NCBI GenBank assembly: GCA_963575745.1
Contig: CAUYUJ010016370.1
Coordinates: forward strand, 148,292 to 212,291
DNA: 64,000 bases
From: Prorocentrum cordatum
Lineage: Eukaryota; Sar; Dinophyceae; Prorocentrales; Prorocentraceae
Reading direction: 5' to 3'
Positions 1 through 64,000 of the stretch are shown piece after piece. Below the pieces are notes generated by a model. That model worked only from the letters and a program-made list of their open reading frames with translations, did not search any database and was not told where the DNA came from. How positions within the stretch are numbered: position 1 is the first letter of the stretch; every line of letters starts with the position of its first letter. The translations under genes and the position numbers were made by a program.

Positions 1-214
1 TCTGGGCCATCCTCGGCGGGGGAGGGGGCTCACCGGGCCGACGGGGCCGTCAGATGAGCAGTTCGGGGTGAGGAACAGTCGAGAATTGCTGACGCTTCGC
101 GAATCCCCACCAGCCCATCCAGAAACGATGCCCAGAGGAATTGCCTCGATCAGGGAAGCGGGCAGCACACAGAGGAAGGGTCCCCCAGTGGAGACTTCTT
201 GGAGCGTCTGGGTG

Positions 215-965
215 CTTCGGAGAGCTTCTTGGGGCCTCTTGGGGGCCTCTTGGAGGCCTCTTGGAGGCCTCTTGGGCGCCTGTTGGGGCCTCCTGGGGCC
301 TCCTGGACGCCTCTTGGGGCCCTCTTGAAGCGCTCTTGGGAGCCTTGGGAGCGCTCTTGGAGCCCTCTTGGGCCATCTTGGAGCCATCTTGAGGCCTTGG
401 CGAGAAAGCCGAAAACTTTGATGTTCCAAAGGTTTTGGAAGGATTTTGGCCTCTTTGGGACCTCCTGGGGGAGCTCTTTGGCCACTTGGAGCCGTCTTGA
501 GCGGTCTTGGGGCCTCTTGGAGCATCGTGGGCGCCATCTTGAGGCATCTTGGGATATCCGGAGCCATCTTGGAGATCATCTTTGGCTCTCCCAGGCGCTC
601 TTGGAGTCATCTGAAGCAGTGCCCCCCCCAGGAGGCCAACATGTGGCCAAAACCTTAGTAACATCAGCGATTTTGGCATTGTCGCCGAGGCCTCTTGGAG
701 CGTCTTGGGTGCCTCTGGGGGGCCTCTTGGGGCCTCTTGGATGTCTCTTGGAGGTCTCTTGGGAGCCTCTTGGGGACATCCTGGGGGCATCCTGGGGGCC
801 TCTTGGGGCTTCCTGGCCACCTCTTGGGGCCCTCTTGGGGCACCCTAGGGAGCCTTGGGGGCCATCTGTGGGCCATCTTGGGTGAGATCGATCACAGGAG
901 GGGGGTGTTCTATTAGCGTCCCCCCCCCAAGAGGCCAAATCGGGTCCAACACCCTAGTAAAATCA
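215..965. repeat. Degenerate GGCCTCTTGG minisatellite
   Basis: Tandem variants of GGCCTCTTGGGG and GGAGCCATCTTGG repeat in steps of about 12-15 bp. They are interrupted by AT-richer linker blocks near 395-440, 640-690 and 935-975 (for example GAGAAAGCCGAAAACTTTGA). The long open frames on both strands (Pro/Gln/Glu/Ala-rich on minus, Gly/Leu/Trp/Ser-rich on plus) only translate this repeat. The same family fills 34.9-39.0 kb. Confidence 0.85.
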
Positions 966-1194
966 ATGCTTTGGGCTTCCTCGCCCAGGCCGTTTTGGAC
1001 GCCCTGACACCTCGCGCCCCCCCCCTCCAGGTCCAGGGGAGGGGGGAGGGAGGTGTCAAGACCCCCTCCCCGCCCGCAAGCCGTCTCGCTCACTCCCACC
1101 TGCCCTCCCAACACATACGTAGCACCCGAGTCTGGCCCGAGCCTCAGCATATTCAGCAGTCGTCTTTGGATGGGCAGCTACTGGGGGCCAATCC

Positions 1195-1226
1195 GCCGCC
1201 GCCGCCGCCGCCTCCGCCGCCGCCGC

Positions 1227-1264
<38 letters not shown>

Positions 1265-1324
1265 CGCCGCCGCCGCGCCGCCGCCGCCGCCGCCGCCGCT
1301 GCGCCGCCGCCGCCGCCGCCCCCG

Positions 1325-1406
<82 letters not shown>

Positions 1407-1418
1407 GCAGCCGCTGCA

Positions 1419-1452
<34 letters not shown>
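1195..1452. repeat. (CCG)n microsatellite
   Basis: Nearly pure CCG/GCC repeats over about 255 bp, with a few substitutions. It gives poly-Pro, poly-Ala and poly-Arg open frames without coding meaning. Confidence 0.97.
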
Positions 1453-1971
1453 AGTGTACTCTGTATTGTTGTTTGACAGGGATGGTGGGGGGGGCCGCAT
1501 CGGGTTGGCTGCGCATGCTCTGAATTTGGAGGCAGAGTGTGTTTTGTATGGTTGTTTTACAAGGGATGGCGGGGGGGGTGTCGTCATGGACCTGGGTTGG
1601 CCCCCAGTCGCCTGGGGGAAAGGGGTGTTTATTAATAGGGAACAGTGATAAACCCTTCCCCGAAAGGGAAGAAGGAGGGGTGGAAGAGGAAAATCTTTAA
1701 ACCACCGACGCCCAGAGGGTTGGTGGGATCCTGAGGGTCCACGAAGTGAGAAATATCAGCGTCGAAGACCTCGGTCTTCGTCCCCTGCTTGGGAGGAGGG
1801 GCGAAGGCGGAAGAGCCGCCCAAAGGCGCACGGCGTGGTGGTCAGGCTTGGACAAGACCTGGAGGTGCTGCCGTTTGGGCCTGGCTGCAGCGGGGTGCTC
1901 TTTTGCAGCGCTGGCGCTGCCGCCGCAGCGCCTCCCCCTGCCCCCCGTGCCCCCTGGACCGGGAGGAGAAG
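1453..1971. other. Unique-looking spacer with an 82-bp-spaced direct duplication
   Basis: No gene is recognised. Two copies of a segment beginning AGTGTACTCTGTATTGTTGT (1453) and AGTGTGTTTTGTATGGTTGT (1535) each run into a GGGATGG(T/C)GGGGGGG stretch, so there is a local duplication. The rest shows no motif. Confidence 0.6.
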
Positions 1972-2152
1972 GAGGAGGAGGAGGAGGAGGAGGAGGAGGA
2001 GGAGGAGGAGGAGGAGGAGGAGGAGGAGGGGAGGAGAGGAGGAGGGAGGAGGAGGAGGAGGAGGAGGAGGGAGGAGGAGGAGGAGGAGGAGGGAGGAGGA
2101 GGAGGAGGAGGAGGAGGAGGGAGGAGAGGATGGAGGAGGGAGGAGGAGGAGG
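1972..2152. repeat. (GGA)n tract
   Basis: GGA/GAG repeats with occasional GGGA interruptions, purine-rich on the plus strand. Confidence 0.97.
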
Positions 2153-2439
2153 ATGGCCGCGAGTCGGAGTGGGCGCGTCGAACCGATCCCACCCCCGCCC
2201 GCGCCACCGCCCCGACGGACAGGCGACGGAGGCCCCGAAGCCGCGGGACGCACGCACAGACACTACGCGTAGCGTCCGCGCGTGCAGCCCAGCCGCTCAA
2301 GCCCAAGGGCCAGGCGGCCGCGGCACCCCAGGAGGACGGTTGGGGGCAACTGCAGGGCCCGTCTGGCAAGAAACCGAGGCGGATCCAGCGGGGCGGGGAG
2401 GGTTGCTGGGCCGCCCTGGCCCGCCGCCCCCGCCCCCTT

Positions 2440-4480
2440 CACGCGCCGCGCCCGCGCGGCAGGCAGCCAGCAAGAAGGCGACCCTGCCGCCGAGCACGTC
2501 CTGCCCCCAGCGTCGGCAGCCGCCGCCGCCGCCACCTCCTTCACTTTCCGCGCTGCCGCCGCAGGCCACGGTGGCCGCGGCAGCAGCCCCTGGGGGCGCC
2601 GCACTGGCGGCATTTCCCCCCCTCACCTCCACCTCTCTGCACGAACGAGATGGGCACTGAAAGAGTGGGTACGATGCCCAACAGCAGTTGCTGTTCGTTT
2701 TGAACAGGACTTGCTGTCCGCGCCGCCGCGGCCTGTGGAGACAGAAGGCCGCCTGCCCAACAGCGGCCGCTGTTGGTTTGGGCATTGCATCCACTTTTCC
2801 GTACCCTTTTCGGGCGTCCAAAACCTCGGCGCTCAGCTCGGCGCCAGCCAGCCCACCGCCGCCACGGCAGCCCAGCGCGCCGCTAGGCCGCCGCGCGGGT
2901 GAGCTTCTCCTCTGCCGTGGGACGCCGCCGCCGCTGGCCACGGCCGCCGCGGCGGCAGCCCCTGGGGGTACCGCACTGACGGTCGTCCCCCCACTCCTCA
3001 CTTCCTCGATGTCGCGCAGCTCGGCACCAGCCAGGCCGCCTCGATCGCCACAGTAGCCCAGCTCTCTGCCCTCCGCTGCGTGGGTGAGCTCATCCTCCGC
3101 CGTGGGGATGGTGGTGCGCCGCCGCCGCAGGCCACGGTGGCCGCGGCAGCAGCCCCTGTGGGCGCCGCGCTGGCGGTCCTACCCTTCCTCACCTCCGCCA
3201 CGTCACGCATCGCGGCGCTATCCAGCCCTTTGTCGCCACGGCAGTCCAGCGCCCCGCCGGGTCACCGCACGAGTGAGCTCCTCCGCTGCCGTGGGACGCC
3301 GCCGTCGCAGGCCACCGCGGCGCGGCGACAGCCCTTGGGGGCGCCGCACTGGCGGCCCTCCCCCCCCTCACCTCCTCATCGACGCGCAGCTCGGCACAAG
3401 CCAAGCCGCCTCCGTCGCCACAGCTGTCCCACGCTCCGTCAGGTCGCCGTGTGGGTGAGCTTCTCCTCCGTGGGGATGGCGGGACGCCGCCGCCGCAAGC
3501 CGCGGTGGCCGCGGCGGCGGCACCGGGGGGCGCCGCACTGGCGGCACTTCCCCCCCTCACCTCGTCCTCCTCACGCGGCCAGGCACCGCCTCTGCCGCTG
3601 CCGCTGTCCTCACCCCCGCCGCAGGCCACTGTGGCCGCGGCGAAGGCCTTTGGGGGCGGGCTGGCCCAAGCCAGGCCGCCTCTGCCTCCTCTGCCCTGTG
3701 CTCCGCCATGTCCACGCACGGGTGAGCTCCTTCTCCGCCATGGGGATGGTGGGGTTGGCGAGCTAGGACGGGCCGCGGGGGCGCCGCGGGCGGTGGCCGT
3801 CCCGCCTCCCCCCCCTGCCCCTCACCATCCCTTCGTGGCAGGCGCGGGCAGCGCGCGTCCTGCCACCCCGCCCTTCGAGCCCGTCTCGAAGTTTGCTCCT
3901 TGCCTCACCAGGGCCTCTTCGTTGCTGCGAACGCCGTTCCCACGGTGACGACAACTGCTGCCACCTCCTCCGCGTTCTTCGGCCACGGGGGACCGCGGCA
4001 GCGGCTCCTGGGGGCTCCGCACAGGCGGTCTTGCCCCCCCCTCACTTCGTCCTCGTCTCGCGGCCCGGCGCCTCTTCTGCCTCCGCGACGCTCCTCGCCG
4101 CCGCCGCAGGCCACGGGCGCCGCAGCGACGGCCCATGTGGGCGCCGCACTGGCGGCACTTCTCCCCCTCTCCTCATCCTCCTCCCGCGGGCTGGCACCAT
4201 CTTGGCCGTCATCGTCATCACCTCTGCCCTGCGCTCCGCCTGGTCGGCGTCCGGGTGAGCTCTTCCACCGCCATGGGGATGGTGGGGTGGCGAGCTAGGG
4301 CGGACCGCGGGGGCGCGGGTGGTGGCCGCCCCCCCCCCCCCCTGCCCACGCTCCTCGCCATCGCCGCAGGCCACGGGGGCCGCAGCGACGGCCCCCGCGG
4401 GCGCCGCGCTGGTGGTGCTTTCCCCCCTCTCGTCCTCCGCGTCACGTAGTTCGGCGCCAGCCAGGTCGCCTCCGTCGCCG
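2440..4480. repeat. Degenerate ~185-bp tandem array with GGCCACGGTGGCC cores
   Basis: The block GCAGGCCACGGTGGCCGCGG, followed by CCCCTGGGGGCGCCGCACTG and a C-rich stretch, recurs near 2565, 2935, 3128, 3310, 3500, 3625, 3985, 4105 and 4365. Spacing is mostly 180-200 bp with shorter interruptions. Each unit also holds a GGTGAGCTCCTCCTCCGCC-like segment. The minus-strand open frames are repetitions of one peptide, so I treat the array as non-coding. It abuts the 3' end of LINE A. Confidence 0.7.
2639..2823. mobile_element. Foldback/MITE-like element, family M1, copy 1
   Basis: The two ends are inverted relative to each other. The left arm contains GAGTGGGTACGATGCCCAAC and the complement of the right arm contains AAGTGGATGCAATGCCCAAA, preceded by GGACGCCCGAAAAGGGTACG. 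The centre contains the palindrome AACAGCGGCCGCTGTT. A second copy with the same ends and centre lies at 25357-25568. No open frame of its own; non-autonomous by size. Flanking duplication not resolved. Confidence 0.65.
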
Positions 4481-4499
4481 CTGGCCGCCTCTCCGTCTG

Positions 4500-4985
4500 C
4501 ACCAGCGAAGTGGTCATCGAGCCGCCGCACCGTGGCCGCCACCATGCCCGTGATCTTGTGCGCGAGACCCTGCTGCAAGCGGCCGATCACAGCGTTGCCC
4601 GCGTCAGAGGGCCGGAACCTGCACTCCTGGCTGAAGCTGCTCGCCCGCGCGGCGTCCGCGAACCCGCATCTGACGCAGGCGACGAGCGGGAGGCGCCGCT
4701 CCAGCAACTCGTCGTCCACGGGGCAGATCACGACCAGGTCGTGGGAGGCAAGGCCCTGCTGTTTCAGCACGTCGTTGGCCCGCCTCGCGTCGCCGACGAT
4801 GCTACCAGGGCACTCCCCGACATACTCCGTCCACATGCGCACCTCGCACCATCTGGGCTGCCCTGGGTGGCCTCGCCATGCGCAGGCCACCCGCGCGGCG
4901 GGCTCTCGGCGCGCCTGCAAAGCCCGCTGCTGCCGCTCTTTGCCGTGAGTGGTGTCACTGCCGTCCAGCCACGTGCCCACCGCCG
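4500..4985 (-). pseudogene. LINE A ORF2, C-terminal Cys-containing segment
   Basis: The open frame 4980-4042 starts in LINE sequence and runs on into the tandem array. The LINE part holds LVACVRCGFADAARASS and QECRFRPSDAGNAV, a C-x2-CG ... C arrangement that recurs at the C-terminus of LINEs C, D and F here. Downstream of about 4.5 kb the frame is repeat translation. Confidence 0.6.
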
Positions 4986-4989
4986 TGCG

Positions 4990-5530
4990 CTACATGGCTA
5001 CCAGCTCGAGCTGCCTGCGCTCTGAGATGAGCTTGCATCGATCTTCAGCAGGCGCTCGACCCTGGCTCGCAGCGGCCTTGGCGGCCTGGTCCGCGTGCCT
5101 GTTGCCCAACCAGTCGCGGTTGGTGATGGCACCCTCCGTGACCTGCTTCCTCGCGCGGTGGGCTGGGGCCCAGCGTGCGTGCGCCGCACGGCCAAGCCAC
5201 CTCGCTCGCCCATGAGGAGCCACGCCTGCCGCGACAGGTGCGCCCAGGAGTACGCGTACAATGGTGACCACTCGCCCCGCCATGGTGAAGCCGTCGCAGA
5301 CGTCCTTCGAGTCCACGTCCAGGGTAGTGTCGCCCAAGCCAAACTGCAGCGCCATGATGACGGCCATCAGCTCGCCCCCATTGACGTCGACGTAGTGCCC
5401 CCCAATCTGACCAGCGATGGAGGCGCCGTAACAGTCGGCGTCTTGTTGGAGGGCGACCACGCCCCAGCCGACAGGCGAAGCCGTCGAAGTCCGACTCGAA
5501 CGCGGAGCCGTCCAGGAAGAGCTCACCCCC
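4990..5530 (-). pseudogene. LINE A ORF2, RNase H domain
   Basis: Ribonuclease H that would remove template RNA. The first strand with the catalytic Asp (GELFLDGSAFESDFDGFA) is read in one frame near 5.52-5.47 kb. After a shift the domain continues with GGHYVDVNGGELMAVIMAL (Glu of helix A), DTTLDVDSKDVCDGF (second Asp) and GNRHADQAAKAAA (last Asp). All four acidic positions are visible, but only across two frames. Confidence 0.75.
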
Positions 5531-5564
5531 AGGAAGCACTCCCAGCGCGGTCGCCTCGCCAGCA

Positions 5565-6145
5565 CACCTGGTCACTGGCCTGCGGCCTGCGCAGGGCAGG
5601 CGCGAAGGGCCACGGGCACCTCTCAGGTTGGTGGCCGCGCCTCCTGGGCTCCGCGATCTCCGCAGGGGGTGCCAGCACGCTGCGCCAACTGGCGCAGTCA
5701 CAATGTCGGTACAGCAGGTTGCCTCTCGCGCCACACCGCAGGCGGTCGGCGCCGGCGGCCAGCCCCTTCTCCTCCTTGCGTGCCTGGGGCCGCTGCCCGT
5801 TGACGACCGGCGAGTGCAGGCGCGCCCTCTCGTGCAGAGTGAGCCTCACCTTGGCCCCCGCTGCAGCGCCCTCCTGCCTGTCCCCCACGCTGGTGGCGCA
5901 CCCCGAGGTGGTGGGCCTGATCAGCGGCTCGAGCACTCCACCACCCGCCAGGTGAGCGCAGCCTGGCGCCTTGCTGACCTGCCTCCGCTGCCACCGCACG
6001 ATGGCGCGCTGCACCAATTTCGCGACGATCCACGGGGGGACGTCGATGGGCGCGATGCTGCAGCCATCGTCCATCCTCCAGCAGTTGGCGGCGACGACCT
6101 CCCACCCGATCCTGCGCAGCGAGAGCGCTCGTGTCCTGCGCATAT
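5565..6145 (-). pseudogene. LINE A ORF2, post-RT region
   Basis: Frame from 6143 with ALSLRRIGWEVVAANCWRM, which matches MLSLRRIGWEVQNVTEWV after the RT of LINE D. It is followed by a basic stretch and LLYRHCDCASW, corresponding to the HRHxxCP segment of other copies (for example WHRHLCCSA in LINE C at 20.51 kb). Function unknown; it bridges RT and RNase H. Confidence 0.65.
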
Positions 6146-6149
6146 AGGA

Positions 6150-6976
6150 CCACCATCCGCCTGCTCGACCGCCATCAGGATGTCGATGAGCGCCTCAAGG
6201 CTGACCTCACTGAGCTCGAGGAGCTTTCTCGGCTTGATCGCCTCGAAGCCCGCTGCGGTGCCCTTCCTGAAGGAGCGCAGGCAAGCGCGCAGCTCCTCCA
6301 CCGACGGCCGCGGCGGCCGCTCGCCGAGGTCGGGCGGCCACCGCAGCTCCGCATGGTCGCACTCCACCTTCCAGAGCTTGCTCCACTCCTTCTCGAGCCG
6401 CGCAAGCTCCTTGCCTAAGCCCGTGGGGCCCTGGCCGCCACTGCAGGGGCTGCTCTGCCATCCGACAGGCACCCTGGTGACCGCGCGTAGGACCGACGCG
6501 CCTCCCTTGAGCTGCTCGCCCACCCACGCGTCGAACTGCCGCCCCCGCTCAGCCAGGTCGCGCCGTGCAAGATTGCTCGCGCGCTGCTTGGCCAGGCTAG
6601 CCATGGCCTCCACCGGCGGGAACCCCAGCGCGCAGCGGCGCCATGCCGCAGAAACCTGAGCCATCTGCCCGCGGCCGTGCTGAGGTGGCGACCGCCGCCG
6701 CCTGCCTGCGGCTGCGCGTCGATGAGGGATGCCTCCGCGTCCTGCCCGCCACGCTCGGCGCCCTCCTGCCACCTGGCGACCCTCTGGGGCGCCGTGGCCG
6801 CGAGCGCCGGCAGGTACTCGAGCGCCTCGAGCCTCGCTGGCGCGCTTCCCTGGGCAGCGGCGCGGAGGGCGCAGGCCAGCCATCCACGCTGCCTCAGGGG
6901 TGAGTCGCCGCGACCTCGCGTCCTGCACCCCGCTCTTGCACACCCTCTTGGTGGAGAAGCCGTCGGCTCTGCCCAC
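6150..6976 (-). pseudogene. LINE A ORF2, linker and first part of reverse transcriptase
   Basis: The frame from 6976 contains the RT entry region: VEELRACLRSFRKG, TAAGFEAIKPRKLLEL and VSLEALIDILMAVEQADG, which is the fingers segment preceding RT motif A in this LINE group (compare STLDGSRPRHISLLGD in LINE D). Immediately after VEQADG (about 6150) the homology stops and the next recognisable residues, ALSLRRIGWE in another frame at about 6130, are those that follow the whole RT domain in LINE D. No motif A, B or the catalytic xxDD box is present. Confidence 0.7.
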
Positions 6977-7035
6977 AAACCTGGTGCGCTCCTCGCCTAC
7001 CTGGTAGATGTCCAGCCACTCCTCTTCCGCACACT

Positions 7036-8470
7036 CTAGGAAGGAGCGGTGAGGGCCTCCTTGGCGTCACTCACGGGGCAGCCTTGTGCGTCGCCACCTG
7101 GCAGGCACCTCTCCCCCTCTCGGACGTGGGACCCCGCTGGGGCTCGCGGCTGGGCCTCGCATGTAGTCCCTTCCTCCTCGACGGGTCCTGGGCGTGCTGA
7201 TTCTCGAGCAGCCGCCTCGCTACACGCCCTCGTGACTGCAGCTGCGTCTTCCGCCGGTGCAGGTTGGTGGCCCCCCTCCGTCTCGCACTGACCCTCGGGC
7301 TCCGCCTCAGGCTCCCACATCAGCCCGCAGCCCTTCAAGGCCTCCTGCCATTGCACATCGAGCTGCCTGCAGTGCTGGCCCAGGCTAGCCGCCGACGCCT
7401 CGGGCGGCAGGGCGGGGGGCGGCGGCGGCACGCTGCTGCGGCGCGCGAAGCGCCCCGCAGGCCTCGCAGCGGCTGCCTCGCCAGCATCCCCGCGCGGAAC
7501 CCGAACGGCTTCTGCGCACCCTGGCCCACGCGGCGACGTCGAGCCTGGTAGCCGCAATTGCGCACCAGGACTCTGCGCTCTAACGCCTGTGGCGACGGTG
7601 CCTGGTAGCCGCAATGGCGCGCCAGGACTTTGCGAACTGACGCCTGGGCCTCCCGCCCCCCCAGCCTCGGCGCTCGCGAAGCGCGCCGCGGGCAAGAGCT
7701 GCCTCCTCACCTCCTGTCGCGCCTGCTGCCACCTGCGGCGGTGGTCCCGCTCGCAGCAGCCGAGCGGCCTGTCCACGGGGAAGCACCGCGCCACCTGCGC
7801 CACCTGGAACGTCGGCCTCGCGTCCTGCGCGCCAATCTCGATGATCACGGGCGAGTGCGGATGGACAGGAGACGCGGGCGCAGCCTGGAGCCCACGCGAC
7901 ACCAAGCCCTTGGACACAAGGAAGAGATCGATGAACTTTCCCTGCGCAGCGCAGGTAATTAGGGGCCGGGGGCCTGGCCACGACGGCGTCGAACATGGCA
8001 AGCAGCCCTCTTTCAACTCGTCCTCTGCGAGGCTGACGTCCCCGCCGACCACAAATTCCTTCCGGCACTGCCTGAGCCCCCGCGCAAGCAGCTTGCGCCC
8101 CATCGCGCTGCCCGCGTGGAGGCCGACCTCCGCCTCTAGGTATACGTTGCCCAACAGTATACCTCCACGCCCCACGCCTGCCACCCGGCAGATGTGGATC
8201 CTGCCTGGCAAGATCACGGCGCCCAGCGGGTCGTCGACCTCGGCCATCATGTGGGGGCGCCTGACCATGGTGATCAGGCCGCAAGTGCTTAGCCCCCCCA
8301 CAGCTCACGGGACTGTTGGCGTGCCCCTCGCACGCCACCCCTGAGCGCGCGGCTGCCCATCAGCGCCTGCACTCCTGTCCCCCAGCAGCCTGGTCTCCTG
8401 CGCCAGGGCCGCGTCGCATTCCCTGACCTCCTGCACTGCCAGACACTTGCCCAGGCTGCTGAACGCGTTG
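7036..8470 (-). pseudogene. LINE A ORF2, endonuclease (exonuclease-endonuclease-phosphatase) part
   Basis: APE-like endonuclease that nicks the target DNA for target-primed reverse transcription. The domain begins in one frame with VNVNAFSSLGKCLA and the metal-binding Glu in AALAQETRLLG (8.46-8.35 kb). It continues after a frameshift near 8.3 kb with GGILLGNVYLEAE, the GDxN-type position written GGDVSLAEDEL (Asn replaced by Ser), KFIDLFLV and PHSPVIIEI near 7.85 kb (SDHxP-type motif changed to HSPV). From 7.75 kb down to 7.04 kb the frame is a Pro/Ala-rich linker that may include a repeat-derived stretch (two GSRNCG-type duplicated segments near 7.5-7.6 kb). Altered catalytic positions and frameshifts make activity unlikely. 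Confidence 0.7.
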
Positions 8471-8509
8471 ACGTTGACGGTGCAGATCCTGCAGGAGCCA
8501 CGCTTGCGG

Positions 8510-9578
8510 CTAGGAAGGCGCAGCAGGCTCCACCTCCCCCTCAGCGAAGCGCCCCCCCTTGGCCGCCTGCGTGGCGCACTCCTCCATGAGCGCTTCCGCG
8601 ATCTTCCGCTTGTCTGGGTCGCCCAGCCCTTGCGTGAAATCCCCCCAGACCTGCTGCGCGTCCACCTCGGGGCCGGGCACTGTGGCCTGCGCTGGCCCAG
8701 CGGCCGAGCTGGCCGCCGCGGCCGCCTTCGGGGGGGGCGCCCCCACGGTGGCCCCAGCGGGCCCCGCCGCCGCGGCCTTGACGCGACCCTGGAGCAGCTC
8801 GTCCAGCACCCCGCTGAGCCTGGCCACCAGCACAGGCGCCTCCTCAGCGCAGGCAGCCAGCGCCTCGCCAATCGCCTTGCGCAGCGCCGCGGTGGGGGGC
8901 AGCTGCGGGGCCCGCGGCTGCCGCTGCTGCCGCTGCCGCTGCCTCCTTTGCCTTCTCGGCGGTCTGGGCGGCCAGCGCTTCCCTGGCCTTGGCGGCTGCC
9001 TCCTCCTGCTCGCGGCGCAGCTGCTCCAGCTTCGCCCCGAGCTCCGCCATCTCGCTGACGGCGCGGAGGGCACGCGCCGTGGCCTGCTCCAGCAGACCCT
9101 CCGTCGTCTTGATCCTCTGGGCCTTCTCGCCGGCGAGCATCTGGGCAGCTCTGACCTCCTTGACCTTGGAAAGATCACCCAACCCTTCCTGCGCGAGCCT
9201 CCTGGTGTCGAGCAGCTTGGCCGTGACCCCGAACTGCTCCTCCGAAATGCGCACCAGCTCGAACATTGTCTCCTCGTCGATGCCTCCGCTTCCAGCGCCA
9301 CCGCCTCCAGCGCCTCCACCTGGGCCCGCAGGGCGATCGCCACGCCACCAGGGGGCCCGCTTGGGCGCAGCGGCAGCAGCACGAGGGCCAACACCACGAG
9401 GCGCGCCAGGCGGCTGCACGAAGTCGCCGAGCTGGGCCACCCGCTGCTTGGGCCGCTGCACTGGGCACCCCTGCACCCTGCAGGCCGCCCTCTCCGCGAA
9501 GTTGAGGTGCTGGCAGCGCGAGCAGTTCCACTCCGCCCCGCCCGCGCGGCCTGCACCCCCAGCGCGCCCAGCCGCCAT
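8510..9578 (-). pseudogene. LINE A ORF1: RanBP2-type zinc finger plus coiled coil
   Basis: ORF1 proteins of LINEs bind the element RNA. From the Met at 9578-9576 the product starts MAAGRAGG and, by about residue 18, has a zinc-ribbon pattern of the RanBP2 type (EWNCSRCQHLNF then AACRVQGCP; C-x2-C-x10-C-x4-C). After a Gly/Ala/Pro-rich linker, a long charged helical region (for example SEMAELGAKLEQLRREQEEA) predicts a coiled coil. A frameshift near 8.88 kb moves the reading into the frame ending at 8510, whose last part contains VDAQQVWGDFTQGLGDPDKR. The long Leu or Pro stretches in upstream extensions are translated (GGA)n tract and not part of the protein. Start chosen because the zinc finger follows directly. 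Confidence 0.7.
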
Positions 9579-9807
9579 GTCCCCCGCAAAGTAACCGTGA
9601 TGGGCGTTGAGCAGGTCCACGGCCCTGGCCAGGCCGGCGTGGAAGCGCACGGAGCCGCCGCCATTCCAGGCACGGACCAGGTCGCGTGCGCTGGCACGCT
9701 GGCGCCTGGCGCGCCGATGCCACGCCTCCTCCGAAGGCGCGATGGTCCCGGCCCGAAGGGAGCTCGCGGCAGTTACTTGCCGCACCCAAAGCTCTCGGGC
9801 CGAACAG

Positions 9808-9900
9808 CACTGGAGGAGGAGGAGGAGGAGGAGGAGGAGGAGGAGGAGGAGGAGGAGGAGGAGGACGAGGACGAGGAGGAGGAGGAGGAGGTGGGGTGGA
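9808..9900. repeat. (GGA)n tract
   Basis: Pure GGA repeat with some GAC, purine strand on plus, located just upstream (on minus) of LINE A ORF1. Confidence 0.95.
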
Positions 9901-10815
9901 GGTCGGGGTGGAAGGGGGGGTGGGGGAGGTGGAGCTCGACGAGGAAGACGGAAGAGGCAGATCTTTCTTCCTCTTTCTCCTCTTGATCTCCCTTGGTCCT
10001 CCTCCTCCTCGATCCGCCTCCTCCCTCGTCCCTCCTTCCTCCTCCACCTCATCCTCGTCCCCCTCGTTTTCCGTCTAGCCCTTCTTCTCCTCGTTCTCGG
10101 GCAGCGCGGCCGAGCCTCCCCCCCCCCCCGACGCTGAACGAACGGCCTGCCCATGTCGAAGCCCGCGACCTGAGCTCTGCCGGTGCAGGATCGGGGCCCC
10201 GAGGGGCCACTCGCCGGCCGGCCGAGCCAGCGCCGGGCGCTGGCGCGGGAGCCTGCGGAAGTTGGCCTGCCTTGTCCCATTCTTCGTGCGGGCGGACTGT
10301 GGGTGCGGGGGGCGCGGCGCGGGCCTGCGGCCTGCGCTGCCATGTCAAAGAAGAGCTCATGGGCGGCCCGTCACCCTGGCCGTTCCACACAGGCCCTTTT
10401 GCAGCGACCTCGGCGCGAGGCTGGCCGACCTCACCCGTGGCAGCAAGCTTCAGGACATCCGGATGCACGTTGCACCTTTCTGCCGCACCTGTCGCCCCCA
10501 CCTGGGTACTGGGGCCCGTCGTTGGCCGAGGTGGATGAATTCAAGGAGATGCTGGAGTCTGCGATGCCGTGGACGGCGCCTGCCGCGTCAATGGCACCTT
10601 CTCCCATGTATCCCGCGAAGATGCTGGAGCGCTGGACTCGAGCGCACTGCAGGTGTTCTCAGAAAGCACGGCTTCGCCCTCAGAGCGGACTCTTTTGCCT
10701 TTCGCCTTCAGGGCGGACATGCGAAGCGCGTGCAATTCCAAATCTGATATTCCAGTGACATCGCTGGCCCAACTCGTTGTTGTCGGGGGTCCCCGCATGA
10801 CGGTCCCTACTTGAG
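9901..10815. other. Spacer; weak minus-strand open frame 10798-10541
   Basis: No recognised gene. The minus frame 10798-10541 (MRGPPTTTSWASDVTGISDL at its start) has non-repetitive composition. A further minus frame 10501-10049 follows it, so it could be a 5' coding part of LINE A or an unrelated remnant. I see no known motif. The stretch 9950-10110 is CT-rich. Confidence 0.3.
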
Positions 10816-10834
10816 CCGTGCCCCGTTGGCTCTT

Positions 10835-11050
10835 GGCAAGACGCTTATCTCATCAAGGAATCGTTTCGTTTCCGACGCTTTCCGTTTTGCCCGTTTTCAT
10901 TTCGGGCGTGTTTTGTTTCCGCCGGTTCCACTTTAGGTCGGTTTCGTTTTCCGTTTCAACCGATTCGCATTGCGTTTCGGACATTTCGTTTCGGCCGTTT
11001 CGTGTCGGACGTTTCGTTTCGGGCGTTCCGTTTCTCGGAATACGGGGCAG
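10835..11050. repeat. CGTTTCG-rich degenerate repeat, copy 1
   Basis: Short units such as TTTCGTTTCGG, CCGTTTCG and TTTCGGGCGTT recur with irregular spacing. A related stretch lies at 22555-22690. No coding signal. Confidence 0.75.
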
Positions 11051-11284
11051 GGCGACAGATAATGCTAGCAGAAAATGCGAGGCTGGATTGGGAATGCCCT
11101 GACGGGTCCAAGTGGTAATAGCAACCGCGGCAAACATGCAGGGGTCAATTCGAATTCGATCGGCGATGGAGCCCCATTTGGGGCCGCTAAAAATCGGCAT
11201 GTAGGCTGAAAAACGCTTTTGCATCCAGCAACTCAGCGGCAGAACGGATGTTCCACGCTTCGAGTATGCTTTCGGTTTCAAGAA

Positions 11285-12755
11285 GCTCGAAGGCAGTTCC
11301 GACGGCTTTGGGGAGCAGCACAAACAATTGCTCGAGCCTTAAAGCATCGATGTTCGCCGTTTGGGGTCTCTTGAGATAGCAGTCGGCTCCATGGGCCTGG
11401 GGAGCAGCAGAAACAACTTTGCCAGCCTGGAAAAAAGGATGTTCGCCGTCTGTGGCTTCTGGAGATAGCAGTCGGCCCCCAAAGCCCTGGGGAGCAGCAA
11501 AAACAACTCTTCGAGCATCGGCAAATTTGATGTTCGCTGTCCGGGGCGTTTGGAGTTGGCAGTCAGCCCCCAGGGCCCTGGGGAGCAAAAGAATCAGCTT
11601 TTCGAGCCTCGAAAAATGGATGTTCGCCGTCTGGATGGCGCCTAGATCTGGAGAGTGGAGCAGCAAAAACAACTCTTCGAGCATCGAACCAATGATTTTT
11701 GTTGTTTGGGGCACCTGGAGCAAGCATTCGGTCCCCAGGGCCCTGGGGCGCAGCAGCAACAGCTTCTGCGCCTCGAAAAATCGACGTTTGCCGTCTGGGG
11801 TCTCTGGGGAGAGCAGTCGGCCCTCAGGGATCTGGGGAGCAGCTGAAACAGCTGTTCGAGCATCGAAAAATCGTCGCTCGCGGCTTGGACCTTCTGGAGA
11901 TAGCAGTCGGCCCCAGGGGCTTTGGGGAGCAGCAGAAACAACTTCTGGAGCCTCGAAATCGATTTCCCCTGTGTGGAGATCCTGGAGATAACACACCCAC
12001 GGCCCTGAGGAGCAGTATAAACAGCTTTTTGAGCCTCGAAATCTGGATGTTCACCGTCTGGGGCCTCTAGAGATAGCATTCCGCCCTCAGTGCCCTGGGA
12101 AGCAGCAACAACAATTGTTCTAGCCTCGAGAATTTGATTCTCGCCGTTTGGGGCCTCTGGAGATAACAATCGGCCCCTAGGGCATTCGGGAACAGCAGAA
12201 ACAACTTTCCGAGACTCGGGAAATCGATGTCCGCCGTCTTGGGCCTCTGGTGACAGCACACCCAGGGCCCTGGGGAGCAGCAGAAATAGTTTTTGTTCGA
12301 GCCTCGAAATCTGGATTTTCACCGTCTGGAGCCTCTAGAGACAGCACTCCGCCCTCAGAGCCCTGGGGAGCAGCAACAACAATTGTTCGAGCGTTGAGAA
12401 TGTGATGTTCGCCGTTCGGGGCCTCCAGAGATAGCAGTCGGCCCCCAGGGCCCTGGGGAGCAGCAACAAAACTGTTCGAGCCTCGAACAAATAATTTCCG
12501 CCGTCTGGGGCCTTGGGAGGTAGCACACCCAGGCTTTTGGTGAGCAGCAAACGCAATTGTTCTAGCCTCGGAAAGTCGATGTTCGCCGTCTGGGGCCTCT
12601 AGAGATAGCAGTCCACACCCGGGGCCCTGGGAAGCAGCAGAAACAGTTTTTCGAGCCTCGAAAAATCGATGTTCAATGTCTGGGGCTTCTGGAGATAGCA
12701 CGCCCAGGCCCCTGGGAAGCAGTCGAACAATTTTTCCAGCCTCAGAAAGATATTG
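11285..12755. repeat. 90-bp satellite S1, about 16 copies
   Basis: The anchor GATGTTCGCCGTCTGGGGCC recurs at 11351, 11440, 11531 and 11621 and onward, giving 89-91 bp spacing. Each unit carries GAGATAGCAGTCGGCCCCCA, GCCCTGGGGAGCAGCAG and TTCGAGCCTCGAA (a 13-nt inverted repeat). Because 90 is a multiple of three, units stay in frame and yield long minus-strand frames with ~30-residue repeats. I do not treat these as genes. Confidence 0.9.
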
Positions 12756-12864
12756 TTTTTTAAATCACTTACGCATGTTACCTTCCCCTGCCACCCCCCC
12801 CACGCAACGTTAACGGCAGGAAGCTGGCCACAGGCGTGCGTGCATTGTTGCATAGAGCAGGTGG

Positions 12865-12962
12865 TGGAGGAGGAACACGAGGAGCAGCAGCAGGAACACA
12901 CCAACGCAGCAGCAGCAGCAGCGGGAGGTGGAGGAGAACGAGGAGGTGGAGGAGGAGGACGC
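12865..12962. repeat. (GGA)n/(GCA)n tract
   Basis: GAGGAGGAA and AGCAGC stretches, purine strand on plus. LINE C begins directly at its right edge. Confidence 0.9.
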
Positions 12963-12965
12963 GGA

Positions 12966-13816
12966 AACAGGCTGACATTATGTGGCGTTACTTGTGGAAG
13001 GCCTTCGAGCAGCTGAGGCACCAGCACCTCATCAAGTCGCCGTGCAACACGACTTCCCAGTCTGGGCGGTGAAGCTTCAAGTCTCCCTTTACCGTAAGCC
13101 ACGGGCGCTGGAGCTCAACGGCGCGGTTTCGGACCTCATCGAAGTGCAGCAAATGGTCTTCGCAGGGGACATGTGGGCCACTTCTTTCATGAAGCTCATC
13201 GTCCTCAACCCGCTCGACCGCACCCTGCGGGCCTCGCCGAGCATCGTCCCGTCCGTCGTGGTCGACGACCTGGTCCTCCAGCGGGTTGGAGGCAGCAGGC
13301 GCGTGACCGACGACCTCGTCGCCAGTGTCACCAGCGTCGTCAGCGAGCTGCGCACGGTGGACATCCACGTCGCCACCAAGAAGTCTCTCCTGCTGGCCGA
13401 CGCGCCTACAGCGGCCGCGGCGTTCCAGAGCCGCCTGGCCTGGGCCGCCAAGGCGCGGCCAGTGGGAGCCGCCCGCAACCTTGGAGTGGACTACGCCCTG
13501 ACTGGACCGGCGCCCAGGCACGTCCGTCGGCACCGCCTCAATCAGGCCGCGCGGCGGGTCCCACGCCTCAGGCGGCTCTTGGGCCCAGTGCGCCGCCGCC
13601 ATGTCGCAGCAAGGATTTTCATGCAGGGGGTCGAGGCCAGCTTTGCCTACGGCGTCTGCTGCGCGGGGCTCGTTGACACCGACCTCGACACCGCGCGCAC
13701 GATGGCGTTCAGATCAGTCGAGATCAGGCCCTCTGGCAAGAGTCGCACCGCTGTCCTCGCCACCATCGGCAGGGACTACGACCCCGTGTTCAAGGTGACG
13801 CGCGACCCAGTGTGCA
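12966..13816 (+). pseudogene. LINE C, 5' part: reverse transcriptase fragment
   Basis: Fragment of a LINE reverse transcriptase cut off at its 5' side by a (GGA)n tract. Motif A region is LWKAFEQLRHQHLIK in one frame (about 12.98-13.04 kb). After a frameshift come FPVWAVKLQVSLYRKPRAL, VFAGDMWATSFMKL and the catalytic box SVVVDDLVLQRVGG (VDDL at 13261-13272; the usual Tyr/Phe and following residue are Val-Val). The frame continues through thumb sequence to FKVTRDPV at 13.81 kb, where LINE D is inserted. Its continuation is at 19980. Confidence 0.8.
13806..13816. repeat. Left target-site duplication of LINE D
   Basis: CCCAGTGTGCA, matched by CCCAGTGCGCA at 19980-19990 (10 of 11). Removing the intervening DNA joins LINE C codons ...DPV to TLRRAVWEQWLP in one frame. 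Confidence 0.85.
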
Positions 13817-13832
13817 GCCATTTCGGCTCGAG
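13816..13832 (+). other. Relic dinoflagellate spliced-leader sequence at the LINE D 5' end
   Basis: AGCCATTTCGGCTCGAG matches the last 17 nt of the dinoflagellate spliced leader (AGCCATTTTGGCTCAAG) at 15 of 17 positions and sits immediately after the target-site duplication. This is what is expected if a trans-spliced LINE RNA was reverse transcribed to its 5' end. The match is short; the position is the stronger argument. Confidence 0.7.
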
Positions 13833-13940
13833 CTGATTCAGGTGACAAGTTCCTCAGCCCGAGTTTGCACTAGCTGTCTTCGAAGTGGCGGCGCTAGTGC
13901 GGGCCAAAGTTGGCACAATTTCAGTCACTGACCTCCAGCG

Positions 13941-15029
13941 ATGTCAGGTGATGGTTCCGTATTGCGAGGCGCTCGATTGCTTTTCTGGTCTTGTACGCGG
14001 TGCACTCCTACCGCGAACTGGGCTTGCCGTATCCAATGCGCTTGTGGCGCTCCTGCTCCTGTGCGTGTGGCGCAGGCGGCGCGCAAGAGTGAGAAAGAGT
14101 ATTTGTCCCAGCCACGTACGAGTTCAGCGAAGCTTCCTGCAGGACAGCGGGCTAAGAGCCCAAGAGGGCAGGCCGACCTCATTTCTCGGATCTCGGCGGC
14201 GCTGGACAAAAAGTTCGATCAGAAAATCAAGCAAAATCAAGCAGGCACCCAAGGAGAAGGGCAGCGGTTCGTCGAATATCCCTCATGGTGGCCCTGCTGG
14301 TGCCAGCCAGTATGCACCCCTTCCGATGACGAGCTCAAGGCAGCCAGGATTAAGTCCTTGGAGAACGCCCTCGGCCAGCTCAAAGATGTCGATGGTTCGG
14401 GCCCCGCCAAGCAGCGCATCATTGAGCAGCTCCGAGTGGCACGCAAAGATATGCGTGACAAGAAGCCAGTTCTACAGCAGCACACCACGATCGCCTTCAT
14501 GCTCCAGGCCGCAGAGAAGAAGTTGTCGAAGGCCAAGGAGTCTGTGGAGGCACAACAAAAGGTTAACTTCGATGCTCAAACAGCTTTGGTTCTTCTGCAG
14601 GAAAAGAAAGCCTCTCTGCAGCGTGAGGTTGTTGCGCTTGGAGAAGAGTTGCGCCGAACCATGCCTGATGCGGGATGCCCCCCCGTGCACGACCTCCCCC
14701 TCGATCAACAGGTGCTCGATGCGCACCCAGAGGTCAAGGCGAGGGTGCAGAATCCTGCTTTCGAGCAGTTCAAGAAGCTGCATGAGGAAGCTACCAGGTC
14801 GCGGTCTCCTGTTGCCACGCCTCCTGCAGCGGAGCCAGCTGCAGCTCCTGAAGGTGATGGCGACTCAGCCATGGATGTGGATGGTCTCTCTGCCGAGGAT
14901 GCGGGCCGACTATTCGCGGCTACAGGCGGGCAGGGTGACAAGCGAGCTTTCGAGGCCAAGCTACAGGAGATGGGAGTCAAACGGCCTCGTCTTGCAGCAT
15001 CCCAAGATCCTGGCCAGCAGCCAGGGTAA
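13941..15029 (+). CDS. LINE D ORF1: RanBP2-like zinc finger, coiled coil
   Basis: Complete 362-residue frame. Residues about 14-38 have the RanBP2 zinc-finger layout (FWSCTRCTPTANWACRIQCACG: W-x-C-x2-C, N, C-x4-C-x-C). A basic Ser/Lys-rich stretch follows (EKEYLSQPRTSSAKL). From about residue 135 a long helical region (KAARIKSLENALGQLKD, QTALVLLQEKKASLQREV) predicts a coiled coil. The C-terminus holds EGDGDSAMDVDGLS and the basic VKRPRLA. By family it should be an RNA-binding nucleoprotein of the retrotransposon. Start chosen as the first ATG giving the whole finger; it lies about 110 bp after the relic leader. Same architecture as LINE A ORF1. Confidence 0.8.
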   Translation: MSGDGSVLRGARLLFWSCTRCTPTANWACRIQCACGAPAPVRVAQAARKSEKEYLSQPRTSSAKLPAGQRAKSPRGQADLISRISAALDKKFDQKIKQNQAGTQGEGQRFVEYPSWWPCWCQPVCTPSDDELKAARIKSLENALGQLKDVDGSGPAKQRIIEQLRVARKDMRDKKPVLQQHTTIAFMLQAAEKKLSKAKESVEAQQKVNFDAQTALVLLQEKKASLQREVVALGEELRRTMPDAGCPPVHDLPLDQQVLDAHPEVKARVQNPAFEQFKKLHEEATRSRSPVATPPAAEPAAAPEGDGDSAMDVDGLSAEDAGRLFAATGGQGDKRAFEAKLQEMGVKRPRLAASQDPGQQPG

Positions 15030-15047
15030 CTACCACCATGTTCGTCT

Positions 15048-16484
15048 ATGTGGCCTGCCTGTGTCTCCTCGAGGCCTGGCGGCGCCACAGCGCAAAGGCA
15101 TTGCAAGTTTTTGCGGCGCTCCAGAAGCGCCGCTCCCGCCCCCAAGTTTCTTCCGCACGCGGCGAGTTTTTTTTGTTTTTTTATACAAAAAAACGAGCCT
15201 TACCAGGATGCACCGAGAGATGGTGCAGCGAATGTTGTGCGGGATTCGGCTGATGGGCTTCAGTATTTTGAGTCGTTCAACGGCAATTGCAGATCGACGT
15301 TGCTGGATCGGCTCAAGACTTCCGACTCTCTGATTGCGTGTGCCCAAGAGATAGGCATTGCGATTGATGGCATCCCAGATCTCCAGCGTTCGGCGCGCAC
15401 ATTGGGATACCGAGTTTTGCGCAGCCCTTCGTTTGCACGACAGAGGGGATCTTCCCCTGAAGGTGCGGCTATCTTCGTCAAGCAGCACATCGGCATTCGT
15501 TGGAACCCAGATGGTGGAGAGTTGGTTAAGGGCCGCTTGATGTCAGTTAAAGTAGATATTCCTGGGTGGCCCGAGCTAACAGTATACTCGGCATAGATGT
15601 AGACGGCGGTGGGTCTTGATGCGGCTAATATGCACATCCTGAAAGCTCTAGGCAGTAACATTTTCAAGGTACATGGATCCACGCTGCGCGGTGCTGATTG
15701 GAATGTAGACGCCCAAGCTATCGAAGAGTCAGGTTTCGCGAGAAAGGCTGGGCTCATTGCAGTTGCCCCCACTAAACACACATGCATCATGCCGAGCACG
15801 GCCTCTACGATTGACTATTTCTTGTGCTCTCACGATATGGTTCGCTTGGTGGACAAGGCCAGAGTACTTCCGTCATGGCATGGCGGACCGCGCAAGCCTG
15901 TGCGACTCCACCTTCGCCCAGGAGTGCTGGCTCTTCGGCAGTTGGTATATTGTTCTCATGCTCGTTTGTCTGTGCTGCCACCGCGCGGTCCTCGCAGGCA
16001 ACCTAGGTCATATGTTGCGGCTCGAGCTCTGGCAGATCAAGCGGTTCACTCTGCCAAGTATGGTTCTGTTGGAAATGCACGGCGACAGCTCAGCCACGCT
16101 TGGGCGAGCTTTCTTCATGATGCTGATCTGGAAGTGTCAGATGTCCTGGACTTCCCGCTCAAGACGCCGGCACGATCACGGTGCCTTGTTAGACGCTGGG
16201 CACCCGTGTCGGGAAGAAAGTTCTCCACCGACGACCAGGTGCAGACATGCAGAGGACGGCAGTGGTTGTACCGAGTGTGGCATGAGTTCGGGGCATTGGT
16301 TAAGGAATCTCCGTGCTTGGCAACTAACCCTGGGACGCTCAGCCTGCATCAGGCTTGCATGACTGAAGAATATCCAGGTGAGGGGCTTGGCGTTCGATTG
16401 GATGCTCAGGCCAAGGCTTTTTTCAGGACCTTTTGCGTGCATAGCCTGATAAACATTACCACCCTTGGTATCGTATTTTGGTGA
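15048..16484 (+). pseudogene. LINE D ORF2, endonuclease part (two in-frame TAG)
   Basis: APE-type endonuclease: FNGNCRSTLLDRLK, then the catalytic Glu in LIACAQEIGIAIDGI, SPEGAAIFVKQHIGI, and ELTVYSA. Two TAG codons (15594 and 15600) interrupt the frame, which then continues unchanged with AVGLDAANMHILKALGS, GADWNVDAQAIEESGF (the GDxN motif), STIDYFLCSHDMV and RKPVRLHLRP. The remaining part to 16484 is the linker toward RT. Upstream of FNGN the frame includes a T-rich stretch (15166-15192) and may not be coding there. The frame shifts near 16.47 kb. Confidence 0.8.
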
Positions 16485-18418
16485 TCAGCTCGCTGTCGAA
16501 TTCGAAGCCTCAACCGCCTTGGTGAATAACTTACTTAACCAGTCTTGTAATGAGTGGTGTGATCAAGCACTCAAGGGCTCAGCTAAGATGATTCGTAATA
16601 TTACTCTACTTCAGAAGGTATGGCCACGTAGTGTTGTTGAACGTGCGCCAGGTATTTTCTCAAGCAGCCCTGGTGATGTTTTAGCGTCTGAGGCAGTCGC
16701 TCTTCAGATGCAATGGCAGGCCAGCTGCCAATCTCCTGTGGCAGAAGTTCCTGGTCGTGAATGTTTTCCTCGTGCTACTATCGAAGAGATTCGAAGTGCT
16801 GCAGGCAGGTTCAGCCAGCACACTTCATCGACTCTAGATGGTTCTCGCCCCAGGCACATAAGTTTGCTAGGCGATGCAGGCCTTGCTACTCTTGCTGTTT
16901 TGTATGAGGCAGTGGAGAGACTTGGGCTCCTCCCACGACATTTCATGTGGATGGTCTTCCCGCTGATCGACAAACCAGCTGGAGGACATCGCTCAATTTT
17001 GTTGCTGGCCAGTTTTGCGAGAGTGTGGGAGAGGCTTCGCCGACCGCAGCTAGGCCCCTTCTTCGAGGCTGCGCAGAGAGACTTCTGGGCCTTCGGAGCT
17101 GGCAAGAGCGCTGAATCTTGCGCATGGGCCCAGTCAGTTCTTTCGGAGGGCGCCCGCGTCAAACGATCAGGTTATCTTGGGGGTCCAATGGGATGGTAAG
17201 AAGTATTATGAGTCGTTCCAACTCGATCTATTGCGGGAGCGGGCGTGCAAGCACGGTATTCCTAAAGTCATCGTGAAGACTATGTATAACTTGTGGCGTT
17301 GCCCTAGATTGGTCAGACTGGGTTCTGCCTTTCACCCAGTGGCGTATTTCGCGTGCAGCGGATTACCAGCGGGCGACATTCTTAACGATGCATTTGTCAG
17401 GACGTATGCTTTGGAGTCCTTTGATGCTTTCACGAGTAGACACCCAAATATAAGGCTCTCATCATACATAGACGATGATATGGTATTGGCAGTAGGCAGT
17501 ACGAGCAACTTACTACGTGACGACCCTGAAGCAGCAGCAGATTCCCATATAATGTTCAAGCTCGAGCTTAAAGCGTATATATCGAATAGCAAGGCAATCG
17601 CTGTCGCGAGCTCACAGTCGCTAGCTCGGCCGTTCGCACATCAGCGTTATGTTGGGTGTCTCCCGAAAGGTACGGCTACATCGACGTCGCCCAATCTTGG
17701 GGTGGATTTGTCTCCTGGGCAACGCCGTTCGGCTAAAGGTGCGCTTCGAAAACGTCGGCAAAGGTTTCAGCCGTTTAACCGTCGTCCTCTTCGGGCCCTT
17801 CGGTACCGAAAGAAACTGCCGCACGGCAAGCATCGGATGGCGATAATTCACACTGCTGGGTTGAAGCCATTATCTTATGGCAGTGCAATTCTCGGAATAA
17901 GTGACTACGAGCTCAAGCGGGCTCGAGCTACATTGCTCAGTTTCAAGTCACCCTCCCATCGAGGGGCCTCGCTCGTGGCCAAGTGTGTGCTCCATGGCGA
18001 CCCCGTGACAGATGCGGCTGTTGCTCCTGCTGTGCAGTGGGCTATTGCAGTCTGGCAATCGGCGGTCGCACCCGAGCGCGCCCTCTTTACGATCGACGAG
18101 CTCACGCACATGTATGACACGATTTCTTCTAAGTATGTTCCAGGGCAAACATGGGGACAGTCCGGGGGCCCAATTTCCAGGATGATGCTGAGTTTGAGAC
18201 GTATAGGATGGGAAGTACAGAATGTTACGGAGTGGGTGGATGATCGTGGCATCGAGTACTCGCTCCTGTACACATCACAATCTCTCATCAAGCACCTCCT
18301 GTGTCAGGCAGTACAGCGCGCTCATGAGCGTACAATGGCTAGCTTAGTAGGTTCACCTGCACATGAGAATGGTAGTCAGGCACGTGTGTGTAGATATTGT
18401 ACGCACCATTGCATGTAG
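16465..18418 (+). pseudogene. LINE D ORF2, reverse transcriptase
   Basis: Two overlapping frames (16465-17199 and 17177-18418) together make a full RT. Fingers: FPRATIEEIRSAAGRFS, TLDGSRPRHISLLGD, PRHFMWMVFPLIDKPAG. Motif A: GVQWDGKKYYESFQLDLL. Motif B region: FACSGLPAGDILNDAFV. Catalytic box: SSYIDDDMVLAVGS (17465-17479). The post-RT part has MMLSLRRIGWEVQNVTEWV and RVCRYCTHHCM. Only the junction near 17.18 kb breaks the frame. It would copy element RNA from the nicked target DNA. Confidence 0.85.
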
Positions 18419-18533
18419 ATTTAAGAAGTTTAGTGCACGCCAAAAGTATGCTATCACAAGTTGTTTTACCAAGGCAGTTTTCACGAATGATCGCCTCCGC
18501 GCGCTATGACATGAGTCTGATGGCCTTTGTCCT

Positions 18534-19941
18534 TTGTGCGCACAGCTGGACAGCCTGCACCATAGGCTGTGGCGCTGTCGAGCTCAGGAGTGCGTGGGGG
18601 CCCGAGAGGCGGCGGCTAGCGTGGAGATAATCGCGGAGGGCGCTCAGGCAGGGCGTGAAGATTTATTTTGGACTCGCTTCATGTTCCTGCATCCTGCGTG
18701 CTATGTTGCCCCTCCTACCGACCAGCTGTATCCCGCAATGCAGACTGCGAATGTCGAGCCTCTCGTCGACTACTCGATCTGGAGTGCTGCGTCGGATGTC
18801 GTTGTCGACGGTTCGTGTGCTCGGAGTCCGGTTCGAGAGTTGTCGAGGGCCGCCTACGCAGGAGTTTTTCTGACCGAAGGGTCAGAGGAAGTCATGGCTA
18901 GGTTTAAGGGCCCTGCGTGGCCGTCGCTACCCCAGACTCCTCAGGCTGCGGAGCAGATGGCTATCATTGCTCCCGCTTTTTACAGTGCGTGTGCATGTAC
19001 AGACGCATTCGGACTGCCTAGGAGTTGTCAGGATCCACAATCAAAGTTCGGCCCAAGTGCTGGCTGGGCGATCGAAGTACGCTGGCTTGAGGAGGGGATT
19101 TTATGAGCCCGAAGGCGCGGAGTTTGTAGGACTGGCACATCACACACCAGCGCACAGAAGTTCTGAAGTTATCGACTCGCTCCCGCCAGCAGAACGTAGA
19201 ACAGCACGTGCGAATGACATGGCCGATCGGCTCGCTAAGCACGCTCTGGAAATGCTCGCACGGGAGAGCCCAGGGGACCTTGAGCAGCTTGATGCCCTGT
19301 TGGGCAAGGCCCGTGCCGTGGCCCGCGTGGTTGGGCGCGTTCTTCCGCTGTTCCCGTTTTCCCAGTGTCCTGAGAGACCCAAGGCCCCCAGGCCCTGTGA
19401 GGTAGGCGCGAGGGGATGGCACGCCTGGACAGCAGTACCTGGTGCAGCAGGCTCCTTCATCTGTCATGATTGTCATGCGCGTGTCAAAGGAACGTGCGCG
19501 GAAAAGCTTGACATGTCTGGTTGCCCTGGACGGCGGGGTAATTACGGACCATCAAAAGCTAGAACACTCGCTGGTCTTTGCGAGACTGTCGAGCGGCCCG
19601 AGTTTGATTTTTGCAGACGCTGTGGTGCATGCAGCACGGAACTGCTCAGTCGCAAGGTGGAGCAGGTCTGTGTTGGTCGGACTTGCTCTGCTACTGCGAA
19701 GTGCAGGCTCGGACGGATGATGCGGGGCCTTCGACCGCGATCCGACCGAGCACCAGGTGTTGTGCTCCATATCTTAAGTGATGTGGACCGACTGCGGCTG
19801 CTCCAGACCCAGCAGCTGCCCCGTCGTGCTGTCTTCCTCTCCCACCCTCGGGGGGGCGCCCCTGATGGGGGACTGCCCCCAGGGCTGGAGGCCATTCGAG
19901 CGAGAGCGGCCGCGAGGGAGCAGGCGAACTCCGGTGGTTAA
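18534..19941 (+). pseudogene. LINE D ORF2, RNase H and Cys-rich C-terminus
   Basis: Frame 18534-19106 gives the first RNase H strand SDVVVDGSCARSPV (Asp) and PQAAEQMAIIAPAFYS (Glu). Frame 18967-19941 gives THSDCLGVVRIHNQSS (Asp) and RANDMADRLAKHALEM (last Asp). It then has two Cys clusters, ICHDCHARVKGTCAEK and FDFCRRCGACSTELL ... VCVGRTCSATAKC, with C-x2-CG spacing shared with other LINEs here. Ends with a stop 28 bp before the A-run. Frameshift near 18.97-19.1 kb. Confidence 0.8.
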
Positions 19942-19968
19942 GCGATTAATGTTCTACCCCTTGCGGGC

Positions 19969-19990
19969 AAAAAAAAATACCCAGTGCGCA
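19969..19990 (+). repeat. LINE D A9 tail and right target-site duplication
   Basis: AAAAAAAAATA followed by CCCAGTGCGCA, the partner of 13806-13816. Confidence 0.85.
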
Positions 19991-22130
19991 CGCTGCGCAG
20001 GGCCGTCTGGGAGCAGTGGCTCCCCAGGCAGGCCCTGGAGAAGGCCTTCGCGGCGGCCCTGGCCGCGTCGGGCAGCTGGGCCGGCTGCCGCGGCCCCGTG
20101 GAGGCCGCCCCCTTGTCCGTGTGCCGCGTGGGCTGGGAGGCGGCCTCGCTAGATGCATGGGCCACGCGCGACGGCTTTCACCGCAGCGTCAGCGACGCCA
20201 GCCGGTGGCTCACCAAGAAGCTGCTCAGCCGCAGCTGCGAGCACTGGCAGGCCAAGCAGCTCAGCAAGCACGGCGCCCCCTGGCTTGATGTCGGCATCAA
20301 CTTCGGCCAGCTGCGGCGGTGGACGGCCGGCGGCCGTGGTGCCTCCCACGAAGCACGGAGCTGGCCCAGCCTCAGCAGCGAGCAGCGCGGCTACCTCAGG
20401 TCCTGCATCGTCGACGGCCAGTGGACCAACACCAGGAAGCACGGCAACAATCCGAGGTGCGCCCCCTTCGGACACTGGCGAGCTCTGCCCCAACCACGCC
20501 AGAGACCTCTGGCACAGGCACCTCTGCTGCAGCGCCATCCAGGACCGCGGCCTCAGCCTCCCGAGGGAGATCGCCCTGCTGCTGCCGCAGAAGGACAACG
20601 CGGTTGTCAGGTGCCCTGTCGAGCGCGTCCTCCTTCCAGCTCAGCAGCTCCAGTGGAGGCCTCCCAGCGGCGGTTTCCTCGACCACCTCCGCTGGTGTAG
20701 CGGTGAGCCAGGCGAGCCTTTCGTCGGCCAGCCACTGCGCTGCGACTGCTCACTGTGCGACGCGCTGCTGGCCGAGGGTCGTGGTGCGCAGGCCGCGGCA
20801 GCGGTCGTCGAGCTTCCTCCAGGCCCCGAGGAGGTCGACCCAGACACTGGGCGCGCCTCTAGTTGGACCCTGGCAGAGTATCGAGGGCGCGGAGCTGCTG
20901 GCGGCGCTCATCGTCCAGCGGCGCGCCATCCCGCCCATCGGGCTTCACTGCGACGCCAGCTTCGTCGTCGACGGCATCAACCTTCGGGGCGAGGCCCGCG
21001 CGACGCTGGCGTCCCAAGAGCGGGGGCATCTCTGGCGGCAGGTTTGGCAGGCGCTTCACGACTTCGGCGGCGTTGGCCCAGCGGGGCTCACGATCGTGAA
21101 GATCAAGGGCCACGCCACCGCCGCCCGCGTCTCCCGCGGCGCCGTCACGCGGAAGCAGCGCCGTGGCAACTACGAGGCCGACCACGTCGCAGGAGGGATC
21201 GCCCACCACCTGCGCGCCCCCCTCGGCCGAGAGTCTGAGGCAGCTGCGTGCCCAGCTCTTCGTCGACGGCGTCGCGCACTGGGTGGCCGCGGCCGGCGCT
21301 CCAGCGGCCGCCGACAGGCTCGACGGCATTCGCGGCTGCGTGGCCCGCGACGAGGCCAACAAGGACCGCCCCCCCTCTCGCCGAGCACGCGTTCGGCACG
21401 CTCGGCTCGGGCCCCTGGCACTGCGCGGCGTGCCTGCGCGCGGCGCGGACCACGAGGTCGAAGCAGGGGATGCGTCGGTCCCCGCGCGTTCCCAAGATCG
21501 CCTCAGTGGCCGGGAAATGGAAGGCAGCGCCGTCCAGCGCGGCAGCAGGCGTGGCCATCGCGGCGGCGGCGGCGGCAGCCGCGGCAGCCGCCGACGGCGC
21601 CGACAGCCAACCAGGAGTGCTCGGGTCTGGTCGGGGCCAGGACCCCACGCCGAGTGCGGCGGGGCAGGGGCCCGCGACCGCGGGCGAGGTTGGCTCGGCC
21701 CGCGGCCAGGGCCCAGCGTCGAGCTCGGGGGGCCGGCCGCCTGACCCAGCGGGAGCCGCTGCGGCCCACGACGCCGCCGCGGCCAGCGGCCTGGTCGGAG
21801 CCACGACCCCCCGCGGGTGGACCTTGGAGGCAGCTGCGAGGTCCCGACCCCCGCGCCGCCGCCGCCAGCGCCCCCGCCGTCGGCGGGCCCAGCGGTGCCT
21901 GCGGGGGGCGGGGCCGACGCCGAGGAGGACCCGCCGCGGGCGCGCGACGCCCTCGGCCACATCGTGCAGCGTGCATTCGGCCACGCGCCGTGCGCGAGGT
22001 GCCACGCCTGCGCCAGGGAACGCCTCTGCAGCATCAAAGCTTTAGCGGCTCAGTGCGCCCCGCACGTGGGCGAGGCTGGGCGCGTCCGACGTCTTCGGGC
22101 TGACCGCATTGGGCGGGGTCAGCACCCCAC
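19980..22130 (+). pseudogene. LINE C, 3' part: post-RT, RNase H, Cys-rich C-terminus
   Basis: Continuation of the fragment ending at 13816. In order: PVRTLRRAVWEQWLPRQALE; CIVDGQWTNTRKHGNNPRC; DLWHRHLCCSAIQDRGL in a shifted frame (20.5 kb); RNase H elements CDASFVVDGINL, AGLTIVKIKGHATAARV and RRGNYEADHVAGGIAHH (20.9-21.2 kb); GPWHCAACLRAARTTRSK (21.42 kb); and PCARCHACARERLCSIKAL ... GRGQHPTS (21.99-22.13 kb), the conserved C-terminal Cys segment. An Ala/Arg/Pro-rich low-complexity stretch fills 21.5-21.9 kb. Several frameshifts; not functional. Confidence 0.8.
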
Positions 22131-22194
22131 CAGCTCGGCGCGCCTGGCTGACGGCGCGGCGGATGGCCGCGCGATTCTTCGGCGCCTCCAGCGC

Positions 22195-22870
22195 GCCCCG
22201 CCGCGACGGCCCACGCGTCGTCGGCGGCCTCCCCGTGCCGCGACGGCCCACGCGTCGTCGGCGGCGGCGGGCTTCGCCGCGACGGCCCATGCGTCGTCGG
22301 CGGCCGCCCCGAGCCGCGACGGCCCACGCCTCGTCGGCGGCGGTTGGCTTCCGTGCGCCCGTGGCGTGCGCAGGGGGCATCGGTCACCGCCGTCCTCCTG
22401 GGGCTTTGCCCCCCCAAAAAAAAACGGGCGCGGTGGAGTGCACAGGCATTGTGGTGTACAGGCGCAGTGGTGTACACAGGCATTGTGGTGTACGAACGCA
22501 TCGCGCGCCCGCGCGCGGGCGCCTCGGCGCCGCCCGCGGGCGCGCGATGCGTCTTTCGCAGCCAACGTTTCGGCCGTTTCGGCGGCGTTCCGTTTCGGGC
22601 GTTTCCGTTTCCGCCGTTTCGGTGGCGTTGCTGTTCGGCGGCGGTTTGTTTCGTTTCCCGTTTCCCGTGTCGTTTCTTTGTTTAGTGTTATTTTGTTCCC
22701 CCGCCCGCATGGCCGACCTGTCATTTGCATCGGTACCCAAGCTCCTAGTTGTAATTTTTCTGTCCGCCTCAGACGGAGACCATCGGGCTGTGAGGTCGGA
22801 GGAGTGCTCGGAAGAGGATGCGAGGGATCCAATTTTCCCCCAGTGGACTCGCAACTGCTGTTCCTAAAGT
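22195..22870. repeat. Short tandem units, then CGTTTCG repeat copy 2
   Basis: 22195-22345: four units of CGCGACGGCCCACGCGTCGT with CGGCGGC spacers. 22435-22500: GCATTGTGGTGTAC(A/G) repeated. 22500-22555: GCGCGCCCGCGCGCGGGCGC-like palindromic stretch. 22555-22690: TTTCGGCCGTTTCGG-type units as at 10835-11050. 22690-22870 shows nothing recognisable. Confidence 0.7.
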
Positions 22871-23297
22871 CATTGCAGCATGGCCATCAATGCATCAGGA
22901 ACCTGTCTGAAGACCTGCTCTGCTGAATATACGACCTGATCCAACACATCGTCCACAACCTTTTTATATCTGACCGCAGTAAACGACATCTGAAGCTTCA
23001 CCAGCAGCGCATGCATTGAAATTTCACCAAAGCCAGCGGACACGAGCAGCCGGGTGCTACAGTCCTGTCCGCTACGGTGGAGGCCGGAATTGCCCATCGC
23101 CAGATCGCGCGCCGAGGGAGCCTATAGACTGCGCGCAGGCAGCGGAGCAGCTTGAGCGGAGAGCCCGCCTCGATGGTTTCCGGGCGAAGCCCCTCAGTGG
23201 AAACATACGCGTACGATTTGAAAAGGTCCCAAACTCCACTAGCGGCCGAAACATCATTAAGACTTGCAATTCGCTGAATGATGTCGTTCCCGTGGCT
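22870..23297 (-). pseudogene. Unrecognised coding-like stretch
   Basis: Two consecutive minus-strand frames of normal amino-acid composition, joined by a frameshift near 23.02 kb. The upstream frame reads DIIQRIASLNDVSAASGVWD, then KSYAYVSTEGLRPETIEAGS and RCLRAVYRLPRRAIWRWAIP. The downstream frame reads EISMHALLVKLQMSFTAVRY and KKVVDDVLDQVVYSAEQV and ends at 22870 with a stop. I do not recognise a family. It could be an exon or the remnant of another mobile element. No Cys clusters or obvious catalytic motif. Confidence 0.4.
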
Positions 23298-23299
23298 TG

Positions 23300-23629
23300 C
23301 GCGATCACATGTGCAACCCGAATCATCCCAACACGATGCATTCTGCCACGATTTCTCCCGAGGAGGATACGATACGATACGACCACCGCTGCGGACGCCG
23401 TCCGGGCCTAGCTAAGACCAGGTTGGCGAGGCCGTGGCCTCAAGAATCTGGTGTGTCTGAACCAAATGCCATGCGACATGCGTAAAACAAGTTCATGGAG
23501 GAGGGAGGGGGGAGAGGTCCTTGGAGTCGGTGTCGGCGTGGGGCTCGGCATGCTTGGACGTGCCTGTGTGGGAGGGAGAGAGGGAGGGAGGGAGGGGAAA
23601 GGTCCTTGACGTGGATGTCGGCGTTATGT
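23300..23629. other. Spacer, no gene seen
   Basis: Contains GGGAGGGAGGGA-type purine stretches near 23505 and 23575 and two related segments (GAGAGGTCCTTGGAGTCGGT and GGAAAGGTCCTTGACGTGGA), so a local duplication. Probably includes the 3' untranslated part of LINE B. Confidence 0.5.
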
Positions 23630-23787
23630 TTTTTCACGTGTTGGCGTAGTGGTGCTCGAGTGTTGACCACGTGATGGTGTCTTGGGCCATACGACTAAAC
23701 GTGATGTCGTTTGGTTGCCCCTTGTCGCGTGTAGGGGCCGGGGCTGGGTGGAGGTCTGACCTGCGCTGACGTAAGTGTGCGAGAACT

Positions 23788-24825
23788 TCATCGTCCAGAC
23801 GCTTGTGCTGGCCCCCTCGTTGTCGATGGGCGTCTGGCTGCCACTGCAAAGCCTCCCACGTCCACCTGCTGGGCGCGTGGTTGGCCACTTTTGTGGCCAT
23901 TCTCCATACCTTTTTTGTGTGTCGGCACCCAGCTGTCTACGTGGTGGAACTTCATGAGCGGCTCTGCGCATCGCGTGGCGCGTCGGATGTATTCGATCCA
24001 AGGTTCCCCGAGGTCCACGTCGTTGTTGTCGTCGGTGCCATCACTGCGTCGTCGTGTTGGCGTCGACGCTGTGTCGTGTTGCGGCGGATTGCTGTCTGCG
24101 TCGTCGCTCCTGCTGTTGTCGTGAGAGTAGTCGCGGGAGGTTCTGTCCGGCGCGTCGCTGTCCGTGCCGTCGACGCCCGTCGTGCCTTGAATGCCGCTGC
24201 TGTTTGCCGGGGGGGCGCCCTTTCGCCGAGACGTCCTGATAATCATGCGAAGCATGCGTCGCTGTGCCCGCCAGAGGTTCTGCCGAAGTGTTTCCGTGAA
24301 TGTCCACGTTTCTGTTCCGTACAGTATTGTCGGTGTGACAGTGTTGTTGAAGAGCCAGAGTCGGTGTGCACGTGGGTAATGTTTCCTGGTCAATTCTTGT
24401 TTGTGAGAAGTGAACGATGCCCATGCAGACCTTGTGCGATGGTGGACTTTTGTCGCCATGGGACTGTGGAAGCTGATCTGTTGGTCGAGATATTTGAGAC
24501 TGCCTTCGTGAAGAAGAATTTCGATGTCCATGTCCCGGACGCGTGCTGTGCGCGAGCTCGACCTGCCTGTCTTTCTCGTGAGGTTGCTCATGATGTTGGG
24601 CTTGCCTGGGTGTAGCTCGAGCCCGTGGGGTCGCGCTGCACTTGCTATGTCGTCGAGCACGGAAGTGAGACGCGGAAGAGTTTGTCTCGTCAGGAGCTCG
24701 TCGTCGGCGAAGCGTAAGTTGGTGAGGGTCGATGTGGTGAATCCTAGCCGTACTCCTCTGCGTGTCGTTTGCCAGTCAGTGATCAATGGTGCGATGATGT
24801 GTTGCAGAAGTGCGTTAGAAAGCAA
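23788..24825 (-). pseudogene. LINE B reverse transcriptase, C-half, and C-terminal domain
   Basis: 345-residue frame with the RT catalytic box LTNLRFADDELLTRQTLP (FADD at 24701-24712). It is followed by HGLELHPGKPNIMSNL, KYLDQQISFHSP, TPTILYGTETWTFTETL and NLWRAQRRMLRMIIRTSRRK, a set I know from L1/RTE-like dinoflagellate LINEs. EPWIEYIRRATRCAEPLMK and WVPTHKKGMENGHK follow. A shifted frame continues to about 23634 (SRMAQDTITWSTLEHHYAN). Motif B region, upstream of 24825, is broken by a stop and frameshifts. Confidence 0.85.
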
Positions 24826-24849
24826 GGAGCTGCGTGGGCCGCCTTGCTT

Positions 24850-25349
24850 AGTGCCCCCGCAGAAGACTGAACGATCTGCTGGCGACGTCTGTCTTCACCG
24901 TGGCCGTTCATCCTGTGTATAGCTGCTGGAGTATCGAAGTGTACCCTCTTGTGGTGCACCCTGCGCTCCCGGTGCTTCCCAAATTCTCCTGTGCTCGGCA
25001 GGTTCAAACAGCTTTTTGAGAGTCGAGTGCTGCGACCCAGAAGTTCTGGTTCCACTCATGCGCACGGTCACGTAGGATGTGTGCAATGTAAACAGGTGGT
25101 CGACAGTCGAATGCCATGGTCTGAACCCCGCGTGGTCGGCAGTCTGTCGAGAGTCCAGTGCCGGCTGGAGCCGGTGGCAGAGCAGACGATTGAAGCGTTT
25201 GTACAGTAGCGGCGTCGTGCAGATTGGCTGGTAGTTCTGGGGAAGCGTGAGGTCTCCACTTTTTGGAATGACAGTGATGACGCTGCTCCTCCAGCTAGCA
25301 GGCTGCGGGGCCTTAAGCTGGATGATTGTGTTGTAGATATGGAGAAACG
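24850..25349 (-). pseudogene. LINE B reverse transcriptase, N-half
   Basis: From KTFLHIYNTIIQLKAPQPAS through WRSSVITVIPKSGDLTLPQN (RT motif 1, VxxIxKxG), LLYKRFNRLLCHRLQP (motif 2) and QTADHAGFRPWHSTVDHLFT (motif 3). Motif A to B are degraded: a short segment with YTSILQQLYTG, a stop, then TATVKTDVASRSFSLLRG and another stop near 24.84 kb. Confidence 0.8.
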
Positions 25350-25356
25350 TTTTTTT

Positions 25357-25568
25357 CGGGACGACCGACGTTGGTACGGAACGAATGGGTACAAAGACCA
25401 ACACCAGTTCTTCTTCATTTCGGACAGGACTCGCTCTCGGCGTCGCCACGGATTGTGTCCATTTGAGACAGTAGGCCGCCTGCCAAACAGCGGCCGCTGT
25501 TGATTCGGGACAACATTTGCTGTTGGGCATTGTGCCCATTCTTTCCGTACCCATTTCGGGCGTCAAAA
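25357..25568. mobile_element. Foldback/MITE-like element, family M1, copy 2, inside LINE B RT
   Basis: Inverted ends match at about 36 of 44 positions: left GGTACGGAACGAATGGGTAC, right arm complement GGTACGGAAAGAATGGGCAC, both followed by ACAAxGxCCAACA. Shares the centre CAAACAGCGGCCGCTGTTG and ends with the copy at 2639-2823. It interrupts LINE B between codons ...ELEK and TFLHIYN. The flanks are T-rich (TTTTC on both sides), so the exact target duplication is unresolved. Confidence 0.75.
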
Positions 25569-25690
25569 TTTTTCTCGAGCTCCGCCGTGCCGTCTTTCAG
25601 CATCTCTGCTCGGAGGCCCGTGGTGTCGGGGGCCTTACCAAGTCGGAGTCCTTTGATTGCTTTGCTAAGCTGCGATGGTGAATGGTGTGA
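25569..25690 (-). pseudogene. LINE B, start of reverse transcriptase
   Basis: PSQLSKAIKGLRLGKAPDTT and GLRAEMLKDGTAELEK correspond to the RT entry region of this LINE type (LxxGKAxDxxGxxAEMLK). The next codon of the element lies on the far side of the foldback insertion at 25349. Confidence 0.75.
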
Positions 25691-25699
25691 TGCCGAAGC

Positions 25700-26830
25700 C
25701 AGGTCCTGCCTGCAGCGTCGGCGCTGCTCGTGGTGCTGCTCGTCGGCGGTGACCGGTGGTGGGCGCTGGTGGGTGCTGCTGTTCGGTTTGGGTCGGTGCT
25801 GCCCGCGGCGTTGCCGGCCGGTGGTGGCCAGTGGCGGGCGCTGGTTGGTGCTGCTGGTTGGTCCGGGTCGGCGCTGTTTGCTGTGCTGGTCGGTGGTGGT
25901 CGGTGGTCGCTGGTGAGTGCTGCTGGTCGGGTGGGCTCGGCGCTACTTGTGGTGCTGCTGGTCGGTGGTGGTCGGTGGTGGGTGCTGGTGGGTGCTGCTC
26001 GTCGGTTGGGGTCGGCGCTGCTTGTGTTGCTGGTCGGTGGTGGTCGGTAGTCAGTGGTGGGTGCTGCTGGTCGGGTGGGGACGGCGCTGCTTGTGGTGCT
26101 GCTGGTCGGTGGTGGTCGGTGGTGGGCATTTCTGCTTGGTCTTGGTCGGTGCTGCTTGCGGTGCTGGTCGGTTGTGGTCGGTGGCCGCTGGTGAGTGTTG
26201 CTGGTCGGTTGAAGCTGGCGCTGCTTGTGATGCTGCTGGTCGGTGGTGGTCGGTGGTGGGTGCTGGTTGGTGCTGCTGGTTCGTCTTGGTCGGTGCTGTT
26301 TGCTGTGCTGGTCGGTGGTGGTCGACGGTCGCTGGCAGGGGCTGCCGGCCAGCCGGGGTCGTTCCCGCTGTGGAAAATGCATCCTGGTACGCGCCGTCTG
26401 CTCGTGCAAAAGCTTGTCTTCCTCTTCCAGTGCTCCGCGCAGCCGTCGGTGAAGCGGTTGGTCACGATGCCGGCGTCGATGCTGCAAGTCTTGAGGGGGC
26501 GGTTCTTGGAGCAGGGTGGTAACACATTGCAGTTACGAATTGGTCAGTTGGGGGCGGCGTTGCTTGTGGTGTTGGTCGGTGGTTGGCGATAGTCGCTGGT
26601 GGGCGTTGCTGGTCGGTTGGGGTCGGCGCTGCTTGTGGTGCTGCTGGTCGGCGGTGTCCGGCGGCGGCTGGTGGGTGCTGCTGGTTGGTCTGGATCGGTG
26701 TTGCTTGCTGTGCAGGTCGGTGGTGGTCGGTGGTCGCTGGTGGGTGCTGCTTGTCGGGTGGGGTCGGCGCTGCCTTTGGTGTTGGTCGGTGGCGGTCGGT
26801 GGTGGGTCCCTCTTGCAGCGTCGGTTCCGC
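25700..26830. repeat. ~69-bp satellite S3 (GGTGGTCGGTGGT), inside LINE B
   Basis: Units such as TTGGGGTCGGCGCTGCTTGT followed by GGTGCTGCTGGTCGGTGGT and GTGGGTGCTGCTGGTCGG repeat every ~66-75 bp at 25.73-26.34 kb and 26.53-26.80 kb. A non-repetitive 200-bp break (26350-26520) contains a minus-strand reading AGIVTNRFTDGCAEHWKRK of unknown origin. The same satellite recurs at 31240-31465. Confidence 0.85.
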
Positions 26831-26925
26831 CGTCAAACTGTAAAGTTGTTCGTAGAGTTCTGCAAACACGTCTGCAATGTCCTGTCTCGCTGTGCGCTTG
26901 GATCCCTCATTGTCCGTCATGTGCG
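26800..26925 (-). pseudogene. LINE B linker upstream of RT
   Basis: THMTDNEGSKRTARQDIADVF and AELYEQLYSLTAEPTL correspond to the segment between endonuclease and RT (typically ...QxIADVFAxFYExLY). It places the satellite as an insertion into the spacer before RT. Confidence 0.65.
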
Positions 26926-26989
26926 TGATGAGAGTCCGTCTTCTCGGGGTCTTGATGCGCGCGATTCTTCAGGTTTCGGCCGCCGGTCT

Positions 26990-27225
26990 GCTGGTCTGTC
27001 GTCGCTCGTTTGTCGGCGCTCAAGAGACGGGGGTCAATGCAAACGGGGTCAGCTGGAGCGCCCAATCTTGCAGGATCCTGCAGGGCCAGGGTCGCATTGA
27101 CCCGGGTCTGGGTGCAGGATCCTGCAGGATCTTGCAGGATCCTTCGCATTGACCCGGGTTGGGGTGCGGGGTCTTGCAGGATTCTGCAAGGCTTGATTGA
27201 CCCGGGTCTGGATTGACCCGGGTCA
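26990..27225. repeat. Palindromic short repeats GCAGGATCCTGC and TTGACCCGGGTCA
   Basis: TCTTGCAGGATCCTGCAGG-like units (27065-27080, 27115-27145, 27172-27190) alternate with four TTGACCCGGGTC units (27095-27110, 27148-27160, 27195-27210, 27211-27225). Both cores are self-complementary. Confidence 0.75.
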
Positions 27226-27579
27226 GCAGATCCCCGAGTTTGGTGGTGCGTTATGTCGTTCTGTCGTTTGCTGGTTTGCTTGTCGTTCTGCTGCGTTTTG
27301 TTGCTGTTCTGATCGGGTACGCTGCGCTGCGTTGTTACAGCCGCCCTTGTGATGGTATGGCCCCTGTGTTGCTAGCAATGACGGCGTCGGCAAAGATTTG
27401 CTGGATGTGTTCGCGATTCGCGAAGTGCTGCCAGGTCGGATGGCAATTCGTTTGGATGTAGTCCTGGCCGCCGGTTGTCTTGGCAGGCTCTTCTGTGTTT
27501 GATCGTGGCGGCCAGAGATGCGGGCTTCAAGCTGTTCCGCTGCTAATGCGCATCGTCGTCGTGCAAGGGCCGCCTCGCT
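27226..27579. other. Remainder of LINE B spacer, degraded
   Basis: Lies between the endonuclease and the linker of LINE B. Minus-strand stretches such as EQLEARISGRHDQTQKSLP are plausible linker protein but with stops. No independent feature seen. Confidence 0.4.
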
Positions 27580-27966
27580 ATTGTAGACGTTGGTATCCGC
27601 AGGTCGGCGACGACAGCCTTGTGGTCAGATCCCAGGTCGCTTCTGTTGTTGGTCTCGGCATTCGTGCAATGTCGAAAAAGCGTGCGGTCCAGGAGTAGAT
27701 AGTCGAGCTGCTTGTGTTTGTCGCCGGAGGTGTACGTGATTTGCTTAGCTTCTGGTTTGCGGAAGAAAGTGTTCGCACTGATAAGCCCCTCTTGGGTAGC
27801 CCAATGCCGTAGTCAGGTATCCCTTGAGTTCTCGTTTCCGTTTCCATGTCGGCCAGTGCATCTCGACGTGACGTGGTTGAACATGTCGGGGAAATCTTCG
27901 CCGGCAGCGTCGTTCGGCGTGCGCCCTGCTCTAACCTGTGCGTTAAAGTCGCCAGCGAGTATCATG
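27580..27966 (-). pseudogene. LINE B endonuclease, C-half
   Basis: Begins at the TIR-element junction with LAGDFNAQVRAGRTPND (GDFN motif), then QITYTSGDKHKQLDYLLLD, RTLFRHCTNAETNNRSDLG and the terminal SDHKAVVADL motif at about 27.61 kb. These carry the metal and phosphate contacts of APE-type endonucleases (Asp and Asn of GDxN; Asp and His of SDH). One or two frameshifts near 27.8 kb. Confidence 0.85.
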
Positions 27967-27990
27967 GAAAGAGCGTGTTCTACCGTTGCT
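27959..27990. repeat. Left target duplication and left TIR
   Basis: GTATCATG (27959-27966), then the 24-bp TIR 27967-27990, ending ACCGTTGCT. Confidence 0.85.
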
Positions 27991-28002
27991 GGCAGAAAAC
28001 CG

Positions 28003-28200
28003 AGGGGGGGTCACTGGGGGTTTCCAACCCGTCCCCCCCCCCCTCTCGAAAACGGGGGGGGTCATAGGGGGTCCCAACCTCCCCCTCCCCCCCCCCGGCC
28101 CATCATGAAAGGGGGGGGTCACTACCGGTTCGAACCCCCCCTCCCCTTCCCCCCCCTCTTGGAAAACGGGGAGGGGGTCACTACCGGTTCCTCTCGCCGC
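28003..28200. repeat. Left inner inverted arm of the TIR element
   Basis: Blocks GGGGGGTCACTACCGGTTCG (28117) and TTGGAAAACGGGGAGGGGGT (28163) reappear inverted at 29340-29412 in the corresponding order. An earlier related block sits at 28003-28090. Confidence 0.8.
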
Positions 28201-28229
28201 AACGACTCCCCCTCCTCTCCCTTTCCGGA

Positions 28230-29300
28230 TGGGGGAATGGCGGGGGCAGTGGTTGGGACGGTGGTGGGGATGGTGGTGGGGAGCGGGGACAGTGGGAAGA
28301 GTGGGACCGCGGTGGGGACAGTGGTGGAAACAGTGGGGGCAGTGCGACAGTGGTGGGGGCACTAGCGGGGACTGGGGACAGTGGTGGGGACTGGCACAGT
28401 GGCGGGGACAATGTGGACAGTTGGACAGCGGTGGGCGGTGGTGGTGGGGACAACAGTGGGACAGTGGTGGGGACGGTGTTGGTGGGGACAGTGGTGAGGG
28501 CGGTGGTTAGGACGGTGGTGGCACAGTGGTGCATTGGGGACAGTGGTGGGGGCAGTGGGGGCAGTGGGAAAGTGGTGGGCACAGCGAGGACAGTGGGGCA
28601 GCACAGTGAGACAGCGGTGGGGACAGTGGGAACAGTGGGACAGTGGTGGGGACAGTGGGGACAGTGGTGGGGACAGTTGGGACGGTGGGGAGAGTGTGAT
28701 CGTGGTGGGGACAGTGGTGGGACAGTGGTGGGACAGTGGTGGGGACAATGGGGACAGTGCGATAGTGGTGGGGGCACTGGTGGGGAAAGTGGGGACTGTG
28801 GTGGGAACAGTGGGGACAGTGGGGCAGTGGTGGGGACAGTGGGGACAGTGTTGGGAACGGTGGCGGTGGGGACAGATGTGATGGGACACTTGGGCAGTGG
28901 TGGGGACAGTGGGACAGTGGTTGGGATGGTGGTGGTGGGGACAGTGGTGAGGGCGGTGGTGAGGACGGCGGTGGGACAATGGGACAGTGGTACAGTGGGG
29001 AGAGTGGTGGGGACAGTCGGGACAGCTCAATGGGACAGCGGCGGGGATAGTGGGGACAGTGGGACAGTGGTGGGGACAGTGGGACAGTGGTGGGGACTGG
29101 GAGCAGTGGGGAGAGTGGGACCGCGGTGGGGACAGTGGTTGGGATAGTGGGGACAGTGCGACGGTGGTGGTGGCATTGGTGGGGGCAGTGGTGGGAACAG
29201 TGGGAACAGTGGGAACAGTGGGGACAGTGGGACAGTGGTGGGGACGGTGGTGGTGGGGACAGTGGTCAAGGCGGTGGTGAGGACGGTGGTGGTGACCTGG
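28230..29300. repeat. GGGGACAGTGG minisatellite
   Basis: More than 1 kb of 12-15-bp units GGGGACAGTGG(TG), with GGGACGGTGGTGG and GGTTGGGATGG variants. All-frame translations are Gly/Asp/Ser/Val-rich on plus and Pro/His/Cys-rich on minus, without stops, and not coding. Confidence 0.95.
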
Positions 29301-29319
29301 GAGTCTTTTGCTAGCGGCG

Positions 29320-29485
29320 ATGGGGGTGGGGGTGGGGTGGGTGTCGAACCAGTAGACCCCCCCCTGGTTTTCTGGAGGGGGGAGGGGGGTCGAACTGGTA
29401 GTGACCCCCCCCCGGTTCCGCCAGGGGAAAGGGGGGGGAGAGGAGGGGGGGTGTTCGATCAGGGGGGGGATTTTCGGAAGGGGGG
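29320..29485. repeat. Right inner inverted arm of the TIR element
   Basis: The complement of 29383-29412 reads GGGGGGTCACTACCAGTTCG and that of 29340-29377 contains CCAGAAAACCAGGGGGGGGT, mirroring the left arm. Confidence 0.8.
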
Positions 29486-29750
29486 GGGACCCCGTAAAAA
29501 AAAATGAACGCCCCAGGGGTCCGTTCCCGTTCCCGTTCCCACTTTTTTCCCGTTTTATCGTCCTCTCTCTCTCTCGTCCTCTCTCTCGTCCTCTCTCTCT
29601 CTCTCTCTCTCGTCCTCTCTCTCTCTCTCTCTCTCGTCCTCTCTCTCTCTCTCTCTCGTCCTCTCTCTCTCTCTCGTCCTCTCTCTCTCTCTCGTCCTCT
29701 CTCTCTCTCTCTCTCGCCCTCTCTCTGTCTCTCTCCGTCCACCCTGAAGG
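29484..29750. repeat. Second inverted arm and (CT)n tract
   Basis: GGGGACCCCGTAAAAAAAAA, TGAACGCCCCAGGGGTCC and GTTCCC repeats (29484-29545) are inverted relative to 30360-30530 (GGGAAC repeats, GGCGTTCGCGTTATTTTACG, GGGGACCCCTGG). Then CTCTCTCTCTCGTC units to 29745. Confidence 0.85.
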
Positions 29751-29819
29751 GGGTCAAGAGGGAGGCTCCAGAAAGGCCGCGGACGCTTGGAGGCTCGTTG
29801 GAGGCTCGGACGTAATAGT

Positions 29820-30285
<466 letters not shown>

Positions 30286-30359
30286 CCTCTCTGGGGAGGC
30301 CGTGGGAGGCTGTGGGAGGCTGACGTTCCCGTTGTCGTTCCCGCTTCTTGGGTCGTCTA

Positions 30360-30540
30360 GAAGGCTTAGGGGGAGTAGACGGGAACGGGAACGGGAACGC
30401 GACCGGGAACGGGAACGGGAACGTGAACGGGAAAGCGACTGGGAACGGGAACGGGAACGCGATCGGGAACGGGAACGGGAACGGGAACGGACCTATAAGG
30501 CGTTCGCGTTATTTTACGGGGGGACCCCTGGGTTCCAGAG
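30360..30540. repeat. (GGGAAC)n block, inverted partner of 29484-29560
   Basis: GGGAACGGGAAC units with GCGACC and GTGAAC variants, ending with GGCGTTCGCGTTATTTTACG. Confidence 0.85.
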
Positions 30541-30567
30541 GAAGAGGGGGTGAATCTTCCACAGTAA

Positions 30568-30599
30568 AGCGGCGGTGGATCACGCTCTCTCGTATCATG
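30568..30599. repeat. Right TIR and right target duplication
   Basis: TIR 30568-30591 (plus strand AGCGGCGGTGGATCACGCTC...), then GTATCATG 30592-30599. Confidence 0.85.
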
Positions 30600-31030
30600 T
30601 GATGTCCTGTTTTGGTGTTCTCTCTGTAGATCTCGTGGATCGCGTCATACATGGTCTGCACATGTGGATCGCAGTATCCAGACTGGGGAAAATACGCTGA
30701 CACAAGTTGTATTTTGAAAATTTCCGTCTTCAAAGACCCCGTTGAGAGTCTGGGCGCGAGTGCTTGGAATCGCTGAGTGTGCTTTTCTGACGTTGGTGGA
30801 TGATCAATGCAACTCCGTGGCACGCCTGGTCGTTGCCGGACCCTGCAAAGATGAAATATGTGTCCTTCTGTGGTTGTCCAGAATTCCTCTGGCGTAGTCC
30901 TCCACGTCTCGTTGATGAATGCGAATTCCCATTGGTCCGACTCGAGCTCAGTGATCATCTCTTCCACCCAGTCGTCCGTGGTGAGTGATCGGGCGTTTTG
31001 GTGTACGACCGTCGAGCGAGCGTGGTCGGT
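30592..31030 (-). pseudogene. LINE B endonuclease, N-half
   Basis: Starts TVVHQNARSLTTDDWVEEMI, then ELESDQWEFAFINETWR (the catalytic Glu in NETW), EGHIFHLCRVRQRPGV, KIQLVSAYFPQSGYCDPHV (strand with SxYxP) and MYDAIHEIYREN, ending GHHMI at the TIR-element duplication. Continuous with 27966. One open frame from 30967 to the insertion; the first ~20 residues lie upstream in the same frame without an ATG. Confidence 0.85.
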
Positions 31031-31239
31031 GGCAGCGGTCTTCGGCGATGCCGTCGTCGGTAGCTCTGGAGCTGCCGGCTGTTGTTGGACGAAGGGAGGG
31101 AGAAGGGGAAAGGAGGGGAAGGAGAACGAGGGGGACAGGAGGGGAAGGAGGGAAAAGAGGGAAAGGAGGGGAAAGGAGGGGAAAGGAGGGGAAAGGAGGA
31201 CGAGGAAGGGAGGGGAAGGAGAAGGCTGGTCGGCGCTGG

Positions 31240-31465
31240 AGGGTCGTGGTCAGTGGTGGTCCCTGGTGGGTGCTGCTGGTCGGTTGGGGTCGGCGCTGCC
31301 TGTGGTGCTGCTGGTCGGTGGAGGTGGTTGGTGGCGGGTGCTGGCGGGTGCTGCTGGTTGGTTTGGGTCGGCGCTGTTTGCTGTGCTGGCCGGTGGTGGT
31401 CGGTGGTCGCTGGTGGGTGCTGCTGGTCGGTTGGGGTCGGCGCTGCTTGTGGTGTTGCTCGGTGG
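31240..31465. repeat. Satellite S3, second block
   Basis: Three or four units of GGTTGGGGTCGGCGCTGCxT, TGTGGTGCTGCTGGTCGGTGG, the same as 25.7-26.8 kb, located just upstream of LINE B. Confidence 0.85.
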
Positions 31466-31790
31466 TGGAGGAGGAGGAGGAGGAGGAGGAGGAGGAGGAG
31501 GAAGGAGGAGGAGGAGGAGGAGGAGAAGGAGAAGAAAGAGGATAACGAGGAGAAGCAGGAGAAAGAGGAGGCAGAGGAGAAGGAGAGAGGGAGAGAGCGG
31601 GAGAGAGAGGGAGGGAGAGAGAGACACAACAAACGAGAGAGAGAGAGAAGGAGAGTGCTATAGAGAGAGAGAGAGAGAGAGCGATAGAGGAGAACGAGGG
31701 GGAGGAGGAGGAGGAGGAGGAGGAGGAGGAGGAGGAGGCGAAGGCGGATGAGGAGAAAGAGTAAGAGGAGGAGGCGAAGAACTGGGCCGC
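31466..31790. repeat. GGA and GA purine tract
   Basis: GGAGGA, GAGAGAGAGA and AGGAGGAGG runs, purine strand on plus. A smaller purine run (GGAAAGGAGGGGAAAGGAGG) is at 31085-31220. Confidence 0.95.
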
Positions 31791-31865
31791 CAAGGAAAAC
31801 AATTAGCCTGGTGAAGGACCCAACCAGATGCAGTTGTTAGTACCGCCGTTGTATGCACCGCATTC

Positions 31866-33530
31866 GGAGGAGCTCCCTATGAGGCCACGAAACGTGTGAG
31901 GGGTGTGCCAACAATTATCTAGTGGGCGCATGCGAGATCAGCCACTTGGGCCGTCGGTGGAATTCCTTATGGGGCCACGAAACGTGTGAGGAGTGTGCCG
32001 ACATGGGTGTGGGTGACGCATGCGGGCGGTGGCAGTGGGGCCTTCGGTGGAGCTTCCTATGGGGCCACGACACGTGTGAGGGGTGTGCCAGAATTTGCGT
32101 GGGTGACGCACGCGGGCGGTGACACTGGGGCCTTCGTTGGAGCTCCTTATGGGGCCACGAAACGTGTGAGGGGTGTGCCGGCATAGGTGTGGGTGACGCA
32201 TGCGGGCGGTGGCACTGGGGCCTTCGGTGGAGTTCCTTCTGGGGCCACGACACGCGTGCGGGGTGTGCCGGAATGGGCGTGGGTAACGCATGCGGGCGGT
32301 GGCACCAGGGCCTCGGAGGAGCTCCCTATGGAGCCACGAAACGTGTGAGGGGTGTGACGAAATTGGTTTGGGTGACGCATGCGGGCGGTGGCACTGGGGC
32401 CTTCGGTGGAGCTCCCCATGAGGCCACGAAACGTGTGAGTTGTGTGCCGAAGTGGGTGTGGGTGACGCATGCGGGCGGTGGCTTTGGGGCCTTCGGTGGA
32501 ACTCCCTATGGCGGCACGAAACGTGTGAGGAGTGTGCCGACATGGGTGTGGGTGACGTATGCGGGCGGTGGTGCTAGCTCCCTTTCGGTGGAGCTTCCGA
32601 TGGGGCCACGCAACGTGTGAGGGGTGTGACGACATGGGTGTGGGTGACGCGTGCGGGAGGTGGCAGTGGGGCCTTCGTTGGAGCTCGGAGCTCCCTATGG
32701 GGTCACGAAGCGCGTGAGGGGTGTAACGAAACGGGTGCGGGTGACGCATGCGGGCGGTGGCACTGGCGCCTTCAGTGGAGCCTCTTATGGGACCACGAAA
32801 CGTGCGAGGGGTGTGCCACAATGGGCGTGGGTGACGCACGCTTGCGGTGACACTGGGGCCTTCGGTGGAGCACACTACGTTGCCACGAAACGTGTGAGGG
32901 GTGTGTCAGAAGTGGGTGTGGGTGACGCATGCGGGCGGTGGCACTGTGGCCTTCGGTGGAGCTCCCCATTGGGTCACGAAACGTGTGAGTGATGTGCCGA
33001 AATGGGTGTGGGTGACGCATGCGGGCGGTGGCATTGTGGCCTTCGGTGGAACTCCCGATGTGGCCACGAAACGTGTGAGGAGTGTGCCGACATGGGTGTG
33101 GGTGACGCATGCGGGCGGTGGCACTGGGGCCTTCGGTGGAGCTCCCCGTGAGGCCACGAAACGTGTGAGTGGTGTGCCGAAGTGGGTGTGGGTGACGCAT
33201 GCGGGCGGTGGCTTCGGGGCCTTCGGTGGAACTCCTTATGGCAGCACGAAACGTGTGAGGAGTGTGCCGACATGGGTGTGGGTGACGCATGCGGGCGGTG
33301 GCAGTGGGGCCTTCGGTGGAGCTTCCTATGGGGCCACGACACGTGTGCGGGGTGTGCCGAAATGGGTGTGGGTGACGCATGCGGGCGGTGGCACTGTGGC
33401 CTTCAGTGGAGCTCCCTATGTGGCTACGAAACGTGTGAGGGGTGTGCCAAAATGAGTGTGGATGGCGCATGCGGGCGGTGGCACTGGGGCCTCCGGCGGA
33501 GTTCCCGATTGGGCTACGAAACGTTGTATT
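31866..33530. repeat. 90-bp satellite S2, about 18 copies
   Basis: GGGTGACGCATGCGGGCGGT is spaced at exactly 90 bp (TGACGCA at 32014, 32104, 32194 and onward). Units continue GGCACTGGGGCCTTCGGTGG, AGCTCCCTATGGGGCCACGA and AACGTGTGAGGGGTGTGCC. One unit at 32570-32680 carries short insertions. The length is a multiple of three, so 30-residue peptide repeats run open in several frames on both strands (one frame has regularly spaced C-x2-C). I regard it as satellite. Confidence 0.93.
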
Positions 33531-33539
33531 GGGTGGGTG

Positions 33540-34360
33540 AGGAGGGAAGAGGGGGGAAGAGGGAGGAGGGAGGAGGGGGAGGGGTAGGAGGAAGAAAGGA
33601 AGAAAGGAGGAGACGCGGGGCGCTGTCTTTTCAAGACGAGGACCCAGCAAGGATGGTTGGGAATGATGAAGAAACAGGTGGGAAACAGGTGGATGCGTGA
33701 GGCGGAGGAGGAGGAGGAGGCGGAGAAAGAGCAGGAGGAGGAGGAGACGAAGGAGGGAAACGGGGGCAGAAGGAGGAGGGTGAGGAGGAGTCGGAGGCGG
33801 AGGCGGAGGCGGAGGCAGAGGAGGAGGAGGAGGAGGAGGAGGAGGAGAAGCAGAAGGATGAAGAGGAGGAGCAGGAGGAGGCGGAGGAAGTGGACGAAGG
33901 GGCGGGATGGGGTGAGGGGGGTGGAGAGAGGAAAAGGATGAACAAGAGAAGGAGGAGGCGGAGGAGAAGAAAGAGACGGAGGAGGAGGATGTTGGAGAGG
34001 AAGCGGAAGAGCAGCAACAGCAGCAGCAGGAGGATGAGAACCAGGAGGAGGGCAACGAGGAAAAGGAGGAGAAGGAGGCGGAGGCGAGAGAAGGAGGAGG
34101 AGGAGGAGGAGGAGGAGGAGGAGGAACGACGATGAGGAAGAGGAGACGGACGAGGAGGAGGAGGAGGAGGAGGAGGCGGAAAGGGTGGAGGAGGAGGAGG
34201 AGGAGGAGGAGGAGGAGGAGGAGGAGGAGGGGGAGGAGGAGGAGAGACTTACGCTACGGGCGTGTCCGCCCTGCAGCCTGCGCGAGAAAAGGACGAGAAC
34301 ACGGAGGAGGAGGTGGTGGAGGAGGAGGAGGAGGAGGAGGGGGAGGATGACGACGACGAC
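33540..34360. repeat. Long impure purine tract, (GGA)n type
   Basis: About 800 bp in which the plus strand is almost entirely A and G: GGAGGA, GGCGGAGGC, GAGGAAGAG units, with a short CAGCAG run at 34016-34030. Confidence 0.95.
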
Positions 34361-34579
34361 CAGCCCCGCCGAGAGGTGCGGGGCACGGTCCCCCTCGGGG
34401 AGGCCGTGTCTACGCGGCCCCACCTGGCGGTCGAGGCCCCTCGGCCGCCGCTGCCGTTGCGGCCGCCGCGGCCGCCGCTGCAGCCTTGGATCGCAGGCGA
34501 TTTCTCGCCCCCAGCCCCCGACCGATCTTTCCATGGCGGGGGCCCATGGGCCCGTCTTCCGGGGTCCTTCGCGTCCTTC

Positions 34580-34840
34580 CAGCTGGCCGGCGGAACGGGC
34601 CGAAGGCCCACCCTAGAAAGTTTAGCAAGAACCAGAAACTACCGAACGTGTGGCACGCAGTGCACCCCCGTGGCAAGCACGGGGGGCGGCGGATCGAAGA
34701 CGCCTATGGCGAATCACCGCCGCACCCTACCTGTTTGGGAGCGCCTATGTGGCCGAAAGTGGGCTAGAGCTATGCGACCATGTGTTCCCCCAGCTGTCCT
34801 TGAAATCATTCGGGGCACACGTGAGGAAGAGGAGAATGAG
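34580..34840. repeat. Interspersed repeat R260, copy 1
   Basis: Core GGGCGGCGGATCGAAGACGC, CTATGGCGAATCACCGCCGC, GAGCGCCTATGTGGCCGAAA and CCATGTGTTCCCCCAG, preceded by CGGCGGAACGGGCCGAAGG. Homologous to 36335-36605, 38066-38335 and, partially, 38998-39120. Confidence 0.8.
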
Positions 34841-36334
34841 GAGAAGAAGGAAAAGAAAGTAGGAGGAGGAGTAGGAGGAGGTGGAAGAAGAGGAGGAGGG
34901 AGAAAAAGGAGGAGGACGTCTCTTGGAAGCCTCTTGGGGCACTGGGGGTCTCCTGAGTGCTTCCTGGGGGCCTCTTGGAGGCCTCTTGGGGGCCTCCTTG
35001 GGCCTCTTGGGAGCCTTTGTGGGCTTGTTTGGGGCCGCTTTGGCAGTCTTCGCCTTTCCTGGCCCGTCTGCCGCCGTTGGAAGTAGTCTTGGATGCCTCT
35101 CTGAATCGACTTGGGGCATCTTGTGGCGCTTCAGGGCCGTCTCGGAGGCCATCTTGGGCGCCTTGGAGGCCTCTTGGGCCGTCATGGGGGCCCTTGGGGC
35201 CGTCTTGGAGGCTTCTTGGGCCGTCCTGTGGCCATCTTGGAGACCTTTGGAGCCACCTTGGGCCGATCTTGGGGCCGTCTTGGGCAGTCTTGGGCGTCTT
35301 GGGCGTCGGAGGGCCGAAAAGAAGCAGTTGTCAACATCTTTCAAAAACCTGAGTGAAAGCAATGATGTTGGCCTCTGCGGGTTCTGCTGGAGGACCTCTT
35401 GGAACATCTTGAGCCGTCTTGGAGGCCTCTTGGGGGCGTCTGGGGCCGTCTCGGGTTGTCTTGGAGGCTTCTTGGGCGGAGTAGAAGGCATCTCAGGCAC
35501 TCTGAGGCTGTCTCAGAGGCCATCTTGGGTCGTCTTGGAGGCCTATTGGATCATCTTGGGCGAACTTGGAAGCCCTCTTGGGGCCGTCTTGGAGGCTTTT
35601 GGGGCCGTCATGAGGTCATCTTGAAAGCCGTTGGGGCCATCTTGGGGCGATCGTGGGTGACTCTTTGGCCGTCGGAAGGCCGACACGGCGCAAACGCCAG
35701 AATCCTTCAAACTCATATGGAAATCATTGATTTGGGCCTCTTCGGGCCCTCCTGGGAAGGCGTGTTAGGGGCCTATTAAGCCGTATTGGGCCGTCTTGGA
35801 GGCTTCTTGGGCGGATTTGGAGGCATCTGGGACAATCGTTGGCCGTCTCGGAGGCCATCTGTGACCCTCTTGGGCCGTCTTGGAAGCCATCTTGTGCCAT
35901 CTTGCGCGAACTTGGAAGCCCTCTTGGAGCCGACTTAGACTTATTGGACCGTCATGAGGTCATCTTGGAGGCCTTTGGGGCCATCTTGTGGCGATATTGG
36001 GAGACTCTTGGGCCGTCTCAGGCTGTCGGAAGGCCGCAACGAAGCAAATGCCCACACCCTTCAAAGACCTAGAGTAAACCTACGATGTTGGCCTCTTCGG
36101 GCCCTACTGGACGACATCTTGGAGGCCTCTTGGGCCGTCTTGGCGGCCTCTGGGGGCCTCTTGGAGCCATCTTGGGCCGTCTTGGTGGCTTCTTGGGTGG
36201 ACGTGGAGGCATATGGGACCCTCTTGTCAGTCTTGGAGGCCAACTTGGACCATCCTGGGCGAACTTGGAGGCCATCTTGCGCCGTCTTGACCGCCTTGGA
36301 TGTCATCGAAGCCGTCTTGCAGACGTTGGTTGCG

Positions 36335-36605
36335 CAGCGGCGGGGCGGCGGGACGGGCCGAAGCCCCAGGGGGAGTTCTTTTGGAAGAGACCCACACCAC
36401 GCCGTAGGATCCAGCACGCCAGACACCCTTGTGGCAAGCAACCAGGGGGCGGTGGATCGAAGACGCCTACGGCGAATCACCGCCGCCCCCCGCCTTCTAG
36501 AATCGCCCAGGTGGCCGAGCGTTGTGGCAAAAGCTCTGCCACGATATCGGGCCATGTGTTCCCCAAACCGTTGTGGAAACCCTTCGGTGAACACTTGGGA
36601 GAGGA
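36335..36605. repeat. Interspersed repeat R260, copy 2
   Basis: GGCGGGACGGGCCGAAGCCC, GGGGGCGGTGGATCGAAGAC, GCCTACGGCGAATCACCGCC and the terminal arms CCATGTGTTCCCCAAA / TTCGGTGAACACTTGG. Confidence 0.85.
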
Positions 36606-38065
36606 TGGCGGGGAAAATCAAGATGAGGCGGAGGAGGAGGAAGTGGAGGAGGAGGAGGAGGAGGAGGAGGAGGATAAGGAGACATCTTGGGAGCCTCTGG
36701 GGACACTGTTGGGGCCTCCTGGGAGCTTCTTGGGAGCCTCTTGGACCTTTGGGGGCTTCTCGGGGCCTCTTTGGCCGTCTTGGTGGGCTCCTGGCCCGTC
36801 TGACGCCGTCGGAAGCCGTCCTTGGAGCCTCACGGCCATCTTGAGCGTTTTGGAGGCTTCTTGGGCCGTCTTGGGGGCCTCTTGGGGCCGTCTTGGGAAC
36901 CTCTTGGGCCGTTCTGGGGCCATACTGGAGACCTCTTGGGCGATCTTTGGGGGCTCTTGAGCCGTCTCGGGCCGTCGGAAGGCATAACAAATCAAATGCC
37001 ACAATCCTTAAGCAACTCTTGGGGAATGAATGACGTTGCCCTTTTCGGGCCTTCCTCCAGGCCCTCTTGGAGGCCTGTTGGGGCGTCTTGGGCCATCTTA
37101 GGGCCATCTTCGGCCGTCTTGGTGGGCTCCTGGCCCGTCTGGCGCCGTCGGAAGCCGTTTGAGAGGCCTCTCTGGGCCGACTTGGGGCCATCTTGTAATG
37201 CTCCAGGGCCGTCTTGGAGGCCATCTTGACTTGGGCGTCTTAAAGGCCTCCTGGGCCGTCCTGGGGGCCTCTTGGGCCGTTCTGGGGCCATCTGAGAGGC
37301 CTCTTGAGCGATATTGGGGCGATCTTTGGGGCTCTTGGGTCGTCTCGGGCCGTCGGACGGCCGAAAAGAAGCAACTGTCAAAATCCGTCAAACACCTAAA
37401 TCAAATCAATGTGTTTAGTTTCTTCTGGCCCTCCTGGAGGCCCTCTTGGAGGCCTCTTGGGCAGTCTTGGGCCAGCTTAGAGCCAACTTCGGTCATGTTG
37501 GTGGGCTCCTGGCCCGTCTGACGCCGTCGGAAGCCGTTTGGGGGGCCTCTCTGGGCAGACTTGGGGCCCTCTTGGGGTGCTCCAGGGCCGTCTTGGAGGC
37601 CATCTTGGGCCGTCTTGGTGGCCTCTTGGGTCGACTTGGGGCCCTCTTGGGACTGTCTTGAGGGCCTCTTGGGAAGTCCTGAGGCCATCTTTGAGGCCTC
37701 TTGGGCGCTCATGGGCGATCTTGGGGGCTTCTTGGGCCGTCTTGGGTCGTCGGAAAGCCGAAAGCAAATACGAAAACTTTTAAAACCTGAAGAAAATCAA
37801 TGATTTTAGCCTCTTCGGGCCCTCCTGGAGACCCTCTCGGAGGCCTCTTGGGCCGACTTAGAGGCCTCTTCGGCACCTCTTGGGCCGTCTTGGGCCGTCT
37901 TGGAGGTTTCTTGGGCGGACTTGGAGGCATCTCCTCCTCTCTTGGTCCGTCTTGGAGGCCATCTTGGACCACCTTGGGCGAACTTGGAGGCCACCTTTGC
38001 CGTCTTGGAGGCAGTCTTGGTGCGATCTGGAGCAGAAAATGCCTTTGCAACCGGTTTTTATGAGC

Positions 38066-38335
38066 TTTTCGGGTCGCCGGCTGGGACGGGCCGAAGCCCC
38101 AGGGGGAGTTCTTTCGGAAAAGAGCCAAAACCAAAACCGATAGGATCTAGCACGCTGGGCACCCCTGTGATGAATCAACAGGGGGCGACGGATCGAAGAC
38201 GCCTACGGCGAATCACCGCCGCCCCCTGCCTTTTTGGAAGCGCCTATGTGGCCGAACGTTGAGGCCAGACCTGCCAAGCTATCGGACCACGTGTTCCCCG
38301 AATCGGTTTGGAAAGCCTTCGGGGAACACGTGGGC
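38066..38335. repeat. Interspersed repeat R260, copy 3, with a perfect 16-bp terminal stem
   Basis: Starts near GGCTGGGACGGGCCGAAGCC. Internal hairpin GGGGGCGACGGAT ... ATCACCGCCGCCCCC (38171-38226). Ends with CCACGTGTTCCCCGAA (38287-38302) and its perfect complement TTCGGGGAACACGTGG (38318-38333) around a 15-nt loop. Confidence 0.88.
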
Positions 38336-38997
38336 ATCTTGAAGGTCATCTTGGCCGTCTTGGAGGCCTCTTGGGCAAGCTTTGGGCGATCTTTGGGGCT
38401 TTTTGGGCCGTCTCGGGCCAGCTTCGAGCCAACTTCGGCCATCTTGGTGGGTTCCTGGCACGTCTGAAGCCGTCGGAAGCCGTTTGGGGGGCCTCTATGG
38501 GCCGACTTGGGGCCCGCTTGGAATGCTCCAGGGCCGTCTTGGAGGCCATCTTGGGCGTCTTGGAGGCCATCTTGGGCGTGTTGGAGGCCTCTTGGGCCCT
38601 CTAGGGGCCATCTTGGAGGCCACTTGGGCCATCATGGGGCTCTCTTGGGGGCCTCTTGGGCGATCTTGGGGGCTTCTTGGGCCGTCTTGAGCCGTCGGAG
38701 AGCCGAAAAGGCGCAAATGCCAAAATCCTTCAAAAACCAAGGGAAAATCAATGATTTTGGCCTCTTCGGACTCTCCTGGAGGACCTCTTGGAGGCCTCTT
38801 GGGCCGTCTGGGAGGCCTCTGGGGGGCCTCTTGGGCCGTCTTGGGCCGTCTTGGACTCTCTTGGGCCGTTTTGGAGGCCGTCTTGGACCATCTCGGGCGG
38901 ACTTGGAGGCCATCTTGGGCCATCTTCGCGATTTTTTGAGGATGTCCCAAGCGAAACGGCCTTTTTTGGGCATTGACAGATGGATTTTGGGAAATTC

Positions 38998-39120
38998 GCG
39001 GGTGGCCGGCGGGACGGGCCGAAGCCCACTGGGGAGTTCTTTTAGAAAAGCCGTGCACCCCTGCAAGCAGGGGGCGGCGGATCTTTCGCCGTCGGCCCAT
39101 GCTGCCACCGTGCCTGGCTG
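38998..39120. repeat. Interspersed repeat R260, truncated copy 4
   Basis: GGCCGGCGGGACGGGCCGAA, GCCCACTGGGGAGTTCTTTT and GGGGGCGGCGGATCTTTCGC; homology ends near 39090. Confidence 0.75.
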
Positions 39121-39494
39121 GGTTGGTTGTAGGGTCAAAAGCAACTCGTGTCCCTCCTGGCCCGTTTTGGGGCGCCCGTGGCTCCGATAAAGTCGTGCGG
39201 GATGCGCCAGGAAACCATGGGATGCACGTCGGGAACCTTGGAAGATTTGGGAATTCGGGGGACTGAGGACTGCAGGGGACCTGAGGGCACTCCAAGTCGT
39301 GCCTCGCGGTGCGGTCGCCGATCCTGTGGTTCCCCCCCCGACGGAGAGGCATCTCGCTGCCGCCGCCGCTGGCCTGGCCAGACTGGCTCGAGACGCCAGC
39401 TGCCCTGCCGACATCGGCACCGTTCCCGCGCCGCCGCGCGCCGCGCAGATCCCGCCAGACCTGGCACGGAGCAGCGGCGCACGCCCACGGCGGG
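39121..39494. promoter_or_regulatory. Region upstream of the Mei2-like gene
   Basis: No promoter element can be named; dinoflagellate promoters are poorly defined. The stretch leads to the ATG at 39495. An open frame extends upstream of that ATG without homology. No spliced-leader acceptor can be fixed, although several AG sites exist. Confidence 0.3.
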
Positions 39495-39663
39495 ATGTTC
39501 ACGGTGAAGAACACCTTCCTCGACTTCAACGAGCTGCTGCCCGAGCCGACCTTCCGGCGCATCCGCTCGGACTCCGTGCTCCTGGCCCCGCGGGTCGTCG
39601 AGGCCTTCGGCCGCCTCTGCTCTCCCGCCGCGGCGCCCGGCCAGGACCCTTGGAGAGGGCCTG
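39495..39663 (+). CDS. Mei2-like RNA-binding protein, first exon
   Basis: Encodes MFTVKNTFLDFNELLPEPTF followed by RRIRSDSVLLAPRVVEAFGR. The VKNTFLDF ... RRxRSxS pattern at the very N-terminus is one I associate with dinoflagellate regulatory and RNA-binding proteins. This, with the downstream RRM in the same orientation, is why I assign it to the same gene. ATG 39495 chosen because the motif follows at once. The 3' end of the exon is not fixed: homology-like sequence stops before the (GGA)n tract at 39683. The N-terminal segment is of unknown function, possibly a protein-interaction motif. Connection to the next exon is inferred. Confidence 0.6.
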
Positions 39664-39682
39664 TGCACACACCCCGAGATTC

Positions 39683-39773
39683 AGAGGGGGAAGGAGGAGG
39701 AGGAGGAGGAGGAGGAGGAGGAGGAGGAGGAGGAGGAGGAGGAGGGGAGGAGGAGGAGGAGGGGGAGGGAAGA
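39683..39773. repeat. (GGA)n tract in intron 1
   Basis: GGA units with two GGGG interruptions, purine strand on plus. Confidence 0.95.
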
Positions 39774-40600
39774 TGTACCCCGCACCGCTGCCCCTCCCTC
39801 GCCTTCCTCTCGGGGGGCCTCCTGGGAGGCCCTCGCCGCCACCGCTGGGTTCGCCCCGAGATTTGTCAGAACGCGCCCCGGGAGATGACTGGGGAGGAGC
39901 GGCCTTGGTGCCTCTTCTGGTCTCCCCCGAGAGATCCGGTCGCTGCGAGGTCGGCACGCTGGGCGCCCTCGCCCGGCGTGCCGGGCCCCCGGGGCCAGCA
40001 GAGGTCGCTCCGGCTCGGCACGCGCCGGCGAAAGATGGAGCCGGGCGGGGCGGGGCTGGGATGTGGATCGATTCGCAGGCCTAGAGGTTGACACCAACAC
40101 CAATATCGGCGGCGTGCCTCCATCGAGGGAAGGAGATCCCGATCTCAGTGACGCTGGTAATATGCTGGCTTCCACGGTGGCCGAAATATTACCACCAACA
40201 CCGAAATCTAGGATCACCTTCCCCCTGTGGAGGCAACCCCCTGTGTTGGTGTTGGTGCCCATTTCCAGGCCTCCGGTCGATCGCCCCAGAACGCCCAGAA
40301 TACGCTCCCGTAGCGTTCTGGAGCGCTGTTAGAGCGTCCCGGGGCGCTCCGAAAGGGCCGCCGCGCCCGACGCATCCTCCCGAACGGCCAGCCAGATCTC
40401 AGAGATCCCCAATGTGTTCTCGTCCGGTGTTGTCCCTGTCCTGGCTTGGGCTCTGGTGGTGACTCTGCGCGATGTGTTGCAATCTCTTCGCAGCGCGTCG
40501 GACCTCAGGGGGCCGCCGCCGTGCCTGGCCACGGCCCCCAGCAGGGCCGCGTACGCCCGCCCCCCCCCCCGCGTTTCGGCCAGGAGGGCGCGTCTTGCGC
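39774..40600. other. Intron 1 of the Mei2-like gene (inferred)
   Basis: No coding signal recognised apart from chance open frames. Contains the foldback element 40077-40272. Confidence 0.45.
40077..40272. mobile_element. Foldback element, almost fully palindromic
   Basis: Starts and ends with AGGCCT. Left AGGCCTAGAGGTTGACACC and right (complement) AGGCCTGGAAATGGGCACC, both followed by AACACC. The arms then share TGCCTCCA, GGGAAGG, GATC and GGTAATAT, meeting near 40180. No coding capacity. The six-base AGGCCT is self-complementary, so a target duplication cannot be told from the terminus. Confidence 0.8.
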
Positions 40601-40605
40601 GCACC

Positions 40606-41056
40606 GCGCCAGGGCCCACCGGTGGCCCTGGCCAGGGACGGCGGCGGCAGTGTGTGCCTGGGGCGCCTGCACCGGGCGCAGGACCCGGGGCCTGCGGCGC
40701 GCAGGGCGGTGCTGGACCCCGACGCCCACCCCGCGTCGACCCAGAGCTCGGCGCCGCGGCGGCGCGCCAAGGAGGAGCCCCAGGAGGACCAGGGGCCTGC
40801 GGCGCGCAGGGCGGTGCTGGACCCCGACGCCCACCCCGCGTCGACCCAGAGCTCGGCGCCGCCGCGGCGCGCCAAGGAGGAGCCGCGGGCTCCGCCCGCG
40901 GCCGAGGCCGCCGCGGTGCAGGTCGCCGCGGCGCCCGGCGCACTGAGTCCCGAGCTGCGGACCACCGTGATGCTCCGCAACCTGCCCTACCAGATCACCC
41001 GCGCCAAGCTCGTGGAGCTCCTGGAGCAGAGCGGCCTCGGCGGCCAGTACGACATC
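40606..41056 (+). CDS. Mei2-like RNA-binding protein, exon with first half of the RRM
   Basis: Frame ending at the TAG 41060. From 40961: TTVMLRNLPYQITRAKLVEL then LEQSGLGGQYDI, i.e. beta1 with RNP2 (VMLRNL), helix 1 and beta2 of a Mei2-type RRM. Mei2 proteins bind RNA; in fission yeast Mei2 drives meiosis. Upstream are two tandem 35-residue copies (from about 40687 and 40792) of PAARRAVLDPDAHPASTQSS plus a basic tail RRRAKEEP, a 105-bp duplication. A GT at 41057-41058 directly after the codons of QYDI can serve as donor. The 5' exon border is not resolved. Confidence 0.78.
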
Positions 41057-41329
41057 GTCTAGCCGGCCCGCCTCGCGGCTCATGGCCCCGCGGACCCCGG
41101 CCGTGCACGAGCGGTTGTGAAGTTATAGTTGTTCGAGGCTTCGCGCTGCTGAAGCGCCGATCTCGGCGCCCTTGAGGTTGCCGACTGGCGCTTGCGACGG
41201 TTGCCGATCCGATGCTAAGTGTGCTGGGGAGTTTTGCAGCTGCTCGAAATATCAGGATTAAGCCTACAGACCACCTGCATGCACAACATACTCAAGAGGG
41301 ATAAATCACACAGACACAATTACTCGTCG

Positions 41330-41835
41330 ATTCCCCATATATATATATATATTGGTACATGTGGAAAGTGAGGGGATGACGAAGGCAACAAATATAGGAA
41401 CATATGGGGAGTCCTGCAATCTGTGTGTATACCGATGGGATCAGCCTTCGGGTGAAAAGGAGGTTAGGGGGGAAAGGGGAGGCGGTCGATTTGCGACGAG
41501 TCCCGCCTGCCGCCAACAAACAGTGCGCGGGCGAATGAATACCAACGTCCGACCAGTCTACCTATATAATTATCTTTATGTATATATATATATATATGTT
41601 TCGGCCGGCCCTGTTACATATACATTTGTATCTATATATATACACACGTTTTTATACACATCTCTTCCCATCTCTCTATATATACATGTATATATATATA
41701 TATGTATATACATATATACATATATATTCATATAGTCATTGATATATCTATATATTTTGTGGTGTTGGTGATGAAGGTGAGTGGTCCTGGTGGTGGTGGC
41801 GGTGGTGGTGGTGGTGATGGCGGGGTGGTGTGACG
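41330..41835. repeat. AT-rich microsatellites and (GGT)n
   Basis: (AT)n at 41337-41352, 41578-41597, 41634-41642 and 41682-41730 (TATATATACATATATA), then GGTGGTGGTGG at 41785-41830. The AT content contrasts with the GC-rich surroundings. Confidence 0.95.
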
Positions 41836-42049
41836 GTTATGGCCATGTGACATGATGGTTGTTCGTGCGTGCTGGTGCACCGCGGCGCGATGCCAGCGTC
41901 ATTTGGTTGCGTACCCACTTCTATGCCGAACGTCCGTGCCCACTTTGGTGGCGCATGCTCTAAAGATTGCGCACTCGAGGAAAACGCACCCCTATTGCAA
42001 TGCCACGCGTGTTCGGAGCACTAGCAGAGCTTGGTGCCACTCAGTCGCG

Positions 42050-42480
42050 AAGCGACAACTACACATAGTGGACATCGTCGTTGCCAGTAAAGTCGCCCGC
42101 GCCGCCCAGAATTGAAGCAACGCCATGTGTGGACGGCGCCCATGGCGAGATCGCAAATACCGGCGTATACGGAACGCAGCATATTCGGATTCGCAGCTCG
42201 AGTGCGACGGCCATGACAACAAGCTCGTCGGCGCATTCAAAAAACAGCCTACGCACCCATTTCCTGTACATGTTGTCGGTGCACGCGGGGCCGAGCACAT
42301 CGAGGGGAGCAAACGCAGGGCAAAGTTTGGCCATGATATCTGATATCTGGCCGTGTCATGGGTGCGGCTGCGCCACAACAGAAATACGTCCGCAGCACCT
42401 CGGCACACGCGCCTATGTCGGTGTGCCGGTGGCTCTGGTCCTTCGCGAACGCCGGCACGCCCCAGACGCGCACTTTCGCC
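42050..42480 (-). pseudogene. OTU-like cysteine protease domain
   Basis: OTU proteases cleave ubiquitin-type linkages, with a Cys near the N-terminus and a His near the end. Minus-strand readings show HRHTDIGACAEVLRTYFCCG (42.43-42.37 kb, resembling the DGxCxFRxL Cys box with an altered first position). A frameshift follows, then DVLGPACTDNMYRKWVRR, ADELVVMAVALELRIRICCV and GNDDVHYVWL (42.09-42.06 kb, the C-terminal xxHYxx His motif). Residue spacing fits an OTU fold. It follows the Pif1 helicase on the same strand after a ~300-bp helical linker. Three frames are needed, so it is broken or spliced. The assignment rests on motif pattern only. Confidence 0.6.
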
Positions 42481-42870
42481 AAGAACAAACTCACGGGACG
42501 ATCGCCTGGCAGAACCCAGGCCAGACCCCACGCTGCTCTCCGCCAAGCCAGCCGCCAATCAGAGCCAGAAACACGCGGCAGTGGTTCGACCTGCGTGCTG
42601 GCCGAAATCAAAAACCTCCACGCTGAGCTGGTAGCGCTCCTGAGAGCGCTGCGCGCGCTGCTGGCGCGCGGACATTTTTGCAAAGTTCTGGCAGTCGATG
42701 GACTTGACTTTCTGACGCAGCCGTCGTCGAAAGCGGGCCTTGTTGTCCTGCTCGGCGTGCTTGTCGTCGATGCCGTTCAGTAGAAGCAGGAACACCTTGT
42801 CCAACGAGAACGACGCGCTCTCCAGCGCGCGGGCGGTGTCATCAGTTTGGCAGCCCATGTCCTGCATGGT
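42481..42870 (-). pseudogene. Helical linker between Pif1-like helicase and OTU-like domain
   Basis: Frame 42867-42559 starts MQDMGCQTDDTARALESASF and continues SLDKVFLLLLNGIDDKHAEQ, then a very basic helix KARFRRRLRQKVKSIDCQN and QQRAQRSQERYQLSVEV. Normal composition suggests real coding. Likely the same polypeptide as its neighbours, but no known domain. Confidence 0.5.
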
Positions 42871-43842
42871 CTGCGCTGCAGAGTCTTCGCTCCGAGCGCC
42901 CTTGCGCTGCGTCGCGACAGCCTCGCCGGGCTGAAGTGGAACCTGCGCCGCAGGGCATTTGGAGCTCCGAGTCGCTGGGGGCGCCGATGTCTGCTGGGCC
43001 TGGCCACTGACCCGTCGCCCGCCTCACTCGGGCCCTCCTTGGGCTCGCGCTCTTTGGTCTCGCCTTTCTTCCCGGCGCAGACCGAGGCCACAAAGGCCCG
43101 CGCCCCGACGCCCTTGCGACCAGACTTCTCCGAGCAGTATTTCGCGGCGCTATTGGAGATGGGCGTCGCGCCGTCGATGGCGAGCATTGCCCGCGCGTCG
43201 GAGATCTCGCTGTCGGGCGGCCCTCTCTGCTCCAGTGCGCGGGCCGCCTGCTTGGAGCGGTCTTCGCGCGCTTGCGCGAGCGTCTCCGGCGTCGCGCTCC
43301 GCCGCGCCAGATGCGCCAGAAACAAGGCGTCCGCATTGGCCTCAAAGGCCGACCTGACTTCGAAGGTTCGGGCGAGGCGCGCAGCCGCGAAGTCCTCGAT
43401 GGGCGAGAGTTTGCGGGGGGAGCACGCGCCCCCGGCACATCGCGCGCGTCCAAGCCGCGAACGCAAGCCCCAGCTTGCTCGCGCAAGACGACTGGCGGCG
43501 GCGAAGGAGACGACGCACCCCTCGCGCGCGGTGGCGCCTTGAGATTTGTGCGTCGCGAAAGCCCAAGCCAGTCGGAGCGGGGCCCCCGCGCGAACGGTGC
43601 TGGACTTGGTGTTCTCGCGCGCAACCTCCACGCAAGGGGCGAGCGCCCGCGTCTAGGGCAAGTTCGCGAAACGCGGCGGGCCGTCGCTGTCCGGGGAGCA
43701 CCGCGACGAAGTCTGGCAGGGGACTGGTCTCCAGATCTCGCGGATAGCTGCCCGGCCGCGAAATGGGGGCGGCAGGTCCTGCCAGCGCGCGGCCGCCCCT
43801 TCGCTGCTCGCTTGGCGCCGCATGCAAGATCGCAACCACGAC
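42871..43842 (-). pseudogene. Pif1-like helicase, C-terminal part
   Basis: Frame 43839-43342 begins MVAILHAAPSEQ, the continuation of ...LINAAR at 43843 (Pif1 family: LxNGxxGxVxxI), with PLPDFVAVLPGQRRPAAF. Frame 43631 downward carries PLRLAWAFATHKSQGATARE at about 43.56-43.50 kb, the terminal helicase motif (AxTxHKxQG) shared by Pif1, RecD and Helitron helicases. Then a long Ala/Arg-rich extension. Two frame changes (near 43.84 and 43.6 kb) relative to the main helicase frame. Confidence 0.72.
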
Positions 43843-45774
43843 TCACCGAGCTGCATTTATCAGATCCAGAGGCACGGCCCTGACGCCCCGCGACCGATTT
43901 TGCGACGGCATCACATGCGATCCGACGCATAAGCGCGCTGCTGCGCGTACGTCGCGGAATTCTGCACCGCGAGATCCACTGCGCCCGCGGCAACGGCGCG
44001 CCTCGCGCCGAACAACGGCGCCGCCCGAGCTGGCAGGGCTCGGCTCGCCATGGAGCGACGCCATTGCTGCGAGCTGGTTCCCGTTGACCTTGCCCGCAGG
44101 GGCATTCCCTGGCACGAGCAGCGCGGCTTCACGGAGCAGGTGCCTCCCACCCAGCCACGGGCATGCCGCTTCGGGGCTCGCGTCGTCCACCTCGCGTGTT
44201 CTCCACAGAGCGTAACCCTCCGCGGTTATGGCGGAATCCCTGAGTCGCACGGTGTAGGCACTGGAAGCGTCGACTCCGTTTTGGCGGCGCATGCGCCGCA
44301 GACGAATCGCGCCCTCGAAAGCGCCGAACACATGCCCTCCCGCGAACGCCATGGATCTGGCAGCCGCTCCGCCGCTCTCGATGAGGGGCATCCCCGCCAT
44401 CAAGCTCGCGCTCAGCACGGGCGGTAGCTGGGCGAAGTCGCCCATCGAGAGCGCGCGGGTGCCTCTGAAAGGGCCCATGTCGTCCGGCGGCGGGCCCCGA
44501 AATCGCCGGCGCCAGAGAATTCGGGCCACCTGCTGCGCGCGGCGAATGACCGCCTCCAGCGGCGCGGCACCACAGGTAGAAATCTCGTCGATGACCAGCA
44601 ACTCAACGGACGCCAAGTCGCTCGCGAGATTGTCGAGCACGTCCCTGGTCAAGTCTTGCACCGCGTCAGCGCGCTCAGGTTTGAAACGCGGAGTCAATGA
44701 TTGTGGAGCCCGTTCCCAAATGGCCGAGGCGACACCTGCGAAGGCCATGGTGAGCACGCTGTCGCCCGACTCGAGCAGCAGGCGCACCTCTGCGACGCCC
44801 GCTCTGGCCGCGCGAGTTTTGCAGGCGCCTGCCGCCCCGAGAAGAAGCAGGCGCAATGCCGGCGGAGGACGGGGCGCGGAGCGCCCAGGCATGCCCCTCC
44901 ACTCCAAACGCTTCTCGGCCCACTCTTTCAGCGCGCCCGCAACGCGCTTCTGGGCGGGGTTCAAGCTTGCAGTCCTCGAAGCGAAGTCGGATTGCTGCCT
45001 GGGCCGGTGGAAGTCTGCCCTGGGGCCGTGGGCCATGGCGGCCAGGCCCGCAAGGCCAGTGTTTGAGATGCCGGCGGGCGCGCGCGCGAAGTCGGCCCGA
45101 CTGAGCGGTCGGCGGCGCCCCGCCTGCGCGCCCCAATAATAGCGCCGCCAGCCAATGTGAACCAGGGCGTGGGCGACGGGCCAGCGCCGAGGAGATGCTC
45201 GTCGAAGCCGTAGTCCGGAGGCAAGTCGCACTGCGCGCGCCAGCGCGCCACGCGCGTCGCCCACTCGCACGGCCCTCGATGATCGCCTAACACGAGGAGA
45301 CGGTGAGAGCTGCGCATGCGGGCGGCAGGCGCTCCGGACCCTCGCGATCGCATGCCCCCGCGATGTCATGCGCCGCCTGCGCCCGCGCGCCAGCTCTGGA
45401 CGCGACCCCCGGCCCCCGCGCGCGAACGCCCTTGGCGCAGACCGCGCCCGCCCGAGCCGCGCCGGGTAGTTGGCTCTCCCGCCGAGTGCGTCGCGTTGTC
45501 TGCCTCTTCGGCTTCGGCGTATCGTCTGCGGCCCGCAGCTTTCTGTCCTGGGCCTTCTTCTGCGCTTTCCCTTTTGGTTTCTGCTCCCGCGCCTTCCTCT
45601 GCGCCCTCCTCTTGAGTTTCTGCTCCCGCGCCTTCCTCTGCGCCTGCCACGGCGTCTTCCTGTTCGGGTTCTGCTTGTTGGCCCTGGCGCGTGCTCGCAT
45701 AGCCCGGGGCCGCGCCGGCGCGCGCGCGTTCGCGCCGTCAGAGACTGGCGCTGGCGCGATCGCGCTGGGTCCAC
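43843..45774 (-). CDS. Pif1-like superfamily 1B DNA helicase, core
   Basis: Helicase core in one long frame: LNPAQKRVAGALKEW (Q-like entry motif); Walker A RLLLLGAAGACKTRAARA at about 44.82-44.86 kb, with the Lys-Thr kept but the usual Gly before Lys replaced by Cys; DSVLTMAFAGVASAIW (motif Ia); Walker B VELLVIDEISTCGA (44.58-44.60 kb); SMGDFAQLPPVLSASL (motif III, 44.42-44.45 kb); RLRRMRRQN; AALLVPGNAPAGKVNGNQLA. Pif1 helicases unwind DNA 5' to 3'. The first ~170 residues of this frame (before about 45.25 kb) are Arg-rich and probably out of frame: the true N-terminus is likely encoded by the overlapping frame 46075-45287. The locus lies antisense within the Mei2-like gene's intron. Confidence 0.75.
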   Translation of the reverse strand: MDPARSRQRQSLTARTRARRRGPGLCEHAPGPTSRTRTGRRRGRRRGRRGSRNSRGGRRGRRGSRNQKGKRRRRPRTESCGPQTIRRSRRGRQRDALGGRANYPARLGRARSAPRAFARGGRGSRPELARGRRRRMTSRGHAIARVRSACRPHAQLSPSPRVRRSSRAVRVGDARGALARAVRLASGLRLRRASPRRWPVAHALVHIGWRRYYWGAQAGRRRPLSRADFARAPAGISNTGLAGLAAMAHGPRADFHRPRQQSDFASRTASLNPAQKRVAGALKEWAEKRLEWRGMPGRSAPRPPPALRLLLLGAAGACKTRAARAGVAEVRLLLESGDSVLTMAFAGVASAIWERAPQSLTPRFKPERADAVQDLTRDVLDNLASDLASVELLVIDEISTCGAAPLEAVIRRAQQVARILWRRRFRGPPPDDMGPFRGTRALSMGDFAQLPPVLSASLMAGMPLIESGGAAARSMAFAGGHVFGAFEGAIRLRRMRRQNGVDASSAYTVRLRDSAITAEGYALWRTREVDDASPEAACPWLGGRHLLREAALLVPGNAPAGKVNGNQLAAMASLHGEPSPASSGGAVVRREARRCRGRSGSRGAEFRDVRAAARLCVGSHVMPSQNRSRGVRAVPLDLINAAR

Positions 45775-46410
45775 TATCTGAACTCGGCACTGGCGCTTGC
45801 CCTGGAATGCGCGCGCGGCGGGCAGGCGTCGCCTGCCCTGCTACAGCGCGCTGGCAAGCCTCTTTGATCTGCGCGATGGTTCGCGGCCCATGCTTTCGAA
45901 TACGCAGTTGAGCCGCCATCCGCTGCAACCCCGCCTTCAAGAGCCGGCCAGTCACGCCGCCGAAGTCAACTGCGAGCAAGTTAATCTCCACCTGCGCGGC
46001 GGAGGGCGCCCCCTGGCTGTGGCAGAGCTGGCGCAGTTTGCGGCGGAGCGTCTGCAACGCCCTTCGCGTCGCCAAATGGCTCGCGCTCGGTCAGCGGCGC
46101 AGCATCGGGCGCGCTCTGGGCGCCCCAGGAAACATTTCCCTAGCAGCGGGGGGCTGCTGGCCCGAGGCAACGCCGCCCCCCGCGGCACCGTCTGCGGACT
46201 GCGGCGGGCCCGCCAGAGACTGGGCCTGCTCCGCGCAGTCGCGCCGCGCGTCTTCTACACTCCGGCGCGCGTTTTTGTTGCCCCATCAGGCCCGCTGCGG
46301 CGAGTCTCTACGCCGAGGCCCTTCGCGTACTCCATGAGCTCCGCTTCGCCATCTCGGCGGGCGCCCCCGCTGGTTGCGGCGCTGGCCCGCTTGGGGCGCA
46401 ACTGCTGCAT
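45287..46410 (-). pseudogene. N-terminal region of the Pif1-like protein (inferred)
   Basis: An ATG at 46410 opens MQQLRPKRASAATSGGARRD. A second frame (46075-45287) has MATRRALQTLRRKLRQLCHS, VEINLLAVDFGGVTGRLLKA and RIRKHGPRTIAQIKEACQRA, the last resembling a small SAP-like helix pair. A tandem of basic units follows (AQRKAREQKLKRR, AQRKAREQKPKGK, AQKKAQDRKLR), which looks like a nuclear targeting or nucleic-acid-binding tail. Same strand and spacing argue that it belongs to the helicase; no domain call beyond that. Confidence 0.45.
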
Positions 46411-47231
46411 GTGCAACTGGTCGGAACTGCTGCGATTGCGATGGCGTCGGCGGCAGTGATGCGGCCAGAGAGAAATATACGCGCGAGACTGGGGCAGCGA
46501 GAAAGATGACACACAAGAGTGGCGATACCAGTTCTGGGCGAGGAGCAAGCGAGTGGCATTTATTTGCCCGCGCAGTCTTTGGTGGCGGCGGGCAAGAGTA
46601 AGCGGTATTCAACTGTTTGCTTGTAGCCATGCTGTTGCGCAGCTGGCTACGACGGGTGGCATTGATTTGTCTGGTTGTTGCTTTTGGCCATGCGGTGCTA
46701 TGGAGAGACATTGCCGATGCGTTATCAACTCTGTATATAGAGACATACACTCAACGTCAGCAGGCCCATCGGGTCCCCGAGCCCCCTGGGGCCCCGAGCT
46801 GTTTGTTGTTTTAAAGGGGGGCCCTGGGGCCCCGATCTGTTTTTAAGAGCCACCGAAAGAGCGCCCGAGGCGCACCAGTAAGGCTCCTTGTCGCACCAGT
46901 GTCCACACCAGCGGTTTACTCGCGCTGACCCTCCAGTATATTCGTTCCCCAGTTTTTCTTTTTGAATACACAAGGATTTGCTGCTACGAGACCGGAAGCG
47001 AATATGATTGCAGAATCGGTGCGCGCAGAGCAAGTTCGAATTAGTAAGTACACGCACACACTCAGAGTCTCCATTCCCGCATTCTCTCCAACATCTCAGC
47101 CAAAAACACTCGCCCCTCAACCACCCCGCATGTTCAGACCCGCGACCCAGGCACGTCGGCGAGGTTTCTGGCCCACAGCGCAGGCCCATCGGTGAGGCTT
47201 CCAACCCCGCAACCCGGGCACGGCGGCGCAG
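46411..47231. other. Intron sequence, no gene seen
   Basis: Contains a local duplication of GGGGCCCCGAGCTGTTT / GGGGCCCCGATCTGTTT (46790 and 46828), otherwise nothing recognised. Confidence 0.5.
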
Positions 47232-47290
47232 CCGTTGAGGAGGAGGAGGAGGAGGAGGAGGAGGAGGAGGAGGAGGAGGAGGAGGAGAAT
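47232..47290. repeat. (GGA)n tract
   Basis: Pure GGA units, purine strand on plus. Confidence 0.97.
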
Positions 47291-47469
47291 GAGCCGCTGC
47301 AAGCAACAGAGCGCGAGCCGCCGTAGGGCGCAGGGCTGGCCGAACATGGCCCCGGCCCTCCCTGACTGCTGGTAGCCCAATCCAAAGTGAAACTACATAT
47401 CTATATATCTGTGGATTCATCAAAGTATCCGTATATCTATTGACCTATCTCTGTATCCACCACCACGAA

Positions 47470-47822
47470 CCCACCATCGAGTCACCCATCGGGACAACCA
47501 TCGGGGCAACCATCGGGACAACCATCGAGTCACCCATCGGGACAACCATCGGGACAATCATCGGGACAACCATCGGGACAACCATCGGGACAACCATAGT
47601 GACGACCATCGGGACAACCATCGGGGCAACAGTTGGGACAACCATCGGGACAACCATCGGGGCAACCATCGGGACACCCATCGAGTCACCCATCGGGACA
47701 ACCATCGGGACAATCATCGGGACAACCATCGGGACAACCATGGTGACGACCATCGGGACAACCATCGGGACAACCATCGGGACAACCATCGGGACGACCC
47801 GCGGGACAACCATCGGGGGTCA
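47470..47822. repeat. 12-bp minisatellite CATCGGGACAAC
   Basis: About 29 units of CATCGGGACAAC with CATCGAGTCACC and CATAGTGACGAC variants. Higher-order order visible: CATCGAGTCACC occurs at 47475, 47527 and 47683. Confidence 0.97.
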
Positions 47823-48121
47823 CGCCGGGGGGGGGGGGGGGCGACTACTTGGGCCCCATGTGCTCTACCAGTGAAGGACTTCGCGCAACTTCGCCTCGCC
47901 CGCACGCACGGCACGAACCGATACCGAAACCGACTTCCCGGTTGGGGGCACTTTCGCTCACCCCCCCCAACTTCCGATTTATTTGTGTGTCGCTGGACCC
48001 CTTCACATAGGAAGTGGAAGTGCATGCGGGCCCGGTCTCTGGCCAGGGCTCGGCGGGGCCGGCCTGGGCCTGTCTGGGGAGGGGCTCTACGGCGCTGCAG
48101 TGCGCCGCCACCGTGCCGTGC

Positions 48122-48250
48122 AGAGGGCCTCCTCCTCCTCCTCCTCCTCGTCCTCCTCCTCCTCCTCCTCCTCCTCCTCTTCCTCTTCCTTGTCCTCCTC
48201 CTCCTCCTCCTTTTCCTTGTCCTCTACCTCCTCCACCTCCTCATAATCAT
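48122..48250. repeat. (CTC)n tract near the intron end
   Basis: CTCCTC units with CTT variants. The only long tract of this family in the window with the pyrimidine strand on plus, i.e. on the sense strand of the Mei2-like gene, about 110 bp before the acceptor, where a polypyrimidine stretch might assist splicing. Confidence 0.9.
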
Positions 48251-48358
48251 CCTCCGGTGGGTGGTTCGGGAATTTTTCAGGGGCTGATTTGGGACGTCCT
48301 GGGGGGGTAAACATCAGGGTATCATGGCAAGAGTCTTGGCACGCCCAGGCGTGTCGAG

Positions 48359-48700
48359 GGCACGGGGGCGGATGTGCCGATGGACTTCAACAGGGAGCAG
48401 AGTCTCGGATACAGCTTCGTGAACCTGGTCAGCCCAGAGGCTGCATCCATGTGTTTCAAATACTTCGACGGCTTGGACAAATGGCAATGGAAGTGCTCCA
48501 AAGTGTGCCAGGTAGTATGGAGCGAAGTCCAGGGTTTCGAAGCAAACGTGGATCATTACAGGAACAGCCCCGTGATGCACCCAGGTATCCCAGCGCCGTT
48601 CAAGCCGACCATCTACAGCGGCGGGTTGCCAGTGGAGTTCCCGGCTCCCACTCGGGAGCTCAAGTGCCCACGACTCCGGAGGGGACACAGGCTCAAGTGA
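48359..48700 (+). CDS. Mei2-like RNA-binding protein, last exon (second half of the RRM)
   Basis: Reads DVPMDFNREQSLGYSFVNLV (beta3 with RNP1, LGYSFVN), SPEAASMCFKYFDGLDKW (helix 2), KCSKVCQVVWSEVQGFEANV (beta4, typical KVCxVxWxxxQG of Mei2-type RRMs) and DHYRNSPVMHPGIPAPFKPT, ending ...PAPTRELKCPRLRRGHRLK and a TGA at 48698. It completes the RRM begun at 40961. AG at 48357-48358 is a fitting acceptor in phase 0 with donor 41057. No stop or shift in either exon, so the gene may be functional. Family role: sequence-specific RNA binding. Confidence 0.8.
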   Translation, partial: GTGADVPMDFNREQSLGYSFVNLVSPEAASMCFKYFDGLDKWQWKCSKVCQVVWSEVQGFEANVDHYRNSPVMHPGIPAPFKPTIYSGGLPVEFPAPTRELKCPRLRRGHRLK

Positions 48701-49269
48701 AATCGGCGGTTGTCCGTCACCACAGTGACATCACGTCCATGCGTGGCAGTTGTCTCAGCGCTTGCATTTGCCGTGGGAGGCAGCAGACAGTATCGAATTG
48801 GCGGAACAAGGCAGCCCGAACGGAGTGGGCGAGGCCCTGATAATTAGCCCACCAGAGCTCTTCCGTTATTTGATAGCCCAGCTCGTTCAAGTATTTAAGT
48901 TTTCCGTGTTCCTGACAGCTTGCTCTGCCCATCGTGGGCGGACGAAAGTGGGAGGTGTGCCACTTGCGTGCAGCTGATTCGCTACCCTCCTTTGGTGCCC
49001 CCCCCCCCTTTCGCTCACCCCGAGCCAAGGTTGGGCCGAGAGGCTACCATCGCGTTGAACCCGCAGGGAGCAGCAATGCAACTCCACCAGAATGCGGGGA
49101 GCGCGGCACATTGCGGTCCCTGATTATCTCCTCATCCTTTCTGGGGCGGCATGGTCCGTTAGGGCACGCTGTCCGCGGTCTGCGCATGCCGCGAGACCAC
49201 TCCGCCCTTCTCGGCAAGCTTGTTCCCGTAAGCACAGTGGGTGTGAAAGTCTTGCTTAGTCTGGCATCA
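48701..49269. other. 3' flank of the Mei2-like gene
   Basis: No gene recognised. A minus frame (49028-48717) has normal composition but no family match. Polyadenylation signals cannot be defined in dinoflagellates. Confidence 0.4.
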
Positions 49270-49630
49270 CCACCGTGCCTGGCCAGGACCATCTTGGGCC
49301 CAGGATTCAAATAACATAAACTGAATACACGTACATGTTCGGAGCTTATCAGTTGGGAAGCTGGTAGTTTTCACCATCAAGACTTCATACGGAGGATAAA
49401 TACAAACACCGAAACATGAACCTTCGGAGCACCGCACGGATTTCTTAGATCGGCGCAGGAGGCGCCGCCATGGGAGTCCAGCGCCGATCCAAGAAATCAG
49501 TACGGACCTCGGACAGTTCATGTTTATGCCGTTGCGTGACTGTGGGTGTGGTGCGTAGACCTCCTGGCCAGGGCCAGGAGGGCGCATCCGCCATGCCAGG
49601 GCCCAGGATGACCCTGGCCAGGCATGGCGG
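49270..49630. mobile_element. Foldback/MITE-like element with two tiers of inverted repeats
   Basis: Outer arms of 35 bp match at 29 positions: left 49270-49304 contains TGCCTGGCCAGGACCATC, right 49596-49630 complement contains TGCCTGGCCAGGGTCATC. Inner arms of 45 bp (49412-49456 and 49481-49525) share AAACATGAAC at the outside and GATTTCTT(A/G)GATCGGCGC at the inside, around a 24-nt loop. No coding capacity. Confidence 0.8.
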
Positions 49631-50389
49631 AGGTGTGCATCTGTAGTCACATGTTGTTACTGTTTCGCTGGCCCCGTGCACTGCGCGAGGTCCCCCGTGC
49701 GCGGCGTCCCGTGCACGGGCGCCCCGTGCTTGGCTGGCTCGGGCCGTCCCGTGCACACACTATTCTGCACTGCGACTCGCGAGTTCCAAACCACTTGGAC
49801 GCGAGGTCCGAGCTCCAGGGACGAAGGCAGGTCAGAGCCGAGGATAAGGAGCAGCATGACGAGGAGGAGGACGAAGGAGGAGAGAGGAGGGCAGGAGGAG
49901 GAGAGGAGGATAAGAGGAGGAGATGCGAGGGAGAAAGAGAGATTTGATCATATGAGGCCCTGGAAGGCCGATCCTCCCAGCAGAAGAGGGGGAGAGATTG
50001 AGGAGGAGGAGGAGGAGGACGAGATGGAGGAGTTGGAGGAGGTGGATGAGGAGGAGGAGGAGGTGGAGGAGGAGGATGGAGATGAGGAGTGGAGGAGGAG
50101 GGGGAGGATTGAGGAGGATAAAGAGGAGATAAGGAGGAAGGAGGTGATGTGGAAGAGGAGGGGGGGTAGATGAGTAGTTGGAAAGAGAGGAAGAAAGGAT
50201 GATGAGGAGGAGGACGAGGAGGGGGAGGGGGAGGCGGGGAGGAGGAGGAGGACCAGAGTAAACCCAGGATGCATCAATGATGCTGCAGTGCACGCTCCCA
50301 TCCCAAGTCCCCACATCATAAGTTCCTATGCCTTCCCTCTTACTACAGGAAGCGCCCACTCCAAAGACGCAATCCCTATGGGCCTGCCA
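49631..50389. repeat. CCCGTGCAC units, then (GGA)n tract
   Basis: 49672-49757 has four CCCCGTGC(A/G)-type units. 49858-50255 is an impure GGA/GATGAG purine tract with the purine strand on plus. 50256-50389 is unique-looking without a gene. Confidence 0.85.
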
Positions 50390-51065
50390 TTCAGGAGGGA
50401 GCTCCGTTTTGAAAAGGACTTGCCGTGCAGCCTCCTAGCGAGTAATCAGGGATGCGAGTAGCTGAGTCACAAGCTGTAGCGAAGGGTCCAGCGAGAGGCG
50501 CATTTGGGAAACGTGTTGTCCCCCAGCCTTGCAGTTGCCATATGTTCAGGCTTCCGGTTGTCATATGGGGAAGCCGCATGCGAGATCCCAATGTCGAAGA
50601 GGAGCCGTCCTCCATCCTTGCAGCTATTGTGCGGTTTTGCGACGAATGTGCGCGGCGCTGGGGCGATATCCCCAGATTTAAGATGGCAGGCCCTCCATGC
50701 TCGGAGCTGATGCATGATTTCAAGACGATTGCGTGTGGCGCTTATTGAGGCGATAGCAACTGTTTGAAACAACTGGCCGCGGGCCTTCCATATTTACTGG
50801 CGCTGTGCACTTGTTCGACACGTCATCGGCGCGCCGCTCAGACTTTGAATTGAAAATGGCCGGCCCTCCAATATTGTAGTTGTCGTTAGTGGATAAGATG
50901 AATGCGTGCGGCGCTAAGGCAAAAGCACCATTTTGAGAACGGCAGGCCTCCATCCTCAGCATTGCTGTGGACGTTTAGGACAGATACGCGCGGCGCTAAG
51001 GAGAGACCCCCATTGAGATAACCGTCGGCGTTCCATCCCTTGGAGCTGATGCAAGCTTTTAGGCT
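50390..51065. repeat. Diverged ~80-95-bp tandem repeats
   Basis: The pair GCGCGGCGCT(A/G)AGG and AGATGGCAGGCCCTCCAT-type blocks recurs near 50400, 50655/50685, 50735/50780, 50850, 50905/50940 and 50988/51025. Copies are diverged, with no open frame that spans them. Confidence 0.65.
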
Positions 51066-51139
51066 TTAGGGTTGTAAAATGCAAGGAAGTCTTAAGCGAC
51101 ACGTGTGCGACAAGGGGAGGTGCCTGCACGGGAAAGGAT

Positions 51140-51362
51140 AGATGGAGGGAGAGGGAGAGGGAGGAGGAGGAGGAGGAGGAGGAGGAGGAGGAGGAGGAGG
51201 AATGGAGATGGAGAGGGGAGATGGAGAGGAGGAGGAGGAGGGAGGAGGAGGAGGAGGAGGAGGAGGAGGAGGGGGAGGGGGAGGAGGAGGAGGAAGGGGA
51301 GGAGGAGGAGGAGGAGGAGGAGAAAGAGGAGGAGGAGGAGGAGGAGGAGGAGGAGGAGAGGC
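51140..51362. repeat. (GGA)n tract
   Basis: GGAGGAGGAG with GGGA interruptions, purine strand on plus, ending just before LINE E. Confidence 0.97.
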
Positions 51363-51499
51363 GTTCTGGGGTCTCCTAGGTGGGAGGTCTTGTACGCACA
51401 TAGTGCAGAGCGCCGCGTCCGCACGGGCATTGGCAACGTTTCTTCTTCTCGGAGAGAGGATTGCCCACCATTCCTTTGTCTCCGCTGCTTTCTCGGCTG

Positions 51500-52490
51500 C
51501 CATGGCGCCAAGCAAGGGCCCCGCCGCCCCGTCGCTAGGTGGATCGCGCCCGCGGCGCGTCTCGTGGGCAGACGGCGGCGCCGACTGGCCTTGGCAAGTC
51601 GTGCGCAGCCGGCGGCAGCCGCCGCGCGCTGTTGAGTGGATCGCAGGGTGTTGCTGCAGGGAAACCAGTCCTCTGAGGTGCCCGCGGCCCAGTTGCAGCA
51701 GGAGGCCACGCCTGCCCCTGGCGGGGCCAGCGGGGAGGCGGTCGCGGCGGCCTGCCCGGCACAGCTGGCGGACAAGAGCGTGGTCATCAGCGACGCAGAT
51801 CGGCCAAGCTGGCCCCGAAGCAGCTTGCGAAGGAGGTCAAGCCCGACACCGACTCGCAGGTGCTGCAGTCCTGCATCTGGAAGCTCGAGAAGCTGGACGA
51901 GCAGGCGGCGGCGAAGGAGGCAGCGCACAAAGAGGCGGTCGAGAACCTGGCGGAGGCGAAGGCTGCTGCGGAGGAGGCGGCGGCAGTCCTCGAGGCGGCT
52001 CGCCGGCGCCAGGCCGAGGGCCGTGACGCGTTGGAGCAGTCCAAGCGGATGGAACAACCAGGGCCGCCGCCTGGCTTCAACTCGGCCAGAGGCGTCGAGC
52101 TGGCCACACCGATCGCTGGGCCGAGGCCCTGGCTGCTATCGCCGCCGACGGAGACGAGGCAGCCAGCCTCCAGGCCTCTCGCGCGGTCCTGCAGAGGAAA
52201 ATCGACGCCATCAGGGCCGAGATCGAAGCCGAGCGGGTGGCGGCATCCAGCGGGAACGTGCCCATGGGCGGCGAGCGGAGCGGCGACCCCTCGGGCTCCG
52301 AGGGCGCGGACGACGACCACATGGCCTTCTTTGCCCAAGTCGACCAGCCCGAGGGCAAGAACCGCCGCAAGCTCGAGAAGGCGCGTCAGGCCGCAGAGAT
52401 CGAGCTCCCCGTCGCCAAGCGCGCCCGAGGGCACGACGGCCGAGGCCAAGAGGAGGCTGACCCAGGCTCGCCACGAGGTCGGAGCATGGC
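51500..52490 (+). pseudogene. LINE E ORF1
   Basis: Starts MAPSKGPAAPSLGGSRPRRV, then ADGGADWPWQVVRSRRQ. No intact zinc finger is read here (a Cys cluster near 51.65 kb, GCCCRETSPLRC, may be its remnant). From 51860 a coiled coil: LQSCIWKLEKLDEQAAAKEA, VENLAEAKAAAEEAAAVLEA. A frameshift near 52.1 kb leads to QRKIDAIRAEIEAERVAASS and DDDHMAFFAQVDQPEGKNRR, ending with the basic PVAKRARGHDGRG. Presumed RNA-binding nucleoprotein of the element. Confidence 0.6.
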
Positions 52491-53140
52491 GGCTGGACGC
52501 AGCCAACACCGCGTCCGGCGGCAGCATGATGCGCCGGCTACAGCAGGAGGCGACCGCAGACGCGGTCTTCCTGCAGGAGGTGGGCGCGGTTCCAGGCGCG
52601 GCGCCTGAGGTTGAGCAGGCCTGCCGCAGAGAGGGCTGGAAGGTGGCGTTCAGCTGGTCTGTGCGCACCGAGAAGGGCGGCCTGTCCAGCGGTGCGGGCA
52701 TCGGAGTGCAAACGCACACCGGGGTGGGCAATGCGCCCAAAGGGCCCAAGCTGCCACTGGGCCGAGTGATCGCGAAGTGGGTCAACTGTGGAGTGTCAGG
52801 GTCGAAGCTGGTCTTGGGGCAGCTGGGGGAGATCTCGCATGCGCCGAGGTGCCCTGCGTCATCGGCGGCGACTGGACTTGCAAGTCCCACGAGCCTGCTG
52901 GCCTGGGGCTGGCCGCAGGAGGTCGACGGCATGGTCGTGGCGCTTGGGCCCCCCGCGTGCCGAGTCGGGCCAGGGTCGGAGATCGACTTCTCCGATGTCT
53001 CGGGCGGCCTGGGCGGCAAGGTGCAGGGCCGTTGCAGGCAGGGCGCGGCATTGGCACCGCGCTGGCCCGTGCGGCTCCTGTTCGGCGGCAAGGGCGCCAC
53101 CGAGCGCAGGCTGGTCAATATGGCGGCGCGCGCGCTGCCC
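52470..53140 (+). pseudogene. LINE E ORF2, endonuclease
   Basis: DAVFLQEVGAVPGAAPEVEQ (catalytic Glu in LQEV) and GWKVAFSWSVRTEKGGLSSG in frame with the ORF1 coiled coil; LPLGRVIAKWVNCGVSGSKL; then GGDWTCKSHEPAGLGLA in a second frame (GDxN with Thr for Asn). Back in the first frame: EVDGMVVALGPPACRVGPGS, EIDFSDVSGG. Two frame changes; one catalytic substitution. Confidence 0.75.
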
Positions 53141-54261
53141 GCGCAGCGGCCTGTTGGGCCGCGCCCCGAGCCCCCTGCCTGGGGGCCCTTCCGGCAGCGA
53201 GCGCGCGCGGCGCTGGCCGACCTGGGCATCCACTCAGGGCTGGGGGCCGCCGAGACGGGCGAGGCGCTCTCGGAGGCGGCGCAGGGGGAGGTCGAGCAGC
53301 AGCGGCCCCCCTTCCCCCGACGCCCCTCCGCCCGGCCAAGCGGCGGGCGCAGTCGGAGACGCGCTCAGGCGTGAGTCGGGGGGGGCAGTCGACGAGCTGG
53401 CCAGCGCCCTGGGCGCGAGCTGCCAGCTCCCTGTCAGCGTCGAGGCGGCCTCGCTGAAGCGGCTGAGAGAGAGACCCGGCGCGAGCTGGGCCGAGGTCAT
53501 CCACGGGTTGCGCGGCGACGCGGCCGAGGACCATGGCCTTTGTGACCTGACGGTCGACGAGGACGTCGTGCCAGGGGGGTCGCGGGACGCTGCAGTGCAA
53601 AGTGGAGGCGCGGGCGCCGCGGGTCGATCCGCGCGGGGGATCGGCCCAACCTCGCGCAAACCGTTGATCCCAGAGCGGTTTTCGCCAAGGCCCCGCGCCG
53701 ACGCGGAGCGAGATCAAGGCGACAAAATGCAAGTCCCAGCCCCCGGGAGCACCCTCGAGGTGGACAGCGAGGGGGGCTGGGCTCTGTCGCCAGATGTTCC
53801 GCTGGAGCCCGCCCCCAGTTGCACCCAAGGGGTAAACGGCGAGTGGGGCAGGCCCGCCTCGATCGCGGGCGATGGCGCTGGCGGGGCCGCCGCTGGCGGG
53901 CAGGCAGCAGAATCGCCCGCGGCGCCCGTGGGCCCTCCGAGCGTTGCGGGCTCTCGGGCTGCAGTCGGCGTTGCCGCGGGCCTTCGGGCCGCCGGCGGCG
54001 ATCGGCTGCGGGCGAGCGCCGCAGTTGGAGGGGCGGCGCGGGCGGGGCCGCAGGTGACCTGAGGAGCGGCGCGTCGGCTTGGGCGGGAAGGGGAGCAGCC
54101 TTGGGAGCACCCCGACCCCTCGCCCCCATGCCAGGGGCGACCTCGCGACCGCCCCAGGAGGACGGGCGCGGATGCGGAGCGCCAGCAGCACGCAGGCGGC
54201 GCGGGGGGGCGCGGGGCCCAGCCTCGGACCCGGGCTGCCAGCCCAGCTCCTGCCCCTGCAA
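53141..54261 (+). other. LINE E spacer between endonuclease and RT linker
   Basis: Plus-strand readings (VDELASALGASCQLPVSVEA, SWAEVIHGLRGDAAEDHGLC) look like degraded linker protein. From 53.85 kb the sequence turns into Gly/Ala/Arg-rich low complexity and may be inserted. Long minus-strand frames here are shadows. Confidence 0.45.
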
Positions 54262-55145
54262 CGCCGCGGCCCCCTCCCCGCGCCGCCGCCGGCCTCGCCC
54301 GCGGCGAGGGCGGCCACTGTCGAGGCGAAGCACTTGCAGATGGGGCAGCAGGACATGGTGAACCAGCTGCACGGGGAGTTCGCCAAGCCGATGGAGGCCG
54401 ACCTGCTCGGGCTGCACCGCGTGGCGCGGCGCCAGGGGACCCCCCCCGCCTCTACGTCGGGCGCGAGGCCGAGCCGCAGCATGCGGAGAGGGGCGCGCCG
54501 ATGACGGGAGGCGGGCGCCACCCCAGAGGCTGCCCAGCGTCCGCCCGGCGGCGGCGCATCGCCGCCGCCATCTGGGAGACGCTGGCCCGTCGCCGAAGGC
54601 TGCGCGACAGGGCCGGGATCCCCGAGGCGCCGGAGCAGCTGAGGGCCCTGCGTGCCAAGGCGGTCTCGCTGGCGGCTGAGGACCTGGGGGGCGACCTAAC
54701 GTCAGAGGAGGAGGTTTGGAAGTGGGAGCGCCAGCTCCACAAGCTCAGCCACCTCGGCCATGGCCAGCTGGAGGCGCCAGAGCAGGAGGCCCGTGGGCTT
54801 GCAGCGAAGCTCGGGGGCCGCCGCGGCAAGGAGCGGCGTCGGCAGTGGCGCAGGTGGGCGCGCGAGGCAGCGCGAGATGGCGCAGGGGCTGCGCGTCGCT
54901 CCTGCGAAGCGCTGCCGGCCTGGGCGCCCGACCTCAGCGGGGCGAAGGGGCCAGCAGAGATCGCAGCCACACTCGACGTGCTGAAGGACGATTGTACCGG
55001 GAGGTTTGGCGCCGCGGCGAGGTGCTGCCGCTGGACCTCGGCGAGGCGCTCGCCGACGCGGACCTGGAGGAAGTTGCGCCGCCCCCCTCGCCCGATGACA
55101 CGGAAGGCGGCAGCTGCCTTCCAGGGGTCGACGCCCGCGGGGGTT
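54262..55145 (+). pseudogene. LINE E ORF2, pre-RT linker
   Basis: EFAKPMEADLLGLHRVARRQ corresponds to MEAELCHLHQVPHDQR in LINE F, then a frame from 54501 with RRRRIAAAIWETLARRRRLR, SEEEVWKWERQLHKLSHLGH and GRRGKERRRQWRRWAREAAR. Charged helical region upstream of RT in this LINE group. Confidence 0.65.
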
Positions 55146-56520
55146 GATTGCATCAAGCCCCAGTCTTTCGGCCGCCTGTGCGACGACGGCCTCGTCGCGC
55201 TGGGGCAGTTGCTGCAGTTGTTGGAGGTGGGGTGCAGGATCCGAGGGCAGCTCGACATGGTCTACATTTCATTCTTGGCGAAGGCGGGGGGGGGGGGGGC
55301 GGGCGCCGCATTGGGCCCCTCAGCAGCCTGGTCCGCCCGCCGGGGAAGATGCGTCGAGGCGAGGCCCGGGGCTGAGAGAGGCAGCACCCCAGGGAGTTCT
55401 TCTTTTGCGGCAAGGGCAAGTCATGCGAGGACACGGTCTGGCCCCAGGCCTTCGACGCTGACATGGGGGCGGCGATGGGGCAGCATTCGATGACGTCGAT
55501 GCTGGACCTGTCCAAGGCGCACGAGCGGGTGCGTCACGCAGGCTCGGCGGCGGCAGCGCGGAGGCATGGGTTCCGCATGCGGCGCCTAAAGCTCGCCCGC
55601 CGCTCGCGTGGCGGACGGCGCGGGCTCTGTCTGGGCAGGGGTGGGTGACCGAGGCCTTCTCGCTAGGGGCTTCGATCGTCGCGGGCTGCGCGTTCGCCTC
55701 GGCCCTGCTGGAGGACGTGCTCCTCTCGACCATGGACCTCCTCATGCAGAGCTGGCTGAACGTCCGCGCCTACCATGTTGTTGATGACGTCACCCTGGCG
55801 GCCTACGGTCGGCTGAGGGCCGCGGAGTTCGGCGCGTTTGGCGCGATTAGGTGGCCCTGCCAGAGGCTGGGGGGGGGGGGGGCGCTGTTTCATCACCTCG
55901 GTCACCAAGGGGGTCATCGTGTCCAGCGGCGTCGAGGCCGGCAAAAGGACGGCCCGCCGCCTCATGAAGTGGGGCTTCAGGTTGCGCCGCGAGGCGAAGA
56001 ATCTGGGGATCGGCCTCGCGCTCGGCGGCGAAGCCTCGCGGGGAGTGCTTCGGGGCAGGTCGAGGCGTCTTACCGCGAAGGCGTCTCGCCACACGCAGCT
56101 GAGGTGGGCGGGGGCCAAGCTCGGGGCCGTCTTCAGGCGCAGCGACCTCGCCACCATCTTCCACGGCGCCTGGGCCAGGGGAGCCCCGTACATGGCACTC
56201 GACCAGGCCAGGGCCATCAACGGCAAGGCGAGGGCAGGCGGCTGCGACATGCGGAGCAGGACACTGCAGTTCGCTATCCAGCCTGGACATGGATGTCGCC
56301 GAGACCCCGCCTGCGCGGCGAACTGCTTGCCGCTGGTGGCGCGGGCCAAGGCGGTCTTCGCCCGTCTCAGGCCTGCGACCAGCATGCGCAATGTCTTCGA
56401 GGCGGCGCGGCCAGCCCAATTGGGCCAGGTCACGGGGCCTGCGGGTACTCTGCGCTTCAGCCTGGGCCGCATCGGGGGTGGTTCGCGGAGTCGTGGGGCG
56501 TGCGGGTCACTGATAGAGGA
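55100..56520 (+). pseudogene. LINE E ORF2, reverse transcriptase
   Basis: Entry STPAGVDCIKPQSFGRLCDD, then QLDMVYISFLAKAGGG (motif 1 with Lys), IGPLSSLVR in a shifted frame, FDADMGAAMGQHSMTSMLDL and SKAHERVRHAG (motif A, DLSKAxE), then frame 55645 with SLGASIVAGCAFASALLEDV (motif B) and RAYHVVDDVTLAAYGRL (catalytic VVDD, 55776-55787). Post-RT sequence FRRSDLATIFHGAW-type continues to about 56.5 kb. Two G-runs (55287-55297 and 55871-55882) coincide with frame changes. Confidence 0.8.
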
Positions 56521-57496
56521 GAATCGATCGACCTGAAGTCCCATAGCCTGAAAATTGTTAGAACGCTGGTCGAGCGGGGAGTGCAGAGGTCCCTTCTTCG
56601 CTCTGTGCCCGCGCACTTCCACAGGCAGCTGGCAGGGCCACCCGCGGTGAACCTTGCGCGGGCGGCGCTAGAGGCGCTGAGGGCGCAGGACGCGGGGCAG
56701 GTTGCGCTGGTCGAGAGTTTGCCGCGCGGCGGGCTGGTTTCTCAGACCGGCTTGTGTGCGGAGCGTGCCGTCACCTCGGCCGATTGCCAATTGTGCGGCG
56801 CTGGCCTGGGCTCGCACCACCACGGGCCCTCTTTCTGCGACGGCGCGGCGCTGGCGGCGAGGGACATGGGCCTGGAGGGCGTGCGCAGGGCTGGGGCTGC
56901 CGCTGACATCGCGGACATGGGCTTCGCGAGGTGCTTCGCCCCGCTCGGGCTGGAGGCGGCGCCCGCCCCCGCTGAGGACGAGCAGTGTCTTCGAGCGGGC
57001 GTCCTGCGGCATGAGGGTTTCGCTGGCGCGGTCTGCGCCGACGGGTCGGCATTCTCCCCGCAGTCCGTCGAGCTCGTGAGGACGAGCTGGGCTGGCATCG
57101 TGATCGCGGAGAACGGGGGCATCGTCGGCAGCCTGATGGGCACGGTCCCTGGAGTCGCGCAGGAGACCGGCTTCGCCGAAGCTCTGCGCCCTGGCTCGCG
57201 CGCTGCGCGAGGCGGCCCAAGGCGAGCTACGCGTGGCCACGGGCTGCAAGAATGTTGCGGATGATGTTCGGAAGGGGGCTGGCTGGCGCATGAGCCCCGG
57301 ATGCAAGTGCGCGCAGCTCTGGGGTGAGACCTGGTTCACGGTCCACGACATGGGCGAGCGCTTCGAGCTCCGTTGGGCGAGAGCCCACTCCAGCTGGGCC
57401 GCAGCAGAGCGCGCGTCCACGAAGGCCCACTGGCACGTCGGCAACCACGAGGCCGACAAGAGGGCCAAGATGGGCGCCCAGCTGGCGCGGTGCTGA
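56521..57496 (+). pseudogene. LINE E ORF2, post-RT and RNase H
   Basis: Frame to 57264 has RSVPAHFHRQLAGPPAVNLA, TSADCQLCGAGLGSHHHGPS (C-x2-C ... HH), then RNase H strand 1 GFAGAVCADGSAFSPQSVEL and WAGIVIAENGGIVGSLMGTV. After a frameshift at about 57.19 kb, frame 57233-57496 gives VATGCKNVADDVRKGAGW (Asp), RFELRWARAHSSWAAAE and HVGNHEADKRAKMGAQLA (last Asp), then TGA. Unlike A, C, D and F, no separate C-terminal Cys domain is seen after RNase H. Confidence 0.8.
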
Positions 57497-58214
57497 AAAA
57501 AGGCAGCAGGCGAGGGGTGGCCCGATCGGTCGCCCCCCCCCCCCCCCTTGCCTTGCCCGCCCCAGGTGCTTTCCCTGGTCTCGGGTCCCAATGGGCACGC
57601 CTTGGGGTGCCTTGGGGGTGCCTGGGGCTGCAGCAGGTGTGGGGCCAGAAACGGGCTCCGAGCGAGGATCGTTCGCCACCCCTGCCCTAGCGAGCCCAGG
57701 CCCGCGGCGATCGCTCATTCCTTTCATGGGATGTGGGTGGTTCGGGGTGGGCATTGGGCGCGGGGGGGGGGGCGGTCGTGCCCTTGGGAGGGGCGAGTCG
57801 ATCGTCTTCTGCAGACTGTGCGGGGCTCATGCCCGTCGGCAGACCCACCTCCTGGCCAGTGTCGCCTCTGGACGTCTTGGCCCAGTGCTTCGGTCCGTCT
57901 GGGGAGGGCGACCCTGGAGCGCCTCCTGTCTGGTCGGGAACCCCACTGTGGTGTTTGTGTGGGGTATGCCTTTTCCGCTCTCGCGTGTTTCGGCCCTTGG
58001 CCCGAGGCCTGCAGCTGGCGAATTTGGGTTTTTGGCGGCCGCCCCCGAGGACAGGAATTCTCGGGGGGGGGGGGGGGGGGGGGGGCTGGCCCCTGAAACC
58101 TTCCTGCGCCCCGTAGCGCGAGGGGCGGGCCTTCGACTTCGGGGCGGGTCCTACTTTAAGTAGGCGGGCGTGGTTAGCCGAGCCGATCACGTTTTCTAGG
58201 AACTAGAGGAACTA
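57497..58214. other. LINE E 3' region; G23 homopolymer
   Basis: No gene. Includes a C-run at 57532-57547 and G23 at 58063-58085. Probably 3' untranslated DNA of LINE E and intergenic sequence. Confidence 0.5.
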
Positions 58215-58440
58215 GGGGGAAGGAGGATCTGGAGGAGCAGGAGGAGGAGAAGGAGGAGGAGGAGGAGGGCGGAGGAGGAGGAGGAGGAGGAGGAGGAGGA
58301 GGAGGAGCAGGAGAGGAGGAGGAGGAGGAGGAGGAGGAGGAGGAGGACGAGGAGGAGGAGGAGGAGGAGGAGGAGGAGGAGGGGGGGAAGGAGGAGGGAT
58401 GGGGGAGGAGGAGGAGGAGGAGGAGGAGGAGGAATGGGCG
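58215..58440. repeat. (GGA)n tract between convergent LINEs E and F
   Basis: GGAGGA units with GGC and GAC variants, purine strand on plus, followed by GGAATGGGC units to 58458. A second short tract lies at 58805-58855 inside LINE F. Confidence 0.97.
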
Positions 58441-58607
58441 GAATGGGCGGAATGGGCGGGTCAGCAGCGGCAGGCGCACGCATCCCGAGGAGACGATTAT
58501 TATGCCAGGGGAGGAGCAGCAGCAGCATCAGGAGCGGGCACGAGGGGTCCGAGGTCGGCCTCGAACCTCTGGACCTCTTCGGTGCCTAACTCCCGTGGGC
58601 CAGCATA

Positions 58608-59540
58608 CTACTCACTCTCCCTGGGGTGCCTGCCCTGTCGCAGGCGGTTCCTACGGGTCTCAACATTATTATTATCTGCAGGTGTGAACTTACAGATTTC
58701 GGCCAGACCCCTCAACGTGAGCGGCGAGAAACTTCCGCAGTTATAGCAGCACATAAAAGGCCCTGTCTTCCAGAGTGCGTGGCCTCGGAACAGGTTCCTA
58801 CTACCTGTGGAGGAGGAGGAGGTCGGAGGAGGAGGAGGAGTAGGAGGAGGAGGGGAAACTTGGCCTCCTGGCCTCCTACAGACCGTGCGGCCCAGGCACT
58901 CTTGGAATCTGAAGTTTGCGCGCTCCTTCCTCGCGGTGGCTTTGCGTCCGCACCGGAGGCAGGAGACGGCAGGCCCTGAGAAACTAGTCAGGTGGGGTCT
59001 CTGCAGGGCAATTCGGGGCCTTCTTCTGGGGGCCAACACTCCTCCTCCTCTCCCTCTTCTCCTGGCGGGGGGGGGGTTCGGGGTGGTGTCGGCAAAAGAC
59101 CCCGTCCTGACTGGAAGGTCGGCCACAAAACTCAAAACTGCTTGAACGTCCGTATATATTTGCTTATACGTCGTGCTAGTGCCAACAGGTCGAGGGGCGA
59201 GGTCAGCCCCTTCTCGGGCCGCTTCGTCCGCCTCTTTATTCCCTCGGGCGAGGAAGGTCATTCTGGGGTCATCCGAATGCAAGTGCCGCGCAGAGTGAGT
59301 CTTGATTTTGACAATGGTGAGCCCTGCTAGGCCAGGAAAGCTGTCATCTAGGACGTTCCAAATCTGAGTCCAAACATCTGCGTGCGAGCGAACTCCTTTG
59401 GTGCACCAGGCTCGGCCTCTCTTGAGGCCTCGAAACAAAGTATCATTATCAATCCCCACTGTGAGCGGTGGGGTGGCGAACTGCAACAGGTGCGCGAACC
59501 CTAACAGCTCGCGCCGCAGGACAGAGAGGGTTGCTCGCAC
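58608..59540 (-). pseudogene. LINE F ORF2, rest of RNase H and Cys-rich C-terminus
   Basis: VLRRELLGFAHLLQFATPPL (Glu), LTVGIDNDTLFRGLKRG (Asp), LAGLTIVKIKTHSARHLHSD, and ARGNKEADEAAREGADLA (last Asp; LTIVKIK is shared with LINE C). The C-terminal domain has VSCLRCGRKATARKERANFR ... CLGRTVCRRPGG and FMCCYNCGSFSPLTLRGLAE, two C-x2-CG clusters likely binding zinc. A Pro/Ser run between them is a short (GGA)n tract on plus (58805-58855). Confidence 0.85.
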
Positions 59541-59561
59541 GCCAGCAGGGCATCCACATTG

Positions 59562-60080
59562 CTAGAATTCGACGACGAACGGCGACTCTCTCACGAACGA
59601 GAAACCCCAACCGGAACTCTTGCATCCTGGATGCCCTACTCCCGATCCGTCGGAGAAGGCGAAGCCATTGTGCAGGCCTGGCTCTCCTGTTCGGGTTTGA
59701 ATTCGCTCAAACTGAAGATCAGAGGTGGGATCCGCCGCAGGATGGCCTACAATGCCTCGGGCAAAAAGTGGCGTTCCCTCCGTGGCCCTGGTGGCCCTGT
59801 GAATGATTTCAGCGTTATCTTCGGCAATATCTCTGCGCTGCTGGTCGAGCGCACTGCGCCTGCAGAACCTGCGCTGCTGGGTGCCGACCTCGCTGCCGCA
59901 TGCTCGGCAATCTCGTAGTTCAGTCTCTCCTCTTCGCCATCGCACATCTTGCGTGCAGAAGGCGGCGCACAGGTAGCTCTCGATTGCGCCTCTTCGCCTC
60001 GGGTCAGTAGCGCTGAGCCTTCTGGCGGAGGAGGACACGTACTGGTTCCAGAAATGGTCGTGCAACTCCAGGTAGCTCAT
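59562..60080 (-). pseudogene. LINE F ORF2, Cys motif and first part of RNase H
   Basis: LCAAFCTQDVRWRRG, ELRDCRACGSEVGTQQRRFC (C-x2-CG) and, at the end, NGFAFSDGSGVGHPGCKSSG with WGFSFVRESPF, the first RNase H strand with catalytic Asp. A frameshift near 59.56 kb leads to the next frame. Confidence 0.78.
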
Positions 60081-60438
60081 GCTTCTCGGCCCATTCCTCC
60101 ATGGCGACCTGCTCGAGCCTGGCTGGCGCGAGCGCCTTGATCGTGGGTGGTACGATCCTCATGTTCAGCTGCTCCTGGTGGTGCGTCATGATGATGCGTG
60201 GGGCTGGCCAGGCCCATCCAAGCCTGTCCAGGGATCCATAGAGCGCTGTGGCAGGGCCCCTGACCTGAGTCCAGTCGAACTTGCGGCGGGGGGCCTGCCT
60301 AGCTGCTGCTAGGCGAACTGCCCTTCCCCATCCTGCTTCGAGCTTGGCGCAGTCGGCCCCCGCGTTGAGGATCGTGGCGGGGGCCCCGAAGCTGGCCGAG
60401 GCGTAGAACATGCTGGGGGGCAGGCCGTTCTTGACCAC
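60004..60438 (-). pseudogene. LINE F ORF2, post-RT region
   Basis: MVKNGLPPSMFYASASFGAP, ATILNAGADCAKLEAGWGRA, GPATALYGSLDRLGWAWPAP (cf. SLRRIGWE in LINE D) and QVAMEEWAEKHELPGVARP. Connects RT to RNase H; function unknown. Confidence 0.75.
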
Positions 60439-60464
60439 TGCTCTGGTGGTGGCCCCGCTGGCCC

Positions 60465-61550
60465 TCAGGCCGAGCAGCTCCCTCTTCCTGCCCCGGGCCC
60501 CAGCCTTCCTCCGTCATATCCCCCCCCCCCCGCAGCGCCCACTCCGAGCTGTTCCCTTGTGGCTTTGACTTGGTAGCCGAAGTAGTTGGCCATGGCCTTG
60601 CAGGTGTGGCGCAGCTCCTTGTCGGCTGTGATGAAGTAGCTCTTGCCTGGCTGGGTCCCGCGGTTGCGCGAGATGGGCATGCCGAGGTTGCCCTCGATCT
60701 GGTTGATGTAGCACTGGGTGCTAGCGTAGATGTCCTCGCGCACTTCTTGGCGCCCTCCATCCCGCTGCATCTGGTGGTCGTCCACGTACAAAGCTTGTCG
60801 TACACGTGGCCAGTGTAGGCGGATCTTGTCGCATACTGGAATGATGACCATCTTCAGCGCTCTGGCGCCACCACAGGAGCCCGCAATCACGGCCGAGTAG
60901 GTGACAGTGCAGAATTTGGAGACAATCTTTTGGTACATGATCCATCTGGGCCCCGTGCACATTGATATGAACAGGTGCATCATCTGTCGCGGGAAGTCGA
61001 GATCGGGGCTGGTGTCCCACAGGAGGTCGGCGCTGATGTGCTCGAAGGCCTTCTCCAGGTCGGACACGGCGCTGAGGGAAACAACATTGTCGGGTAGGCC
61101 GTCCTCAGCTAGGGCCTGGGTCCACATGGCGTTCTCTGCTCCTCCCCCCCTGGCTGCCCAATCGTAGTCCCGCGAAATCTTTGCATCCCATTGAGTGTAT
61201 ATGCCCGCGTGCAGTCTCCCGGTGATCCGCATGGTGGTGGTCATGAGCCCAATAGGCCTAGTATCAGTAGCGTTCTTGTCCAGAAGGAAGTAGAGGATGT
61301 GCTGCGCGCTGGTTGGCCAATTGGCTGATGTACATGACCAGGTCGCACATAAACTTCGTGCCCTTGGCGGACAGCTCCCCCCAGCCATCTGGGATGTATT
61401 TGATCCGCTCCTACTCCCGTAGTCGCCCTGAAGGTTCTGCAGACTTTCTTGAAGGCCTCGGGGGTAACGTGGATCAGCGGGCGATCGTAGGTACAGCTGT
61501 CCCATGGGCGGGGCGGTTCGCCTCGGCTGGTCCCATGGTGGGACATCCAC
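60465..61550 (-). pseudogene. LINE F ORF2, reverse transcriptase
   Basis: From about 61.32 kb: HILYFLLDKNATDTRPIGLM (motif 1, LxxKxxxxxRPI), MRITGRLHAGIYTQWDAKIS, NVVSLSAVSDLEKAFEHISA (motif A, DLEKAFE), CTVTYSAVIAGSCGGARALK (motif B) and RQALYVDDHQMQRDGG (YVDD, 60777-60791), then thumb sequence SYFITADKELRHTCKAMANY. All core motifs read in a single frame. The first ~75 residues of this frame are out of register with the previous one. Confidence 0.88.
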
Positions 61551-62734
61551 AGTCTATTCCATGCTGCTGCATGCTGCTCCGTTCGCGTCTGCAGATCCGC
61601 CAGGTCGAGGTTACGTATGCCCGCAGTAATCTGCGCCGTGGTGGCGCATGGTGTGGGCGGCGCCTTCGCCCACTTGCTGATGCGGTGAATGAACCCTGCC
61701 GAGGCCTGCTTGAGTCGCTCCCTCCATTCTTTGCCTCGCAGCGAGGCGGTGTGCTGCTCGATCTTGTGTGCCTCGGCACTGGCGTACTGGCGCACTGCTC
61801 GTATCTCCGTCAGCAGGTCCATGTCCTGAGCGATGTTGTTCCCCAGCGCCAGGTCTATGACTTGCTGGTGCAGGTCTGCATTGGGTAAATGTGTCCATTG
61901 TCTGCGGCCATTCATGCTCTGCCTGGCCAGGCTCCTCCAGTGGGGCAAGAGGATGTCGCAGCTGCCTCCTCGATTGTTGGCGCTGCGATGGAGGAGCACT
62001 ATGTCGCCCAGCAGCTTGGCATACCACCTCCACGCTCTCGAAGTAGGGTTCCCTCTAGGTCGGGCATGGGCTTCGGGTCCAGCTGCTGTGACTGTGATGA
62101 ACCTGGGGGCCTTGCCACGGCCCTGGTACATGTACCTTTGGTCATGAGGAACCTGGTGCAGGTGGCAAAGCTCTGCTTCCATGCTGGCGTTGGCCCCCTG
62201 CCATGGTCGGTCAAGGTCGTTGGGGTGCAGGCGCCTGCTGTAGTCCAGCTGTGGCCATTGGACCTCGATGGGGTCTGGCCTATCCTGCACGAGCGGTGCC
62301 TTTGCTGGGAAGGGCTTGACCTTCTGCAGTATACGTACCTGCGCCTTGCGGAAAGATCCTCGAAGGGTCAGGACCAGCGGCGCGTGCGGCGGGACGCTGA
62401 CCTCCGTGTAGAGCTGCGGGGGGTCGAAGGCTGGGGCGATGCGCAAGTCCACTGCGCAGTAGTCCAGCTCGCGTTGCCCTGTGGTGTGTTGGCAGGTGGA
62501 TAACCCCGTCGCCAGTAGGACTCCGCCGGTGTCGTCAACCCAGTTGCTGTTGGCCAGCTCGCTGGGTAGCATGTTGCAGTCTCCCTGGAGGACCCAGGGG
62601 ATGCTGAAGCGGTGGATGATGTCAGCGATGCGATCCAGCAGGCTGAGGTTCCTGATGGTTAGGCCCTCCGAGACCCACATGTACACGCTGATGAGCATCA
62701 TGCCTCCCTTGCCACCGATGGGTGCCCAGGCCAC
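61241..62734 (-). pseudogene. LINE F ORF2, rest of endonuclease, linker, RT entry
   Basis: One 497-residue frame: GGMMLISVYMWVSEGLTIRN, PWVLQGDCNMLPSELAN (GDxN with Cys for Phe/Trp), GQRELDYCAVDLRIAPAF (D-Y strand) and PPHAPLVLTLRGSF (terminal His motif). Then ASMEAELCHLHQVPHDQRYM and a helical linker (QDMDLLTEIRAVRQYASAEA). RT entry: FKKVCRTFRATTGVGADQIH PRWLG. A frameshift occurs near 61.42 kb. Most catalytic residues are kept. Confidence 0.85.
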
Positions 62735-62824
62735 GCACAGCCGCCCTGGTGACCCAGGTGGTGAGTGGTCGAAATCCTTGTATCCCGCCAGCGGTGCCAG
62801 GCCAATATCTGGGGGTACTGCAAT

Positions 62825-63816
62825 TTATACTCCTGCGCTGGGCCCTCCATGTGGCCCAGGGGCAGACTTGGTCATGGCCAGGGTCATGCCTCGCTTCTTG
62901 GTGGAGGCGAGGATCTCTGGTATCCACTGATTGCTCAACTGATGTTCCTGTCCAAGGAGAGCCCAAACCTGGCCGCCACACAAGGAGTCGAGTAGCGTGC
63001 TGGCGGCGCTCCATGTAGAACAGTTGGCCCCGTAGATCCTGACTCCTGCCTTGGGCGCTCCTCTTTTGCCCCGCTTGGACTGGTTCGGCCGCGGGCTCGC
63101 TGAGCTGCTCACAGTGGGGTCCTCAACCTCCATGGGATGCTTGCCGTCGTGGCTGCCGTGGTGGATGTCGTAGCTGGGGTTGCTGCCGTCGATGTCGTGT
63201 TCGTCAGAAGCCGCGACCCTTTGCCTTGGGGTCCGCTCCTTCTCTGCTGGCGGAGGGTCCTTCCTTCGCCTTGCAGAGCCTGGGTGTATGTCGTTGCCCA
63301 CGCAGGTGTCCGTCCTGCCGTTGAGCTCGATGTCTGCCTCCAGAAAAAATACTTGAAAGGGATCCCGCATCGCCTCGGGCTGAGCCACTAGTAATGCCGC
63401 GAGACGGCACCGTCGGATCGTCCTGGCGCGGGGTGGGGACGGTCGGCACGCCCGCCTCCACTCTTCGCAGAGCGGGCGCGGCAGCGTGGGTTCCACCCCG
63501 CCGCCCCCCCTGGGAGACGCGGAAAATACTCGTCCTCCCCCTCTCCCCCACCGTGGCCAGCTGTGGTTTGGCTCCTGAGTGGCTCCAGGTGGAGGTGCCT
63601 CCGTAGTCTGCGATCCCGCTCATGTCGGGCTCGCCGTCCAGGTGCACGCCGTCGTCGTGGATGTCTGCGACGTCTGCTGCTCCCGAGCCCCCCCCCCCCC
63701 CAATTGGCAGCGGAGAGGCGCTGGTCATTCGGGCTGCCTGCTGTGACACAAGGTCGCTCAACCCTCAGCGGGCCCTCGGCAAGGTCCTGCACTTCGCAGG
63801 GCACCAGGCCTTCCAC
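62825..63816 (-). pseudogene. LINE F, N-terminal ORF and start of endonuclease
   Basis: Frames 63761-63204 and 63496-62825 overlap and together encode an acidic and Ser/Gly-rich region (DDGVHLDGEPDMSGIADYGG, SHDGKHPMEVEDPTVSSSAS). The endonuclease entry follows: RIYGANCSTWSAASTLLDSL and VWALLGQEHQLSNQWIPEIL (catalytic Glu in QEH), EILASTKKRGMTLAMT. No zinc finger seen inside the window; an ORF1 could be upstream. Start uncertain. Confidence 0.65.
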
Positions 63817-64000
63817 ACCGCGCTGATCCTGGGCCCTCTGATTGGGTTCACGCTTCTCCCTAGCCCGCAGGGGCTGGGACCCGCGACCAGGTGCAGGCTG
63901 CAGCAGTGCGTTGGGGGCGTCTGATCTGCGCCCTCTGAGGTGGGGGTGTCCACCTGTGGTGGGAGCACCCCGGGAGGCTCCCTGGCCGTGTTGGGGGGGC
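63817..64000. other. Window end, no feature recognised
   Basis: GC-rich sequence without a motif; may contain the ORF1 end or 5' region of LINE F. Confidence 0.4.

What the first reader, a model, noticed from the sequence alone, without database searches (positions are those of the whole stretch)
13806..19990. LINE D carries a relic spliced leader exactly at its 5' junction and is nested in LINE C
Seen: an 11-bp duplication (CCCAGTGTGCA / CCCAGTGCGCA) brackets the element, an A9 run lies at the 3' end, and AGCCATTTCGGCTCGAG follows the left duplication at once. Known: dinoflagellate mRNAs are trans-spliced to a leader ending AGCCATTTTGGCTCAAG, and retroposed genes with relic leaders have been described. 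Inference: this LINE RNA was trans-spliced and then copied to its very 5' end, so trans-splicing supplies the element's 5' terminus. Whether the leader is added anew each cycle is the open question.
Basis: partly seen in the sequence, partly recalled or inferred. Interest (0 to 1): 0.9.

Follow-up and report, generated by a model that had tools for sequence, protein, structure and literature searches.

The report
Retrotransposon with a captured splice leader
A jumping gene in a marine dinoflagellate begins exactly with a worn copy of the short RNA tag that these cells splice onto their messengers; related copies inherit that worn tag as part of a folded RNA end, and a few have picked up a brand-new tag, which ties this kind of jumping gene to the cell's RNA-tagging machinery.

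Summary
In detail: AGCCATTTCGGCTCGAG (13816-13832) abuts the left target duplication, an A9 run and the right duplication close the element, and it interrupts LINE C in frame. A genome search (38 matches, 35 examined) shows that 4 of 4 close copies start with the identical 17-mer, including both departures from the spliced leader (SL), in unrelated flanks; in the 4 of 7 D-type copies whose 3' end was found, the target duplication ends at that A. So LINE D was not freshly trans-spliced: its leader-like end is inherited. It is also one strand of a conserved pseudoknot with compensatory changes. In a sister subfamily 16 loci keep a variant end, while 3 carry a new SL joined at an AG of the old end (L099, L101; L094 mutated). 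L143 shows two successive additions. Whether LINE families with perfect leaders renew every cycle stays open (the genome search was unreachable). How the inherited 5' end is made so exactly (start site, RNA cleavage) is not shown.

The parts
13805..13816 (+). left target-site duplication (ACCCAGTGTGCA); last A shared with the element
   Evidence: pairs with 19979-19990, 11 of 12
13816..13832 (+). inherited leader-like 5' terminus AGCCATTTCGGCTCGAG of LINE D
   Evidence: 15/17 to the leader core; identical in L066-L069 and L072
13816..13900 (+). conserved pseudoknot: helix A 13817-13825/13881-13889, helix B 13827-13835/13855-13863, helix C 13867-13874/13893-13900
   Evidence: A3: 95.2% of 208 cells paired against 27-42% for slid controls; covariance model made from the sister subfamily finds window 13816-13916, E 4.4e-5
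13941..15029 (+). LINE D ORF1, 362 aa, coiled-coil-like by eye, open
   Evidence: 28.6% identity over 255 aa to the region after the leader in L062
15030..16481 (+). LINE D endonuclease-region frames (broken)
   Evidence: by place and by tblastn to L062 at 2043-2944; no Pfam hit in the one frame tested, 15609-16484
16453..18415 (+). LINE D reverse-transcriptase region (frameshifted), YIDDDM near 17465
   Evidence: no Pfam hit in the two frames tested
18510..19941 (+). LINE D C-terminal frames
   Evidence: only 18967-19941 was given to Pfam, no hit
19969..19977 (+). A9 run at the 3' end
19979..19990 (+). right target-site duplication (ACCCAGTGCGCA)
12982..13816 (+). LINE C frame, left part, interrupted by LINE D
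   Evidence: joined frame aligns to L047 across the junction
19991..21240 (+). LINE C frame, right part (end as joined in the script)

Best explanation
LINE D belongs to a family of endonuclease/RT-type LINEs whose ancestor was trans-spliced to the dinoflagellate leader and retroposed with it. The leader core (AGCC.TT..GGCTC) was then kept as the element's own 5' terminus: it is inherited from copy to copy, has drifted slowly in two clades, and serves as the 5' strand of a conserved RNA pseudoknot. The RNA that is copied begins exactly at its first A, made by a defined start site or by RNA cleavage. Because the captured leader still contains AG acceptors, an RNA of the family is now and then trans-spliced again, either at the inner AG (new leader in front of the old one) or at the AG at its end (old one replaced), and such RNAs are also retroposed up to the leader. 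Shown: inherited end, exact junctions, pseudoknot, sporadic new leaders at two different AGs. Inferred: leader origin of the terminus, and how the exact non-spliced end is made.
For: Of 38 matches to the D 5' region (a lower bound by the tool's own words) 35 were examined, the window included: 24 have the inherited end at the junction (8 D type, 16 sister type; L081 and L083 are one locus duplicated), 3 a new leader (L094, L099, L101), 8 neither; 3 not fetched. Close copies L066-L069: 17/17 identical. Target duplications end at the A of AGCC in D (11/12), L067 (9/9, right copy followed by G), L066 (11/12, the next AG common to both sides) and L069 (11/12, followed by G). First 17 nt outlast the next 100: D against L072 17/17 and 70/100, against L074 16/17 and 71/100, against L075 13/17 and 58/100. 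Pseudoknot: A2 95.4% of 325 cells paired against 35-39% slid, 3 pairs changed on both sides; A3 95.2% against 27-42%. L099 is 97.6% identical to L092 (inherited end) from the base after the leader, L094 96.2% and L101 92.9% to L103: recent independent additions. L099: A13 and a 10-bp duplication CTGCTCCTCC, in TCC-rich sequence and so weaker than the others. L143: leader, 15-nt relic, then CCGTTCTGGCCCAGG; L063: leader joined to CCGTTCTG.
Against: No transcript was seen. The leader origin of the terminus is an inference from 15/17 (D) and 12-14/17 (sister) matches; L075, L085, L102 and L104 reach only 12/17. Eight of 35 examined matches show no leader-like end (L070 and L071 are a duplicated pair), perhaps 5' truncated, not proved. 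3' ends of L068, L072 and L074 were sought and not found. Helix A in the sister set hardly varies (6 of 9 pairs never, none on both sides), and by shuffling the number of pairs changed on both sides is not above chance (335/500 in A2; 21/500 in A3). Most perfect-leader loci show no partner strand for the leader, so the fold belongs to this family, not to leader-bearing LINEs at large.
Confidence: 0.8

Rival explanations
1. Pseudoknot first: the LINE 5' end evolved as a structured RNA and resembles the leader by chance or by selection to mimic it; nothing was captured.
For: The 17-mer is a base-paired strand, and D and sister types differ in helix A at pairs 5, 8 and 9 on both sides (searches compared), so its sequence has a reason of its own; no helix-A partner was found in most perfect-leader loci.
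Against: 15/17 at the exact terminus is about 1e-7 by chance at one place (arithmetic); each leader position that one type lost is kept in the other, so an exact leader core fits as ancestor; a more distant LINE relative begins with a perfect 22-nt leader (L062, 42% RT identity).
Confidence: 0.13
2. One reading: the leader is added by trans-splicing in every cycle, including the one that made this copy.
For: New leaders on family members (L099, L101, L094, L143, L063); in 9 groups (26 loci) of leader-bearing loci the leader sites not used in the search differ at 8 of 182 while the aligned bodies, often short blocks, mostly differ by 4-22%.
Against: 4 of 4 close D copies share both departures from the leader; a product spliced at the inner AG would read leader plus CCATTTCGG, which none of the 8 D-type copies shows. 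The 8/182 figure comes from loci chosen by a perfect 14-base core and cannot separate renewal from constraint.
Confidence: 0.05
3. A variant SL RNA carrying the two changes is trans-spliced onto these LINEs.
For: SL RNA genes of this genome were not examined.
Against: The sister subfamily has other changes; of the 100 genome sites of AGCCATTTYGGCTC listed (of 23,552) only 1 has the C; the new leaders on L099 and L101 are canonical.
Confidence: 0.02

Closest known systems
Relic-leader retrogenes of dinoflagellates (Slamovits and Keeling 2008, not read; as described in passages of PMC6050394, PMC12014239, PMC3229502)
   Same: leader copied into DNA at the 5' end; 15-nt tandem relics from splicing at the inner AG, as in L101 and L143
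   Different: here the bearer of the leader is the LINE itself, the relic is inherited and structured, and a second acceptor (relic end) replaces it wholly (L099)
R2 and trypanosomatid L1Tc/ingi LINEs with a 5' HDV-like ribozyme (PMC3774820, PMC4035085; starts of abstracts in a listing)
   Same: structured RNA exactly at the LINE 5' terminus and an exact 5' junction
   Different: helix order here is A,B,B',C,A',C', not the HDV order (recalled); no Rfam ribozyme match; no cleavage shown; 5' strand leader-derived
Transposon transcripts with trans-spliced leaders in Hydra (PMC12220107, passage seen)
   Same: transposon RNA uses the host's leader splicing
   Different: the passage concerns transcripts, about 30% of TE Iso-Seq reads; here genomic insertions keep the leader
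Dinoflagellate RNA-virus insertions with leaders near LINEs (PMC10235124, passages seen)
   Same: LINE-mediated retroposition of leader-bearing RNA was proposed
   Different: there the evidence is proximity; here the LINE's own termini and duplications carry it

Membership tests
LINE (endonuclease/RT type non-LTR retrotransposon) | reverse transcriptase with endonuclease | tested here: met
   by homology only: D frames match L062 in order and the RT frame matches L047; L047's RVT_1 (28.9 bits, cutoff 29.6) and EN (22.4, cutoff 24.5) are just below cutoff, other leader-headed LINEs L051 (RVT_1) and L058 (both) above; the 5 D frames submitted give no Pfam hit
LINE (endonuclease/RT type non-LTR retrotransposon) | target-site duplication and A-rich 3' end | tested here: met
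   D, L066, L067, L069, 4 of 7 D-type copies sought
Retroposed copy with relic dinoflagellate leader | leader remnant at the 5' junction | tested here: met
   15/17 at 13816-13832; perfect 22 nt in L099 and L101
Retroposed copy with relic dinoflagellate leader | leader acquired by trans-splicing in the cycle that made the copy | tested here: not met
   for LINE D and its close copies: identical inherited variant; met for L099, L101, L143
Retroposed copy with relic dinoflagellate leader | transcripts carrying a new leader in front of the relic | not testable with these tools
   no transcript collection at hand
HDV-like ribozyme at a LINE 5' end | HDV helix order and Rfam model match | tested here: not met
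   order differs (HDV order recalled); no ribozyme among the 7 sub-threshold Rfam hits for 12 loci
HDV-like ribozyme at a LINE 5' end | self-cleavage at the 5' junction | not testable with these tools
   needs an in vitro assay

The most novel reading that the evidence does not exclude
The captured leader has become the 5' strand of a new kind of RNA pseudoknot that fixes the LINE RNA's 5' end (by self-cleavage, by stopping an exonuclease, or by setting the start site) inside long host transcripts, so that one LINE family alternates between two ways of making its 5' end: its own structure, and host trans-splicing at AGs inside that same structure.
Probability: 0.3. Interest if true: 0.9.

Novelty: new variant of a known kind. 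Interest (0 to 1): 0.76.

Why it matters
Which machinery rewrites dinoflagellate mRNAs into the genome is described as unknown, with LTR/copia elements favoured, in PMC6050394 (passage). LINEs that end in leaders, with target duplications and A tails, and a WD40 retrogene (L059) with an exact 17-bp repeat and an A-rich end, point to LINE-type target-primed reverse transcription. It also shows how a host splicing tag can be domesticated as the end of a selfish element, and gives countable insertions in which inherited and renewed ends can be compared.

Tried and rejected
Protein searches: the RT frame found one relative (EukProt entry labelled Pyramimonas, 70% identity over 44% of the query); ORF1 found none; in both only about 8,000 candidates were scored. 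Viral contigs: the RT protein gave nothing; the 37 contigs with the 15-base leader core, one of them with two matches (L001), were not followed up; chance alone could give as many by my rough estimate. A second, more decayed relic right after the leader in LINE D was tested at 13833 and not convincing (P 0.04; 7.6% of all positions in the element score as high); a better-scoring stretch at 13859 in the same output was not tested. Leader scan of the window: no other match within 4 mismatches of the 17-mer, so no other LINE of the window shows one. HDV-like ribozyme: rejected on helix order and Rfam. Helix-A partners in 28 leader loci: low shuffle P only in L060 (0.010) and L063 (0.020), not corrected for 28 tests, and the L063 partner scored there is not the one I assign by eye. 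3' ends: no D-like end in the stretches fetched for L068, L072, L074; L101's 3' end not reached. The renewal test on perfect-leader families by body sequence (queries from L062 and L051) did not complete, so one search is the only, biased, evidence there.
Full report
Where it is. The window is G000:C15521:148292-212291 in an assembly of 4,128,499,153 bases in 21,875 contigs; contig C1 has 3,562,531 bases. These figures fit the Prorocentrum cordatum CCMP1329 assembly (4.15 Gb, 22,724 scaffolds, longest 3.56 Mb; passages of PMC10666404). The species name is my inference. The leader core AGCCATTTYGGCTC occurs 11,831 + 11,721 times in it, the reversed control pattern 7 + 8 times, as expected of a dinoflagellate full of leader relics.

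The observation. All elements of the finding are in the sequence at the stated places. The insertion into LINE C is shown without the duplication: the flanks joined at it give one open 514-aa frame, and this aligns to the LINE in L047 through the junction.

What the copies show. A search with the 400 nt after the leader-like end (leader left out) gave 38 matches. I fetched the 5' ends of 34 besides the window and read 35 in all; 3 weak ones were not fetched. D type: L066-L069 (89-94% identity) all start AGCCATTTCGGCTCGAG, after unrelated flanks; L072 (76%) has the identical 17-mer, L074 shares 16 and L075 13 of its bases. Sister type: 16 loci start AGCCGTTCTGGCTCAGR or close variants (L081 and L083 are one duplicated locus). 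Three carry a new leader. Eight show no such end (L070 and L071 an identical pair, L073, L077, L080, L084, L096, L100). The 3' end was sought in 7 D-type copies and found in 4 (D, L066, L067, L069; not in L068, L072, L074). In these the target duplication ends exactly before the A or with it; in L067 and L069 the base after the right copy is G, so the A belongs to the element.

Inherited, not renewed, in LINE D. Both departures from the canonical leader (C at base 9, G at base 15) are shared by copies that have diverged by 3-10% in the next 100 nt and, in L072, by 30%. A new leader joined at the inner AG would have left a perfect leader followed by CCATTTCGG; no D-type copy shows that.

Sometimes renewed in the sister type. 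L099 reads TCCGTAGCCATTTTGGCTCAAG then GTGATTCC, whereas its nearest sibling L092 (97.6% identical over 205 nt) reads AGCCGTTCTGGCTCAG then GTGATTCC: trans-splicing at the AG that ends the old terminus replaced it. L101 reads the full leader then CCGTTCTGGCTCAG: splicing at the inner AG set the new leader in front of the old. L094 is of the same kind with later mutations. In L099 D-like 3' sequence is followed by an A13 run about 6.4 kb from the leader, and a 10-bp repeat CTGCTCCTCC meets the leader; the flank is TCC-rich and TCC is common to leader and repeat, so this duplication is weaker evidence and the first bases of the leader are ambiguous. Among 67 leader sites taken from the 100 listed, L143 has leader, relic and old terminus in a row (two rounds), L063 leader plus old terminus, and L141 a leader directly in front of a related fold (model E 8e-4).

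A pseudoknot. Bases 2-10 pair with a strand about 35 (sister) to 55 nt (D) downstream, bases 11 or 12 onward form a hairpin, and a third helix crosses the first. On the sister alignment (13 distinct rows of 15) 95.4% of cells pair against 35-39% for slid versions, 3 pairs change on both sides, and 0 of 500 shuffles reach the covariation score; the count of changed pairs itself is not above shuffles (335/500), and helix A there hardly varies. On the D alignment (8 rows) 95.2% against 27-42%, 2 pairs change on both sides (21/500). Comparing the two types by hand, helix A pairs 5, 8 and 9 differ on both sides. A covariance model from the sister type (helices A and B only) finds the window at 13816-13916 with E 4.4e-5 in 312,440 bases. 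Rfam gave 7 hits for 12 loci at E up to 5, all below their families' thresholds and none a ribozyme.

LINEs and leaders at large. Of 20 leader sites fetched with 10 kb, picked by hand across the listing before their content was known, 8 have LINE coding sequence downstream in the same orientation: L047, L050, L051, L058, L060 by Pfam (10 ORFs of 9 loci were submitted; L047 and L050 score below the curated cutoffs, L051, L058 and L060 above) and L062, L063, L065 by tblastn only, L065 weakly; 1 is a WD40 retrogene, L059, with an exact 17-bp repeat (its last 3 bases lie in the leader start) and an A-rich end; 11 are undetermined. Of 67 leader sites 52 have CCGT before AGCC and so reach within one base of the leader's 5' end; some of the other 15 (such as L060, L117) have a further leader copy just upstream. 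In 9 groups (26 loci) of related sites the leader bases outside the search core differ at 8 of 182 sites, the aligned bodies mostly by 4-22%, many of them short blocks; since sites were chosen by a perfect core this suggests renewal or constraint but cannot prove renewal. Two groups share a leader variant (L119 with L132; L056 with L136, the latter pair with like flanks), so inheritance is not confined to the D family.

Literature. Eight paper searches and passages of nine papers describe relic leaders in retrogenes, leaders on Hydra transposon transcripts and leaders near LINEs; in these listings and passages I saw no LINE whose own 5' terminus is a captured leader. No paper was read whole, the library is open-licence only, and Slamovits and Keeling 2008 and Song et al. 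2017 (not held) were not read.

Verdict. Observation confirmed, interpretation partly supported. Most likely an old leader capture, now an inherited, structured 5' end, with occasional re-splicing. How the inherited end is produced is the open mechanistic question.

Noticed in passing
L038-L065, L106-L145 (G000): Leader-headed insertions often sit in (TCC)n or (GGA)n microsatellites: 25 TCC-rich and 10 GGA-rich 30-nt upstream flanks among 67 (no background control). The leader's first bases TCC could give microhomology, or the endonuclease prefers such targets.
   Followed up: partly
L059: WD40 retrogene with leader, exact 17-bp repeat AAGTCCCCCAAGAGGCC and A-rich 3' end about 1.3 kb away: LINE-type hallmarks on a host retrogene.
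   Followed up: partly
L038, L045, L061, L115, L127, L128: Leader followed after about 25 nt by a shared short block like GGATACCGCTAGTCCGCGGC in otherwise diverged elements; possible second structured 5' UTR type.
   Followed up: no
L040, L062, L145: First 47 nt after the leader 91-94% identical between L040 and the other two, with no further match of L040 found beyond it: a conserved 5' block.
   Followed up: no
L058: A 2580-aa open frame starting about 22 nt after the A of AGCC holds both endonuclease and RT, a one-ORF LINE design beside the two-ORF LINE D.
   Followed up: no
L063:6661: A second pseudoknot-type LINE 5' end (AGCCGTTCCGACTCCGG, model E 0.005) starts 18 nt after the right target repeat of the first LINE.
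   Followed up: partly
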